NCBI GenBank assembly: GCA_900708905.1
Contig: CAADRB010000048.1
Location: 83,925 to 147,924, forward strand
Direction of reading: 5' to 3'
Length of the DNA: 64,000 nucleotides
From: Hymenolepis diminuta
Lineage: Eukaryota > Platyhelminthes > Cestoda > Cyclophyllidea > Hymenolepididae
The notes under the pieces are model-generated. The model saw nothing but the letters and a program-made list of their open reading frames with translations. It did no database searches and had not been told where the DNA came from. This document shows, in pieces, positions 1 through 64,000 of the stretch. The translations under genes were made by a program, and so were the position numbers. How positions within the stretch are numbered: the first letter of the stretch is position 1; the number at the start of each line of letters is the position of its first letter.

Positions 1-1480
1 AAATTTAGTGATGATTAGAGATGGTGTAAGATAAAATATTTCGGAGAAAAGGGATTCATCCTTCAGGGTAAATCTAACCCAAAAGGCACATTTTGATCAA
101 GAAACCTTAGTTATAATATACGATGGCGCTTTAGAAAGGCGTCACTAGTCATATTCACATGCTCTTGACTACAAAAGATAAAAATGAATCAATAAAACCA
201 AATCTATCGGTTGAAAAGCTCTGAATACAATCACATTCATGGACCCTGAAACCGGAGGATGGAAAGTGAACATTAGGATATCACAAAATGAATTCTTTTC
301 TCTCGAAAATAAAAGCGGCTTAATGCTCTCGAATTCGAATAAAGTAAAAATCGTTATGTTCTGAAATCATTACCGGCTTATTGCTGACCCCTAATAATAA
401 TTTTGGGATAAAAAAACCATAAATTCTATTTCCATTTTCAAAAAAATTTAAGTCAGGTTTAAGAAATTTGTGATAGATATTGTAATCCATCTGATGTACT
501 TTCACAAGGAAGAGGAATATCTTTATTAACCATGATATCATCCACTTTAATCAAATTGAGTTTTATCGGAGATTAAGACATAAATCTCTTCATCACTCTT
601 TTAATTTTGCAAATGTTCATCGGATTACCTAAATAGGATTCCATTAACGCGTCTTTTTTCATGGAACAGATCTTTAATATTCCCTGCTTTCTCACGTCCA
701 ATAAAAACCAAAATTGAAGATCTCAAATTTGAATGCACATCACGGAGATCCCTAGATTAAGAATATCTCTGACCACCACTGATCAGAGTGGTAGTTCATT
801 CTACAGACCATATGATAATCTTTTAATGAGGCTCGAGCATGACTGACTTCTCCTCTGGTCAAATGTGTCCCGTTTACCTATCTAAACGGTTGTAATTTGG
901 ACAATACGCGTTCTCTCTAGAGTTTCCTGAGCCTTTTTTATGGTGGTTTCAAAACAATACAGTAGCCATGACATTCGACTGACGAATGATCCTTTAAACC
1001 ACAAGGTTCATTAAACCCGTCACACATCCGGATTACTTCTTACTGAATTGTCCTCAAGTTCTCCATATCCCGTTTATACCGAAACAGACTATTCTTTATA
1101 ATAAAGTCAAGTTGTCCTGGTGACGTTTGTCACAGTACCGCGCTTACGACTTAAAACTTCTGTATAACCGGATATTCACTTTCAGAATTTGGGGAAAAAA
1201 TGCGGAAAAATAACAAAGAAGGTGTTTTCAATTCGCCTGGTCTTGATAGGGACGTACAAATATTTCCATAGTAAAAATAACACCTTACATGAACTTTAAT
1301 CTTTTGCAAATAATTATTTTTGAAGAAAAAGAATAAAGAAGAATAAACGATTTCGGTATGATTGTATCTTCTTTTGAATAGGACGCATTACATTACTTAG
1401 ATTACCCGCACATTGCCTAACCCAAAACCGATCATCGAACTGTACGACAGGTGCATATAGTGCTCAAGACCGTTGCTCAA
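1..1480. other. Intergenic, no gene seen
   Basis: AT-rich sequence with stops in all frames. The few short open stretches show no domain, splice context or compositional bias. I see nothing here that supports a gene or an RNA. Confidence 0.6.
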
Positions 1481-1489
1481 GTTATGAAT

Positions 1490-1985
1490 GATCCTTATTG
1501 TCGATTAGAATGCAGGTATCTCCTTATTTATTGGCCATTCGCAAGCCAGTTATATTGACAATTCACTTGGGCTAGAGCTAAATTAGATTAGGAACCAGTT
1601 GCGCTTGTGGGGTTCACAAGGCTGATTGAATCACGTGCGCTAGAACTTTCTGGTAAGTGCGGGATGTAACCGGTCACGTTGAGAACAAGCGCGGTCGTGT
1701 GTGCGGAGACCTCCTCAGCCAGTCAGCAATCAAGGTCCCTGCAGCCTAGCGTGGTTTCGTATTTAATGACTAAGCTTTCGATTCACGGTAACAAGGAAGT
1801 GAGTAATAAACCCTCTACACTCAACGCACTACTTGTTCGTGCTACTTTGGGCATAGCCTAGCTAATTTGGGAGCAACTTGATAATAGAGGACTCTACTAG
1901 AGGCCATTTGGACTGCTTAGGAGGAGTACTTAGGTGTAGCAAAAACGCTCATTGGTGTAGCATCCACTGCACGCTACAGATTTTT
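1490..1985 (+). repeat. Solo-LTR / TRIM-like dispersed repeat, copy 1
   Basis: About 500 bp of slightly more GC-rich sequence that aligns by eye with 20940-21290 (+), and in its last part with the reverse complement of 56100-56230. Shared landmarks in order are a run reading TAAACCCTCTnCACTC, then GTGCTACTTTGGG, AGCCTAGCTAATTT, GACTGCTTAGGAGGA, and a terminal GTAGCATCC...GCTACA. The ends beginning and finishing with TGTA/TACA-like bases fit an LTR or a terminal-repeat retrotransposon in miniature. No coding capacity is visible. The left boundary is uncertain. Confidence 0.5.
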
Positions 1986-1989
1986 GATC

Positions 1990-4900
1990 CATCTTAAATT
2001 TTACGGAACTGACATGACATACAATTATTGAATTATTTTTCTTAATATGATTTCGTAGGAAATAGTAAACTTAAATGATTTTTTGACTGAATGTGGTAAT
2101 CTATCGACACAGGTCAACTTTAAGGCCCTCATGAACCGCTGCGATACTGGTTTTCTAGTGTAATATCAAGCAAATTAGAGAGCCTCAAGGGAATTCCAAA
2201 TAAAACTTCTTACACTGTGTTTCATTTCCATAAAAAGTGATCGATAAGTTTGATTTTTTCTAAAGAGTGAGTTATCTCTCATCCACATTATAATAATCTC
2301 TTTCACTCTCTTTGTTCGCTTCTCTTAATCTGCAAGATGCAGGGAACCTTTCATTCATATTGTGCTCATGATGACACGGTTAAGATAAACACAAAATTTT
2401 TCTTTCCGAGAATTTCCACAATGACGATTAACTGTTGATATTATTTGGCCAGTGAATGGAAATAGAGCTCATGAATACCTAAAGGAATGGAGATCGGAAA
2501 GAAAAGAAATCAGTGCTTTGCGCCATTTTGAGTAAATAATTTCACCTATATTAATGTAAGAAGTGCTACTATAATGAAGTTTTCATTAAATTCCGGAACT
2601 ATCAAAGTAGGTCGAATGTAGAATAGGAGTATACAACGAAATCTGGATGCCGATAGTCTCACTTCACTTGAAATCTGGAAGCACACAATTATCCATTTTC
2701 TCATTTGTACTTTCTTGCAGGCATATGTGGGTAGAAGAGTCTGAAAAGACACTTCGAGAACAACACACTTCTCCAGATGTATTAATGAAATTATGAAATC
2801 TGATTCGCCTTCACAATTATTGGAGGGAAAATGGATTGAAGCGGCAGAACCGACTCTTCTAAATTAGCAAACATGGTCAGTAAGCTTTGAACATCGAAGA
2901 CAAAGTACTTACTGCAATCCAGAGGATGAATTATGCGATTTGAATTTTGGAACGTGAACTACTCGTTTAGTTAATCTTGTACAGTCGATTCCAGACGTCA
3001 AATGGGAGTAAGACTCTTTGATATCTTTGCTTTACTCTCTGTATCCTTTTGATACCCTTTTCAAAAAACTTCTCTAATTTTGCCAAAGTTAAAAGTTTTT
3101 TCGTAATCATGTGTCTTACATCCATCACAGTTCTGTTGATATTTAGGAAACTTTGATCGCCGATTAACGGATAAATGAATAGCGAAAAATTGTTATTTTT
3201 TCTAATTTCTTTTCACTTTTCTCTCTTAATAATACCAATAACTAAAATAGTAACAATCTGATTTACGGAGAGCTTAAGAAGACGATTTGATTTCTTTTGA
3301 TTTTCCGACGTTTATAGGCCACACATTCAAATTCGTCATACTCTTTGAGTGAGATGTTGGCGGAGATCACTGATCCCCTTAGAATAAACGGAATGAGATT
3401 AATTTAATACCATTACCACTGTAGGACATAAGCCGATTACTTTTTATATCATATTATTACTCTCGACGAGGTAATTATATATTACAATTTCTACTATGAG
3501 AAGGTAATTGAACTCGGGAGACAGTGCATAATCCAATAATCTGTGAAGAAGTTGAGATAGTAAGTACCAAATAAAGGCAGTTTCATGAGTTCACTTCGAT
3601 AGATTTTTTGAGTTCGTAATGCATTGCTCCGATTATTTACATATTTAGGTTCATAAATTCGACTTTATTAATTTATTCTCCAGATTCATGAGCGAATTCA
3701 TGTGTACGATAAACATCACTCATTGACCGGTTAGTTACTTAGATCCTACCTGGTTAGATGTAACACATACTTATAGCTAATCTATGCTCATGTCTGGGTC
3801 TTCTGATCGACGATGGCAATAAGTGCAGAGTGTGTCAAGGTCACTCGTTAATTACACTGCCTGCCACCATCAAGAACAATTTACTATCAGGATCTCCGTC
3901 AACAGTAGTCAAATTTCGATCTCCTCGTGTTTGTGGTTCTAAATGTGCGATAAAAGTGCTTTTAACCTTTAAATTTGTCCATTCTAGTAAGCACTTTCTT
4001 TTATAAGCGCATGAAATTGAACTGGATTTTGTATGCGAGATTAAGATAACGGAAATGAATGTAAGCATCCACCTTTGAGAACCACCAGCTATCTTAATTT
4101 CTGTCCAGTTGCGCCGACAGCTAAGCTCCAACCAAACACTCTCAGAAAAATAAATTCTCATGAACAAGGAAACTCCAATCGCAACTGGAGCTATGTAGAT
4201 AACTTAATCCAAAATAAAAATGCCGTCTGCTTACCTTTTCCTCTACTCAGTGGCAATTATACTGAAGGCTTTGTACACCTCGGCAAAGTTGTTATTGAAT
4301 AAAAAATTTTGCTTAAATGCATTCCGTAAAACTAAGGTGATTTATGGTTTGACGATAATAAGGTCATGGTTCAGCATTCGTGCAAAGCTGTATTTTCTTA
4401 TTACATTGGACTGGTTTGATGAGCCCGTCTGGCTTATATTTTTTTAACTGAGCACACTTCAAAGTAAATGACGGTTAATGAATTTGTAATAGTCTTGATT
4501 TCAGTATACAAAATATATGGCAATTAATATTAGTCTTTTAAATCCCCTCCTTCCCCCTCTCCCTCCCCTCATTGTAAAATACGTCTATGAATTAATTAAA
4601 ATAAACTGGAATTCTTATCATTTCCCTAACTTTCGCGTAATATGCTCGCAGACGTCAATCTTTCCACTGTAACCACCAAAACAATGCATGAATGACCTTG
4701 ACCCATCTACTCTCTCGCTCTTAGTTGTAAAAAGGCACAAATAAATTTGAGTGACTTGATCAGTCACGTAAATAAATCGGTCCATCAGAGAGCTTTGAAT
4801 TTTATGGACATAAATCTTACTTATGAGTCTCAGGGGTCAATTGATTGAGATTGAACATTCTAGCATCATAAAATGAACTCTTGCCTTCTGATAATATAAT

Positions 4901-5500
4901 AGCCCAGTGCTTCCGAAATTCAAGAAAAGTATGACATGTAATCTCCTCACTTCATTACTCACTTTTTGTCGATCCCCTCTCCAGTTTCATGTATTATTGG
5001 ACCCGCTTTTAATCCCCTGTTCAGATACCTTCTCATAGCCAAAACTTGTAAAGTTTTTCCTCTGCCATGATCCACTTATCTCTAAAGTAACCAATTTTTT
5101 TCGAAAATTGAATTCATTTAATTAAAGTTTTGGCATCAGGGTTCGGGTTTTTAGATTTCTCATAAAACAACTCCTACTGGGGAACATGAGATCACATGTT
5201 ATAACTACATTATGCTTCTCCTCAAAAGTCTCCCTCTAAATTTTATAAAATTGATAGTATTTTATCTGCTACTTTTCCTATTCAAATTAAGAATGGCAGA
5301 AGGGTTTATTGAATTCCCTAAAACGGGCAGCCTTATTATCCCTCTCACTTTATAACAAAATTTTTGTTTGATTTTAAAATTTAAATTCAATCGATAATCA
5401 ATCTGCGTATCACGATAGGCTAAATTTGACACCTTTCAGGTAAGATATTATTACCAAACCATAAGTTATAAGTAGTTTATTTGACTGAAATATATTTTGA
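1990..5500. other. Intergenic, no gene seen
   Basis: 3.5 kb of AT-rich DNA. An open stretch on the minus strand (3841-4167, 108 codons) lacks recognisable domains, a splice context or a promoter, and is not called. No repeat structure stood out. Confidence 0.5.
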
Positions 5501-5506
5501 CAAGTA

Positions 5507-6870
5507 CAGAGTGTATAAGGCATCTGAGGACACCTGGCGCACTTTTAGAAAATCAGAAAATGAAACTGTTAATGGTTGAAGCTTCCAATTTCTTCTAACA
5601 TTACAAAAGCACGCATAATATCTATAAATATGGGTTTTATTCTATATATCCCCCTTTGACTAATATCACCGACTCAATTCGAGTCTGATAGTGACTGACT
5701 GCCAGCTTTCACCACGTGGTCTTTGTTGATTTCCTCCATTGTTCGGGCTATTGCTTCCGTCAGAGAGGCGGATTTGGTGTTATGGGGATGCTTATTAACT
5801 TTCTTTTCAACCACACCACACCCCACCCAGCCCCTCCCACACGTAATAATCCAGAGGATTAAGGTCTGGTGAGTTAGAAAGCGGTCATGAGTTTGGTGCG
5901 ACGTAATCGTGAAAATTCTCGGCTACCTAATCCTGGGTTTTGAGAGCATTATAGGATGGAGCCGATTCATGGTGGAAAATATGGGGTTTTCCTCCATTGG
6001 CTACGCTATCTATCCAAGGCAGTTTAAAACCAATGGTTTGAAGAGTCTCCACATAGGCATCTGCATCTGCATTGACTCTAAACCTCTGTGGAAAAAATAG
6101 AGGGGTTATGATGTCTTCCTCCCTCACTGCTAACAACATTGAAAATCATCATTGTTGTTGGAACCATCATGGGCATGTAAAACAATTGAAACTTCAGTGG
6201 GTCCATCCGCACATTGCCAGCTACCTATCATTCCTTCCATTGACTGTCTGATCCTGATGGATGTTTTCGTGGTCGGAGAAAACCGAAGACACTCCTCTTC
6301 TTCTGAGTGCTTCGATATTTTTAATAGACCTTTTGCACACATTAAACGATTCTCTTGAGTTGTTGTCGTTCATATAAATTGACGACCTCGCTTAACAACG
6401 CATGATTTGCATCCGAGGTCTTGATGAACAATATTCCCTATTCCATATTCCTTATTCCGTCAGATACTGGAAGATTTTTGGCAAATTATCGCAATCTGCT
6501 TCCCAGGATTTTCGTCTATCATGCCATGCCGTCCACTTTTCTCACAAACTCAGGTGTTCTGAGTGAGCGAATCAGCAGAGCGTTGACGATACTCTTTCTC
6601 TTCCTCGTGGTGGCCAATACCTTTCCATTGTTTTCATTCAGCAGCTCCTTTCTAACTTTGCAAACGAAAGATCTGACGGTTTGTTGAAATCTCGAAATTT
6701 CTGAACTCCTATGTTTCCCTTTCATAGACACTAGTAGAGCGTGCCTTTTCATTTCATTAGTTATAGTAGTATCTATCTTGAGATATTTCGATAAAACAAA
6801 TACATTAATTATTATCGGATTTGTTTAAATCACGAAAATATAGGTGTCTTCGGATACCTTACGCACCCCA
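5507..6870 (-). mobile_element. mariner-family DNA transposon, full length but dead
   Basis: The element is bounded by imperfect terminal inverted repeats. The right-hand end (reverse complement of 6840-6870) reads GGGTGCGTAAGG followed by TATCnGAAGACACC, and the left end at 5507 reads CAGAGTGTATAAGGCATC. Each end abuts a TA dinucleotide, which is the mariner target-site duplication. The length of about 1.36 kb is typical of mariner. Inside, on the minus strand, lie broken pieces of a transposase. A second, internally deleted copy is at 51574-52536 in the opposite orientation. The TIR is itself partly palindromic (GTGCGTAAGG ... CCTTACGCAC is clear in the other copy). Confidence 0.85.
5700..6752 (-). 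pseudogene. Broken mariner (DD34D) transposase
   Basis: Read on the minus strand from the ATG at 6752, three pieces in different frames follow one another. An N-terminal DNA-binding region comes first (6752-6519, basic, beginning MKRHALLVS). A middle piece follows (6342-6130) with the family-like WQCADGPTEV. The C-terminal catalytic part (6139-5927) has RVNADADAYVETLQT, PWIDSVANGG and HHESAPSYNALKTQD. Further on, around 5880-5840, SPDLNPLDYYVW can be read; this is the hallmark around the third catalytic Asp of Tc1/mariner transposases. The second catalytic position reads Glu (HHES) where the family has Asp. Frameshifts and stops make it non-functional. Confidence 0.8.
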
Positions 6871-9235
6871 TAGTTTATTCGAACAAAATCTTTAAATCTA
6901 ATTATACGATTTAGGCAGAGAGCTCACAGCTTTTAATGAAGTTTTTACTGAGGAGAGGAAATCAAATCTATATTTCTTAGGATTTTTCAGTTCATTCGAT
7001 TGGGACGTAGCTTTCAAGATAAGTAGGTAGAACTTTTAATAGACGTCAGTTTTCAAGGACGATGATTTCCAGTCATTTTATTTTCTCAATCTCGTATTTG
7101 TTGCAGTTGAAAAAATTGGATGGAGATTCTATTCGAGAGCCACTACAGAATCGTTAGTTGTTAGAACCGGATAATCAACTGCTTTTCTTTGAAAGATCAA
7201 GAGGGCAGGATGTTACTATTGGAATGCTTCTAACATACTAGAGCTCACTGAAGTTAACTCAATGTTAATTCCAGTACGACATTATTCTCAGTTTTTAAGC
7301 TGTTACTTAACTTTTCCAAGCTCAATAAGAGAATTATTTACAATACTTCACTCGACTAGAAGGAGGGTTCGTTCTCACAAGAAATTCCTATTCTACTGAC
7401 CCTGTTGATCAGAACTTCCCACTGTGGTTAGCCACCTACATCATCGGATACGCATTATTGAGTATTGGTCTCTTAATATCTGACTTGCCAGACGGATACG
7501 TTCAATATATTATTTTATTATTTTTTAAATAAAAGAATTAACTTATTAAATTTTCAACTTAATTTTTCTTGTAATTGTTCAACTCGCGTACGCTAGTGAT
7601 GTCATTCTAAAAGTTCAAACATAAAAATGACGTTGGTCACGAGGAGACAATCGCCCACACGGGACATTTGCTACATGTGATTCAGAGAAAGATGAATCAA
7701 AATTTGAAAGCAACTTTTTCTCACATACGTTTTACAGTCATTCTCATGGTTTCATAAGCATTCACGCACTTCAACTTTGTTACACGTATCTGCATCAGAC
7801 GTCTGCACCGCTTTGCCAATGTTTTGAGAAAGCGAGTTGAATTGCAAATCGAAGAGAAAATAAAAATTAAAAGTATGGAATTGAGGTGAAGTTTACATAA
7901 AGGATTTCTAACGTAGGGCATTAACAAGCCAAATATATCTGATTTGTGGAATTCAAATGTGAGATGCTCTTGAAAACTTCCATCTCGTGGAAATCTCTTG
8001 AAAATTCGGCTACAGTCAAACCCACCAAACCTCAAATATCGTAGGCTACTAATGCCTTAGAACCAATCACAGCCTAAGCTACTTAGGAATTTTTGTTTTC
8101 AGAATCAAAATTCACGAAATGTATTGTTCCCTCCCTCCGTCAAGGCTTTATTATATATCATGTACCTCCCTTCACAACCTAACAGGATCAGTGATAAGAT
8201 CAGTGAATCCTAAGCACATCGATGAATTTTGTATTTTTTTTGTCAAGATCCCGACAAATCTCACATGTTTTCATGTCACTTATCAATCAAAAGCACCACC
8301 ACTCAAGACCCCAGTAGATTTATACTGAAAGAAACTTTTATTACAAGATTTGAGTTGATCTTGAGATAATGGTCACTATTGCTTTAAGGTCTCGAGGTGT
8401 TGCCGCGATTTGTTAATAATTTATTGTTAATAAACTTAAATTTTCTTATATTAATACCGGTTGAAATTATTTCTTATCCAAATTTAGATTACGAAATTTA
8501 AATAAAAAATGTATTTTTAAATTTTCTACAAAATTTATCCCTATTTATTAACTTGTCGCATGTCATTAGCTAAAGGAATCTTAGCCCGAGGACCAAGTTA
8601 TGGAAAGTGTAAAAAGTGTGTTATTCACAAATTTTCACTCAAAAAATATATTATGTATTTGACTTCTAGAACCTTAAATGTGGAAAACATTAAATCTTGT
8701 TTTGATCTCTTCTTTGGTCCTCTGATTTCGACTCTAGTGAGTTTGTGTCCTATAAGGTATTTCATCCGCATCTACAATTTGTTATCCATGAATAAACGGA
8801 TTGAAATCAGCATCTCCTGCAAAGAAAATTGCTCCGGCAATTTGTTTCAAATGTATATTTGACGTTAGTTGGTACACTCGACTGACAAAATAGGTGCTCT
8901 TCTGTGACTTAAAGCTTCTTCCAACGTGTTTTCAGAAGCTCTTGGTGCTGTCAACTTCAATTGTTTCAAATAGATGCTCTAGGGCAGTAACTAGCAAGTG
9001 TATCTGATAAATGATCTGCAATGTTCTATATGATATTAGTAGTAGATTTCAGAACTTAGCAGTTTGGCTGGTATATTCGCTCAATTTTAACTAATTTTTC
9101 AATAGATTTGACTAATCGACAGGGGATTTTAACCAAATAGAGGTATATTTAAATGAGCTTGAAGGATGAATCTTCTCCGTAATATTTACCTTACATACTC
9201 CCTAATCATCACCAAATTTGATTATCTTGTCTTTA
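6871..9235. other. Intergenic, no gene seen
   Basis: AT-rich sequence. Open stretches at 7721-8035 (-) and 8560-8862 (+, 100 codons with an ATG) have no domain, no promoter-like element at a sensible distance and no splice partners. Neither is supported as a gene. Confidence 0.5.
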
Positions 9236-9239
9236 TAGT

Positions 9240-9745
9240 AATGTCTCTAAACTTTTAACCTTTCCTCTGATCCCAAGCACTCTATAGACAAACATCGTGT
9301 GTCCTCAACTGGCTCATTTCTCATCGATCGGAGAAGGTAAGCATACCTCGGACGATAGTAGCAAAGACACCGCTTAGTCGGCCCTGCTATTAACCAGTCC
9401 TGTCTGCAATGGCCCTTCCTTTTCCTACAATCGTCCCGACCAATTAAAGCACGCATACGATTATATCCTTATGCGTGTCCTCACCCAAAGTGTCGATTAT
9501 AAATAGCCTCCATCAGACACGCAGGAAATACACACACACGGTTGACCCTAGCTCGTGCAGCACATCTCCCGTTGCTCAATCCTTTTCCTCCAATTCCCTA
9601 TTTTTCCTTGAGACTCTGTACTGAGCTTTGACCAATACAACCTGGTCAACGCAATCCTTGGTGTTTTTTTACTTTCATTTACTATTAGCCATCTGCCGCT
9701 ACAATCTGGTGACCCTCTGCAAGCTTCTCCATGTCCATTTTAAGC
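9240..9745 (+). repeat. LTR-like block with possible primer-binding site
   Basis: A locally GC-richer 500 bp contains a TATA-like TATAAATAG at about 9500, a pyrimidine-rich tract, and a putative LTR end CGCTACA at about 9700. This is closely followed by TCTGGTGACCC, which resembles the start of a tRNA primer-binding site in gypsy-type elements. No gag or pol follows. It is best read as a solo or truncated LTR. I found no obvious second copy in the window, so the call rests on structure only. Confidence 0.35.
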
Positions 9746-9759
9746 GAGGTCGTCACCAG

Positions 9760-12700
9760 TTAATCCTTTTTATTCCCGATTCAGCTATCAAATTCTAGGG
9801 ACCGATGAAGGTCTATTCTCCCCCTTTAGAGCATATCCTGACTCATGTCTTGACTTATGTTCTCACGATTTTATTATGCAGGTATGAAAAGGAGTTAAGT
9901 CTGACTTACATATAAGAAAAAGCTAGTTAGTAGAAATAGTAAAGTGTAGTCATTAACAACCACTGACTTTAAATTGCGTTCAAACGCGTGAATAAATGAC
10001 CTTCGAGTATTCCACTTGCGTATATGTTTGCCATAAATGTGAAACGTGTATCACTTAATACGACTTTCATAAGATGGGTTGGCATAAACAATTTATTCTT
10101 TTTTTAAGTAATATGTTACAGAATGAATCAGGCACATTTTTTCAGCATCACCGTTGAATTTTAATGCTATTTTAATAGTATCGTCTGCAGATTGACATGA
10201 ATTAGTTAAGTATTAGTCATATTAAGATAGCCATAACTCCCACATAAGGTCTAAGAATGCACTATCAGGGTCATCACATAAGATACTTTTGCCAGTCGGA
10301 AGTTTGGAATTTGATAGTGTACATGCAGAGTATGAAGTTTTTCCGTTGAAAACATTTAATAAATATTTATACTTCCACAATATTTAACAAAAATATATTA
10401 GTTATCCCTTGGGCGTCAACGATGTCGTTAAAGTAGGGAATTTAAAACGAGATGATAACCCATCCTGGGCGTTAACATCCGGATTTAAAATGCGCGCCTA
10501 TTCATTTGCACACGCCTAAATGCACAATGCTGACTGGTGGAGGAATGCCACGCGCGCACAACTCTGAACCAATCTTATCGCGCACTCAACTGTGTTGCAT
10601 AATTATAACCTTGGCATACCATTTCATCTTACCATCGCTTTCTTAATCATATCAACTATTCAACGCTGATTTGAGATCACAGCATTTTATGCCCTAGAAC
10701 TGGATTATTTTACTTCGTGACTAAACAAGGATTTACTCTCGTCAATTCATCAGTCCTATTTAAGTATGTTTTCATTTATTTTTTCTGGAGTGATATAACC
10801 TGTTTGCTGAAATACGCTTCAGACATGAACTATCAATTGATAAATTTCTTTGTGCCCATAATGTTAGAGAATTTCTAAGTTCTCTCCTGTTTAAAAGAGT
10901 AAGAAATCATTTTCCAGTCCTAGGGTGCATAGTTTAACACTTTTACAAATTTATTAATTGTTTAAGTGTTAACGCACTGAAATTGAGTTTTCAAATTTTC
11001 TCAGGTCTCCCCTAATGACGAAAACTTTGAAAATTAGAAATCACGTCACGTATGTAAGTTCGGTTCAAAGGTTTGATTTTTGAGAATTTCACTTTTGAAA
11101 GATTTTTCCCTCGCCTAAACATTTGTTTGCAGTCCCCCAATGTGCTCTATTTGGAGTAATTGAGCTGAGTAGTCTATCGTCAAATGTGCACCTCTTTTGT
11201 CGAGAGTGATTTTGAAGTCGCATAAAACTTAGCTTCGATAATTTGGCAAGTTAAAAATATTTGATATGCAAATAGCAGTATCAGATCAAACTCCATAGCT
11301 ATAACATGAGGAGAGGATTTTTATAATCATTATCAAACACAACTTAAATCATTAAAAAAAAAAATTACAAAATAAAATCGAAGTTTTCATTAATTAATTA
11401 ATCAATTTTGCCGGAAAAATTAATTTCTCCTATACATAATTATGCGTAGAGAAAAAATGGGGAACGATGGGTGGTAAATTTTGTGAGAACCACATGGCCT
11501 CTCATGTGTCACTCATTCAAGTTTTGCGAAAAAAATTTCTTTCTTGTTTAAAAACTATTTTCGAATCAATAAAGATTGCACATTTAACCCGTGAACAACG
11601 TAATTGACCTTAGAATAAAGGAGGGCACTAGGGATGGATCCGTTTTTGACTAAGGTGTTGAAATTGCGCTTTCTATAGGTCATCCAGAACTCTAAAATGC
11701 TTTTCACTAATATATTTTTTTTCTTTTTTTCTCCAATAAAGGCGTTTGCTGTAGATAAAACTTCTAAATTGTTCAAAGAAATCAGTCTATTATGTCTCTA
11801 TTTAGTATCCTCTTTGTGTGAAATTCTTCACTTCTGGTTGAATTATGGGAAACACTTCTCGCTAATGAACTTGAAAAATAATTAATGTTTTAAAAGATAA
11901 TCGCTTTAGTGTTAATATCCAAGGTGTGAGAACGTATTCCTTTTTTGATTCATCAGAAGTCGGTATCTTCTACAACTAATTCTCTTCTTATCGAAATGTC
12001 TGATGATAATAATGATGATGATGATAATAACGATAATACTGATCATGTGAGAAGGCGAATCAACTTATGTAAAGTTTATTTTTAAAATAAAGTGAATAAA
12101 AGAGCCTTTACATTACCTTACTGAGTGATTTTCTAAAGGAAAATGAACCAATCTTTTATCTGAACAAAGAATTTGACATATTCAGAAAAAGAGCAGTCCA
12201 ATTTTTTTGGTCTTCACTCATTTTTGAAGTTATTTTACCATTATTTATATCAACATTCTTTCGGTTACCTCTTATGCTTGCCCTTCAATAGCAAATAAAC
12301 GTTTTTTGTCATTATTCTATTCTTAAACTCATTTTATTATCACCCCAGTGGCATTTGAATAGACCCTAAAAGCCCTACTTACCGGGATTTGAAATAATCT
12401 TTGCACTTTTAGCCCACATAATTCCTTCTTTTGTCGATATAGTACATGAAATTTTTACTCATCGCCATTGTTAGTTCTAAGTGGAAACGGGAAGGAAAGT
12501 TAAATAACGTCAATTTAGTATAAATTAATGTGAATCCAATTGGTTTAGTTTTATTAAAGTGGTTTTAATAACCAGATTTAATTTTCAAACATTCCACATT
12601 AAATTACTATCAGAAGTTACCTACTTATAGTTAAAATCCCTCACCTTTTCAATTTTCCATAATTTTCCATAATACACATTAAAATATCATCCAGCCTTCA

Positions 12701-15480
12701 AGCACCTCATTTGGATCCCTATCTGGTAATTTGTATTATCATCAATTTAAAAGGGGTTTATCGCATTCACTTTCTTTCTTTCAATGCATACGTGATTGGT
12801 TATTTGAGAATTATAGTGAATGGGTAGAAGATATATAGCTTTTACTCTTTGGGTTAGAGTTCACCTTAAATGAACTCTACTCTGTGATTTTTGCTATGTT
12901 AAAATCGTGTAAAAGGAAGTAGCAAGACCGATTATTATGATTAAATGAAAGGTCAAAAAGAGCTGGAGTTCGTGGATAAGGAGGTGATCAGCAATAAGAG
13001 GGACGAATTTTTACTTCGGAATATGAAGCTGTGAATACTCCAATAAGTAAATAGGCTGAATCCGTAAATCGAATGAAGTAGCACCTCTTTTCGAGTACCT
13101 CATCCTACCTCTGACTAAATTTCATTCACTGATTTCAGTTGCATTCGAGCAATGATATGTGTAACATTTTTTCTACATAGTTATAATGGTGTCAGATTTT
13201 ATTAGATGGATTTAACTTGTATATTACGCCTTTAAGGTAAAGCAAATAACAGTTAGAAGCCTCTGAATACTGGTTCACTGTTAAATCTCACCTCCTTTCA
13301 AGTAAATGCTCAAATTTATGACAAGATGTCGTGTAAAGTTCAATTTCTCGTGTTTCCAGCTCGAATGATTTTCGTATAATCAATGAATATTTACAAACTT
13401 TTCCCCATTCGCATTCTGACTGGTTTCATTTTTATCAGCAGGAATGCTTTTTAAGCACAAACAGAGTCCACTTGTGAGAAGGTAAACTTTTTCAACCCCA
13501 TTATTAAATTATGAAATTCGTATCCAGGCACAGTCATATTTAATCAATTACGTATTAAATTTTGAGAGGATTTATCAAAAATTGTTTACTAGGTTCATTT
13601 TGAATAAGGTTCTATTTTTAAAAAAGGTGGTACAGCTTCCGCTAATAGACAAAGTGCAATTATTTGTGCCTTTGTCGCTGTTCCACACCTCACGAAGATG
13701 CATGAACAAGTTGGTTAATTCGTCAACTTTTAATTTACCTATATATGAGCCAGTATATAATAAATTCATAAAAAGTATATAATAAAAAATAATTTTTCAA
13801 TGACAAGTTGACAGGTCAGACAAAAATATAATACATTAATTTTTGCGATTCTGACTGAATCGGATTTCGTCAGCGAATCTTAAAAGACCGTTTCAGTAAA
13901 TTGAACCTTGTGACGAGATATTCTAAATAAAAGAGCATCTCATCATATGATTTTATAATACGGATCAACAAATTCGATTACAACAAATTCCATCTCGTTT
14001 TAAACAAAGCGTCATTGTTTTTATATTAGTCATTTATTTATTACACAAAATAATACAAAAAACATTCACCGTTGTTCACAGTGGGAAGGCATCTATGCAC
14101 CGGGTATGTTAAAACAAACCAATAATCGTTGGGAGAAGTAGATCGAATATCAATTGAATCGATCGAATCAGTAGAAGATCGAAAAAGCTACTATCATACC
14201 CAACTCTAACGCCAAGTATCTGGTCTACGCATGAGGAACTCCATCCAGACACCTCATAATAGAGAAGTAAGAAAAGAGGTGCTTAACAGAACTGACTTGG
14301 TTGGGTTTCCCATCCACCTCCTTACAAGTCGAAATCGATCCGTGACCCTCGAGGTTATTTTCATTTGTAATGCTTATCATTAGGAGAAAGCCCTAAGGGA
14401 TTTAAAACACTAATTATTTAACACCTGAATTCGGTACTTAAAATGTTAATGGGTTTGTCCAGAATTGAAGAAGGGAGATTTCAGGCTTAGTTTAATTCCA
14501 CATTTATCCCACATTTAACTGCTAAACAATAATAAAAATGTTTATTTTGAAAGAGTAGAGTGAATTTAAATTTTTTTAAAAATTATTACATTCAAAAATA
14601 TTGTTAAAATAGGCAATAATATTAAAACTTATTCTGGTTTGTTTTAGAAAAGGCAGATTTGTATGTTTGGAATGTATAAATTATAATAACTGGGAAGGGA
14701 AAATTTTTTTCAAACAAATATGGATTGAAGATATACGTGTGCTACAAGTAACAGCAGCGGTTTGATTGATAGGTGTATCGGCAACGTCATGGGCATATCC
14801 GCCTCGAAAATTGAAAAAATCATCGCACTCACGGTGGTCAAGGTGAACGCCTGATAAGGCAGAGATCACGTGTTCTAAACCCAGAGTGGACTCTATTGAA
14901 AGATGTAAATTCTTCACCAGAGTTCTAAGAATGCCTTTCCTCCCTCATTTTGATAGTTGAAAAACAAGCCAAGTCAATGAGTTTGGGAATTTAAAACCAA
15001 CACTGTTGAACATCCGTAGGTGGCAGAGCTTCTCTTCAGGAGAGCCCTTAGACGGCTTCTCTCACCTTAAGACGAGCATTGATAAACACTTAAGTCAGTG
15101 GCACAGTGGTTGTCTCTCTCGTCGGAGGTCACGAGATACGATGTGGATGGCCAGCGGCACGGATTAAGTATGGTCAACATGAGAAGTGATAGAATATTGT
15201 TATTAATTTTTGTTGGCATTTCCTTAAATGGACTTAAGAAGTCTGCACAAGTTTACCTTGTCAGATTTCACGAGATCAACGCTTACAAATGCATATCTAG
15301 TGATATGGAAGGTTAAATACACTTGTAAACTTTATCATCAGATCAGTTCAACGTTACCTTTAGGGTACCTGACCACAGTGTCATCAATCCTTCTCTTAAT
15401 AAGCTTTGAAAACATTTTGCTTTTAGATTTAATAATAAAATTTTTTAAAGGAACAAAATCTTTTTTTTCAATCAGTCGTT
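9760..15480. other. Intergenic, no gene seen; short simple repeats
   Basis: AT-rich and without supported genes. A short GATAAT/GATGAT-type triplet tract lies at about 12002-12035. A CpG-containing, GC-richer patch at about 10440-10620 stands out from its surroundings but has no coding frame. The region 14990-15180 contains a degenerate SINE-like segment, listed separately. Confidence 0.5.
15050..15180 (+). repeat. Degenerate SINE-like segment
   Basis: The stretch GGCACAGTGGTTGTCTC followed by GTCGGAGGTCACGAG and ATACGATGTGG resembles the head of the SINE-like element seen as a reverse-complement copy at 51305-51540 (GGAGCATTGGCCACC ... GTCGGAAGTCACAGG ... CGGTTCCCATC). It lies just upstream of the coiled-coil gene's first coding exon. 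The match is partial and judged by eye. Confidence 0.3.
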
Positions 15481-15484
15481 TACG

Positions 15485-15503
15485 CTTTTTTTCCATTTCA
15501 GAA
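15485..15503 (+). promoter_or_regulatory. Splice acceptor directly before the start codon
   Basis: A pyrimidine tract ending TTTTCCATTTCAG at 15501 is followed by only two bases before ATG (15504). This is either the 3' end of a 5'UTR intron or a spliced-leader trans-splice acceptor. No upstream exon could be identified. Confidence 0.5.
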
Positions 15504-18500
15504 ATGGATGCACCAAAGTATACGGTCTCCCTATTTGACGAGTGCCCGTCGTCGTGCACAAACCGCTGCGCAGAAAAAACTGCCCTCAAAGCCGGTTATG
15601 AGGTCGCCAATGCCGAATACGTTGACTACCTGAAACAAATGATTAAATCTCTCCTTGACAACCAAGTCAACCTTTCCGCTGCCCTCGACGAAACACGTGA
15701 AGCTTGTGCACAACTTAATTTGGTGAGATTTTGTAATACAATTTATATTTGTGTTTGTTCCACTGAATGCTAAATTTTGCTATGATATTAAACTCACGTT
15801 GACTCACATTTGTAAATTATACTGATTATTAATTATTGAGCGGGGACTCATTGTTAAACGATTATAAATTTCAAGAAAGGAGCTATTTAAGCTCCTCTTG
15901 AAACATCTCTATTATACTTAATTAATGTCGCTCTAACTTATTTGATGCTACGTACAGAAAACCCGAAGTGCCCACTTGTCTACCAAACTACCGTCAATGA
16001 CATTCCCATCGTAATATCTCAAAGGAAACATACCATGCTGTCAAATACTGAGAGTGAGATTACTGCACTCATTTAAAACTTTTAAACCTAAAATGGGATC
16101 ATTTTTGTGAGTTTCTCTAAATACCCAAGAGTTGGAGGAGTCTTGATATTTGTAATATGCAAAATTCTTCTTTTTTCTATTTGGGGCAAGCAGTTCTTCT
16201 CCCATGTCTTCTTTTTAAAATGCATAAAACCGATCTCAGATCAGCAGATTCATTTATATTTCTCCCCAAAATACCGTTGGCCAAAAGCTTGGTCATGGAG
16301 AGTTTCATAGGAAATAATCGTTAAATTTAAAATTTTCTTCCTTAATCTAAGTGGTTCCATTGTGGTAAATATGAAATTCTGGAAGAGTTAGATTTCTGAT
16401 CGAGATAAGTGAAAATCGATATTTCGCAACATTTATTACCTCTGCTCATATCTGATACCCATAAATGAGAGGAATACGTCATAATTCTCAGATTTCGAAA
16501 TGTGATTAAGTTTACTGCAACGAAAGTGTGGGAAAGGTGCAAATTTCAATGCCTAAATGCCTTCTTCATCTCTCGACTTGATGCAAGAAGCAAAATTGAT
16601 TCTGATCACTTTGCTATTAAATATATATCCATGCTATCTTATCCCTCCCAACAAGACAGTTTGATCGGAAGTATTTTACAATTTTCAGAGAGAAGGGAAA
16701 GGCTGAATAGAATCTGCTAAGATTGTCGTATTCAAAATCAATATATCATCCACACGGATTATTATTTGAACGCTCTTCTCTTATTTACAATTTCCAGATT
16801 TTTCGATTTTATAACTGATTATATCCTTTAATTTAGCAAAAATCAGAGCTGGAAGCCTCAAATACCCAGGAGGTCCAAGTATTGCAAGCAGAACTTAGTA
16901 TGTGTCGTCAAGGGGAAGCCGAAATAACCCTGGCTTACGAAGACCTTCGCAGTCGAGTTGAAGCAATTGACAGCATCATTGGACAGGTAATTACGTGATG
17001 AAGTCTGCATTATTTGCATTTTTATTATGCGTTAAGCACTACAAAATGACGTGCGTAGAATGCGCATATTAGATGGGTATGGTGAAAATGATTCATCTTA
17101 CTCAATTACAGATCCCATGGCTAGATGTTCTCTTTAATTCCGACGAACCACTACCTTCACGTCTAAAGGCCCTAAAATTTGAACCTGAGGAGGCAGACAC
17201 AAATCCTCAATTGTCTCAAACATCCTCAACTCTCCATTCTGTCAGCTATGATGAAAATGATGGGGATATTGATGAAGATGAGGAAGAAGACATTGACGCT
17301 GTTCGCAGCGAAATCATTCCACCAAATCACCATGGAGTTCCACTCTCTGCGTGGAGGAGAGCTTCTCAACCTGTCAGACGTACAGGAAGTGCTTCTCCTC
17401 TGAGTGACAGTGGCTGTACTTCTGAGAGTCATGATGAGATCTCATTAACCTCTCTTAACAGTGTTCATAGCAGTCCTCATCTTGCTATACTACGCGGAAG
17501 GCTTGAAGCTCAACAACAACAGCATCAGATTCAAACGCAGAATGGAGTTAGAATGAGGAGAGCACCAAAGGATGCGCCAATTAAGAGATCAGCGACATCT
17601 TTTGGAAGTGGATGGAAGCTCGGGAAAATTACAGAGTCCTTGAGAATGTCGATTTCGAAGTTTGCTGACAAGTCGGAGTGGAAAATGGAAGCTCTAGCAG
17701 CTAAACAAAGAGAAGCAAGAGCACTGGTGCTGCTAAATGAGACACAAGCTGAGGTAATCAACTTCGAGTTTCTATATTTAAAACTCTGTGAATAGCATTT
17801 TACTCCCCTTATGTTATGCAGAGAGAAACCCTTTTGCAGATTTTTGTTCCAATATCGCTCCCGTATCGTGTCACTAGCTTTTTGGTGACAGTTTTCTGCT
17901 ATTTCGGCCGGTGATTTGATGCTTGTAACTGCTGGAATTAATTATCCAATAATATTGCTATTTAGTAAAGTCACTTTAGGAGTCTGATCCTTCCAAAGAC
18001 AAAAAGGATAATGCGATCTTTCCTAAAATTATAAGATTAATAGTTGAACCTGATCATGGTGCATTGGACATTAGTAAAGAGACGACAGAGAGAGAGAGAG
18101 AGAGGAAGAGAGAAGGGAGCATGAAAAGAAATTAGATAAAGGGAGGTGGTGTAGAAACGTAATGGCAACGTGAGTGAATGCGAGGTTTTATGAAACGGAG
18201 TGAAATAAGTAACACTGAGAGGAGCTGTCCGTCTGAAGAGGACTCAATTTAGTGACCCCGTTGACGTGTGATACAGCGTACGCGTGCTCATCATTCATAT
18301 TTCCCTCACACATGGTCTGATTAAAGAAATTAATATATTTTATAAATGATTACATAATAATAATACAAAGTTATTCTGTAGGTTATTTCATTCTCACCTG
18401 GACATCAATTAATCAGCATTTAACCAATAAGCTTTCTAAGAAAATGACACTTGCATGTCTACATAAAATGGCACCTCTCAGTTGATTGGGAAGGTATTAT

Positions 18501-21500
18501 ATTCTTATGGCATGATATAATCTTAAATAATTAATTTTCTAATTGCGTGCTTTGATAAATTGTTTATTTGTGTCTGAAAAGAAGCACAAAAACCGCGGTA
18601 TTAATAATTTAGATGCTCTCCTTAAAGGATTTCATTCGTACACATACAAATATATTGTTTGATTTTTTAGTAAATATTAAATTCATTTTAAATTTATTAA
18701 GATACAGTAGTGGTAAAGGTCTTGTTTTAGTATATTTAACATTGTAATCTTATAAACACCTAATCATTTGCAAGAAAAGGGATCGTAGAAATTGTATCAT
18801 CTTCTTCAGCTCTCCACCAATAACAGATGGGTTCAAATTCTAGATCTATTTTCAATTCACAGTGATTGCTTGAGCTATTATCTTCAATCTCCTTTATGTT
18901 AATTTTTGTCCTATTTATATCCATCCTCTTTTTTAATCATTTGCATTTAGAAGAAACTTTTATTATGAGTGAATAAACAACCACGCATTCATTATCACTT
19001 TCATACATCGTAATGAAGGAGAGCTAATATTAAAAAGACAGATACGTTGAAGGATTATAAGGAGTAATAAATGTGTTCATTTAAGGTGAAGGACTTATAG
19101 TGGCACTATATCCAGTTAGTAAAACTATATTTATGAGCTCGATCAAATTAGACTTTGAAACACCCCCATAAGAAACCAATGACCTTCCTTAGGGCTAACA
19201 GGAATTAACTGCCTTTCCAAAATTGGAACACGAAGAGTTTGTTTAAACATAAGCAAGAAACGAGAGAAGAGTAGAGGAGGAAGAAGAGTTAGTTCATGGA
19301 AAAAGTATAGGCATAGACAAACTTCTTAAATTGAGACAATTTGTCATGTTATACTACTGTTTTAAAATTATTCCTTTTTGTTGTTTTAAACGCAGATAAA
19401 CGTTCATTTAAATATTGAAATATGAAAATTAAATCCGTGAAAAGAGCAAAAATACGTCGCAATTGAGTTAAAGAGAGTAGCTTTAGAATTTGGAAATTTT
19501 GTTTAAATTTGTAAGTGGCAGGAGAAAGAAGCAATTCAAACTGGAAACGCCTTAAGACAGACGGCATTACCAATTTTTCGTTTAGAAGGTAAGAAAATTG
19601 TTTATTAAAGTAGCGAAAATATAACAAGTTAGAGGGCTTCTTATCTGGGATTTAACTAATTCTCCTTAGTTACAGTCGTATTTTATTCCACCTTTCCCCT
19701 CCGTCTTACAAGTTGATACTCTTTAAAGCGATATTGTGCAAAAATGCCGCTTATTGCAATGATAATGGAGTTGTTTAAATGAATCGCTCTCTCTGTGGGG
19801 AGTGGTGGGGTTTCCAAGGAGATTTCTACAAAAATAGTCTATTCTTGTGAATGGTATGCAAATGCAGCAGATACAGATGATTTTTTTACTTAGAATTAAA
19901 GTAATTTTAATAAATTTGTGCAGAAAAAATTATATTATAGAATATATTTTTCCATTGTCATATTTCACTGCAGACCATTTCTTCACTTTTCTAAGAAATT
20001 CAATCGGAAAATGAGTTACTTTTTTTAAAAATTCCATGAGATAAACGTTCTGAAGTCAAGATTCTCGCTTTATATTACCCTAATTTTTAACTATTATTCT
20101 CAATTACAAATAAATAATCGAGAAAACGAATACAAATAATGAAAAATTCGAAGTTATTTGTTTATTTACTTCAAACTCTACATAGAATGAAGTATTAATG
20201 ATAATTTAAATTGTGGGAACACGCTTAACCCATTCAAAACTCAGACCGAGACCATCAAATGCCTTTTTGTCATGTACTATGATTAAGTAGAGTGTAATCT
20301 TGATGTTCTGCGCATTGCCCTTCTAGAATTAAGAGTTAAAGCCTAATTAAACTCAGTGGAAGGAAAAAATTCATTGTCCAATTCAGTCAACTACAGATTC
20401 ATAGTAGAATCCCTGGATCAAAGTTGTGGACTTACTTAGCAGATTTAATGGAAGGAACCAAAGGGGGTCTCTAATCCAGTTTTCTATAGGTCATTCTGAT
20501 AATGATTGGGATTACTTTATTTTCAAAATTTGCGGTTTTAATATGGCATAATTATTGATACCTCTATAGGGAGTTTAGTCTAAATATAGACCATTATTAA
20601 TATCTATTGTCTTTGTTGCATATATCAAATTCCCTTATGCTTTTACGAAGGTTCGGAAAATAGAATCTCGCTGTAAAGGCCTCACTCGGCGTCAAAATGA
20701 GCAGGAGCTTCGAATGAGTGAAAAAGAAAAAGAGATTGAACGTCTGATGGATCAAGAACGTGAACTTAGGCGAGAACTTCGCAACTGGCAGCAGAGAGTT
20801 TTCCAACTGGAAGCTGAGGTACGTTCTACTCTCTTGAATTATCTTTCTATATATGTATATGACATATTAATATATACGTCACCTGCAATATTCTCTAATT
20901 AACTGGTAAAAAACTTAATAAATCTCGAGTAGTTAGATATATGGTATTCGCCGGCAGAGGCCTCCAGGCAATCAGCAGTCACTATCCCTGCACCTTGGCA
21001 TTGTTTGTGTATAAGAACCAAGCTCGTGAACAACATTTCATGCGGAGCTCTGTTCACACTTTTAAAATAAAATTCTCGCTATCTCATCGCATTCAGAGCA
21101 GTAAACCCTCTCCACTCCACTCCACTCCACTCCACTCCACACCTTTCTTGTTCTTGCTACTTTGGGAGCAGCCTAGCTAATTTTGGGAGCAAATTTATAA
21201 TAGAAGATTCTGCTAGACGCTCTGCAGACTGCTTAGGAGGATTAGCTAGCTACAGCAAAAAGACTTATTTATGTAGCATCCGCTACAGATATTATAAATA
21301 TATGTGGTCCACTTAACTAGAAGAAAATGATTGGTTACAGGTTAGACAAGGAGGCGCAAAGCTCTCAGTAATGCCTTTAATAGGGGGATGAGAAGGAAAT
21401 TAAGAACGGATCTCGCACTTGATGGCGTTTCGATCAACTGAACTGAAATGAAAGGGATAGGAGTTCGAATATTCTCCTGCTTAGTCCACTTTATTAAGTA

Positions 21501-24500
21501 TCTGTGATGAAATGTTACTGATCGGCACTGTTTTTATTTCCCATAGCACTTTTACAAGCTTTAATCATGGGACAGCGTTCGATTGAGGGAAACATTAAGG
21601 TATTGCCCAACAGGGTATGAAACCAGGAACGGGGTAGAGAAAGGTAAATTATAAATTCATGTTGAGAAGAGTATTTCTGAAGGCTTTGAGTTCTCTGCAT
21701 TCTCATAAGGAATGCAGTTAACGGAAAATTAAATTATTAATGCACAATTCAATAACGTGACTCCCAGTTTTATGGATACGACTATATTCGCAATGCTCAG
21801 ATCATGCTGACCGGCGGATTTAATTATAAATTACTTACTATTCATTGTAAAAATGGCTTTTTTATATAAAAATAGCATTATAAAACCTTGAATTTTGCTC
21901 AGAGGTTTTAAAACTCAATTTAGGTTTTGAAATTAAACAGATTCGCATTTAATTTACTATAATAATTCATAATATTTGAAAACTTATTATTACACTGCCC
22001 ACTGGGTCAAACAGGCTAAATTAATTCGTTTAATATTAAATTAAATTAGGAAAATTTTATTTCATAATTTTTGTATTAAACTCTAGTAGATCATTTCAAT
22101 TCACCTGTGGCTAATTGCAAATAACTCCATCAATTTGATCACGAAATTTGGAAACCAAGTAAATAAATAAATAAATCTTTAGGATTTTCGGTTGTTTGCG
22201 TGTGAATCAAGTCGACTGAATTTTATTCCACTGATTTGCACGTTAGTTTTTATTTCTATTTGCGATTTTTTCAAAGTTATGTGGTTTAGTCATGAGAATC
22301 CACGAATATTAGAGCTACTTCAGGGCTTTGATCCTATGAATAAGATTCCAATCGTTTCATTGAAAGATCGAACGAGGACTTTTGAAATCTTCATTGTTAA
22401 CTTTAAGATTACCTAGGTGATAGCTTCTCACTTATAAAATACTCAAATCGAAAGAAATTCATCGTCATTTCCGTATTGAAGAGACGAGTTCTCCAAAGTG
22501 TCTCGAAGAGAGACACGTTAACATCGGAGAATTTGCTTTCAGAAATGATTTTATGGAAAAGTACGTTGTCATTTCCGTTCTTCATCTCTGAAACCCTCCT
22601 AGTTGGCCTATCAACTACTCAGTGTAATGAGCCTCAGATATTGCAGACCTAAATTCACTCCGTGATCTTGACGTTACGTCCTGAAATTTGAAATGTTGAA
22701 CATTTTGATACACAACGGTGAGGTACATTAATCAATCAACTTGCAAGATTGGATAATGTCGGTTTGAGTGTATTTTTTGAACCGTGTTTACTCATATTGC
22801 TCCGATATCTAACCAGATCTTGCAATATTCGTAAATGATAATGTACCCTAACTCAATTTGATTTAAATTCACAGACCTATCCGATCTTCAAATTATGCGG
22901 TTCGATCATTTTTTGCTCTTTTAAAGTGTTCCTGACATTAGGAGGATAACTGACTTAAATTAATTCAGTAAATATTGCCAAATATCCGAGACAGTACCTA
23001 TTAATGTGGGTCGTTTTACCTCGAGATCCACCAAAATCAAACTGCAATCTAATACAAATCATAGGAGAAAATGATGATTGAATACATTTCATCTCCACTT
23101 TATTAGTTTTAAGTTTTGGTTTTTTCAATCACAGAAGTCGTTCAACTGACATTTGAAATTCTGTGCCAAAATCTGTGTGGAATGTAGTACATCATTCGAA
23201 ATTCAAAAATTTTCTTTAATACAACTTAACCATTTAGCTGCAAGAAATAATATAACTATCTTGGTAATGAATTAACATTTTTAAGCAAAAATTTTTGGGG
23301 CCAATGAGAATTTTATTTCCCTACTCCTGAGAATGTGTTATCCAGATATATCCGGAAAATGTTAAAGTACAAGGTCTTTCTGTGAATGGTCTTTAAGTCA
23401 AATATTCAGGTTAAATGTGAAATTTTGGTTTCTACAGCTGCCTGCGCCGCAGTTATAAAATTGCACGGCCTGACTATAACTGCGATTCTCTGTTGACCTT
23501 GTGACCTCATATCTCGTACGGCTCCGGCAGCCAACAACTCGTGTTCTAATTGAATTTATGGCTTTTGGCAGTCTGTTAAGATTTTAGATTGTGCTTTTTT
23601 TGAATTTTAAGCTCCATACCAAAAACCAGTTTTGGACAGGAGAAAAGTTCCCAGAAGTTCCTCTGACGAAGAAGTTATCATTCTCTTACCTCTCCGTTAG
23701 TCCACTTAACTCTGTAGTCGATCATTTAAATTTGGTGTTGTTCAATTTTACGATCTCTGATAATAATAGAAGTGTACATTGACTCGACGCCACCAGCTCA
23801 TATAATTTCCACTCAATTATTCATAGAATATTCACATTCTAAAAGTGATCCCCTCATGTATTTATTGAGAAAAAACAGGCTTAAACGACAAATCTCCTTA
23901 AAAATGTCTCTCTTCTGCGAAGATATTTGAGCTGACTCGTTCTAAATGACCATAAGTCGCATTTTACGGTTAGCAGTAGGTGGATGTACTTTTATTCAGG
24001 TCAAAAGTTCAAAATGTCTTGGAAATTTAGAGAAGCATTGAGTATTATGATTATGATCATTAACCAGTAATAAAAAATGTACGCTTTTAATTGTGGGGAA
24101 TAACTGACATCAAATAGCAGTAAGTCCAACAAACGATAAAGGGAGGTGGATGGAATCAAAGATCCTGGAAGTAACTTCAATGCACAAAACACTGCTCATT
24201 TGATTTCTGGATTCGGGTTCAGCAATTGTGATCGAAAGACTGGGTGACACGTTCTATAGTTTTATTGCAGCCCCGTATTCGATCATTAACATAAGTCAAA
24301 ATAAATCAAATGAAGTTAATAAAATTAGTTCAACTCGATTGTACTCAGGAATAACTTTATATAAATTTCTTTATTCTTTTTAGACCCAGGAAATTCGTCA
24401 CACCTACCAAATAGCTGACTTGGATATGAAATCTCGTCTCCTGGAAGCCAGTATTCAAGCTGCCGATCCCACGGCTAGAGTCAAACCAGACGTCCAAAAT

Positions 24501-26164
24501 CCCATCAGTCTCTTTTCCGAAGACCTTCTCCGACTTAAGATCAATCGAGATGAATCGGATAATATCGTCACAACTCCAAGCACTCCCAAAATATCTGTCT
24601 CGGTGCGATCCACACTGGATGAACTCCATTTACCACCAAAGTTCACCAAACCTTCTTTGCGCGGAAGACCCAGATTTGCTTCCACAATAAATCTCTCAAG
24701 ATTTCCTTCTGCATCTCCATCCCAACAGGTAGAACAAAATCGTATAAATACTTGTTATTTAACCTGAGGGCATTGTGCATTAGAGATGGTAGACTGTTCG
24801 AGTAATTAGACTCAAATTACTACTGGCTTTGTCTTCACGAAAGAGTTTTACTGACACATACATTAGTGGTAACATCCTATAATTCAGGGACTTTGATGAA
24901 ACTGTTAGTTGCAACCATAATTTATCACTTTATCATCCCTTGATGCTCATAATAAGACCCTTCGTGAATCTTTAAAATAACGCTTAGATTTGATCTTGCC
25001 TACTAATTTCGAAATTTTGGAATAAGTAGTCATGGCAACTAAAGCTATCTAAAGCTTATGAGAATGTTTTTTCTTTCATTTTAACTGTAAATAGTGCCGG
25101 TTTACATGAGAAGAGGAAAATGTTGGGTTTTAAGAGTGACATGTAGATGTCAAGGTGGGTCTCAGAGTTAGAGTTTCTCACTTGGAAAGCTCCATGTTAC
25201 TTCTACACAGTTGGTGCGTCAAAAAGCCTTCTCATTTGAGAGTGGGAGTCTAGAGAAATTTAGGCATCCAAGCTGACTCATTTTGGATTTCGAAAATATA
25301 TATATATAATTCGGGCAAACTTAGCTACCTAACTAGAAATAATACAGAGTTATCTGGTGTCTTTTTCCTTAATAGAAAAACTCTAAACAAATGTTCATGG
25401 TTAATCAAAAGTCAAACATGTGTTTTAAAAGTCATACAAAAGTGCATTATTTTTCATAGTTCAAATCAAGTTCCCATCTCAAAAGACAATCTCAAGTTCT
25501 AAACTGCGCATTCAAATTTGATCGATCGAAACTTAAGACGAAAAATTTCGTAAGTTTCTTGCTAGTATACGGCTCATCTAATTTCTTATGGTCGTCATAA
25601 CAACACAGATAGAAATGTAACATTCAGAAGTAATTCAGAGATTTGGCTTTACAAACTAGGCAACGACACGTGACCGATTCTACGCGTACATTAGAACCAT
25701 CTCTGAAGTAGTTAATAGGTTACAACTATGTCGGAGACACGTAAAAAGTTCAAACGTTGATTTTAGCCCCACACAAAGAAGTCCGGAGATCATGTTTTTC
25801 AGTTTCGAAGTTGGTGAGTGATTCGAACTGGCTCAGGTTAATGTAAAACCCGTCAAGAACTGTTCTTTAGAGAAGTCCCGATCGGAAATTATGTGAAATT
25901 CGGGTTTCAAATTTAGCTTCTCTAATGTGCGTTCTTCTATAATTTGAAATGTGATGTCTCTCCATACCTTTACTACTGAAAAATCTAAGTAGTACTCTTA
26001 TTCCCTTGTAGATAAACACAACTGAATTGAATAGACCTGCATCCAGCCTAAATCTGAACCGATCTAACAGTGGCAGTGAGAGTTCATCATTTCGCAATCG
26101 GGCCGATTTCCTCACAACCTCCTTTGGTTCACTTTCGGAACTGGAACTTAAAGCAGAAGTCTGA
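15504..26164 (+). CDS. Coiled-coil, serine-rich cytoplasmic protein (558 aa, six exons)
   Basis: The coding exons are 15504-15722, 16837-16986, 17112-17753, 20651-20818, 24384-24728 and 26012-26164. All have GT-AG borders, all introns are in phase 0, and the joined frame is open to TGA at 26162. Residues 1-123 start MDAPKYTVSLF, include a Cys cluster (about 14-22) and turn into heptad-like Leu/Glu/Gln sequence. Residues 124-337 contain a strongly acidic run (about 169-186), Ser/Thr-rich tracts with RRAS, RRTGSAS and KRSATS (possible basophilic-kinase or 14-3-3 sites), and a QQQQ run. From about 310 to 410 a highly charged Glu/Arg/Lys region (EKEKEIERL, QERELRRELR) predicts a long coiled coil. 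The tail is Ser/Asn-rich and ends ELELKAEV. There is no signal peptide or membrane segment, so a cytoplasmic scaffold or trafficking adaptor is likely. I do not recognise the family. AG two bases before the ATG implies an upstream splice. A likely poly(A) signal is AATAAA at 26499. Confidence 0.8.
17754..20650 (+). other. Intron 3 of the coiled-coil gene
   Basis: A 2.9-kb intron, GT at 17754 and AG at 20649-20650. It holds a (GA)n microsatellite at about 18084-18116 within a purine-rich stretch. No coding exon or RNA gene is seen in it. Confidence 0.7.
18084..18116 (+). repeat. (GA)n microsatellite
   Basis: A run of GA dinucleotides followed by GGAAGAGAGA, in an intron. Confidence 0.8.
20940..21295 (+). 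repeat. Solo-LTR / TRIM-like dispersed repeat, copy 2
   Basis: Aligns with 1490-1985. It contains AATAAAATTCTCGC (a possible LTR poly(A) signal), TAAACCCTCTCCACTC, CTTGCTACTTTGGGAGCAGC, GACTGCTTAGGAGGATT, and ends GTAGCATCCGCTACAG. A TCCAC pentanucleotide array sits inside it. It is inserted in the sense orientation in an intron of the coiled-coil gene. Confidence 0.5.
21111..21143 (+). repeat. (TCCAC)n pentanucleotide array
   Basis: About six copies of CTCCA/TCCAC in a row. The related repeat copy at 1490-1985 has only one or two units at the equivalent place, so the array expanded after insertion. Confidence 0.8.
23448..23484. other. 10-bp perfect inverted repeat
   Basis: CGCAGTTATA (23448-23457) and its exact complement TATAACTGCG (23475-23484) are separated by 17 nt. 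They lie within a GC-richer patch in intron 4. The function is unknown; it could be a remnant of a mobile-element end. Confidence 0.6.
24035..24235 (+). repeat. Dispersed repeat, copy A
   Basis: About 200 bp that matches 43800-43990 in the same orientation. Shared strings include ACTGACATCAAATAGCAG, AGTCCAACAAA, GGTGGATGGAATCAAAGATC and TTTGATTTCTGGATTCGGG. On the minus strand both copies keep an open frame reading LLFDVS, so it may derive from a coding sequence. The family was not identified. Confidence 0.6.
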
Positions 26165-28290
26165 AGTGTCCTCAAAAATCGAGAACTAACCGATAACATA
26201 TCGTCCCCACTTATTCACCCGTCCATTTTATATGTTTCAGACGCAACCCATTCATTTACTTCATAACCACGATGATGTTGTTATTGTCGCCTTAGTTCTT
26301 ATTCCATCGTGTTACATCTATGCAACTTTTCTTGAGTTTATACCCTGTCATAAGTAGTATACACAAAATTAAGTGGACATGTTTGTAACTGGACGGAGAT
26401 CATAAGGTATTTACATACAACTCATCTATACATAAGTATTTTGCTTCCTCCCTGATTAAACGGCTATTAAGAACTTCGAAAAATAATATAAATAAGTAAA
26501 TAAACTGAATCTCGAAGCCTTTTAGGATGGAAAATTAAAGAAAATTTAAAAATGCAATTGCATATGAAATAAAGAATTTATTTTGACAAAAATGGAGAAG
26601 AATGTAAACTGCTATAAGTTATATTCTTTAAAAAATTTAGCTTCAAAATTTTATATGATTTACCAATTATAACTTCAACTGATATACGAGCAGACGTTAC
26701 CATGCATTTTCGTGCGTGGTTCAAGCCGGTAAGTTATGCTATACATCAGCAGCCGAGTGACCAACATCCACGTCGACCGAGTCAGAGGTCGCGAGACAGA
26801 TGCTCTTCGGAGTGATAGAGATGACCAACCGCAATTAATAATTCTGGTGGGCTGGACATTTAGCAGATTACAATCCCTCCTTCTTTTATCAAGTGTTTTT
26901 AGTGCCTCACTATATGAATCTTAATATACATCCATTTATTTATTTTATCTTAAATATTTGAGATAAACGTGTTTCTTTGTTGTATCTCACCTTTGAACTT
27001 TTTCAGATGCTAAAAATATGCGCCACTAAAAAGTCGTTTTAAAATGAATCGTTTAGAATTTGATTAAAATTAATCTAATAGTCAGGTGTGTTTTTGCCTT
27101 CATCATATAAGTTATGTAAATGAATTTTTATTTCTGAGACTTAATTTCGTGTAATATAATGACTCTTTTATCATTCATATTAGCAGAAACTTATTCTGTC
27201 AGAGCAAAAAAAATAAATCTTAGATATTTGGATAATGAACTAGCTTCGGCCTTGTCAAAATATTTGCAATACTTACAGCATAGAATTTTCATGTTTACAT
27301 TTGATAAAGAGTCGAAATACTGTGAATTGATAAGATTTCACTGATATTATTTGCAACAGACAGTAAAGCAACAAAATTTTGCTATATTAGACCAATACCT
27401 AAAATAGACTACCAAAATAAAATTAGATAGTTTCGACAAAAACAAGTTTTATTATTATGGAAATTTCACTGAGACGAAAAATGAGCTGATAATAGAGCGC
27501 AATGCATATTAAATATACATATAGCTGCGTTTAATATATATAATAAACAAATACATTCCTTTTGAAAATATTAGCCTTCAAATCCCTTGAATTAAAATAA
27601 GCAACCTTAAACGTCTTCAATAACCGTTTTGGAACAAGATCATCAGTTTTTCCATAAAATGCTTAAAGTTGCGCTTTTTTGTTCAAAATACACCTTCCCA
27701 TTACAAACATGCATTTGTCCATTTAATAGATTTTAGGGAGTACAATATGCAAAACTCGCAAATGCAATTTAAAATACTAGCTAACTATTTATTTGCATAG
27801 TTCAAAATGCAATAATTATGCATAATCAATTTATCTGAGGTAAATACAATATTAATGATTATTTTAAGTAACACCTTATGATTATTAGATATAAAGAGTT
27901 CATGTTTTCTATAACGTCGCCGCGTTGTTTGGGTGAGTAATGATCATTGCATTACTTACTTAACCTATGTTCGTAGGTACATTATCGCCAAATAGAGTTT
28001 TGCCGAAGGATCCGAAATCTTTATTAGAGTTCGTTCATGATTTAATGTATATTATTGTCCAACAAATTTCGAAATACTGATTTTATATTAAAACTTTTGA
28101 ATATTAACTGTCTTTATTAGTTTGAAGAGATTTGGACCGCTTAACCTGTGATTTTCATCTTAGTTGTACCGTTTTATCTCTATCGTTTTGGTATCTGAGC
28201 CTATTATTTTGACTAAATTTGTGTTGTGAATTTTATATTCCGGGTTTTCTCTCCTCTATAACCCTTTTTCACGGACTTTTGCCAAACTTT
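26165..28290. other. Intergenic: 3'UTR of the coiled-coil gene, then AT-rich spacer
   Basis: The first about 330 nt are the likely 3'UTR, with AATAAA at 26499. A SINE-like segment follows at about 26735-26890. The rest, to 28290, is AT-rich with no gene seen. Confidence 0.5.
26735..26890 (+). repeat. SINE-like element fragment
   Basis: Contains GAGGTCGCGAGACAGATG and then GATGACCAACCGCAATTAATAATTCTGG. This matches ATAACCAACCGCATTGTTTAATTCTGG in the better copy at 39200-39420. It is degenerate and truncated. Confidence 0.45.
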
Positions 28291-28306
28291 ATTTTTACTT
28301 TAGAAA
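28288..28306 (+). promoter_or_regulatory. Splice acceptor directly before the start codon
   Basis: TTTATTTTTACTTTAG ends at 28303, followed by AAA and the ATG at 28307. It is the same arrangement as in the coiled-coil gene: a 5'UTR intron or a trans-splice acceptor. Confidence 0.45.
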
Positions 28307-29223
28307 ATGAATGAGGATACCAGTGAGGACTCCGAAGATTTCAGGTTTTGGTTAAAGGTGTGTACTGTACTAACTGTTATCTTCTACACATTCTGCGGTG
28401 TTACGGTATTTCTACTTCGTCGTATAATTGGTGATGTTTTAAGCGAAGCTTTAAATAAGGTTCCACGTCGACCCCAACCGGAAAAAGTTGTCCCATTCTC
28501 TAATCCCGTTGCAATAACTAATCTCACTCATCGATCGGATGATAAGTGCTTGGATCTTACCCTCTCTCTTACTAAAAACGTTCAGATGTTTGTCCTTCGA
28601 AGTGTTCCCCTATCGACTTTTCATGAAATTATGGTTGCTCCCACAACAAAGTTCCATCAATTCGTTGTTGATAGAGCTTCCGAAAGTTTTCCAGTAACAA
28701 CGTCCAGTATATCTGTTAAAACAAATGATGACCAAGTGCCTTTCAATATGTATCGGACCTCATATGACCTCGTATTGGTCTTCTTTGATGAAAGTGACCT
28801 TGAATGCGTATCAGATGAGGAAAAGGTTATTTTCTCCTTTCATATGGTTCATGTTAAACAATATGAAGAGGAACGTAGGCCAACCCAACATCTTTTCTCA
28901 TACTGTAAAACTAGCCTTGATCGGTTAATATGCCTTCGAGTAAGCTTTTGGGTTTAAATCGAAATTAAATTGCTACTGAATGCATGTCAGTAGTTGAAAT
29001 TGTTTGTTTTCAGAAAATCTTCGCTTTTGAAAATTCCAACTCAGGAGCAAGCCCCAATCGACCGGAATGTTCGGTTTGTTTGTCAGAAGTTGTCGATGTG
29101 ATATTTGTTCCGTGTCGACATTCGCCAATGTGTCAGATTTGTTTGTCTGGTTTCTTGGACAACACACGATGTCTCCACTGTCCCATTTGTCGGGTTGCAA
29201 TAGCGGAGATCAAATTGCTCTAA
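28307..29223 (+). CDS. Membrane-anchored RING E3 ligase, CGRRF1-like (280 aa, two exons)
   Basis: Exons are 28307-28939 and 29014-29223, separated by a 74-nt phase-0 intron (GTAAGC...TTTTCAG). An acidic N-terminus (about 1-13) precedes one hydrophobic segment (about 15-37). A middle domain follows with SNPVAITNLT and YDLVLVFFDESD, ending in a C-terminal C3HC4 RING. The visible zinc ligands are C230, C233, C245, H247, C251, C254, C267 and C270 (CSVC, PCRH, CQIC, CPIC). One N-terminal membrane segment, a middle domain with those two motifs and a RING at the very C-terminus match animal CGRRF1, a RING ubiquitin ligase of the ER membrane linked to growth control. The protein is somewhat shorter than the human one (about 330 aa). 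An AG lies three bases before the ATG. AATAAA at 29490 may be the poly(A) signal. The family call is by architecture; the alternative is another membrane RING ligase. Confidence 0.8.
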
Positions 29224-31425
29224 AGTGATTTTTTGACCACCTGTTTTGTATTTACTTTTCTTGGATTAATGGAAACAATTATGGTCTATTCAAGACATGC
29301 ATCTTTGCGGATTTATTTGTTTTTTTTTACGAATTTTTCCTGTTGCTAATTATTTTTATTGGTAGCGAACAGGGAAGTATTTAAGAATTAGAAAGTTTTG
29401 TTTTGTACTATTTCCGTCCTCGGAACTGATAAGCGGTAGGTGGGACTTCCTGCACAATGGCTTTGATAATCTGGGAGTTTTAATTATCGAATAAAATGAG
29501 TGGAGGGTAAAAAGGAACATATAAATTTGGGGAAGACATTCAGTGTTGGCGATTGTGTTCGCATTATTGAAATAATTCAAGTCACTTTTATAGCTAGGTA
29601 GGTAAGACAGTGGTCGGGAAGTTCTAACGATTTTGTAATTCAAACTCGAGAAGTGCTATTTGCGTGGTTTTATTGAGTGTTGCCACAAACGTCCATGCGT
29701 AAATACTCTGGGTCACTGATCTTCAGATATGTTTTCGGGGTGTTGTTCTGGAGAGTGGGACAGTTTAAAATTTACCGTTAACACGTCTCTTGGTTAAGGG
29801 GGCTTGTTACTTTTAGTGGTTACAAAGGAGAATATTAAGAGTGGAAATGATTTGGTCGAATGTAATTCATTACTAAGTCATTCATCCTGGTGAAGTTATG
29901 TAGTATTAGCCTATCTGGAGTGGCAAAATCTCAACGCAAGCCAGGAAAAAGTATTATAATTGGGGAATCGGCCGAGGATCTTGTGAAAAATTGTACTTCT
30001 CGTAAGCATGTATTAATCACTCGTAGTTTGCGGACTTAAAATATTACACTTTATCACTTATACCTATCACATTTAGAGACATATCTTTAGTTCTCTGATT
30101 CTATAGAGGCGATTGATAACTTATAATCTATAGAAAGACTTACTGTTTTATAGGAGCATTTACCCTAGAATGACGGAGTAAAGCTGTCCTACAAGTGCTC
30201 GATTTTCAATGAAAGAACTTGGATTTAATTCAAAATATTCCAATAATAAACCGATCCGCCTTTTCAGTCTACGCAAAGGAATGTCTAATGGATGGTTTTA
30301 AAATTTAAAGGGTATCTAGGCCTGTTTTAATTTGCATCAAGCAGGAAAGAAATGCAATTTTGTCTCTATTGCAATACAATACCACATACTAGCACTCAAG
30401 TCATAAAGTGGAATCTCCAACTCATCCCTGACAAGAGATTAGGTAGGCTTATTAATTTCAAGGCTAACATCCCCAGGAAAAAAGCTTGCCCAACTCATCA
30501 AAGCATAATCAACCATCCTATCAAATCATCTTTGTGTATGGGGAATATGGACTCACTCAGAAGCTCAGGAATTGAATCCTTAAATATTAGTTGTTACGAA
30601 AAGGGGGCGAATTAGTACATCTAGAAATCAAATAATGGATGACTCTTGATATCATGGCGTAATTATCTTATTCTAGGTGACTTCCTTCCCCTCTAATCTC
30701 TAAATGGATTGTTTTACTGTTTTCCATGCTTGGATGCTTTCCCATGATTAAACTTGTCATTTTTCTTGCTTCACTGAGTTTATTAGAGATAATAAGCTTA
30801 TTAAAATTGTTTAAGAATAAATGCTTATGTTCAAATGATGGTGGATGCGAAGGTGACAGAAACGAAGTCGAAGAAATAACAAGCGCCATAGAGAAACAAC
30901 ACTTCTTCTTGAGATGTCCGGTATTTCAGATCCTGTTCTCTAAGCAGCAGATACGTTGGTACCTGGAACGTGGGGGGATCTGCTACGTTTTCTTCATATT
31001 GCGCAACGACGTTAAATGTTAAATGAAACACCCTTGTAATTTGTAGATTTCAGGCTTCTCCTTCAGTAATTACAACGGTTTTAACCCCTTATAACGTTAT
31101 CAGAAGTCGCAGACATCTCAATTCTTCAAAGGATTTCTCTACTGTAAAAAGAAGATTTTATCGGAGGAATAAGGTAAATTTTTAAAAGAACTAGCTTTGC
31201 TAAGTTAGAAGATGCTACATTTTAACAATATTTTAACTCTTCACACCCGTTTTAAACTTAAAAGACCAATCTAGAATAGACGGTCAAACAAGGCATAAAT
31301 AAAAATTTTTTTCTTTTAAACACCTGTGCTTTGACAATGTTGTAATGTACTTTATGGTCAATCGACAATGTCGTGCACTTTCCCCCAAGCTATTTTCCAA
31401 ACATCCCGATTAAAGTACTGGATCT
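29224..31425. other. Intergenic, no supported gene
   Basis: Two weak open stretches on the plus strand (30352-30615 and 30726-31022) lack a promoter, splice context and recognisable domains. No repeat family was identified. Confidence 0.5.
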
Positions 31426-31432
31426 TTGATTC

Positions 31433-31440
31433 TATATAAA
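31433..31440 (+). promoter_or_regulatory. TATA box of the 31477 gene
   Basis: TATATAAA lies 44 nt before the start codon, implying a 5'UTR of only about 15 nt. It is one of five similar promoter/start arrangements in the secreted-protein cluster. Confidence 0.7.
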
Positions 31441-31476
31441 CGATAGGGAATTTCAGACTATCCAGCTTTATCCAAA

Positions 31477-32282
31477 ATGAAATTGAATATCCTCGTTCTA
31501 TTCTGCTTTCTCGCCGTCTCTTACGGCTCGGTAAGTAGCTACTGAATTTCATTTAAGTCGACATAATGGGATTAAAAGAAACGTCTTTTTTCTCCCAGCC
31601 CCTGCCAGCCTGTGGTTGCCAAACATATCCATGCGATCAAGAAAGTTATCCCTATGCCATAAACGGGGGTCAGACACCAGAAGAAGACCCATCGACCTAT
31701 GACGTTAAAGTCAGACCAAATTCTGGTTATTCCTACGAAGAATCCAACTATCAATACCTTTCAAATGCAGACGACTCCAGTGAAGAGCAAGGTACTTATG
31801 GCGCTCAACCCAATCAAAGAAGGTATCCATTAGATCAGTCTCAACAGAATGCTCCGCAACAGTCCACACATAGGTCAGTTACTTTAACCTGGAGATTCCA
31901 AGGTGGTAGTGATAACCAGTTGGGAAACCAAAGATCGCAGGGCAAAGACCAAAGACCATGGAATCCCGACCAGACTTCTCAACCCAGGCCAGGTATTCAA
32001 AGACCTTCAAGTAGCCCAATGATGTATGGACATGAAGGTGCTCAGCAAAGACCAGCCGTTCAGCCAATGAGACCTCAAAGACCTTCAATACGAGTTTCTG
32101 TATACGGAAATGACGAGAATATGCAAGACCAGCGGGCTCCTCACACGAGACCAATTCCGAGGCCTAGACATCACCCAAGTGGAAATTCCTGGGAATCCGA
32201 GGGTGGAAACCAATATGGTGGAATGACTGGAATGCCACGCCATCCAATTCAAACATTGCCATGTCCTTATAATGGCTGTTAA
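31477..32282 (+). CDS. Secreted Gln/Pro/Arg-rich protein (245 aa, two exons)
   Basis: Exon 1 (31477-31530) encodes only MKLNILVLFCFLAVSYGS, a classic signal peptide. A 68-nt phase-0 intron (GTAAGT...TCTCCCAG) follows, and exon 2 is 31599-32282. The mature part opens with a Cys-containing LPACGCQTYPC, continues through Gln/Pro/Ser/Asn/Arg-rich sequence with little predicted fold, and closes with a second Cys pair (LPCPYNGC), so the two ends may be disulphide-linked. There is an internal direct repeat of 26 residues: QRPSSSPMMYG and QRPSIRVSVYG, with the 13-base core CAAAGACCTTCAA recurring at 31998 and 32076. The context is a TATA box 44 nt upstream and AATAAA at 32305. It shares this gene plan with 35764(-), 45272(-), 47709(-) and 54605(+). 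The function is unknown; a gland or surface secretion is a reasonable inference. Confidence 0.85.
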
Positions 32283-32304
32283 AACTCCCTTATCTGAAAT
32301 AGAA

Positions 32305-32310
32305 AATAAA
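32305..32310 (+). terminator. Poly(A) signal of the 31477 gene
   Basis: AATAAA lies 23 nt after the stop codon, giving a very short 3'UTR. Confidence 0.7.
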
Positions 32311-32319
32311 TAAATTAGA

Positions 32320-35130
32320 AATAATGTTAAATCTGTCTTTCATATTGAATCTTGGACCATGTAGCAGAAGTTCGAGATGGGTTTGTATTAGAATTCAATT
32401 ATAATAGACAAACAATCATGTTAGGAGCTGAGGAGTTGGGAGGGAATATAACAATAGAGTAAACGGGACAGAGCTATAGAATAAGGCGGTTAAAATCCAC
32501 GTTCAGTGTATTTTCCGCACTTTTCTCACTGTATACTACACTTTATATTCATTGGATTTATTCGTTTGTTATGAGTGCTCAGTGTAAATTACTCGAAGCA
32601 TTTATCTCGAGATAATGTTGTAAATTTAACAGTGTCAAAATTTTCTTCTAATATTTTGCGGTATGATGGAATCAAAGTTCTACATTTGATCAATCGCTTT
32701 TATCAACCAAGTCAGTGGGCGAAAAAAAAATCGGAATTGATTCTTGGCTCCTTGTTCTCTTCTCATTATTTTAATTCGTTCTCCTAAATGGTGACCCTCC
32801 CTCTGTGATGCCTACGGCCTGAAATGTTAATCAATTTGCCTCGGTTATCATACTTTGATATATCGGGTTCTACTCGAGTTACTCAGTTCAGTCAATAAGT
32901 TACGAGAGCCTCCGTTCTCTGCAATACATAGGCATATGTACCATACAAATTAGGCAAATAAATTTGAAAGTTCATCAAGTCTATAAGATGTAGAAAATAT
33001 GGAAATAAGGATCATGAATCATGAAGATTACAAATGGTGAAAGCATACGACCATTCTCCATTATTTTCTGATACCTCCACCTCAAGCAATGGTGGCCGAT
33101 GAGTATGCAGCCTCATCCACTCTGCGTGCAGGCGTGTGCTTCACTTCGGCCCAGCCAGGTTGTGAGCCTGCTATCAAGCTCTGGGCCTGTAAATAAATGC
33201 AGTTGTAGTACCTGCAGATTCTAAGTTATCAGACTGTTCGATCTCTATGTATTGTGTATCCAGTACTCAATATCTTTGCCCTAACTGTCAGCTGTTCGTC
33301 AATGAACAGCCCCTCTAAAAACATCACAACGCATTTAATCTTTCCACACAAAGCCACTTTCACATCCCCAGTTTAAGCTGGGTATGACTCTCCCTTCCTC
33401 TCACTCTTTCTCATCTTTCTCTGCGATCATCTAATGCACTGCTAGTTTCTCTCAACTCGCGTTCTTTTGATTTGTGATAGGTTGTTGCCTCTTGTTAACC
33501 TTTAAGACCATTAGATTTTTTAAGGGGCTATCTCAGCCAGATTATGGAAGTGTTCTTATTTGGAAACAGTGCTACATTACCTTCCTTCTACTCCCATTCA
33601 TCCCAATTGCCAAATATACACGTGGTCTTACTTAGCCCGAAGAATGACCCTCAATACTTTTCCAAAATTATTCTTTAATCACATTTTTTATGAAAATACT
33701 TTGGTTTTTTATCCACGAAGCCACGGTGATCTCTTTATGTCGCTATGGTTCAACCTCCTTCTGTCATATCTAGACGAGTTTATCGATTCTCCTTTCTTCT
33801 ATAACTGTTCCGTCTTATTTAAAAGTACATCTGTACTTATACCCTCATGTGCATCCTTGCTCAAGTGGCTCACGCAAACCGTTCTTGTATTTCTACTCAC
33901 ACACACACAGACACACGCTTGTCACTTATCTGCTCGTACGCTTTCCACTCATAAAAGCCGTTTCCCATTTTTCTTACTCGCTTGAATCCCCGTCGTGCTT
34001 TATTCAATACACTCTGACCTACACAACTCTTTCTGTTCTCCTTTTGGGAAAATGTTGCTTGTTAACTCCTACGTTTTCTTACCGCAACAAACTCTTGGTC
34101 CACATACTCGAGAAAGACTGTTATATCCCGTTAACCTTAGAAAGATCATTTGTTCTAGGAGGGGATGTTTAGTCTAATTCGTTCGAGCTCTTAAAGTAGC
34201 TTTACTGACGAGATTAGAGCTATTTTATAATCATCCTCAATCTCTGCTTTTCCTATTTTGTGGTGCTGAAATTCAATAAATTTTGGGCGGCCAGAAACTC
34301 ATCTAAGTTTCAGCGTCCTACATCGACACCCCTGTCTGTTTGCAACTTGCTATATCCCGACATTAAAGTATCAGTGTAACATGACATTAGCGAATCTCGC
34401 TAACTTATCTCTAACTACCATTTTGGTATGGAGACATTTTTACCAATGACAGTGCTCGGTGGATGTTCCCAAAAATTCCCGAACATTTATTCCTCGTTTT
34501 ACAAGTGGTCTGACCTCGTTTTTGGGCTAATTGAATATCTCTTTCTTTCTATCACTATCTCGTTTGAAAGTCCCTTATTTATCAAGGTCAGCAAACGTCA
34601 AATGTATGTAGTATCCGCCAAAGAAGAGTATTTTTGTACTAATGGCAAATTTAAAAGTCTCTTAAGGAAAGTGGTATCACAATTCTTTATAACTAACAAA
34701 ATGAAAAGGAGGCAGAATTATCGCGAACAATCGCGAGATGTAAACCGAAGGTAAAGCAAGGGTTTGGAACCGAGTAGATTGTATATATGAAAGGGTGGGG
34801 TTATATAGCTCTTGGAAGGAGAAATCAATCGGATAGAGTTGCAGATACACGACCAGTATGCAGTAACATCCTTCTGTGTTGCAAAACAGACACTTCAGAG
34901 AGTTCAGAGTTTACATCGACTCCGGACAATCCACACACACAATGGAAAACCAAATCTGATGATTAAACAACAAATAAATTACAGAATGCCTCGGTAGATC
35001 ATTCAGCTTAAATCAGGAAACGTCAAGGAACCCTTGTCGATGATATGCAAACCGCATTGCTTTGGGAAAACGAACATCGAATTACAATTTTCCGTCCTCC
35101 GAAAAGGGTAGAAATGAGTTGTAATCTATT
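32320..35130. other. Repeat-rich spacer between secreted-protein genes
   Basis: It holds LTR-like repeat material (about 33060-34230, listed separately) and AT-rich DNA. The long open stretch 33560-33985 belongs to the repeat, because related frames recur elsewhere in the window. No host gene was seen. Confidence 0.5.
33240..34230 (+). repeat. LTR-like dispersed repeat family B, copy 1
   Basis: Pyrimidine-rich block. It shares TATCTAGACGAGTTTATCGATTCTCCTT-type, AAAAGTACATCTG, CTCAAGTGGCTC and CACGCTTGTCACTTATCTG-type strings with the reverse complement of 53060-53500, and parts with 40960-41340 and 49850-50200. The end carries TCTTAAAGTAGCTTTACTGA, also seen at 50164 and 53507. A (CA)n tract lies at 33899-33919. 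The most likely identity is an LTR of an endogenous retroelement; no gag or pol is attached. Confidence 0.5.
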
Positions 35131-35139
35131 AAGACCTTA

Positions 35140-35145
35140 TTTATT
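35140..35145 (-). terminator. Possible poly(A) signal of the 35764 gene
   Basis: AATAAA on the minus strand, about 115 nt past the end of the open frame. TTTATT motifs inside the frame's AT-rich tail are alternatives. Confidence 0.35.
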
Positions 35146-35260
35146 ACATAAGGCCTGAAGACTTTGTCAGCGTTTCTTTCGTGCTATCAAGAAGTTATCA
35201 AATTATTTAATTACATTATTTATGCGTATTGTCTATATATGATAGTACATACTACGCTGT

Positions 35261-35764
35261 CTAGAAATAATGACAACCAATAAAATTAGCATTTATTACA
35301 ATTATCTTTATTAGTAAAACACTTTGTGTGAGTTGAGATGAAAGTTCATCGAGATGAAAGTTTGACACCCGATTATAGTCAAGCATATTAAGTTGGCCAT
35401 CGTATCTCTCCATTCTCTCAGGCAGAGTTCTCCAGCCTTGAAATCCGTGACTGTGATCTGGAGGATACAGAGGAGGAGGAAATCGGTGAATCAGATCCAT
35501 GGTCACGCGATTGAATTTTTGGATTCGATGATTCGGGTAGCTTGGATCAATTTGAGGTTGTTGCTGACCGTTGTATGAGACGTCATTAGTCTGTTAGGTA
35601 TTGTCTTTATATCAGTAGAATTGGTGGCTCGTGCGGATATAGTTACCATCTTGATGTGGATGGAAAGACAAGCATTATTACCTTCCTCCTTTATATTTCC
35701 TTCCTGAAGCTACTCTCACAGCAACGATAAATACAACGAAAATCAAATTAACTAAATACTTCAT
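35261..35764 (-). CDS. Small secreted protein with signal-peptide exon; exon junction uncertain
   Basis: On the minus strand the ATG at 35764 begins MKYLVNLIFVVFIVAVRVASG, a signal peptide, followed by RKYKGG. Exon 1 ends at 35682 before GTAATA, in phase 2. The downstream open frame (from about 35590 to the TAG/TGA region at 35261) reads NDVSYNGQQQPQIDPSYPNH and later FPPPLYPPDHSHGFQGW, with the same Gln/Pro/Tyr/Arg bias as the cluster's other products. The best-looking acceptor (CCTAACAG, ending about 35591) joins this frame in the wrong phase. An acceptor at 35541-35542 (ATCCAAG) restores it and gives about 120 aa. Either that weaker site is used or the gene has a 1-nt lesion. The tail after about 35330 is AT-rich and unlike the rest. 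There is a TATA box 45 nt upstream. Confidence 0.55.
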
Positions 35765-35801
35765 TTTGAAAGATGGACGTTTTAGAACTCGCTTATGAAC
35801 A

Positions 35802-35809
35802 AATTTATA
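35802..35809 (-). promoter_or_regulatory. TATA box of the 35764 gene
   Basis: On the minus strand TATAAATT lies 45 nt before the ATG, matching the cluster's common spacing. Confidence 0.6.
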
Positions 35810-35829
35810 GATGGAACTATTGCTAATTC

Positions 35830-37920
35830 TTTGGTCCTGAAAGATTTTGGACAAAAGTACGCAGGATGTGTTCTTCACCTTTGAAGGTGACAAGAATGGC
35901 ACGATAAACACTAACAATTAGGGAAATAAACAACGACTTTAAACAATAACAAACTACAATTAGTACTTTATTCATATCGAAAACATTTTCCTTTGAGAAC
36001 AAAAAAAAGTGGTACGTTTTGATTAGCATATCTAAGATGGATTGTCGCATTTGTTCAGACATTTCTTTGTTTCTATTAATTTACATTCATTAAAGGAATA
36101 GGCTTCTTTTAATCAAACTTAAATATCAAGTTGATCATATTATTTTTCTTAAAAGCATTCTTTATGTAATCAACGTGCGGATACTGCACTCCCTCTTTTA
36201 ATTTGGGGCTCCCAAGTACCAATTACCGATGAAATTTGCTCCAAGAGTTGAGATAAAAGTTAAGTATTGACTCTTAATCACTAAAATGTTGACCTAAACA
36301 AGATATTTTCGTGAAAATGCAAAACTGAGCGTGTTATGTAAAATGAAACAGGTACAAAGAAATTACTCGACAGACGTAAATGCCATCGCCTCCACAATAA
36401 GATACCTAGAAATGAGACTTGAAAGTGGGTTTAGATACAAAGTTGCAGACCAGTCTTTCAGCCAGTCACAATTGAACTTTCTATAATTGCGTATGACTGG
36501 CTAAAATAACAATCTTTCTTTGTCTCAGTGTTATATTGGAACAAGGAAAGGTAGAGCAAGGAAGAGGTAATTTACAGTCAGTGTAATGGAAAATTCACCG
36601 CTCAGCAGGAACTATCAACGTAGGGTGAAGATTTCCTGTTAAGCTCTTATTCTTCAACGAACCTAATCACTATAAAGGGGGAAAGAACTAAGGACCGTGT
36701 TCAATTACATGAATTTCAGTAAGTACCGAGAGGACGTCAGTTACGTGACTGACAAAGGCGATTAGGCAGAGCCAGGTGAAGCCGAATGAACGGAAGTAGA
36801 TCGATGGCAACTTGAATTAAGGAGAACGTCATAGGCAGAAATGAGTGAAGCTCAATATATAGGATGAACCAATACACTGTTAATTGCAAGTTTGTTCTAC
36901 ATGTTTCTACTTAAATCGCTTTAATATCAGCCATATATTAAATTACTTAGTTATGGATATTTCCATGTTTTCCCACTGAAGGTCAGACTGACCATAATTT
37001 TCACTTCGCCACTTGAGTCTCTGTACCACTCATGACCTGCGATTAAATAACTTTATCTGAATCCAAATATATGAAGTGTGATACTGTTCATTCACTGAGT
37101 CAATGCGTCCTGATTGATCGAAAGTTCCCAGTCATTTAACTCGATTTGTTTATCCCCCAATCCCCGGGTTATTTATACTCTCTCTGAGAACCCACACATC
37201 ATATTGCTGCTGCATAAATTGTATTCGTCTTCCGCTGCACTCACTGAAAAACGGATATCATTCGCAATACATCAAAGCCGGCCTTAAGGCAGACTTTAAC
37301 ACCGAATATTCAAAAAATACACAAAACGATAAGTTAACTTATTAACATTTTTGTAGAACGTTATCAGTTAATCTAATTTTCTTCGCCTCAGTTTTCCAAG
37401 TTCTCTTCAAAAGAGATTATTCTGTCACGGCTCCCAAGAGTGGTTAAATCTAGTGTGGATTTAAATACAAAGTCGAACTTCAAAATCGTACACACCACAA
37501 CTGTTCACACTGTCTCTATAACTAATGCTTCACAGTCCCCGTTTTCTTGGAAGCTGGACAACAGATAATCTGTCTATAAGTAAGCCCTACAATTAATCAT
37601 CTCCTTTCATTCTCTACTTTCAAGCAATTCTCTTATTAAAGTCCGTGTTCTGCAATATCTGTAGTGACCATCGGCTTACCCACACTTGAGTATCAATTTT
37701 ATCCAATTTCCTGCATTCATTCACACCGTTCTCTGAATGACGGCGTCATCACGACCTATAAGTTGCTTAATGATTTTTCGTCCCTAGCATCTCCGCTTTC
37801 GTTGCAATGCTTCCACTTCACTGCTACTGACTTATCATGTAGTAAGTGAGTTCGTAAAAGTTAACTATTTTTTCCCGTCCTAAATCGGTCTCTCCTTAAG
37901 ATAGAATCCCTCCTGTTAGA
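35830..37920. other. Intergenic, no gene seen
   Basis: An open stretch on the minus strand (36062-35823) starts with a hydrophobic segment but has no supporting TATA or splice pair. The rest is AT-rich without recognisable structure. Confidence 0.45.
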
Positions 37921-37924
37921 AACC

Positions 37925-38940
37925 AACCGACTTAACTTACATGCAGCACAATTTCGTCAGATCAAGATTGCAATTTGAATGAAAAAAGAAGATAGAGGAG
38001 CTCGTGCATTATTGGTTTTAGCGATATAAGAAACACTTGAGAATGCATTAAAAGGTAGCAGATCAGGATATTGCAGAGAGAGAGGGCTCGAGTAGTAAGG
38101 GGAATAAATTGATGTGATAAGTTAGGATTCCGATATAGTAGAGCACAAGATGCATACAAAGGTTCAAACTAGGGTACTCAAGGTTACATATATGAGGGTA
38201 AAACGTAAGCTTGACAACACAGAGAAGGAATAATAGAGACAGACATTGACAAATAGCTGAACTCCTTCCAGGAGTGATTAATCTACGAAATAGCACGGTC
38301 CTTTGCACCGATATGCCTGTTTACCGAATCTGCGATGATACCAGCAAATTCTCCGACGAGTGTAACTTATCGAAAATGACCCTGTTCGTGAGGGAATATC
38401 GAATGAATCGGTTTTTCCAGAGGAATTCGCAGATTTTTCCTCCGGTAATGTCAAAACAATAAGATCGGCCATTCGAGCCAATTCAAAGATATCGTTTTCG
38501 TCCAATGTAGTCTCCACAACCGCTTGAACTGACTCTGGCAGCCTAGAAAAGAAAAAGTGCTTCAAATACAAGTCATCCATATCGGTATTCAATGTTAATT
38601 GACGAATTCTCTTGAGAAATTCCGTCGGCAATTCATCACCCATATATACTTTCGAAAGGATTTTCATGGCCTTTGCAGGAGGCACTTCGGTTCTTTCAAT
38701 AATAGCCTTTTTTAGAGCATCATACGGGCTTTCAGATTTGTAAGCTTCTGGTAGTAAATCCGAGATCTCACCAACAATAGCCTCTGTTAGTAAACTGCAA
38801 AGATGGCAAAATTTCACCTTTTGGCATGTAATTTCAGCCACTTCGAAATTGCATTCCAGTACCGTAAACCAACTCTTAACATTGTTAGACCATATTGGGG
38901 GAATAATGACAGGAATTGAATCATTGGAAGCCATTTAAAA
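37925..38940 (-). mobile_element. Ty3/gypsy-type retroelement relic, copy 1
   Basis: About 1 kb that carries a gag-like ORF (38278-38934) and 350 bp of downstream sequence. It aligns along its length with 41500-42335: shared strings include CTTACATGC, GATAAGTTAGGATTC, GGATGGCAAAATTTCA-type and TTTCAGCCACTTC. No protease, reverse transcriptase or integrase frame remains, and no LTR pair could be assigned. Confidence 0.65.
38278..38934 (-). CDS. Retrotransposon gag-like protein fragment (218 aa)
   Basis: An ATG at 38934 opens a frame with WSNNVKSWFTVLE and FCHLCSLLTEAIVGEISDLL. This is the pattern of the DUF7041-type gag domain that precedes a zinc knuckle in many invertebrate gypsy elements. 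The C-terminus has CWYHRRFGKQAYRCKGPC, a knuckle-like Cys/His motif, then stops. There are no stops inside the 218 codons, so this copy is relatively young or protected, yet it lacks pol. The second copy (41880-42335) is clearly decayed. It is not a host gene in my reading, although domestication cannot be excluded from sequence alone. Confidence 0.7.
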   Translation of the reverse strand: MASNDSIPVIIPPIWSNNVKSWFTVLECNFEVAEITCQKVKFCHLCSLLTEAIVGEISDLLPEAYKSESPYDALKKAIIERTEVPPAKAMKILSKVYMGDELPTEFLKRIRQLTLNTDMDDLYLKHFFFSRLPESVQAVVETTLDENDIFELARMADLIVLTLPEEKSANSSGKTDSFDIPSRTGSFSISYTRRRICWYHRRFGKQAYRCKGPCYFVD

Positions 38941-39199
38941 TTTCATGAATTTTGAGAAAAAAACCTGAGAGAAAGAGCCAAAATGTTCGCCAACTACACA
39001 CAGCAGTTCAATTATGAACTCTGCTCAACCGCATGATATGAAAGGGAGGAGCGAACAGTTTGCAGATGAACACATTTTAAAGATAAAACATGAGAGAAGG
39101 GGATCATAAGTAGATAACACATTTATTTATACAAACTATCCCGAGTTGGGTTATTCAATTCATTGGCATACAAGAATTTCAAGCTAATCGATTAAGGAA

Positions 39200-39420
39200 A
39201 AAAATGGACGTGGATGGAGAGGTGATCAGCATACAAGCTTGTTGTTTCTTGGATATTGAGTTCGATTCCCATCTGCCCACGTTCAGTGCGCGGAATAACC
39301 AACCGCATTGTTTAATTCTGGCTGCTAAAGAGGACGGATGAATTTGAGCCTATCATTCGCGGAGTTGCCATGAAACTACTGTCTATCCAAAATGAGCGTT
39401 GTAAAACGCTTTTGTAAATG
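39200..39420 (+). repeat. SINE-like element, best plus-strand copy
   Basis: Carries GAGTTCGATTCCCAT (39260-39275 region), which matches a Pol III B box (GTTCGANNC). It continues with ACCAACCGCATTGTTTAATTCTGG and ends with AATGAGCGTTGTAAAACGC just before an AT-rich tail. Related copies or fragments lie at 15050-15180, 26735-26890, 48940-49045, 51305-51545 (-) and 62885-63010 (-). Confidence 0.5.
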
Positions 39421-39429
39421 AATATACTG

Positions 39430-40950
39430 AATATGATGCTTTTGACAGGAACACTTTCGCTTTCGATTAACGAAGACTTGTTTTCCACCAACTGAAAGTT
39501 AATTTTGTCCGTTAAAGGATGTTAAAAAAGTCTGCCTAAATAATCACAAGATAAAGGCTATCCCGACGGCACTGATAAGATGAAATAAGCTTGAGGAAAT
39601 AGAAAATGAGAAGGCAGGCAGCCTAATGATTCTGGAGAGCAGATGAAGTAGAATCCCTTGAATTTTCCGATCCTTACATCTGCTGCTCCTTTTCCCAGTC
39701 TTCTTAACTCTGACCTATCGTTCCTAGTTCTAAGTATATTGATGATTCTCAATAATTAAACAGTGCAAATTTTTTACCGAGGGGTTGCAACAATAAACTC
39801 CTCTATATTTCATATAATGCTGTAAGTTATTATTATTTTAAATGCGTTTCACTTAATCGCCTATCTACCGTGATTAGTAAGGATTGCTAAAACAGGTCAA
39901 AATCAGTGTTCAGTCGCAGCTTGCAACCCTCAAGATCGTGTTTCAAGATCTCTTCTACTACAACTAATCAAAATGACTTCTCTTTGACAAATCCACTCAA
40001 AACAGCATTATAATACAGACGCAATTGGTGCTTGGATTACAAAGAATTCGTTTGAAACTCGCCTTAAAATTTCCAATTATTTCCAACAGACCCCATTCAT
40101 GCATAGGGAAAATTTCCATCTATTCTGACGTCTTGAAATATTACACCGCAAGTAATCCCACCTCTGTCACTGTAATTCTGTTATAACGTTGAGAGGGTCT
40201 ATCTAGGCCACATCAATCGAATAGATGGAATAAGTTACTCATATCGCCGGGTCAGTTCGGAGGTGAAAGGCAAACCACTCCCCAATTTATTAATATGTAA
40301 ATTAGGTTTATACACAAAACATTTCTTCGTTGGACGTCAATCATGTCTTGTTGTCGGTGTCTAGAGGTGGTGATAGACACCCGATTAGGTATCTAGGTAC
40401 AAACACGCAAACACACAGCGGGACCACCTGTGGACACTGTAGCGGAGATCTTATTGTCAGTCAATCATTTCTGATCGCCAGATGATGATAGACATCTGTT
40501 GGCTATAGCAAATTCACACACCAAAACAAAGAAATTAAAAGCCCATATATCTAAATAGCTATAATAACCTTGGGGGTTACCCGTGATTGCGCATTAATTC
40601 TATCCACTTAGCTGCATTTTTTCACTGTCCTGTGTATTACCCATCACCCTGACGTTTAATCTAGACATCGATTTTTCTACGTTATCAAACACAGTCACAA
40701 TTTCTTCTTACTGATTGCAAGGTTGTCGCCTATCCAAATACAAATATATCGTCACGATCTCCGCCTCCTTCTGAACTGATAAATCTTAACTATTTTTCTC
40801 CATCCTATATTCGAAGGATGGACCCCTACGCTTTTCCGAAATTTTCATCTATTTCAACACTAATCTCTGAGACCTAATTATCTCGGCCCCATAATGGTGT
40901 TTGAAGTGTTTGACCGTACTGTAACTTCCTTGCGGATAAACATTATGCCT
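39430..40950. other. Intergenic, no gene seen
   Basis: Mixed-composition spacer without supported coding or RNA features. Confidence 0.5.
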
Positions 40951-40959
40951 TCTGAAGTG

Positions 40960-41340
40960 GTTCATTTTCTTAATTATCGGAACGAGCTGATTAAGTGATC
41001 CTTGAATGAGCATTGCAAGGGCTCACTTTCCCCACGACGATGTCCAGACCCATTCCGTCTGTTCATCAGACCCCTTCTTCCCCTTTCAATAACCTCCCCG
41101 TCTCATCAGAAGTACACCTCCGCTTATGTCTTCCTGCGTGTCCTCGAACAGATGACTCGTATAAACTGCCTTTCAATACCCACACTCGCACAGACGGGCA
41201 TACGCTTGTCAGACACTTACTCCCACGTGCCTTCTAATTGTCTTCGATCCTCTTTCTCTCAACTCTCTCATGCTCTTTTGAACCCATTTTCGCGGTTTGT
41301 TCAATGCATTTTGGTCTAATCAACTCTTGGTGTTCTTCCC
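40960..41340 (+). repeat. LTR-like dispersed repeat family B, copy 2 (degenerate)
   Basis: A pyrimidine-rich block with ACGCTTGTCAGACACTTACTC, CTCTCTCATGCTC and TTGTTCAATGCATTTTGGTCT, corresponding to 33915-34020 of copy 1. Several indels are present. Confidence 0.4.
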
Positions 41341-41499
41341 CATAATTGCTATTAGCCCTAACTCAAACAGCCACAAATCGGTGGCTGTTGTTACTGTTGT
41401 TAGTTGCAAGACGTTATTTGTTACTCAAACTCCAACATATTGATCTTTCTCTACGCTAGAGTTTCTCTTGTTCATGGGCGTCAAAATATTATTGAACTA

Positions 41500-42335
41500 A
41501 CTGAACTTACATGCGGTACAAGTTTGCAATTCAAAACGGCATTTTTTATGAGAAAAGGGTAAGAAGCTATTAAAATTCGTGTATTATTATGCAATATCTG
41601 AAAAAGGTAGAATTCTTTAAAGTACGCATAAAAGAGGAGAGTTCGATGACGCCTAAGTAGCACATCAGTATACAACAGAGTGGGTGTTCCAATATTAAGG
41701 GCAAGAAATTGATAAGTTAGGATTCTGATGAAGTAGAGAACAAGGTTCATGCAAGACTCCGAGATAGGATACAAATGGTTCCGTATAAAGGTAAAATGTA
41801 AGGTTGACGAAGTAGGGAAGAAAAAGCTACCGTCTCGTAAAGGCAGATATTAATAGGTAGCTGAACTCCATTCAGAATGGATTAGTCAAATGGTGTACAC
41901 AATGATATGCCAATCAATCATAACATCTTGACCAGTGATTTGTCGACTCTTAGTCCGTTCGCGATGTAGTATTATACGAATTGACCTTTCTAGTGCCGTT
42001 CACAGATTTCCGCTCCGTATAAATTCCTCTAATCAGATCAGCTATTCGAACTGAGTTAGGCATTCAAGAAGAGAAAAAAGCATAAAAGTCATCATGTCGG
42101 CATTCGATCACCTGGATGGTCTTTCGATAGAACATTCATAGCTCTTATAGGAAACATCTTGGTCCTTTCCATAATGGCCTCCTTTAATCATCATAGTGCG
42201 TTTCATAATCGTAATTTTTTGGAATTATGTCTGAGACTTCATCAACAATGTCTTCCGTTAATAGTCTTCGAGGATGGCAAAATTTCATCTTTTGGAAGGT
42301 AATTTCAGCCACTTCAAAATTGCATCCCAAGGCAG
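41500..42335 (-). mobile_element. Ty3/gypsy-type retroelement relic, copy 2 (decayed gag)
   Basis: It corresponds to 37925-38870. Around 42260-42320 the string GGCAAAATTTCATCTTTTGG followed by TAATTTCAGCCACTTC matches the gag coding region of copy 1, but frameshifts and stops break the frame. It lies 3.5 kb from copy 1 in the same orientation. Confidence 0.6.
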
Positions 42336-42819
42336 AAACATAAATATTTTCTTTCAGGTACTTCGGTTTGTTGTGTATGGTTCAACACATTATTGATAGT
42401 GGTCAGTGGACACTTTTGTCGCTTCAGAGTTGAGGAGATCCATATCCATCGGTACACATTTGGACACGGTTGATTATGGTCAAAAAGAGGGTTGGTGTAC
42501 TTCGATTTTCAAATGAAATATTTTGCTTCTTTCTACCCAATAAAGTTTTTGAAAACACAATTTTTGGGAAGTGATAGGGCACCGTCAAAACAACATTCGA
42601 AGCTGCAGTGTTCAGTTCGTCTAGCGAGTTTGTCTCCAAGTCCGCCCATCACTCTTATCAGCATGCCTACGTAATCGTTCCAGACAGCAGCTTGACAGTC
42701 ATTCGGGGATAAAATTGCTTTCAATCCGATGGTGTTCTGATTGCCAAAACATCAACAACATAAAGACTATTATCTTCTTATTTTAGGTCCTTGATTAGTT
42801 AATAAAGTATCTTGGGATG

Positions 42820-42965
42820 ACTGCATTCTGCCCTTTCTCTCCGCGTCTGAGTCAACTGTAGCTCAGCAATATCTACTGGACAGATATATCATCGCGGTGG
42901 AAATAAACCTGCTTGCATTGCAGAAGCACGGAAGAGTCCTTACTTCATAAAATTGGGTCGGGGTT
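42820..42965 (+). repeat. Dispersed repeat family C, copy 1
   Basis: GTCTGAGTCAACTGTAGCTC, then ACTGGACAGATATATCATCG and GCTTGCATTGCAGAAGC. It matches 48400-48515 (GAATCAACTATAGCCTAGC, GGACAGGTGGATCGTAGC, CCTAGCATTACATCGG). The nature is unknown; the ends were not defined. Confidence 0.45.
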
Positions 42966-42969
42966 TTAA

Positions 42970-43795
42970 TAATAATAATTTCTGTTACAAATGCGATCTT
43001 TTACTACCAACTCCTTGCCCTTTCTATCTTGCTCATATAGCTTATTTTTTTCTCTACCTTACATGAGTTTCTATTTAGGTTGGAGCTTCTTCTCTCACAA
43101 TTCAACAGAAATAATAAGGCCAGCTTAACTTATACGAAGCACCAGTTTTTCCTAAATTGAAACTGCGGTTAAGATATGGAGAGAGGATAAGTAGATATAC
43201 AATCACGGTATAAAGATGGAATAATAGTAAGTAGACAGTTTAAAACCATCCAGATAATTTATCACTACGATTCAAGAATATTCCTATGAATAAGAGCACT
43301 GAGGAACAGACTCAACTAAAATAAAAAATAAGATTGATAGGACAGATCAGAGAGGAACAATGTCGGTTCGGAGTAAGGCAGAAACACGCTAAGTTGGGAA
43401 AACAGAGAAGGGGTTGTTGAGTGAAGGCAAAAATTGGTTGTATAACAGCGGCTAAGGGAGTAGCATGAACAAATAAAGTAGTTCCGGGCATCGTTGATCA
43501 GAGAAACTGAACCCTAGCAATGCCCATTCACTCAATTGGCATATCCCGTTAATTTAAGTAAATCACTTGAAGACATACTATGGTTCTCTAGGGGATATTT
43601 GAGATTAGCGCAGGGTCGAACACTTTAAGCGTCACTGTGAGGTACAGATACTTAAGTCCCAGAGATAAGTAATGACCTAAGTAAAAATTCTGAAAGTGCA
43701 AAGGGATTCATCAATCAAGGTAAATATCCTCATTAAGATCGACAGCCAAATTCACCGACTATTGATTTACTAAGTGATTCTGTTAATAGGTTATT
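42970..43795. other. Intergenic, no gene seen
   Basis: AT-rich spacer without supported features. Confidence 0.5.
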
Positions 43796-43799
43796 ATTA

Positions 43800-43990
43800 A
43801 TATCATTAACCACAGTAACAAAAAATTCACGATTTTAATTGTGGGAAGCAACTGACATCAAATAGCAGAAAGTCCAACAAATGATAAAGGGGGGGGGGGA
43901 GGTGGGTGGAATCAAAGATCGTGAAAGTAACTTCAGTGCACCAAACAGCCTTCATTTGATTTCTGGATTCGGGTTCGGCAATTGCGATTA
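43800..43990 (+). repeat. Dispersed repeat, copy B
   Basis: It matches 24035-24235 in the same orientation. It carries a poly-G run at 43888-43898 where copy A reads GGGAGG, a slippage-type change. Confidence 0.6.
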
Positions 43991-44009
43991 CTAAATTGGT
44001 CAACTCACC

Positions 44010-44127
44010 TTCCAGTATCCAAATTGCATGATTCGTCACCTCGATTGCTCCAAATCCTTGTCTTCCATCTTCAGTGCTCATCCACCCGGTTTGGTAATCA
44101 AGAAGGATCAGTCTTTCCTCTTCAATT
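44010..44127 (-). other. Exon-like segment next to dispersed repeat B
   Basis: On the minus strand about 39 codons read LILLDYQTGWMSTEDGRQ and FGAIEVTNHAIWILEG, with balanced non-AT-rich codons. A good donor (GGTGAGT at 44008-44003) ends it. No partner exon could be found. It could be a captured or orphaned exon fragment. Confidence 0.3.
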
Positions 44128-44139
44128 CATTTTTTCTTC

Positions 44140-44830
44140 CACTTCTTCGCAAGGTAAATTATCGTACATTATATTCTGCAGTTTACAGCATTAAAACAGC
44201 ATAGATGAGATGGCTAACAATTTTAGGCCAACGCATCTCCGTAAGTTCTCTTCAATCAGGGTGGATCTTTCAATAGGGTAATAAAAGAAGGTATAGAGCA
44301 TGTCCTTTCCACTCGTTTAAATCTGAATATGTACTATAGAATTGTGTGAAATGGGAGCGGTTCAAATTATAATATTAAGGAGTATGTATCAAGCGACTTA
44401 GATAACTCTCTCTTGACAAGTTTTATTGATTTTCATTCGACGATGACTGAAATTTGTTGATACTGCTTTTCAAATGGGAATATTTTTCCCTTTATTTAAA
44501 ATTCAAATAAATTTTGTTCGAGTGTGGAAATTCACCTTATTATTGACAGTTTTTTAATCATGAAGGGTCAGTCCTGCCAATTTAATACACTTTCCTTCCC
44601 GTGGTTGAGAAGGTGAAATGATCTTGCATGATATTCAGTAGCTCACAGCCTTAACATAGCACAGATGAGATAGCTGAAAATTTTCTCAATTAACTAATTT
44701 TACACATTTTCTATATCCAATTTGGTGTGTATTAATGCGATAAAGGGAGATAAAGATTACAAACTTTCAGATTTTAGAGAATCATTGCTGAAATGTTGTG
44801 CAAGTTTTCACTTGTTTTCTGTTGAATTGG
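44140..44830. other. Spacer with a local imperfect duplication
   Basis: 44145-44225 and 44595-44690 resemble each other (AGCATAGATGAGATGGCTAA versus AGCACAGATGAGATAGCTGA). No gene was seen. Confidence 0.4.
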
Positions 44831-44835
44831 TGTTG

Positions 44836-45272
44836 TTAATCGTGGATGGTTAAATCGATTGTCGGAGCTCTTTTACATTCAGCTACTTTAGTAATGATGC
44901 TGATAATACACAGACAGCGAAGGCGAAAGTATATTCCGAAGGCATGTTGTTCACCTTCAGGCGAATTCTCCCAATAACGTACGGCAGGTGGATTTGGCAG
45001 AAGTATCTGGGGCCGGGGCCGGTTATTGTTGTTGTTGTTCACGTAATTAATTCGTAGTCAGGGCAAAATATTTGCAGAATAATATGTCAGATAGCTTGGA
45101 TGTGCTTATTGGTAATGGTTTCTTTGTTTATCTATCTGTCTCGACTGAGATGAAAGAGGGTTTAACAGTGATTTATCTCATTTGGGTTCTTAACAGACTC
45201 GGGAAAACTTATCTCGGCGGTGGCTAGAATTACGGTAGTAGCTAGGAGCAGAAAATAGATCGAAGGCTTCAT
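44836..45272 (-). CDS. Small secreted protein candidate (82 aa, two exons)
   Basis: On the minus strand the ATG at 45272 begins MKPSIYFLLLATTVILATAE, a strong signal peptide. The proposed exon 1 is 45272-45195, ending at TCT|GTTAAG in phase 0. Exon 2 is 45006-44836 after CGGCCCCAG, giving ILLPNPPAVRYWENSPEG, a hydrophobic patch with two Cys (RLRCLCIISI), and AECKRAPTIDLTIHD at the end. Without splicing the frame stops after 36 residues. A TATA box lies 50 nt upstream, and the flank CAAGTATAAA is shared with the neighbouring 47709 gene. The signal exon and promoter are convincing. The second exon is weaker, because the acceptor lies in a C-rich run and no poly(A) signal was found close by. Confidence 0.5.
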
Positions 45273-45314
45273 AGCCTTAAAAAAAATAAAATTCATGAGT
45301 GATTTTTCGAGCTG

Positions 45315-45322
45315 TTTTTATA
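45315..45322 (-). promoter_or_regulatory. TATA box of the 45272 gene
   Basis: CAAGTATAAAAA on the minus strand, TATA 50 nt before the ATG. The CAAG flank is the same as in the 47709 gene. Confidence 0.6.
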
Positions 45323-45329
45323 CTTGTTG

Positions 45330-46860
45330 ATTGTTTAACTGTTTACACTGCATTTAATTTAAAAGTACCCGTTTCATCACCTAACTTGGAAACAAATGTC
45401 TTCAAATACTGTTTCTACAAATTGAAGCGGATAGACGATCGAAATGCTTATTCATCGGATTTGCCCGCATTAGGCGTCTAGTCACCTGAAGAAAGACTTC
45501 AGGAGTATTCTGTTAAAAAATTGATGTTTAATTATGGTAGCAGACTGCCATCAAATTTATTGACCTTCTAGCGGACATAGACAGGTAGCTAATCTCTGTT
45601 CCCTTCTCACTTTTATCACTTTTCATCGCAAAAAGGGAAACTGATTAAGACAAGTAGATCATTTGACAAAGTTTTCTAAGGGGAGCATACACAGACGAAA
45701 GGATAGGAAGAGGGTCTCATTGGGCACTATAGCCTAACTAGGATCGCTCAAATGTCACATTAGTGTTCTAATACCATTTAAGGGCACATGATGATTGTAT
45801 ACGAGGAACTTCGATCGTTTTGGGGGATTTAGTCCTCTAAGTTCTACAGAACGCATATTGCTGAGGTCATTCAGAACAGGAGTAGATGTTCTTAGAGGAC
45901 AAAGAGAACAAAGAATTGAGCCTTAGAAAAAAATAGGATCTTTATCATTACAATCTTATTAGTAATGTTTCCACTCATGTTTGCTCATTTATTTTGATTT
46001 TGGATTAATGAATAAATAATTGTTAATACAAAGTCCAAGTAATATAGCTACATCAATTAAATTTGTATGGAGAAGGCTGAAACGGTCGATTAATTATAAA
46101 ATGTCCATATGAGAGCCTACCTGGTGTCTACATGTTGGATGCGAATTGTTCATCCCGAAAAAAGCATAGGCTCTGCGGTTTCGAGTCGTTTATCGGAGTA
46201 TTAAAGAATTGATAAAGTATGCAATTACTACAAAATAACCACGATCATTGATTAGAAGCTTTAACTCTCACCTTCTACTAATTTTCATTTTAGAAAACTG
46301 TGGATGGAGATCTGGAATGTAACTGAACCTTGGGCAAGGCCTTGTGGAGAAATTATTCCTCTATTTTCTAATTTGATTAAGTTTAAGGTGATCTTAGTCT
46401 TGTCTTCATCCCCTCCCCCCCCCCTCTTAGGGTTAAAATAAGTGAGCAATTACGGCATTTATGACAGCTATTAGCATCAAACATCTGCATGCGAGAATAG
46501 ACCCATTTTTTGAAACTGGTCCTGGGCGATTCCCAGCCAATCATCTGGAGCTTGAACGTCAAATTTGCAAACGGACTATTATTAAGCTCTTTCAAACAAT
46601 ATATTAATCACCTGAAATACCCAAAGATGGCAACTGTTAAATCTGTTGAAGAACTGATACACCAATCAATTGTTCCAATGCTACAAATTCCGAACTCACT
46701 ATCTTCGAGCAAAGTCGAGATTTTCGACAAAGTTAAACGAGAGCATTGTCAACCTACTTTTCTCTCATTATCCTAAACTTAAACGAAAAGCGACAAATTC
46801 CACCTTTAGTCCTGTGTTCAACTACGAGACGATGAAAAAAAACAGATGGAATAGGCAGTA
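45330..46860. other. Spacer between two minus-strand secreted-protein genes
   Basis: AT-rich with poly-C/poly-G-like tracts (about 46408-46427). An open frame at 46510-46776 (+) has no promoter or domain support. Nothing else was seen. Confidence 0.5.
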
Positions 46861-46864
46861 CTGC

Positions 46865-46870
46865 TTTATT
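46865..46870 (-). terminator. Poly(A) signal of the 47709 gene
   Basis: AATAAA on the minus strand, 86 nt past the TGA. Confidence 0.6.
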
Positions 46871-46955
46871 AAATATAATTTCTAAACGAGCTTATATTGC
46901 CTCAATGGCTTTTTAATTTCAGGAATGAATTGGTTGAACAGCAAGCATTAGTGGT

Positions 46956-47709
46956 TCATGAAGGAACATGGGTTTTGTCTAACCCTTTTGGATGATGCTT
47001 ATCAGTATCACGTGTATCATCTGGTGGAGTGTTCCTCTTTGATCTGGGCGCCATCCGACCGTCATCGCTTTCAAGATCAATTCCATATTCGCAACCTTCG
47101 GCTCGGTGACTGTCTCTATCAGCTTGAGTTGGGCTTCTTTTCACTCTTGCACTATCACCTTCCTTTTTAGTGGTGTGCATTGCGTTCATAGCTGAATGTT
47201 GTTGAGCAGGATGAAGGGCTTTGTCTTCTTCCTCACTGGCACTTCGCCGGAATTTCATTGTTTCAGAAGCTGGCATTGGCTGTTCATCAGTAAGCATGGG
47301 ATGGTGTTCTAAGTAGACTTGTGTTTTATTGTGCATGGGAGTATTTCTCCTGAATCTTTCAGAGGCTGACATTGGTTTTTTGTCTGACGACATTGGACGC
47401 TCATAGTCTTCCACTTGGATGCGCGGCTTGTCATGCTCAGGAGTGCTTCTTCTTGGTCTGTTTTCATAACAGGGTCTACGATTGATGCAGGCGTGGTCAC
47501 TTCTTCGTTGACGTTTTTCATGGGGAGAATGAGTGGAGTTTCTCGGTAGTTCTAGTTTGTGGTGACGTTCACTATCGTACATTGACTGAAATCGCAAAAG
47601 AGAAATATCAGTGCGTTTTTACGATTAAAATAGTTTTAAATTCTCTTACCGTAGCCGAGACCAGAGCTACCACAAAAGCAAAGAGCACAAAAGAAGTTAA
47701 ACACCTCAT
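46956..47709 (-). CDS. Secreted multi-peptide precursor with furin-type sites (229 aa, two exons)
   Basis: On the minus strand, exon 1 (47709-47650) encodes MRCLTSFVLFAFVVALVSAT, a signal peptide. The phase-0 intron is 64 nt (GTAAGAG...GATTTCAG). Exon 2 is 47585-46956. The mature part is hydrophilic and almost without predicted fold. It contains R-X-K/R-R motifs ending at residues 48, 66, 100, 170 and 204, plus K-F-R-R at 134. The segments after them start S-D, STP, NTP, SAS, SPT and NTP. Residues 65-98 and 99-132 are two 34-residue units, each RR(S/N)TP...PM(S/P)ASE...F; a third diverged unit follows. Cys residues occur only at 53, 59 and 185. The layout matches a polypeptide precursor cleaved by furin-like convertases in the secretory pathway. 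No amidation Gly precedes the basic sites, so classical amidated neuropeptides are unlikely. TATA lies 48 nt upstream and AATAAA 86 nt downstream. Confidence 0.85.
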
Positions 47710-47749
47710 CGTTGTTATCAATCGACGTCAAATGGCTATTTCACGGTCG

Positions 47750-47757
47750 TATTTATA
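47750..47757 (-). promoter_or_regulatory. TATA box of the 47709 gene
   Basis: CAAGTATAAATA on the minus strand, 48 nt before the ATG. Confidence 0.7.
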
Positions 47758-48399
47758 CTTGTCAATTGTTGACAGGATTTGGTCAAGGACAAACGATGTC
47801 AAATATTTTTCCCCTCCAAGTTTATTTGTACTTTTTAACCACGAGGGCAATTTATAGATCATAAGAATAAAGAGGGAAATGCAAAGGGACGGTCATTATT
47901 TGATTTGAAAATAAGTTTAGTTTAAATATTTTTGTCAAGATTAAGAATGTTCTAGGTGAGTTATTCAATAAAAAAGTAATCACATATTTCAATGATTTTT
48001 AATCCGCCCTTATTAGGAAAAAAACAGAATTTCGTTATACCATAACACTAGTCTGTAAGCATGTAGAAAATAAAAACATTTCATGAAAAGCTTACATATT
48101 TGCTAGTTTTTTAACATCTCCAAGGTAAAATTGCCACCTCGTCTCTGAAATAAATAAAGAGGACTCAAGGTCGCCTTTATTCTTCGTTTTGGCAGCAAAC
48201 AAGAAGGGAAAATTGATAGACGTCTTAGAGGCCGAGAGATGAGTCATACACGTAACAGCATAAAGAAGGCGACTATTTGGAGCACTTCGGCGGTGTTTTG
48301 ACCTATAAACATCCGTAACATGAAACCAACTCGTAGTGATTTCTATAGTTCCTGTGAGTTAATAGTGTCCTGGAGTATCTGCACTTCTCCCTTATCTCT

Positions 48400-48515
48400 C
48401 TCTTTCCCTGGGTCCGAATCAACTATAGCCTAGCGGACAGGTGGATCGTAGCAACTGAAAATGGACTTCCTAGCATTACATCGGTGTAGAAAGGTCTTAC
48501 TTTATCGAAATATGC
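48400..48515 (+). repeat. Dispersed repeat family C, copy 2
   Basis: Matches 42840-42950 in order and orientation. Both end near a run reading GTC(T)TACTT-AT. Confidence 0.45.
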
Positions 48516-48939
48516 ACTTTATCAAAATAAATTATTCAATTGCCTGTAACTAATTTTTTTCGAATGGAAGGTCGCGTAGTTTCGTCAATTTACGAACGTC
48601 AAGTCTGATTTAGCGCAAGAATCTTTTCTTTATTGAGGTATTGATTAAGACCTGAAACGGGAAGTTCTAAACAAAGATGTTGAATTCTATTAAATTTCAG
48701 TGAACACTTTGATAATATACAGTAGTAATTAAGTGTCAGTATTTTGATTTAGTCCTTTAGAGAACTTCCTATGTTGGATATGAATAACTGATATTTTCAA
48801 TCGATTTTTAAAAGAAACCGCTATTTTTCAGAAATCTCAATCCAAGTTGAACCAGAAGTCAGTTAGCTTGATTTTTTAATGTACTTGTCTGATAATTTAT
48901 TTGACAGCTTTCATTTGGTAAATGACAAAATGGTAAGCC

Positions 48940-49045
48940 TATGATCACGAGCTGTTGGCGTAGCGGTCGCTATCTACTAAATTTGTAATCACAGATTCGT
49001 TGCTCATCGGCTCTAATCCAGTTAACCCCCTAATGGTCAAAAGGG
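48940..49045 (+). repeat. tRNA-like / SINE-like fragment
   Basis: GAGCTGTTGGCGTAGCGGTC followed by ACAGATTCGTTGCTCATCGG resembles a degenerate Pol III A/B-box head of a tRNA-derived SINE. No tRNA cloverleaf could be drawn. Confidence 0.3.
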
Positions 49046-49844
49046 TTGGAAAAGGTTCTTATCAGTAATATATTGATCTGCTTAAGATAACTGTTGGAAA
49101 ATGCTTGCTTTCGAAGGTTTTTATATAAAAGAAGTCCATATTTTCACCAAAATAACTATCCGATGCTTTATTTTCCATCTCTTTAATCTCCACTTAAATA
49201 TCGCTCTCTCGTTTGGACCAATCTCTTTACATTACAGTAATAAAATGCAGAGAATACAAACTAACATGTGCCCTATTCTGATAATATGGGTTTTGATCGG
49301 TTTGGACTTGTAGCCCGTGTAATCGATAAGGAAATCTAAGCGTCTGTCGCATACTGGAAGAGTGGATCATATCAAAAAGCTTGAGACAAACCTTATGAAC
49401 AAACTCCTGATAATTTAAAACTAATTCAAAATCCTTAATGACTGAATGAGAAGTAACCACCTCTTAAGAGCGATTCTGAATCACAGTTGATTATGTTCAC
49501 AAATTTTAGTTTTCAGGGCTTTAAACCAATTTTAAGAGGTTCCATTCAATCAGAAATGACTGCCAAATCAGGAGACCAGTGTCAGTGAGAAGCGAGCCTT
49601 ATGCAGAGAATGAAATTACAAATTATCCGGTAGGAACTTAACTTAATATTAGTCGGAATGAAAGGTCATAACAAGGTATCTACAGTTCGGATGCATACAG
49701 CAGAAATTGTCCCCATTTTTATCTAAATATTTGATAAGACAGTTCAAATGAAATACAATCAAACAAAACAAAACAAACAACAAAATTGTACAACTGGATA
49801 TCGATTTCGATAAGACCATATGCACCAATTCATACCTTTCCACG

Positions 49845-50200
49845 TCCTAAGTGTGCTATGGTATTTTTATGAGTTACGAACTAAGAACGCGAAATCTATC
49901 AACCCCCTTATCTTATCTCAAAAAGTCCTCTTTATCCCAACCCGGATTCCACTATTTCAGAACTAACGCCTTTTACCTGCCTTCCAGGTCCAATACCTCC
50001 CCATGCTCCTCCCTTTCCTTCTCTCTCTTTTCACAACTTTTATCCAATTTGACTCTTGGCCTTCTCGCTTGGGAAAGGCCGTATCTTGTTAGCCTTTTTC
50101 GGATAACTAAGGCCTCCCATTATTTCCCATTGGGGACAACTCTAATCCCCATTTGATCGACATCTTAAAGTAGCTTTATTGACGGAATTAAATGATATGT
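49845..50200 (+). repeat. LTR-like repeat family B, copy 3
   Basis: AACTAAGAACGCGAAATCTATCAACC is matched by AACTAAGAATGCAATATC-type sequence at 52880. CTTGGGAAAGGCC is matched at 53080. The end TCTTAAAGTAGCTTTATTGA is shared with 34188 and 53507. Confidence 0.45.
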
Positions 50201-50618
50201 GAAGATTGCAGATATTTAAAGGCACTTTTCCCTCTCAAGTTATGCATTCCACATAGCCAGGAATCAGAATGAATAAGGAATATTTTGTTAATGAACTTAC
50301 TTAAGAGGGATAGCGGGGTAAAATCTTTCCCTGTAAGAGCTCGGGTATAATTACATGGGAAATTTAACATAACCTACTAGTCATGATTAATGGTCAATAG
50401 ATCTTCATAGCAATGCAAAAATGGACCTTCGTTACATCATGGGCTATCCCGATTAACATGCGGATGGGGATACATAAGAAAGATTGATCAAGTTCCTCTT
50501 TAGGTATAAAAATCTGAGGGTTCTAATTATTCGCACAAAGTTGTAATTCACGGAAGTCCAGTTTCTGTCACCACGGTCTGTGTCCATTAGAAATTGTTAG
50601 GGTACAGTTGACTCAAAC

Positions 50619-50668
50619 TCAGAGAGGGAGGGAGAGAGAGAAGGAGGGAGAGAAAGAGGGAGGGAGAG
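50619..50668 (+). repeat. (GAGGGA)n purine tract
   Basis: Interrupted GAGA/GAGGGA microsatellite of about 50 bp. Confidence 0.75.
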
Positions 50669-51304
50669 TGATAAGATGGGAATATAGTTACTCCAGGACG
50701 TCTTATGAACTCTGTTGTATTTTTACGATTAGGAAGGAGTTGTCAATCAAACACTTGACTGAAGTAAAAGTTCTTCAGGCTGGTGCTCACCTGTAACTAT
50801 TTAGGCTCTGAATATTAAATGACATTCTAGATTACGTGGCGGGAGAATCACCTTTATTTGTAATAGCAAGTATCAAACACAGTAGAAGGCCTTTTAGTAA
50901 ATTGACAAATTAAAATTTTATTAACTCTTTAAAGATTTGAAAAAAGTTATCAAATGGAACGAAATTCAAAGAAGTGGGCAAAATTGGAGATTTAAAATAG
51001 AATTCCAAAGAAACAAGCAGAAAGCCATCTTTCAATCACTTTGAGTTAACATTAAGCCCGCATAACTACAAAACTTAAGTGTTCAAATAATATTAAAGAA
51101 TAATACTTATTGTTTTAATTAGTAGTTTGGAAAATCGTATAAGTAAAACAGGGTAAAGCTCAATACAGAAGTTAGATAACAGTTACGAAAACAGCTTGAA
51201 GGCTGAGGAAAAAGTCATGGAAGAACAGGACAGAGATAGAATTTTAGTTATTAGAGAACTAAATAGGATGATCAATTCAATCTCTGACTGTCATATAATA
51301 CGCT

Positions 51305-51545
51305 AAGCCCATTTTCGGAAAGCGTTTTTCAATACACATTGTGGGTATGAAGTATCACCGTGAAGCCTTTCTGGTGAAAGACGCGAATTCAGCCACCTTC
51401 TATATCAGCTGGACCTAATCAGTGTGATTGGCCTGTCTGCTCACTGGGTCTGCGCCGATGGGAACCGAACCTGTGACTTCCGACATGGCAGATGAGAACG
51501 GTGGCCAATGCTCCACCCACACACTATGGCCATTATAAATGATTG
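51305..51545 (-). repeat. SINE-like element, minus-strand copy
   Basis: On the minus strand it opens GTGTGTGGGTGGAGCATTGG, continues GTCGGAAGTCACAGGTTCGG with TTCCCATCGG (a B box), and ends GAAAAACGCTTTCCGAAAATG. It matches the 3' end of the 39200 copy. It sits right beside the mariner relic at 51574. Confidence 0.5.
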
Positions 51546-51573
51546 GACAAAATTTTATCAAAACCGAATAATA

Positions 51574-52536
51574 CACACTGCGAAAGGTATCTGAGGCCAC
51601 CTATATTTTCGTGATTTAAACTAATCCGATAATAATTAATGCATTTGTTGTATCGGAATATCTCATGCCAGATACTACTATAACTGATGAAATGAAAAGG
51701 CGCGCTATAAGAGTGTCTATAAAAGAGAAAATTGTAAAATTTCTACAAGCTGCCGGATCTTTCGTTTGAGAAATTAGAAAGGAGCTGATGAATGAAAACA
51801 ATGTAAAGGAATTGGCCTCCACGAGCACTGTCAACGCTCTGACTGACCCACTCACTCAGAACACGTGAGTTTCTGAGGAGAGTGGACGGCATGGCATGAT
51901 AGACAAAAATTCTGGGAATTCAATGCCCGACATCTTGCCGAAGATCTTCAAGTGTCTAAATGAACAACAATATATAAAGAACATTGTTCATGAAGTCCTC
52001 GGATACAAATCATACGCTGTTAGGCAAGGTCGTCAGTTTATGTGAACAAAAACAATCCAGAAGAATCGTTTAATGTGTGCAAAAGGACCCTTAACGAAAT
52101 TGAAGCACCCAGAAGAAGAAGAGCGTCTTTGGTTTTTCTCCGACCAAGAAAACATCCATCAGGATCAAACAGTCAATGGAAGAAATGACAGGTGGCTGGC
52201 TATGTGCGGGTGGAGCCCATTGCAGTTCCGATTGTTATGCATGTGCACGAAGGTTCCAGCAACAATGATGATTTTCAGTGTTGTTAGCAGTGAGGGAGGG
52301 ACACATCATGACACCTCTATTTTTTCCACAGAGGTTTAGAGTCAATGCAGATGCAGATGCCTATGTGGAGACTCTTCAAACCATGGTTTAATTATATATA
52401 TACATATAGTATTAAATCTAGGTTTATATTATGTTTATTTATTTAGTTATAAGAAATTGTAAGTTCCAACGATGAGCAGTTTCGTTTTGTCCTTCTAAAA
52501 GTGCGTAAGGTGTCCTCAGATGCCTTACGCACCCTG
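51574..52536 (+). mobile_element. mariner-family transposon, internally deleted copy
   Basis: Ends read CACACTGCGAAAGGTATCTG (left) and, on the opposite strand, CAGGGTGCGTAAGGCATCTG (right), each next to TA. The interior carries transposase remains on the plus strand from about 51692 (MKRRAIRVS-like start) through VNADADAYVETLQT at about 52365. The catalytic C-terminal third that is present in the 5507-6870 copy is missing, so the element is 963 bp rather than 1364. It is in the opposite orientation to the first copy. Confidence 0.8.
51692..52390 (+). pseudogene. Truncated mariner transposase
   Basis: The plus-strand remnant has in-frame stops (TTTCGTTTGAGAAATTAG), a frame 52073-52339 with GCGWSPLQFRLLCM-type frameshifted sequence, and the string coding for RVNADADAYVETLQT, after which the sequence diverges. 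It is non-functional. Confidence 0.75.
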
Positions 52537-52769
52537 TATAATCTTAAAATTTTTAAATAACAGAAAATAAATTTTTCACAAAAAATATTATATAAAATGT
52601 AAACAACAGGATGTACTTTTAGGATAATTGAAAGTGTTTACAATAAATAGAGGATATTTGAGTTAAAAAGCCTCAACAATTTTAAGCTGAATCGGAAATT
52701 CAAATTCGAACTTAATTGGAATTAACTAAAATAGGGGGACCAGATTTTTCCGATTCCGATATTCACCTC

Positions 52770-53045
52770 CCCTCTACCTTCAATGTATAGCCTCGCCCTC
52801 TGACTCACAGGCTCGCTCGGTCTATGTATCAGGCACAAACTGGCTCATATCAATGTCCTAATTGTCAGTTACACGTCGACAAACTAAGAATGCAATATCT
52901 ATCAACCACCTTATTGTTCACAATACCGCCTGTTCCTCATAACCTGGGTTGTCCTCGCTCAATACTGACGTCTTCCTCTTTCCAATTCCTCTTCCTACTC
53001 CATCTTCCTTTCCACTCTTATTCATTTCCAGTTGTCTAATAAAGT
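52770..53045 (+). repeat. LTR-like repeat family B, copy 4
   Basis: Contains TGTCCTAATTGTCAGTTACACG (compare TTTGCCCTAACTGTCAGCTG at 33276), CTAAGAATGCAATATCTATC (compare 49890) and a possible poly(A) signal AATAAAGTC at 53038. Confidence 0.4.
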
Positions 53046-53059
53046 CATGGTGATACTTA

Positions 53060-53500
53060 ACTTTTCGTCCTCTCACTTGGGGAAAGCTCAATGTGTTCCA
53101 TTAGCTTAAGGAAGATCAATAATTTTATGAGGCCACTGTTGCAGTTAATGTTGTGCAGAAAGGGTGAATAGTCACCAGTCTGTTGAGCTAACAAAATGTA
53201 TTGAATGAACCAGAATGAGGATTGGAGAGAGTAAGAGAGGAGATGAGGAGAAAGCGTACAAAAAGATAAGTGACAAGCATGTGTCTGCGTGGATGCGAGT
53301 AGAACTGCAAGGACAGTTTGCATGAGCCACTTGGGCAAGGACACGCATGAGGGTACGAGTGCAGATGTACTTTTAAATGAGACGGGACAGAATAAAGGAG
53401 AATCGATAAACCTGTCTAGACATGACAGATAGGTGTTGTAGCCATCGGGAACTAAAAGATGCGAACAAAGATAATTTTCAACAATGTACCGGGTCATCCT
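53060..53500 (-). repeat. LTR-like repeat family B, copy 5 (inverted)
   Basis: On the minus strand it matches 33640-34030: TGTCATGTCTAGACAGGTTTA, AAAAGTACATCTGCACTCG, CCCAAGTGGCTCATGCAAAC, ACACATGCTTGTCACTTATC. An open minus-strand frame (146 codons) parallels the 33560-33985 frame, reflecting the shared repeat rather than a gene. Confidence 0.55.
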
Positions 53501-53539
53501 TCATCTTAGAGTAGCTTCCTTAACGCGATTAAAGCTATT

Positions 53540-54555
53540 TGATGTTTGATAACATTCATTACATTCTGTCAAGATGGGAATATAATTATGAATAATTATT
53601 AAATATTAACGATTAAACCATAAATTGTTAATGTGAACTAATTTGAATTAAACCATGCTGTAAAAATTTCGAATTTCCGCCGTAACAACGAGAACTTGTG
53701 TTTTTCCTTCTTCCTGGTTGAGATATCACCTTGGAGGTCGCAAAACATTCTTCTAGGAAACTTCAGCTGGATTGTAATTAACTTCTACGCACATTGAATA
53801 AAAGTGTTTCCAATACTACTTCTGAGTAAAGGAAATATTTATATTGTGTTATGAGCAAGCTTTTGCCATCTTTGATTAATATTGATTGGTCACTCATATC
53901 TCTCTGTTCCATATATGATAAAGAAGCTTATTTGAACATGATAATTTGTTATTTAAATATAATTTGCTGATTTTTTAAGTTAATTAGACCAGTAGAGATG
54001 GAGGAATTCATTTATCAACATCGTCAGTATTATAGATCGATTATGCTTTCTCACAGTAACTTCCGTTGAAGGAAATGTTAACTTGCTATTAATGATCGTC
54101 TTGAGCATCAGCTGCATTTGGTGGTATTTTTGACATTGATTCCAAAACCGGTTTGCGATTATTTAGACGAATTGAAGAACTTGACATTGCTGGATATCAT
54201 TTTGTTTCTTAAAGTAAAAGTATTCTTCCTACGACAGACTTCAACGATTATCAAATCTACCGTCACGATTCAGTATAACACCAGCGGATTATTAATTTAT
54301 TTTACAACCATTTTTCTAGTCAATATTAAACAAATTTTAATCCGCATTGTAATTTTTCCGTAAAAATTTTCGTCTAAAGTACAAAGGACCAACTGGCCCG
54401 ATCTTAAGGTGACATCCACAATCATGTTTAAAACTTATGACCCTTCCCCCGTATCGCTCGGGTACTTATTATTTTTGCCTCGGATCTTGTAGGGTGGAGT
54501 TTGGCCTTAACTCTCCTACGGTCATGGAAGTTTTGAAAACATTCTTTCAGTCTAT
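53540..54555. other. Intergenic, no gene seen
   Basis: AT-rich sequence upstream of the 54605 gene, without supported features until the TATA box. Confidence 0.5.
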
Positions 54556-54564
54556 GCACAACTC

Positions 54565-54571
54565 TATATAA
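54565..54571 (+). promoter_or_regulatory. TATA box of the 54605 gene
   Basis: TATATAA lies 40 nt before the ATG, again the cluster's spacing. Confidence 0.7.
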
Positions 54572-54604
54572 TCGGTGAAGGGGGCGGAAAGGTTAGGAGG
54601 AAAG

Positions 54605-57600
54605 ATGAAGCCACTCGCCTTATTCGCTTTTCTCATACTTTCTCTCTGCGCTACAGCATTCTTCTCGTTGGTGAGCATATTACACTAATTTCGTCTTTAT
54701 CTTTTCACTAATTACTCCTTTATCTATAAAATAAGTTCATTAGTTAGATGTATTGGAGAAGAGAGAGGGAGGAAGTGGCCTAAGGAAAACTTCTCCTGTT
54801 TATTATTGAGCTCACGCTGAAGATAATATGTTAACATGTACGTACTATTGTTGGGTATCCATTAAGGTTATTCAGTTTTCTTTTTTCCCCAAACCATTTC
54901 GAAGAAAGATTAGATTAAATGTCGTAGTTGAGAATTACGTGTGGATAGTTGACTATTTAGATAACCCTTATCTGTTTAATACTTTAAGTATTCACAATAA
55001 AGTGTTTGAAGTCGTTAGAATTTATTGAATAATGATATTCTGATTCCTTGCTCTTCAATAGGGCTGCTTTAATTTGCTTACAATCCATATATGGAAGCAT
55101 TTTTATCGATTTTCTGACGTATCTCAAAAGTCTTAGTTACACAGAAGGCAGTTTGTGTTAACTTGTCCTGACCTGAAAGGTCCTTCAGCATAACGTTTTT
55201 GCCTTGTTCATTATTCTCTTTTCAGTCACTCTGGAATACGTTCTTAGCTTGTCCAGTTTCCCAGCGTCTTCCTTTAAATTATTTAACGTTTTATGTTATT
55301 TCATAATTAAAATTAGCTCTTTTCTGTGTATACGACTCTTTCCTGACTTCGTACTTCTTGTTAGAACTATGGATGTTTAATACTACAGCGTCAAGGATAC
55401 TTCCTATTTAGGAAATGAAATATCTCATTCAAATTCGCTGTTATATCATAATATATTAGCCAGTGCTACTTCCTTTTGAACTCTTATCGATGCTTCTCTA
55501 AATATCTTCGATGCCCTTATCAGTGAATGTAACTCGTTGGAATGTTTCTCCTTTCCTCATCATCCAGCAAAATTTAATATCGATATTCAAAATCTCAGCT
55601 TAATAGCATATCCAACTCATACTGAAATGAGGGGTTTTCTTTTTGGATAAAAGTACGCCTTTTTTGACTGACAACAAACATAACTGGGAAAAATGTAAGA
55701 GGTCAGGTGCAGACAGTGGCTCAAATCGGCTCTTGATCGATTTAACGTAGAGAATCAAGTAGTCTAAAGTCAACATCATTACATTCCAGTTGATTTTTGA
55801 ATGCTTACTTGCCTTATAATGCCGGAAATAGTGAAATTTTCCGTAGCCACCAAGGTGTTCGAAAGTCCGATAGCATTAATTCAGAGAATATTTCGCATTT
55901 GGAGCGTTTAATAAAGACAACGATTTTTTTTCCATCCGTAGATTCTCCATATTTCGCATCATCATAGCAGGACGTCTATTTTCTGAAATCTAGGTAGTCG
56001 GACTAAGTATTATTTGAATATGAAATTGGATTAAATTTGCCAATGATATATGCGGAATTTCCCATTACAAACTGAACCCTTAGGATTGTGAAACACTTAA
56101 AGAAATTTGTAGCGGATGCTACACAAATAGGCTCTTGACCAATTCTTTGTAAGCATCAAAGATGTTCAACTAATTGGAGACAAGCACAATAAGTCTCTAG
56201 CAGAGTCCACTAATATAAATTGCCCCTAAAGAGTAACATAGACTACATCAAAGAAATGAGAAGACAGAAGATATGGAGAGGAGAGAGTTTACTGCCAAAA
56301 TTAGTAATTACGGATACAAATAACGCTATGCTGAGGGAATGTTGATCACTGATTACCTGGAAGGTCTCTGCATACATGTCCGTGGTTGCTCGATACGTGA
56401 CTGATTGCATGACTGAACTTTCCAGCATGTTCTAAGACGCGAAAGATCCCTTTGTTCAGCTCTGGTAGCGTAGCGAACTGCGCAAGTTCAACCAACACTA
56501 TCCTGAAATATGGTAGACTAAGATTCATTCAATTAAAGAATATTTTATAAGTAGTATTAAAATCATGCACACATTAAAACACAAATGTTTACATCTTTCG
56601 CATTTGTTATTATCAGTGATTTCTTCAATTATTCATTATTACTCCAAAACTGATAATTCTGGGGAGTTTAATTTCTTGAAAATTTCATCCTGAACACTTC
56701 GAAGTTTTGGGTTTTCTTTACAATTTCTTCTTCTTCTTCTGCAAGAGGATATGCAACCGTAAGATGGAAGTTAGATAACCGCATGATTGTTGAAGTTTTG
56801 AGAACAGTTGAATTGTTTTGCAACGTGATAGAATTTGCTCAACAATTATGCACGCTTGAACAATTATGATCGTTTCACAGAATATTTTGGAATGTAATAA
56901 AATATCAAAGATGGAATTCGGATAGGCGATGTATTAACAAACTATTTTTAAAGCCCTTGAATTGTATTCATTAACTTAAAAAGATTACCCGTCGATTGAA
57001 AATTTATGTATTTTTCTCTATGTAGCCGGCCCTCGATGCCAAAATCGACGAATACTTGGTAAAAACCCATTCGAAGAGAAGCCTAGATGAAGATCGTAAG
57101 TACTGAGCTTTGTCCGCAACGTAAATATTTTCTAGTTTTGAAAGCTGCAAAGCAGCATATCTACAAGAGCATTGACCAAGTTTTCCAGTTGGTTCGCGAG
57201 TGTAAAGAGCGTGGTATTGCCGCATCCGATTGTGAAATGGTTGCAATCGCCAAGGTCGACAAAGATCGAGAAGGAGACAGTCGCAGTCAGGGAAGATACG
57301 GTGAGCAAGACCCAACAAATGACCCAAATCAACAACAGCAATCCTTTAGTAATAGCCACAACGGCAGAATTCAACAGATCGGGTATCCCAGTCAGCCGAA
57401 TATACAAACTCAACCCCACGTAGAGTCAAGATTTGAGTTCACTGAAAGACCAAATCCGCGAAATGACGAAGGACAAGGAGATCCACGGACGCTTCAGTCT
57501 TATTCAAACCCCCAAGCACCTTTCTCTGAGAAACCACGGAGTATAGTAGATCTATCCCATCCTTTCCAGAGAGATCGAAGCGGCTTAAATGGCAATCCTC

Positions 57601-59123
57601 AAGATCTGACTAGGCCGTGGTCCGAGCAACAGCAACCTTCAAATAATTACCAGAGGTCACCACCTGTCAGTGGTCCTTCTGCTGGATTCATGAGAAGAGA
57701 TCAAGTAAGTGCTCAAGGGTTACATAAACCATATGCACCACGTCCAATACCTTATTACAGAGATCAACAACCCCCCTATGATCCTCACAAACCACACCTT
57801 GCAATCGATCCACCCGTGGGTTCCTTTGGACAAAATCCGTACTCTGCATATCCTCAACCAAGAGACAGTCGGTATTTGAGCGACCCGAATAGGGCTCAAA
57901 TCGCTAGTGATCCCGCTGAAACAGTCTCGGGAAGAAATTCCTATTCAGGATATCAGAGTTCTTTACCTACTGGCCACCAAAGATTAGCAAAACCGTGGTT
58001 CCCACGGCCAACCTATTATGGGGAGCCTCAAATCCCTAGTGACCATAGTGAAACACTCATAGGACCCAGGTACCATGGACCTGTACCTCTTTCTGGTCTA
58101 ACCTCACCAGTTTCCGGTCCAGGAGTTCAGCCGCCACATGAAGATAGAAGATATCACCACTTGTCTGGGATGGCATCACATGAAAGAACCGCGGTCCCGC
58201 CTGGAAAAGAGCAGCCAAACGCATTATCAGGAACTGAACCAAGGTTTGAAAGTGTTTACGTATCGGCACCGGCCTATGACAGATCGTCAGTTAATGAATA
58301 TCCAAGGCCTGCAACTCCTCAAGCATTTGATCCTCGGGTCAGTGCTCAAAGTGGGATCAGAGTTCAAGATGGAGTCAGCAATATTGAATTACTGAGAGGT
58401 ACACCGGTTACTGATATACCAAGTAAGAATTTTATGAATGCATCGAGTCAACAAGATAGTCATCAGGTTACTCTTTCTACTCCAGACGTTTATCAGCGTT
58501 CATTACCTGCAAATTTAGAGGCTAGGATTTATAAAATCCCAATGAACTCATCAGGGATAGCAGTACTACCCACAGAAGATCCGTCATCTGCTAAACTAAA
58601 TATAGACCCTAATTTTAACATTTCGAGATCTCCAGATGGTACTTTGAATATTCATACTGGAGGAAAGGTTTATCAGATTGATCCATCAAAAATGCTCAGG
58701 GCTCGTACTGGAGGTAAGTGGGAGTCAACAGAGTATGAAGAACTCCAAGTTGCTGTTCCTGACATCTCATCAAAACCTCCCCCTTCATTAGAAGGCGCGG
58801 GAGAGCTTCCAAACTTAGATGAACCATACAGCCAAGACGGCAAGAACGTCACCATTGATTCAACTAAGATGCTTACTGCTCGAACTGGAAGAAAGGCGAA
58901 GGTATCACAGGAGGGGATAAATGTTCAGTCTGACCCAGCAACACACGACGATGAAAGTGTGAATCCTGATCCCACTAAATCTGAGGACGCCGAAGCGGAA
59001 GGTTCCGAAGCTAACTCACTCAGGACTCGTGCAGTTAGAAGCGCAGAAGCTGAAGACGAAGTTCAAAAAACTGATAAAGAAACTCAAGTCAGCCCAGATG
59101 TAGATATGCAATTTGAAGAATAA
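54605..59123 (+). CDS. Large secreted Pro/Gln/Tyr-rich repetitive protein (707 aa, three exons)
   Basis: Exon 1 (54605-54670) encodes MKPLALFAFLILSLCATAFF and SL, a signal peptide. Intron 1 is 2355 nt and phase 0. Exon 2 (57026-57095) encodes PALDAKIDEYLVKTHSKRSL and DED. Intron 2 is only 40 nt (GTAAGT...TTTTCTAG, phase 1). Exon 3 is 57136-59123. Residues about 40-100 are the only fold-like part: amphipathic, with DLLKAAKQHIYKSIDQVFQL, two Cys and a KR site. Residues about 100-480 are Pro/Gln/Ser/Tyr-rich and repetitive, for example RAQIASDPAETVSGR versus EPQIPSDHSETLIGP, 44 residues apart. The C-terminal part repeats YQIDPSKMLRARTGGK as VTIDSTKMLTARTGRK, 59 residues apart, and then becomes acidic (ending DVDMQFEE). 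There is no membrane anchor, so it is probably an extracellular structural, mucus or gland protein. The family is not recognised. If intron 2 were retained, translation could only start at the internal ATG 57087, without a signal. Confidence 0.85.
54671..57025 (+). other. Intron 1 of the 54605 gene
   Basis: A 2.4-kb AT-rich intron from GTGAGC to CTATGTAG. It contains an inverted LTR/TRIM-like fragment at about 56100-56230. No extra exon was supported, although small exons would be hard to see. Confidence 0.65.
56100..56230 (-). repeat. Solo-LTR / TRIM-like repeat, copy 3 (fragment, inverted)
   Basis: The reverse complement ends TTTGTGTAGCATCCGCTACA, identical in its last part to the end of the copy at 20940-21295. 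It also contains ACTCTGCTAGAGAC where that copy has ATTCTGCTAGACGC. Confidence 0.55.
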
Positions 59124-59124
59124 A
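59119..59124 (+). terminator. AATAAA overlapping the stop codon of the 54605 gene
   Basis: GAATAAAAG: the TAA stop (59121-59123) lies inside an AATAAA hexamer. If it is used, cleavage would follow about 20 nt later and leave almost no 3'UTR. No better AATAAA was seen in the next 150 nt. Confidence 0.4.
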
Positions 59125-59129
59125 AGATT

Positions 59130-60700
59130 TTTAACTACTGAAATTAGATTTTCAAGAAAACGAATGGCTTTTAAAAATGATGCAACTCTTGAATGTAATA
59201 ATAGTAAAGGTTCTTATCAGAAAGGCCTTCATTTCTGAATTTTGCAAATAGGTATCAACTTTGTACGTGGAAAATTATACATGAAGCATTAGCGCTTCTA
59301 TTTTTCCCTATCTTACTTATGTTTGTTAAGTAGCGCCTTTGAACATGTTAAGTTCATGCTGGTTTTAGATGATAACCACCACCATTAACCTTCATGAGAA
59401 TTTCAGTAACCGGAAACCTGGAAGTGGAAGTCCTTGTTGATCGTTGCATCTGATCCTGACGATAGTGGAAGAGTAACGGTTTCTTTTTGGGGAATATTCC
59501 TATGCAGTTGGTAACTATGCCGTCCATTGGATTCACTCGAATTACCTTGAGGTGGGGATTTATGCCTTTATAGACGGAAATTGGCTTTGTTCGCTGTTTT
59601 AGTCAGAACAGTTCATTTTATCGCGGGATTTCAAAGAAGAATCTATTGAACGCACTCTCCTTATTATCTTAGTTTTGCAATAGCGTTGTCATGAGTTTAG
59701 CATCTCACAACGTTAAGGTGGGGCTTAATGCTGGTGTCATCAGAAATTTTCCTTAACTGACTCACATAGTTCAATGCTGTAGAGTACTTGTGTTATTACG
59801 ATGCGAATAACAAAGAATCTTTTTAATTCGACCACTCATTTTGCCTTTGTCAGTGACAATTAGTCCAGACAAAACTTATAAATGTAGCTGTTAGTGATCT
59901 AGCGATGGGCTGATCTGCGATAACTCCTTAAAGAGGGTTTCTTCTGTTTTTTACTGCTTCTGGCTATAAATAGTCTTGGTACGAATCTAATTCTGTTTAA
60001 AAAACCAAAAACCGTCTTAAATTTAACTATTTCCTTATTTACTTCAGTCATCTGACAATTAAAGGTTGATCTTCACTCTGTTATAAATATGATTTGTCCC
60101 TCGTTTCTAAGCGGTTTATCGATTTTCCACTGGCATCCAACTGCTGTACTGAGCTTTACTCCATTCCGCCTAAACACTTAAGGGATTGATGTCTTATCTC
60201 TCCTCTCTCTGGATTAAATTTTTGGCGAAATCTCCCTTCTATTTCTATTTTTTGATGAAGGTCACTCGATATTGGCAGGACCATAGTTTGACTAGTTTCC
60301 TCCACTCAAAGCAACATTTTCAACCAAATGAATATGCCAACAGTTTGCAGAATTTCTGAACGGGTGTGCAATCACCTCGGTTTTAAGTCATAGCTCGCTC
60401 ATCTGGAACTTGAGATGAAAATTGCGACAAAAGAACAGTCTCAATCTATTACAATCTTATAAATACCAAATACAATTCTATTTCACATTATAGGTCGCCT
60501 TGCGTGGTATCCAGAGCGGTATCTTAGTGTCCCATCGTAGGATGAGCAGCCTTGGGTATGACTGATTATCCTCAATTCTTAAGTTTATCGCGTTTGTCCA
60601 CCTGAACACTTGCGATGTGACTTAAATAAGACTCAGGAGATGCTTTAGGTAAAATGTGATTAAGTGTCCACTATATTCTTTTAACGTTCATTTGAAATTT
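59130..60700. other. Intergenic spacer
   Basis: No supported gene. A minus-strand 58-codon frame (59527-59354) has a TATA-like box 45 nt before its ATG but no signal peptide; see the rejected items. Confidence 0.45.
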
Positions 60701-60711
60701 ATCTAATCAAA

Positions 60712-60749
60712 TTTGATTGAGTTCATATTGCAATATATACTCAATCAAA
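60712..60749. promoter_or_regulatory. Inverted repeat just upstream of a TATA box
   Basis: TTTGATTGAGT (60712-60722) and ACTCAATCAAA (60739-60749) are perfect 11-bp complements with a 16-nt spacer, ending 5 nt before TATATAA. It looks like a dyad site for a dimeric DNA-binding protein, or a chance AT-rich palindrome. Confidence 0.5.
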
Positions 60750-60754
60750 TGAGG

Positions 60755-60761
60755 TATATAA
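60755..60761 (+). promoter_or_regulatory. TATA box of the 60813 gene
   Basis: TATATAA lies 58 nt before the ATG. Confidence 0.55.
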
Positions 60762-60812
60762 CCACACACAGAAAATATTAACTTCATAGGGAAACGCGGA
60801 GATACCTCTAGA

Positions 60813-62290
60813 ATGTGCGAGCATTTAAAGTGGAAAGAGGAAATCGAATCAAGAAAACTTCGGTCTGGTGAAAGAACCTTTACTCAATCATTGCACAAAG
60901 TACCATATGTGCCTTTATATGAACGAACAATTAAGTTTAATTATATTTTCATATTAATTTTATTTATCCTTTTAATCAACTACTTACTTGTACTTTTAGG
61001 TATTGTAAAAAAACTGCCTTTTGAACTTATTCAACATCAGCAGACAATAAATCATGAATTTATTGATTTACAGGAGCGATTCCAATCAGTGCTAGAGGGA
61101 TCTGAGGCCTCAACACTTTACTTTTTCAACTACGATAGTGAGTTTAAAAAGTATACTATAACTTGGAATTCATGGTGCACTAATCAGGACATAGAAGGTT
61201 GGTTTAAAGTCGAGAATTCTGAAATAGAATTTCTATCGGAACACCATTCTTTCAATCCGAAGTTTCGAATATGCAAAGCTACAGGAAAACTCTTAGTTTT
61301 AGATATGGGAACGATTGAGGTTTTTGGTAATTTTGGTAAGATTTTTGTACTTTTTATTCAAATATTTATTGATTAACAAGTTAATAAATAGCGTGGATCT
61401 TTCATCTTATTCAAGAGAATCTCTCGAGGCGTAATTCATTAGGCGTATTTTCTACTCACAACGGAGCGGCTCATTGGGAATTTGCAACAGAAGCTATAGC
61501 CGCTAATATTCAACCTGAGCACGAAACCCAATCTTCAACTTTTGTTTACTTGTTTCATAATAAATCGACTATTTACCAAGTATGGCCAGACATTCGCCGT
61601 ATTACAGGATATCAAAGACTACATTTCATGCCCTATGTAAAACTTACGAGCAATTTCATGCGCGGAACCTTTGGAGCAGTGGCCAGTACCTCTTTAAACA
61701 ACTGTGTTGGCAAATTATCAGCATATGTCTCTGTGAAAAAGGATTTCAGTCTTCTGAATTTCTCGGCTCCTCAACGGGAAGTAGAGCAAATTTATTTTAA
61801 CAAAGAAGGAAGCATGGACTGTGATATTAACTATATGCAATGTATTCTAGATGCCTCAAAGAACAGACGAGGAATAATCGTGCAAAGAAGTAATGGTTCT
61901 GTCGAATTTTGGGAAGATCGTCAACCCAAATCTCCGTCGGTGATATATGTATCCGCAAGATCTCTCGATAATCTGCCTAATTCACCACATCCACCTGTTG
62001 TGGAATGGCCATTACAATCTATGGTAGCGATTTGTCACGTCAAATGTAGGGCTGTTCTAATAAGTCGCTTAGAAACGGGTGAACTGGTTAATGTCTTAGA
62101 ATATCCGGACTGTTGCAAATACGAGCGTCATCGGAAAATAATATTCCGATCAGAATGGAGTTTTGATCGCAGTTTACCCTCCCCGCCTGGTCCAATACTT
62201 GCGACGATCGATGTACGAACAATCAAATTTTTCTATAAAACATTTGATACTGCGTTTGTTCGTAACCTTAGTTCAAACTATTCTTGTTGA
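60813..62290 (+). CDS. Single-pass membrane protein of unknown family (473 aa, two exons)
   Basis: Exon 1 is 60813-61335 and exon 2 is 61392-62290, with a 56-nt phase-1 intron (GTAAGA...AAATAG). An alternative donor 9 nt earlier (61327) is also in frame and would drop three residues. Residues 1-42 are basic and polar. Residues about 43-65 (YIFILILFILLINYLLVLLG) form one membrane segment, with no cleavable signal, so this is probably a type II protein with its C-terminus in the lumen or outside. The remaining 400 residues look globular, with regular beta-like patches, ten or so Cys (for example NSWCTNQD, MDCDINYMQC, CHVKCRAV, DCCKYERH) and several Trp. I do not recognise a domain. Its base composition and codon choice resemble the other host genes, and no repeat overlaps it. 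TATA and an inverted repeat lie upstream. Confidence 0.8.
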
Positions 62291-64000
62291 TTGAGTTACT
62301 TTCTTGGTATTATTTTAACCCTGTGATTTTACTATGAGGAATTTGAATAGTCTGATCTAGTCCTGGGACAGTAAATATTGGCTCACTGTAAAATTATAAC
62401 CATAGGTTCATTGTAGTTACTTTCAAATAGACTAATTTTTGTACTTTTGGATCTGTGTTGTAATTTGAAGTATGACCAGGAGCGGATCGAAGTATTCCGA
62501 CTTTTCTCCTTCTAGATCTCACTTATTGGTATTAATGGAATTAAGATAGCATCCAAACGATGGAATAAAGTTCAATTCGCCCACTCAGGAATTAGCTGAT
62601 GGTGCTGGTGGAGCGTGCAACAAGCACTGTTATACTTCAAAAGTCGACGTATGACAGTTCTTTATGCGAGAATAGAATAGAAGTATTTTTGGTCAACAGG
62701 AATGAGCAACTTGAACACGCACGGGTAAATCGAGAAATAAAGGGTGACGTGCTGGGTGGAGTCACTCAGTAGAATTGAAAGCGAAGATGACAGGACAAGA
62801 ATTGGGATGTATGAGACAAAAAAATGGACAAAGATTCAATTCGTCACAATTAGGGTACTTAGAGTTTATAGTTATGGAGGCTACATGTAATAATAATAAG
62901 TCCCAGGCTCATTTAGGAAAGCATTTTCCAACGCTCATCCTGGTTTAGGGATCGTATCAGTAAGCCTCCTCGATGTGAAACCCGATTTCTACCAGTCCCA
63001 TTATTAGCCAAACCTAACCAATATGGGAAGGCGATTGATGTAGACTCATTTATCATTTAGATCCTTTTAATTACCCCTGCACACCTAGTTATATAATGTT
63101 TAAAGGACATCTAATTCAACAAATTTCTATGAAGACCAACACTGTTAGTGCATATTATACTTAGAAGTTAGGATGGAGATATGCAATCCGAAGAATCAAA
63201 GATTTCTGACAAATGAAGTCAAATTCATCTGTGATGACAAACTGTTGTCGATTAATGATACAGTTTTTGAAAGTAATAAAATCTCCCTATTAAAGGGCCT
63301 TCATTTGTGGCTTTCACAATTGAATATTCAGCTAGTATATCTATGGGAAAGCTGAAAGTGTTGGTGTTTCTGTTTACTTAATTTCATTTGCTTAAGTACT
63401 TATGTTTATTAAATAGTAGAGAAAATAAACAAAACTATTATTGATTTTGAGATGGATTGACCTATAGGCAAATCTAAATGAAGGTTTCGACCGATACAAA
63501 TAAGTGCCATTGGCAAGGTCAAAAGACTTGTAAGAACTTTAACCCATTTTATCTCAATTCTTCTTCAATTGCTTAGCTGTAAGTATTTGCAGACATACTA
63601 CATGCACTCAGTTAGTGAAACCAAATTGATAAATCTCTTTTTTCCTTTTTTTATTTCAAAATCTTTACATTTTTGGTGTGTTTACTTCGCCATTCGCCCT
63701 GTACGATTGTGGAAAGTAAAAACATTCATTTACTTATTTCACCTGAACAGATATGACCGTAGAGTGTATGAAATTTTGCAGAGATAAAACTAATATGGTA
63801 CTAGCTGCAGCCTTTTTTCTCACCATTAAAAGTAAAATAAACACTAAAAACTGCATAAAGAATTTTGATAGGACCCACTTTATTCTAATTAAATTTTTCT
63901 AGCTGTTGTCTTTAAGAAAATCCACTAAGATCAAAGAATTTTACCGAGGTTATTTCAAAGAATGAAAATATGTGGACAAGTTTACGCAGTTCAAATGTTT
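62291..64000. other. Intergenic end of window
   Basis: AT-rich. It contains a SINE-like fragment at 62885-63010 (-) and short open stretches without support (63173-63355, 63569-63787). Confidence 0.5.
62885..63010 (-). repeat. SINE-like 3' fragment
   Basis: The reverse complement reads GGATGAGCGTTGGAAAATGC and CTTTCCTAAATGAGCCTGGG. It matches the 3' end of the copies at 39200-39420 and 51305-51545. Confidence 0.45.

What the first reader, a model, noticed from the sequence alone, without database searches (positions are those of the whole stretch)
46956..47709. Tandem-unit secreted precursor with a regular ladder of furin sites
After a signal-peptide exon, the 229-aa product has five perfect R-X-K/R-R sites (ending at residues 48, 66, 100, 170, 204) and one K-X-R-R (134). 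Each is followed by a segment opening with Ser or Asn, often S/N-T-P. Two segments are exactly 34 residues and clearly homologous; a third is diverged. Known family knowledge: furin-like convertases cut after R-X-K/R-R in the secretory pathway. Inference: several related disordered peptides are released from one precursor. I know of no described family with this layout, and the lack of Gly before the sites argues against ordinary amidated neuropeptides.
Basis: partly seen in the sequence, partly recalled or inferred. Interest (0 to 1): 0.8.

Follow-up and report, generated by a model that had tools for sequence, protein, structure and literature searches.

The report
Tapeworm secreted multi-peptide precursor gene
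A small tapeworm gene appears to encode a secreted protein with six conserved cutting sites for furin-like enzymes, which would release several short peptides; the layout is known from other animals, but this gene looks new and its job is unknown.

Summary
On the minus strand a signal-peptide exon (47709-47650), a 64-nt GT-AG intron and a second exon (47585-46956) encode 229 aa with exactly the six basic sites listed; 0 of 200,000 composition shuffles reach six [KR]X[KR]R[SN]. The genome is a tapeworm's by its only named relative, Hymenolepis weldensis (79-80% identity); a third sequence, of unnamed origin, is 75-77% identical. In these three sequences all 18 basic residues of the six sites stay basic, against 9 of 18 other Lys/Arg (p 0.001); 28 of 30 site columns are invariant against 95 of 153 others. 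The H. weldensis protein carries the same signal exon joined at the same place. The genome has four convertase P-domain matches. So a secreted precursor with selected convertase sites is well supported; the cuts themselves are inferred. Corrections: only segments 3 and 4 are demonstrably homologous, one duplication rather than a ladder; and the layout has precedents (Drosophila Baramicin, apidaecin, nematode polyprotein allergens). No paralogue and no further homologue was found; RNA and peptide data were not available. Verdict: real, probably lineage-restricted, a new family of a known architectural kind; role unknown.

The parts
47750..47757 (-). TATAAATA, possible TATA box starting 48 nt upstream of the ATG
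   Evidence: sequence; function inferred (another TATAAAT lies 147 nt upstream)
47650..47709 (-). Exon 1 coding part: signal peptide, residues 1-20; probable cleavage after V-S-A (residue 19)
   Evidence: 16 of 20 residues the same in H. weldensis
47586..47649 (-). 64-nt intron, GTAAGA...TTTCAG
   Evidence: the H. weldensis protein is joined at the same place
46956..47585 (-). Exon 2 coding part, residues 21-229 and TGA stop
47502..47513 (-). Convertase site 1, RQRR then S, residues 45-48
   Evidence: invariant in 3 of 3 sequences
47448..47459 (-). Convertase site 2, RPRR then S, residues 63-66
   Evidence: invariant in 3 of 3
47346..47357 (-). Convertase site 3, RFRR then N, residues 97-100
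   Evidence: invariant in 3 of 3
47244..47255 (-). Convertase site 4, KFRR then S, residues 131-134 (RFRR in the two relatives)
47136..47147 (-). Convertase site 5, RVKR then S, residues 167-170
   Evidence: invariant in 3 of 3
47034..47045 (-). Convertase site 6, RSKR then N, residues 201-204 (KSKR in the two relatives)
47448..47501 (-). Predicted segment 2, 18 aa, with C-X5-C here; the number of Cys differs among the three sequences
47346..47447 (-). Predicted segment 3, 34 aa, homologous to segment 4
47244..47345 (-). Predicted segment 4, 34 aa; its first 22 residues show one change (V/I) among three sequences; conserved sequon N-K-T
47136..47243 (-). Predicted segment 5, 36 aa (35 in P0003), the most variable segment between two sites
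47034..47135 (-). Predicted segment 6, 34 aa, one Cys kept in 3 of 3
46959..47033 (-). C-terminal segment, 25 aa; its end differs in both relatives
46865..46870 (-). AATAAA, possible polyadenylation signal, 85 nt after the stop
   Evidence: function inferred

Best explanation
A tapeworm gene, found once in its genome, encodes a secretory polypeptide precursor. The signal peptide is removed in the ER. Furin-like or related convertases cut after six [KR]X[KR]R sites in the late secretory pathway, and trimming of the basic tails leaves an N-terminal propeptide, five segments of 18-36 aa and a C-terminal tail, none of them amidated. Shown: gene anatomy, six sites, their conservation in three sequences, convertase-type domains in the genome. 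Inferred: expression, secretion, the cuts and the role. My commitment on role is a set of co-released extracellular effector peptides rather than amidated neuropeptides. The confidence below is for the cut secretory precursor; for the effector role I would give about 0.45.
For: Six sites beyond chance. All 18 basic site residues stay basic in three sequences against 9 of 18 other Lys/Arg (Fisher p 0.001; identical residues 16 of 18 against 9 of 18, p 0.027). 28 of 30 site columns invariant against 95 of 153 others (p 0.0005), all six P1' Ser/Asn invariant, segment lengths equal except one residue in segment 5 of P0003. Signal exon conserved and joined at the same place in H. weldensis; hydropathy of the N-terminus fits a signal peptide in both. 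The genome has four P-domain matches over the cut-off: three match furin or kexin structures (best E 2e-56) and one matches none. Ten S8 matches include the same four contigs.
Against: No RNA or peptide data. Only three sequences, which share history, so the p-values are descriptive. The signal peptide was judged by rule and hydropathy, not by a dedicated predictor. The model of exon 2 is of low confidence throughout (mean pLDDT 52.6, 9 of 209 residues at 70-90), which with a three-sequence alignment says little; its only helix, exon-2 residues 74-81 (94-101 of the protein), lies across site 3, which does not favour an exposed site there. P- and S8-domain matches on C61, C64 and C85 lie 11-36 kb apart or carry stops, so that they form single genes is inferred. 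The effector role has no direct evidence.
Confidence: 0.72

Rival explanations
1. A peptide hormone or neuropeptide precursor (an alternative role for the same cut precursor): one conserved segment, best candidate the start of segment 4, acts on a worm receptor, and the rest is spacer.
For: Segment 4 starts with 22 residues that show one change among three sequences, and conservation is uneven: 27 of 34 columns invariant in segment 4, 17 of 35 in segment 5. PC2 is used as a marker of peptidergic cells in Hymenolepis microstoma (passages of PMC10614006), and the genome has furin/PC-like domains and one amidating-enzyme domain.
Against: No Gly before any of six sites; segments long for neuropeptides (recalled); no short repeated C-terminal motif; no homologue found outside three sequences, whereas neuropeptides are often shared across flatworms (recalled).
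Confidence: 0.2
2. An uncut secreted disordered protein (structural, eggshell or mucus-like) whose basic clusters bind acidic partners.
For: No confident fold; two N-glycosylation sequons kept in 3 of 3 sequences; 18 further Lys/Arg outside the sites.
Against: Only half of the other Lys/Arg are kept, against all of those in convertase register, and the P1' Ser/Asn is fixed at six of six sites. The two site changes are K-R exchanges at P4.
Confidence: 0.15
3. A chance open frame or a mispredicted gene.
For: No RNA evidence here; no Pfam or NCBIfam match at cut-off in any of the three sequences.
Against: At 75-80% identity the frame is kept in three sequences with a single 1-residue gap over residues 22-204, and H. 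weldensis has the same signal exon.
Confidence: 0.04

Closest known systems
Drosophila Baramicin A antifungal polypeptide precursor
   Same: Several short peptides in one precursor between RXRR furin sites, some of them tandem repeats (passages of PMC8423362)
   Different: No sequence relationship found; the IM10-like motif is absent here; Baramicin is immune-induced in flies; here only two segments are alike and no activity is known
Nematode polyprotein allergens (ABA-1)
   Same: Helminth secreted polyprotein cut at spaced [KR]X[KR]R motifs (passages of PMC3079579)
   Different: Their units are folded (seven helices) and bind lipid; here segments are 18-36 aa without a confident fold, and Pfam shows no such domain
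Human salivary proline-rich protein, statherin and histatin peptides
   Same: Secreted peptides that furin-like convertases cut at R-X-X-R-type sites (passages of PMC10454625); that basic PRP precursors yield several peptides is seen there only as a reference title and recalled
   Different: No sequence relationship found; much richer in Pro and Gln
Amidated neuropeptide precursors
   Same: Signal peptide and basic cleavage sites (class recalled)
   Different: No Gly before the sites, longer segments, no shared C-terminal motif

Membership tests
Multi-peptide secretory precursor cut by proprotein convertases (architectural class) | N-terminal signal peptide | tested here: met
   Sequence and hydropathy, conserved in H. 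weldensis; no dedicated predictor available
Multi-peptide secretory precursor cut by proprotein convertases (architectural class) | Several convertase sites, conserved | tested here: met
   three sequences
Multi-peptide secretory precursor cut by proprotein convertases (architectural class) | Cut peptides found in the animal | not testable with these tools
   no peptide data
Drosophila Baramicin | Homology to Baramicin peptides (IM10-like motif) | tested here: not met
   Two parts of the motif printed are absent from the 229 aa; no insect protein among the hits at E up to 10, a search limited to relatives that share exact 5-residue words
Nematode polyprotein allergen | Its folded lipid-binding domain | tested here: not met
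   The only Pfam match of the window protein is Chi-conotoxin at E 0.11, 13.2 bits against a cut-off of 27, taken as chance
Amidated neuropeptide precursor | Gly directly before the basic cleavage site | tested here: not met
   0 of 6 sites

The most novel reading that the evidence does not exclude
A fast-evolving, hymenolepidid-restricted 'protein operon' that releases several distinct non-amidated peptides acting together at the host interface: a design known from insect antimicrobial genes and not seen for tapeworms in the listings.
Probability: 0.3. Interest if true: 0.65.

Novelty: new member of a known kind. Interest (0 to 1): 0.42.

Why it matters
If the peptides exist, one transcript would release a fixed set of peptides, with predicted ends that can be looked for in worm secretions. 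Domain-based annotation misses such genes because no model matches them, and a published helminth antimicrobial-peptide screen dropped proteins over 150 aa (passage of PMC10414684), so a 229-aa precursor of this kind would have been left out of it.

Tried and rejected
Remote homologues: three searches of the 5.8-billion-protein set (window protein; three-sequence profile; residues 30-140 of P0002), E up to 10, returned the same three proteins, one of them the window's own. Paralogues: protein and DNA searches of the own genome found this locus alone; the tool warns that only the best candidates are scored. A tblastn against the window gave, beyond the gene, only hits at E 0.99 or worse. Viral contigs: 1 stretch matched a pattern, none confirmed (query P0002); phage records: none at E up to 1. 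Solved structures: none at E up to 10. Pfam and NCBIfam: nothing at cut-off; the weak rows are Chi-conotoxin for the window protein and YxzE for P0002. Rfam over 46000-49500: none. Codon-level selection was not computed, because no DNA of the relatives was fetched. The model of exon 2 is of low confidence, so no fold search was run.

The last 11 residues of the H. weldensis protein correspond to window 46815-46783, downstream of the stop and of the AATAAA here; I take them as a gene-model artefact or a species difference. P0003 also differs at its end, with a 6-residue gap; a shift of frame is my reading, not tested.

Papers. Passages only were seen of PMC6890685, PMC10614006, PMC4070553, PMC8423362, PMC10454625, PMC3079579 and PMC10414684; others as search listings. 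Listings bearing on tapeworm precursors showed 20 of 32, 20 of 21 and 1 of 1 papers; no paper held names H. weldensis. The 2022 survey of cestode neuropeptides (Preza et al., J. Neurochem.) was seen only as a reference; I did not ask for it by its id, and it could list this gene.

Full report
What is there. The gene lies on the minus strand. Exon 1 (47709-47650) encodes a 20-residue signal peptide stretch, then comes a 64-nt intron with GTAAGA and TTTCAG ends, then exon 2 (47585-46956), 229 aa in all. A TATAAATA starts 48 nt before the ATG and an AATAAA lies 85 nt after the stop, so the unit looks complete and compact; these two functions are inferred from sequence. The six basic sites are exactly those of the finding, and all six are followed by Ser or Asn.

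Chance. Of 200,000 shuffles of residues 19-229, none had six [KR]X[KR]R[SN], 24 had six [KR]X[KR]R and 17 had five RX[KR]R. In the window it is the only stop-to-stop frame of at least 40 aa with three or more [KR]X[KR]R.

Which organism. The own genome has 170.6 Mb in 203 contigs. The only named relative is a hypothetical protein, marked partial, of the tapeworm Hymenolepis weldensis. At 79-80% identity the window is most likely from a hymenolepidid tapeworm. The size is near the 177 Mb published for H. diminuta (passages of PMC6890685), but I did not establish the species. The third sequence, P0003, is from an unnamed source.

Conservation. The alignment of three sequences was used for all counts; no row was dropped. 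One gapped column was left out, and the 30 site columns (P4, P3, P2, P1 and P1' of six sites) include residue 205. Of these 28 are invariant, against 95 of 153 others in residues 22-204 (Fisher p 0.0005). All 18 basic site residues stay basic, two of them by K/R exchange; of 18 Lys/Arg elsewhere 9 stay basic (p 0.001; for identity 16 of 18 against 9 of 18, p 0.027). Three related sequences share history, so these p-values are descriptive. H. weldensis has the same signal exon at 16 of 20 residues and the same junction. Segment lengths 18, 34, 34, 36 and 34 are the same in all three but for one residue of segment 5 in P0003. The C-terminal ends differ.

Repeats. Segments 3 and 4 are homologous in all three sequences (0 of 1000 shuffles each, basic sites stripped); of the 21 pairs tested per sequence no other is below 0.05 in all three, the best being segments 4 and 7 (0.010, 0.005, not listed). 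Segments 3 and 4 align with compensating 2-residue gaps, so their shared length is not a strict period, although it is kept in the three sequences. I read this as one internal duplication rather than a ladder of repeats.

Processing. The genome has four matches to the convertase P domain over the cut-off. The open frame on C3 runs from the S8 active-site region into the P domain and matches furin structures at E 2e-56; by recalled sequence it looks most like PC2. C64 and C85 match furin or kexin; C61 matches no solved structure. Ten S8 matches, on six contigs, include C3, C64, C85 and C61, several with stops inside, as unspliced genes would give. One copper monooxygenase (amidating enzyme) domain is present, but no site of this precursor has the Gly that amidation needs. 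Taenia solium has four kexin/furin-like members in a published survey (passages of PMC4070553).

How it most likely works. Signal peptidase, then convertase cuts at six sites, then trimming of the basic ends, would release hydrophilic peptides that are not amidated and have no confident predicted fold (weak evidence with three sequences; the one predicted helix lies across site 3). Segment 4 is the best conserved of the larger segments (27 of 34 columns), segment 5 the least (17 of 35), and the short segment 2 is higher than both (15 of 18). Uneven conservation leaves open whether one segment is the product and others are spacers. The role is inference: finding no homologue beyond three sequences fits a fast-evolving secreted effector better than a conserved neuropeptide, but the search needs shared 5-residue words and can miss diverged orthologues.

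Compared with what is known. Baramicin A is the closest architectural match: a precursor cut into multiple peptides at RXRR sites, some in tandem, described as akin to a 'protein operon'; the same passage names apidaecin as an earlier case (PMC8423362). Nematode polyprotein allergens are the helminth precedent for units between [KR]X[KR]R motifs (PMC3079579). It may work like these, but it is a member of neither. The listings show no such precursor in tapeworms; a published helminth antimicrobial screen left out proteins over 150 aa, and the 2022 survey of cestode neuropeptides was not seen.

Verdict. Observation confirmed; interpretation partly supported; a new orphan family of a known architectural kind.

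Noticed in passing
window 38278-38934 (-): Open frame with a DUF7041 match (E 1.4e-14), which I recall from retrotransposon gag-like proteins; a 75% identical DNA copy of part of it lies at 42096-42329.
   Followed up: partly
window 57087-59123 (+) and 31557-32282 (+): Open frames of 678 and 241 aa rich in Pro, Ser and Gln without a Pfam match; compared with each other they show no significant similarity (best E 0.13).
   Followed up: partly
window 6027-6865 and 51579-52389: Inverted dispersed repeat, 83% identical over 847 aligned positions; further pairs at 33729-33952/53243-53460, 24045-24232/43791-43988 and 1832-1965/21147-21281.
   Followed up: no
P0002, residues 146-150: H. weldensis has an extra dibasic stretch (RAQKR followed by Ser) inside segment 5 that the window protein lacks, so the peptide set may differ between species.
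   Followed up: no
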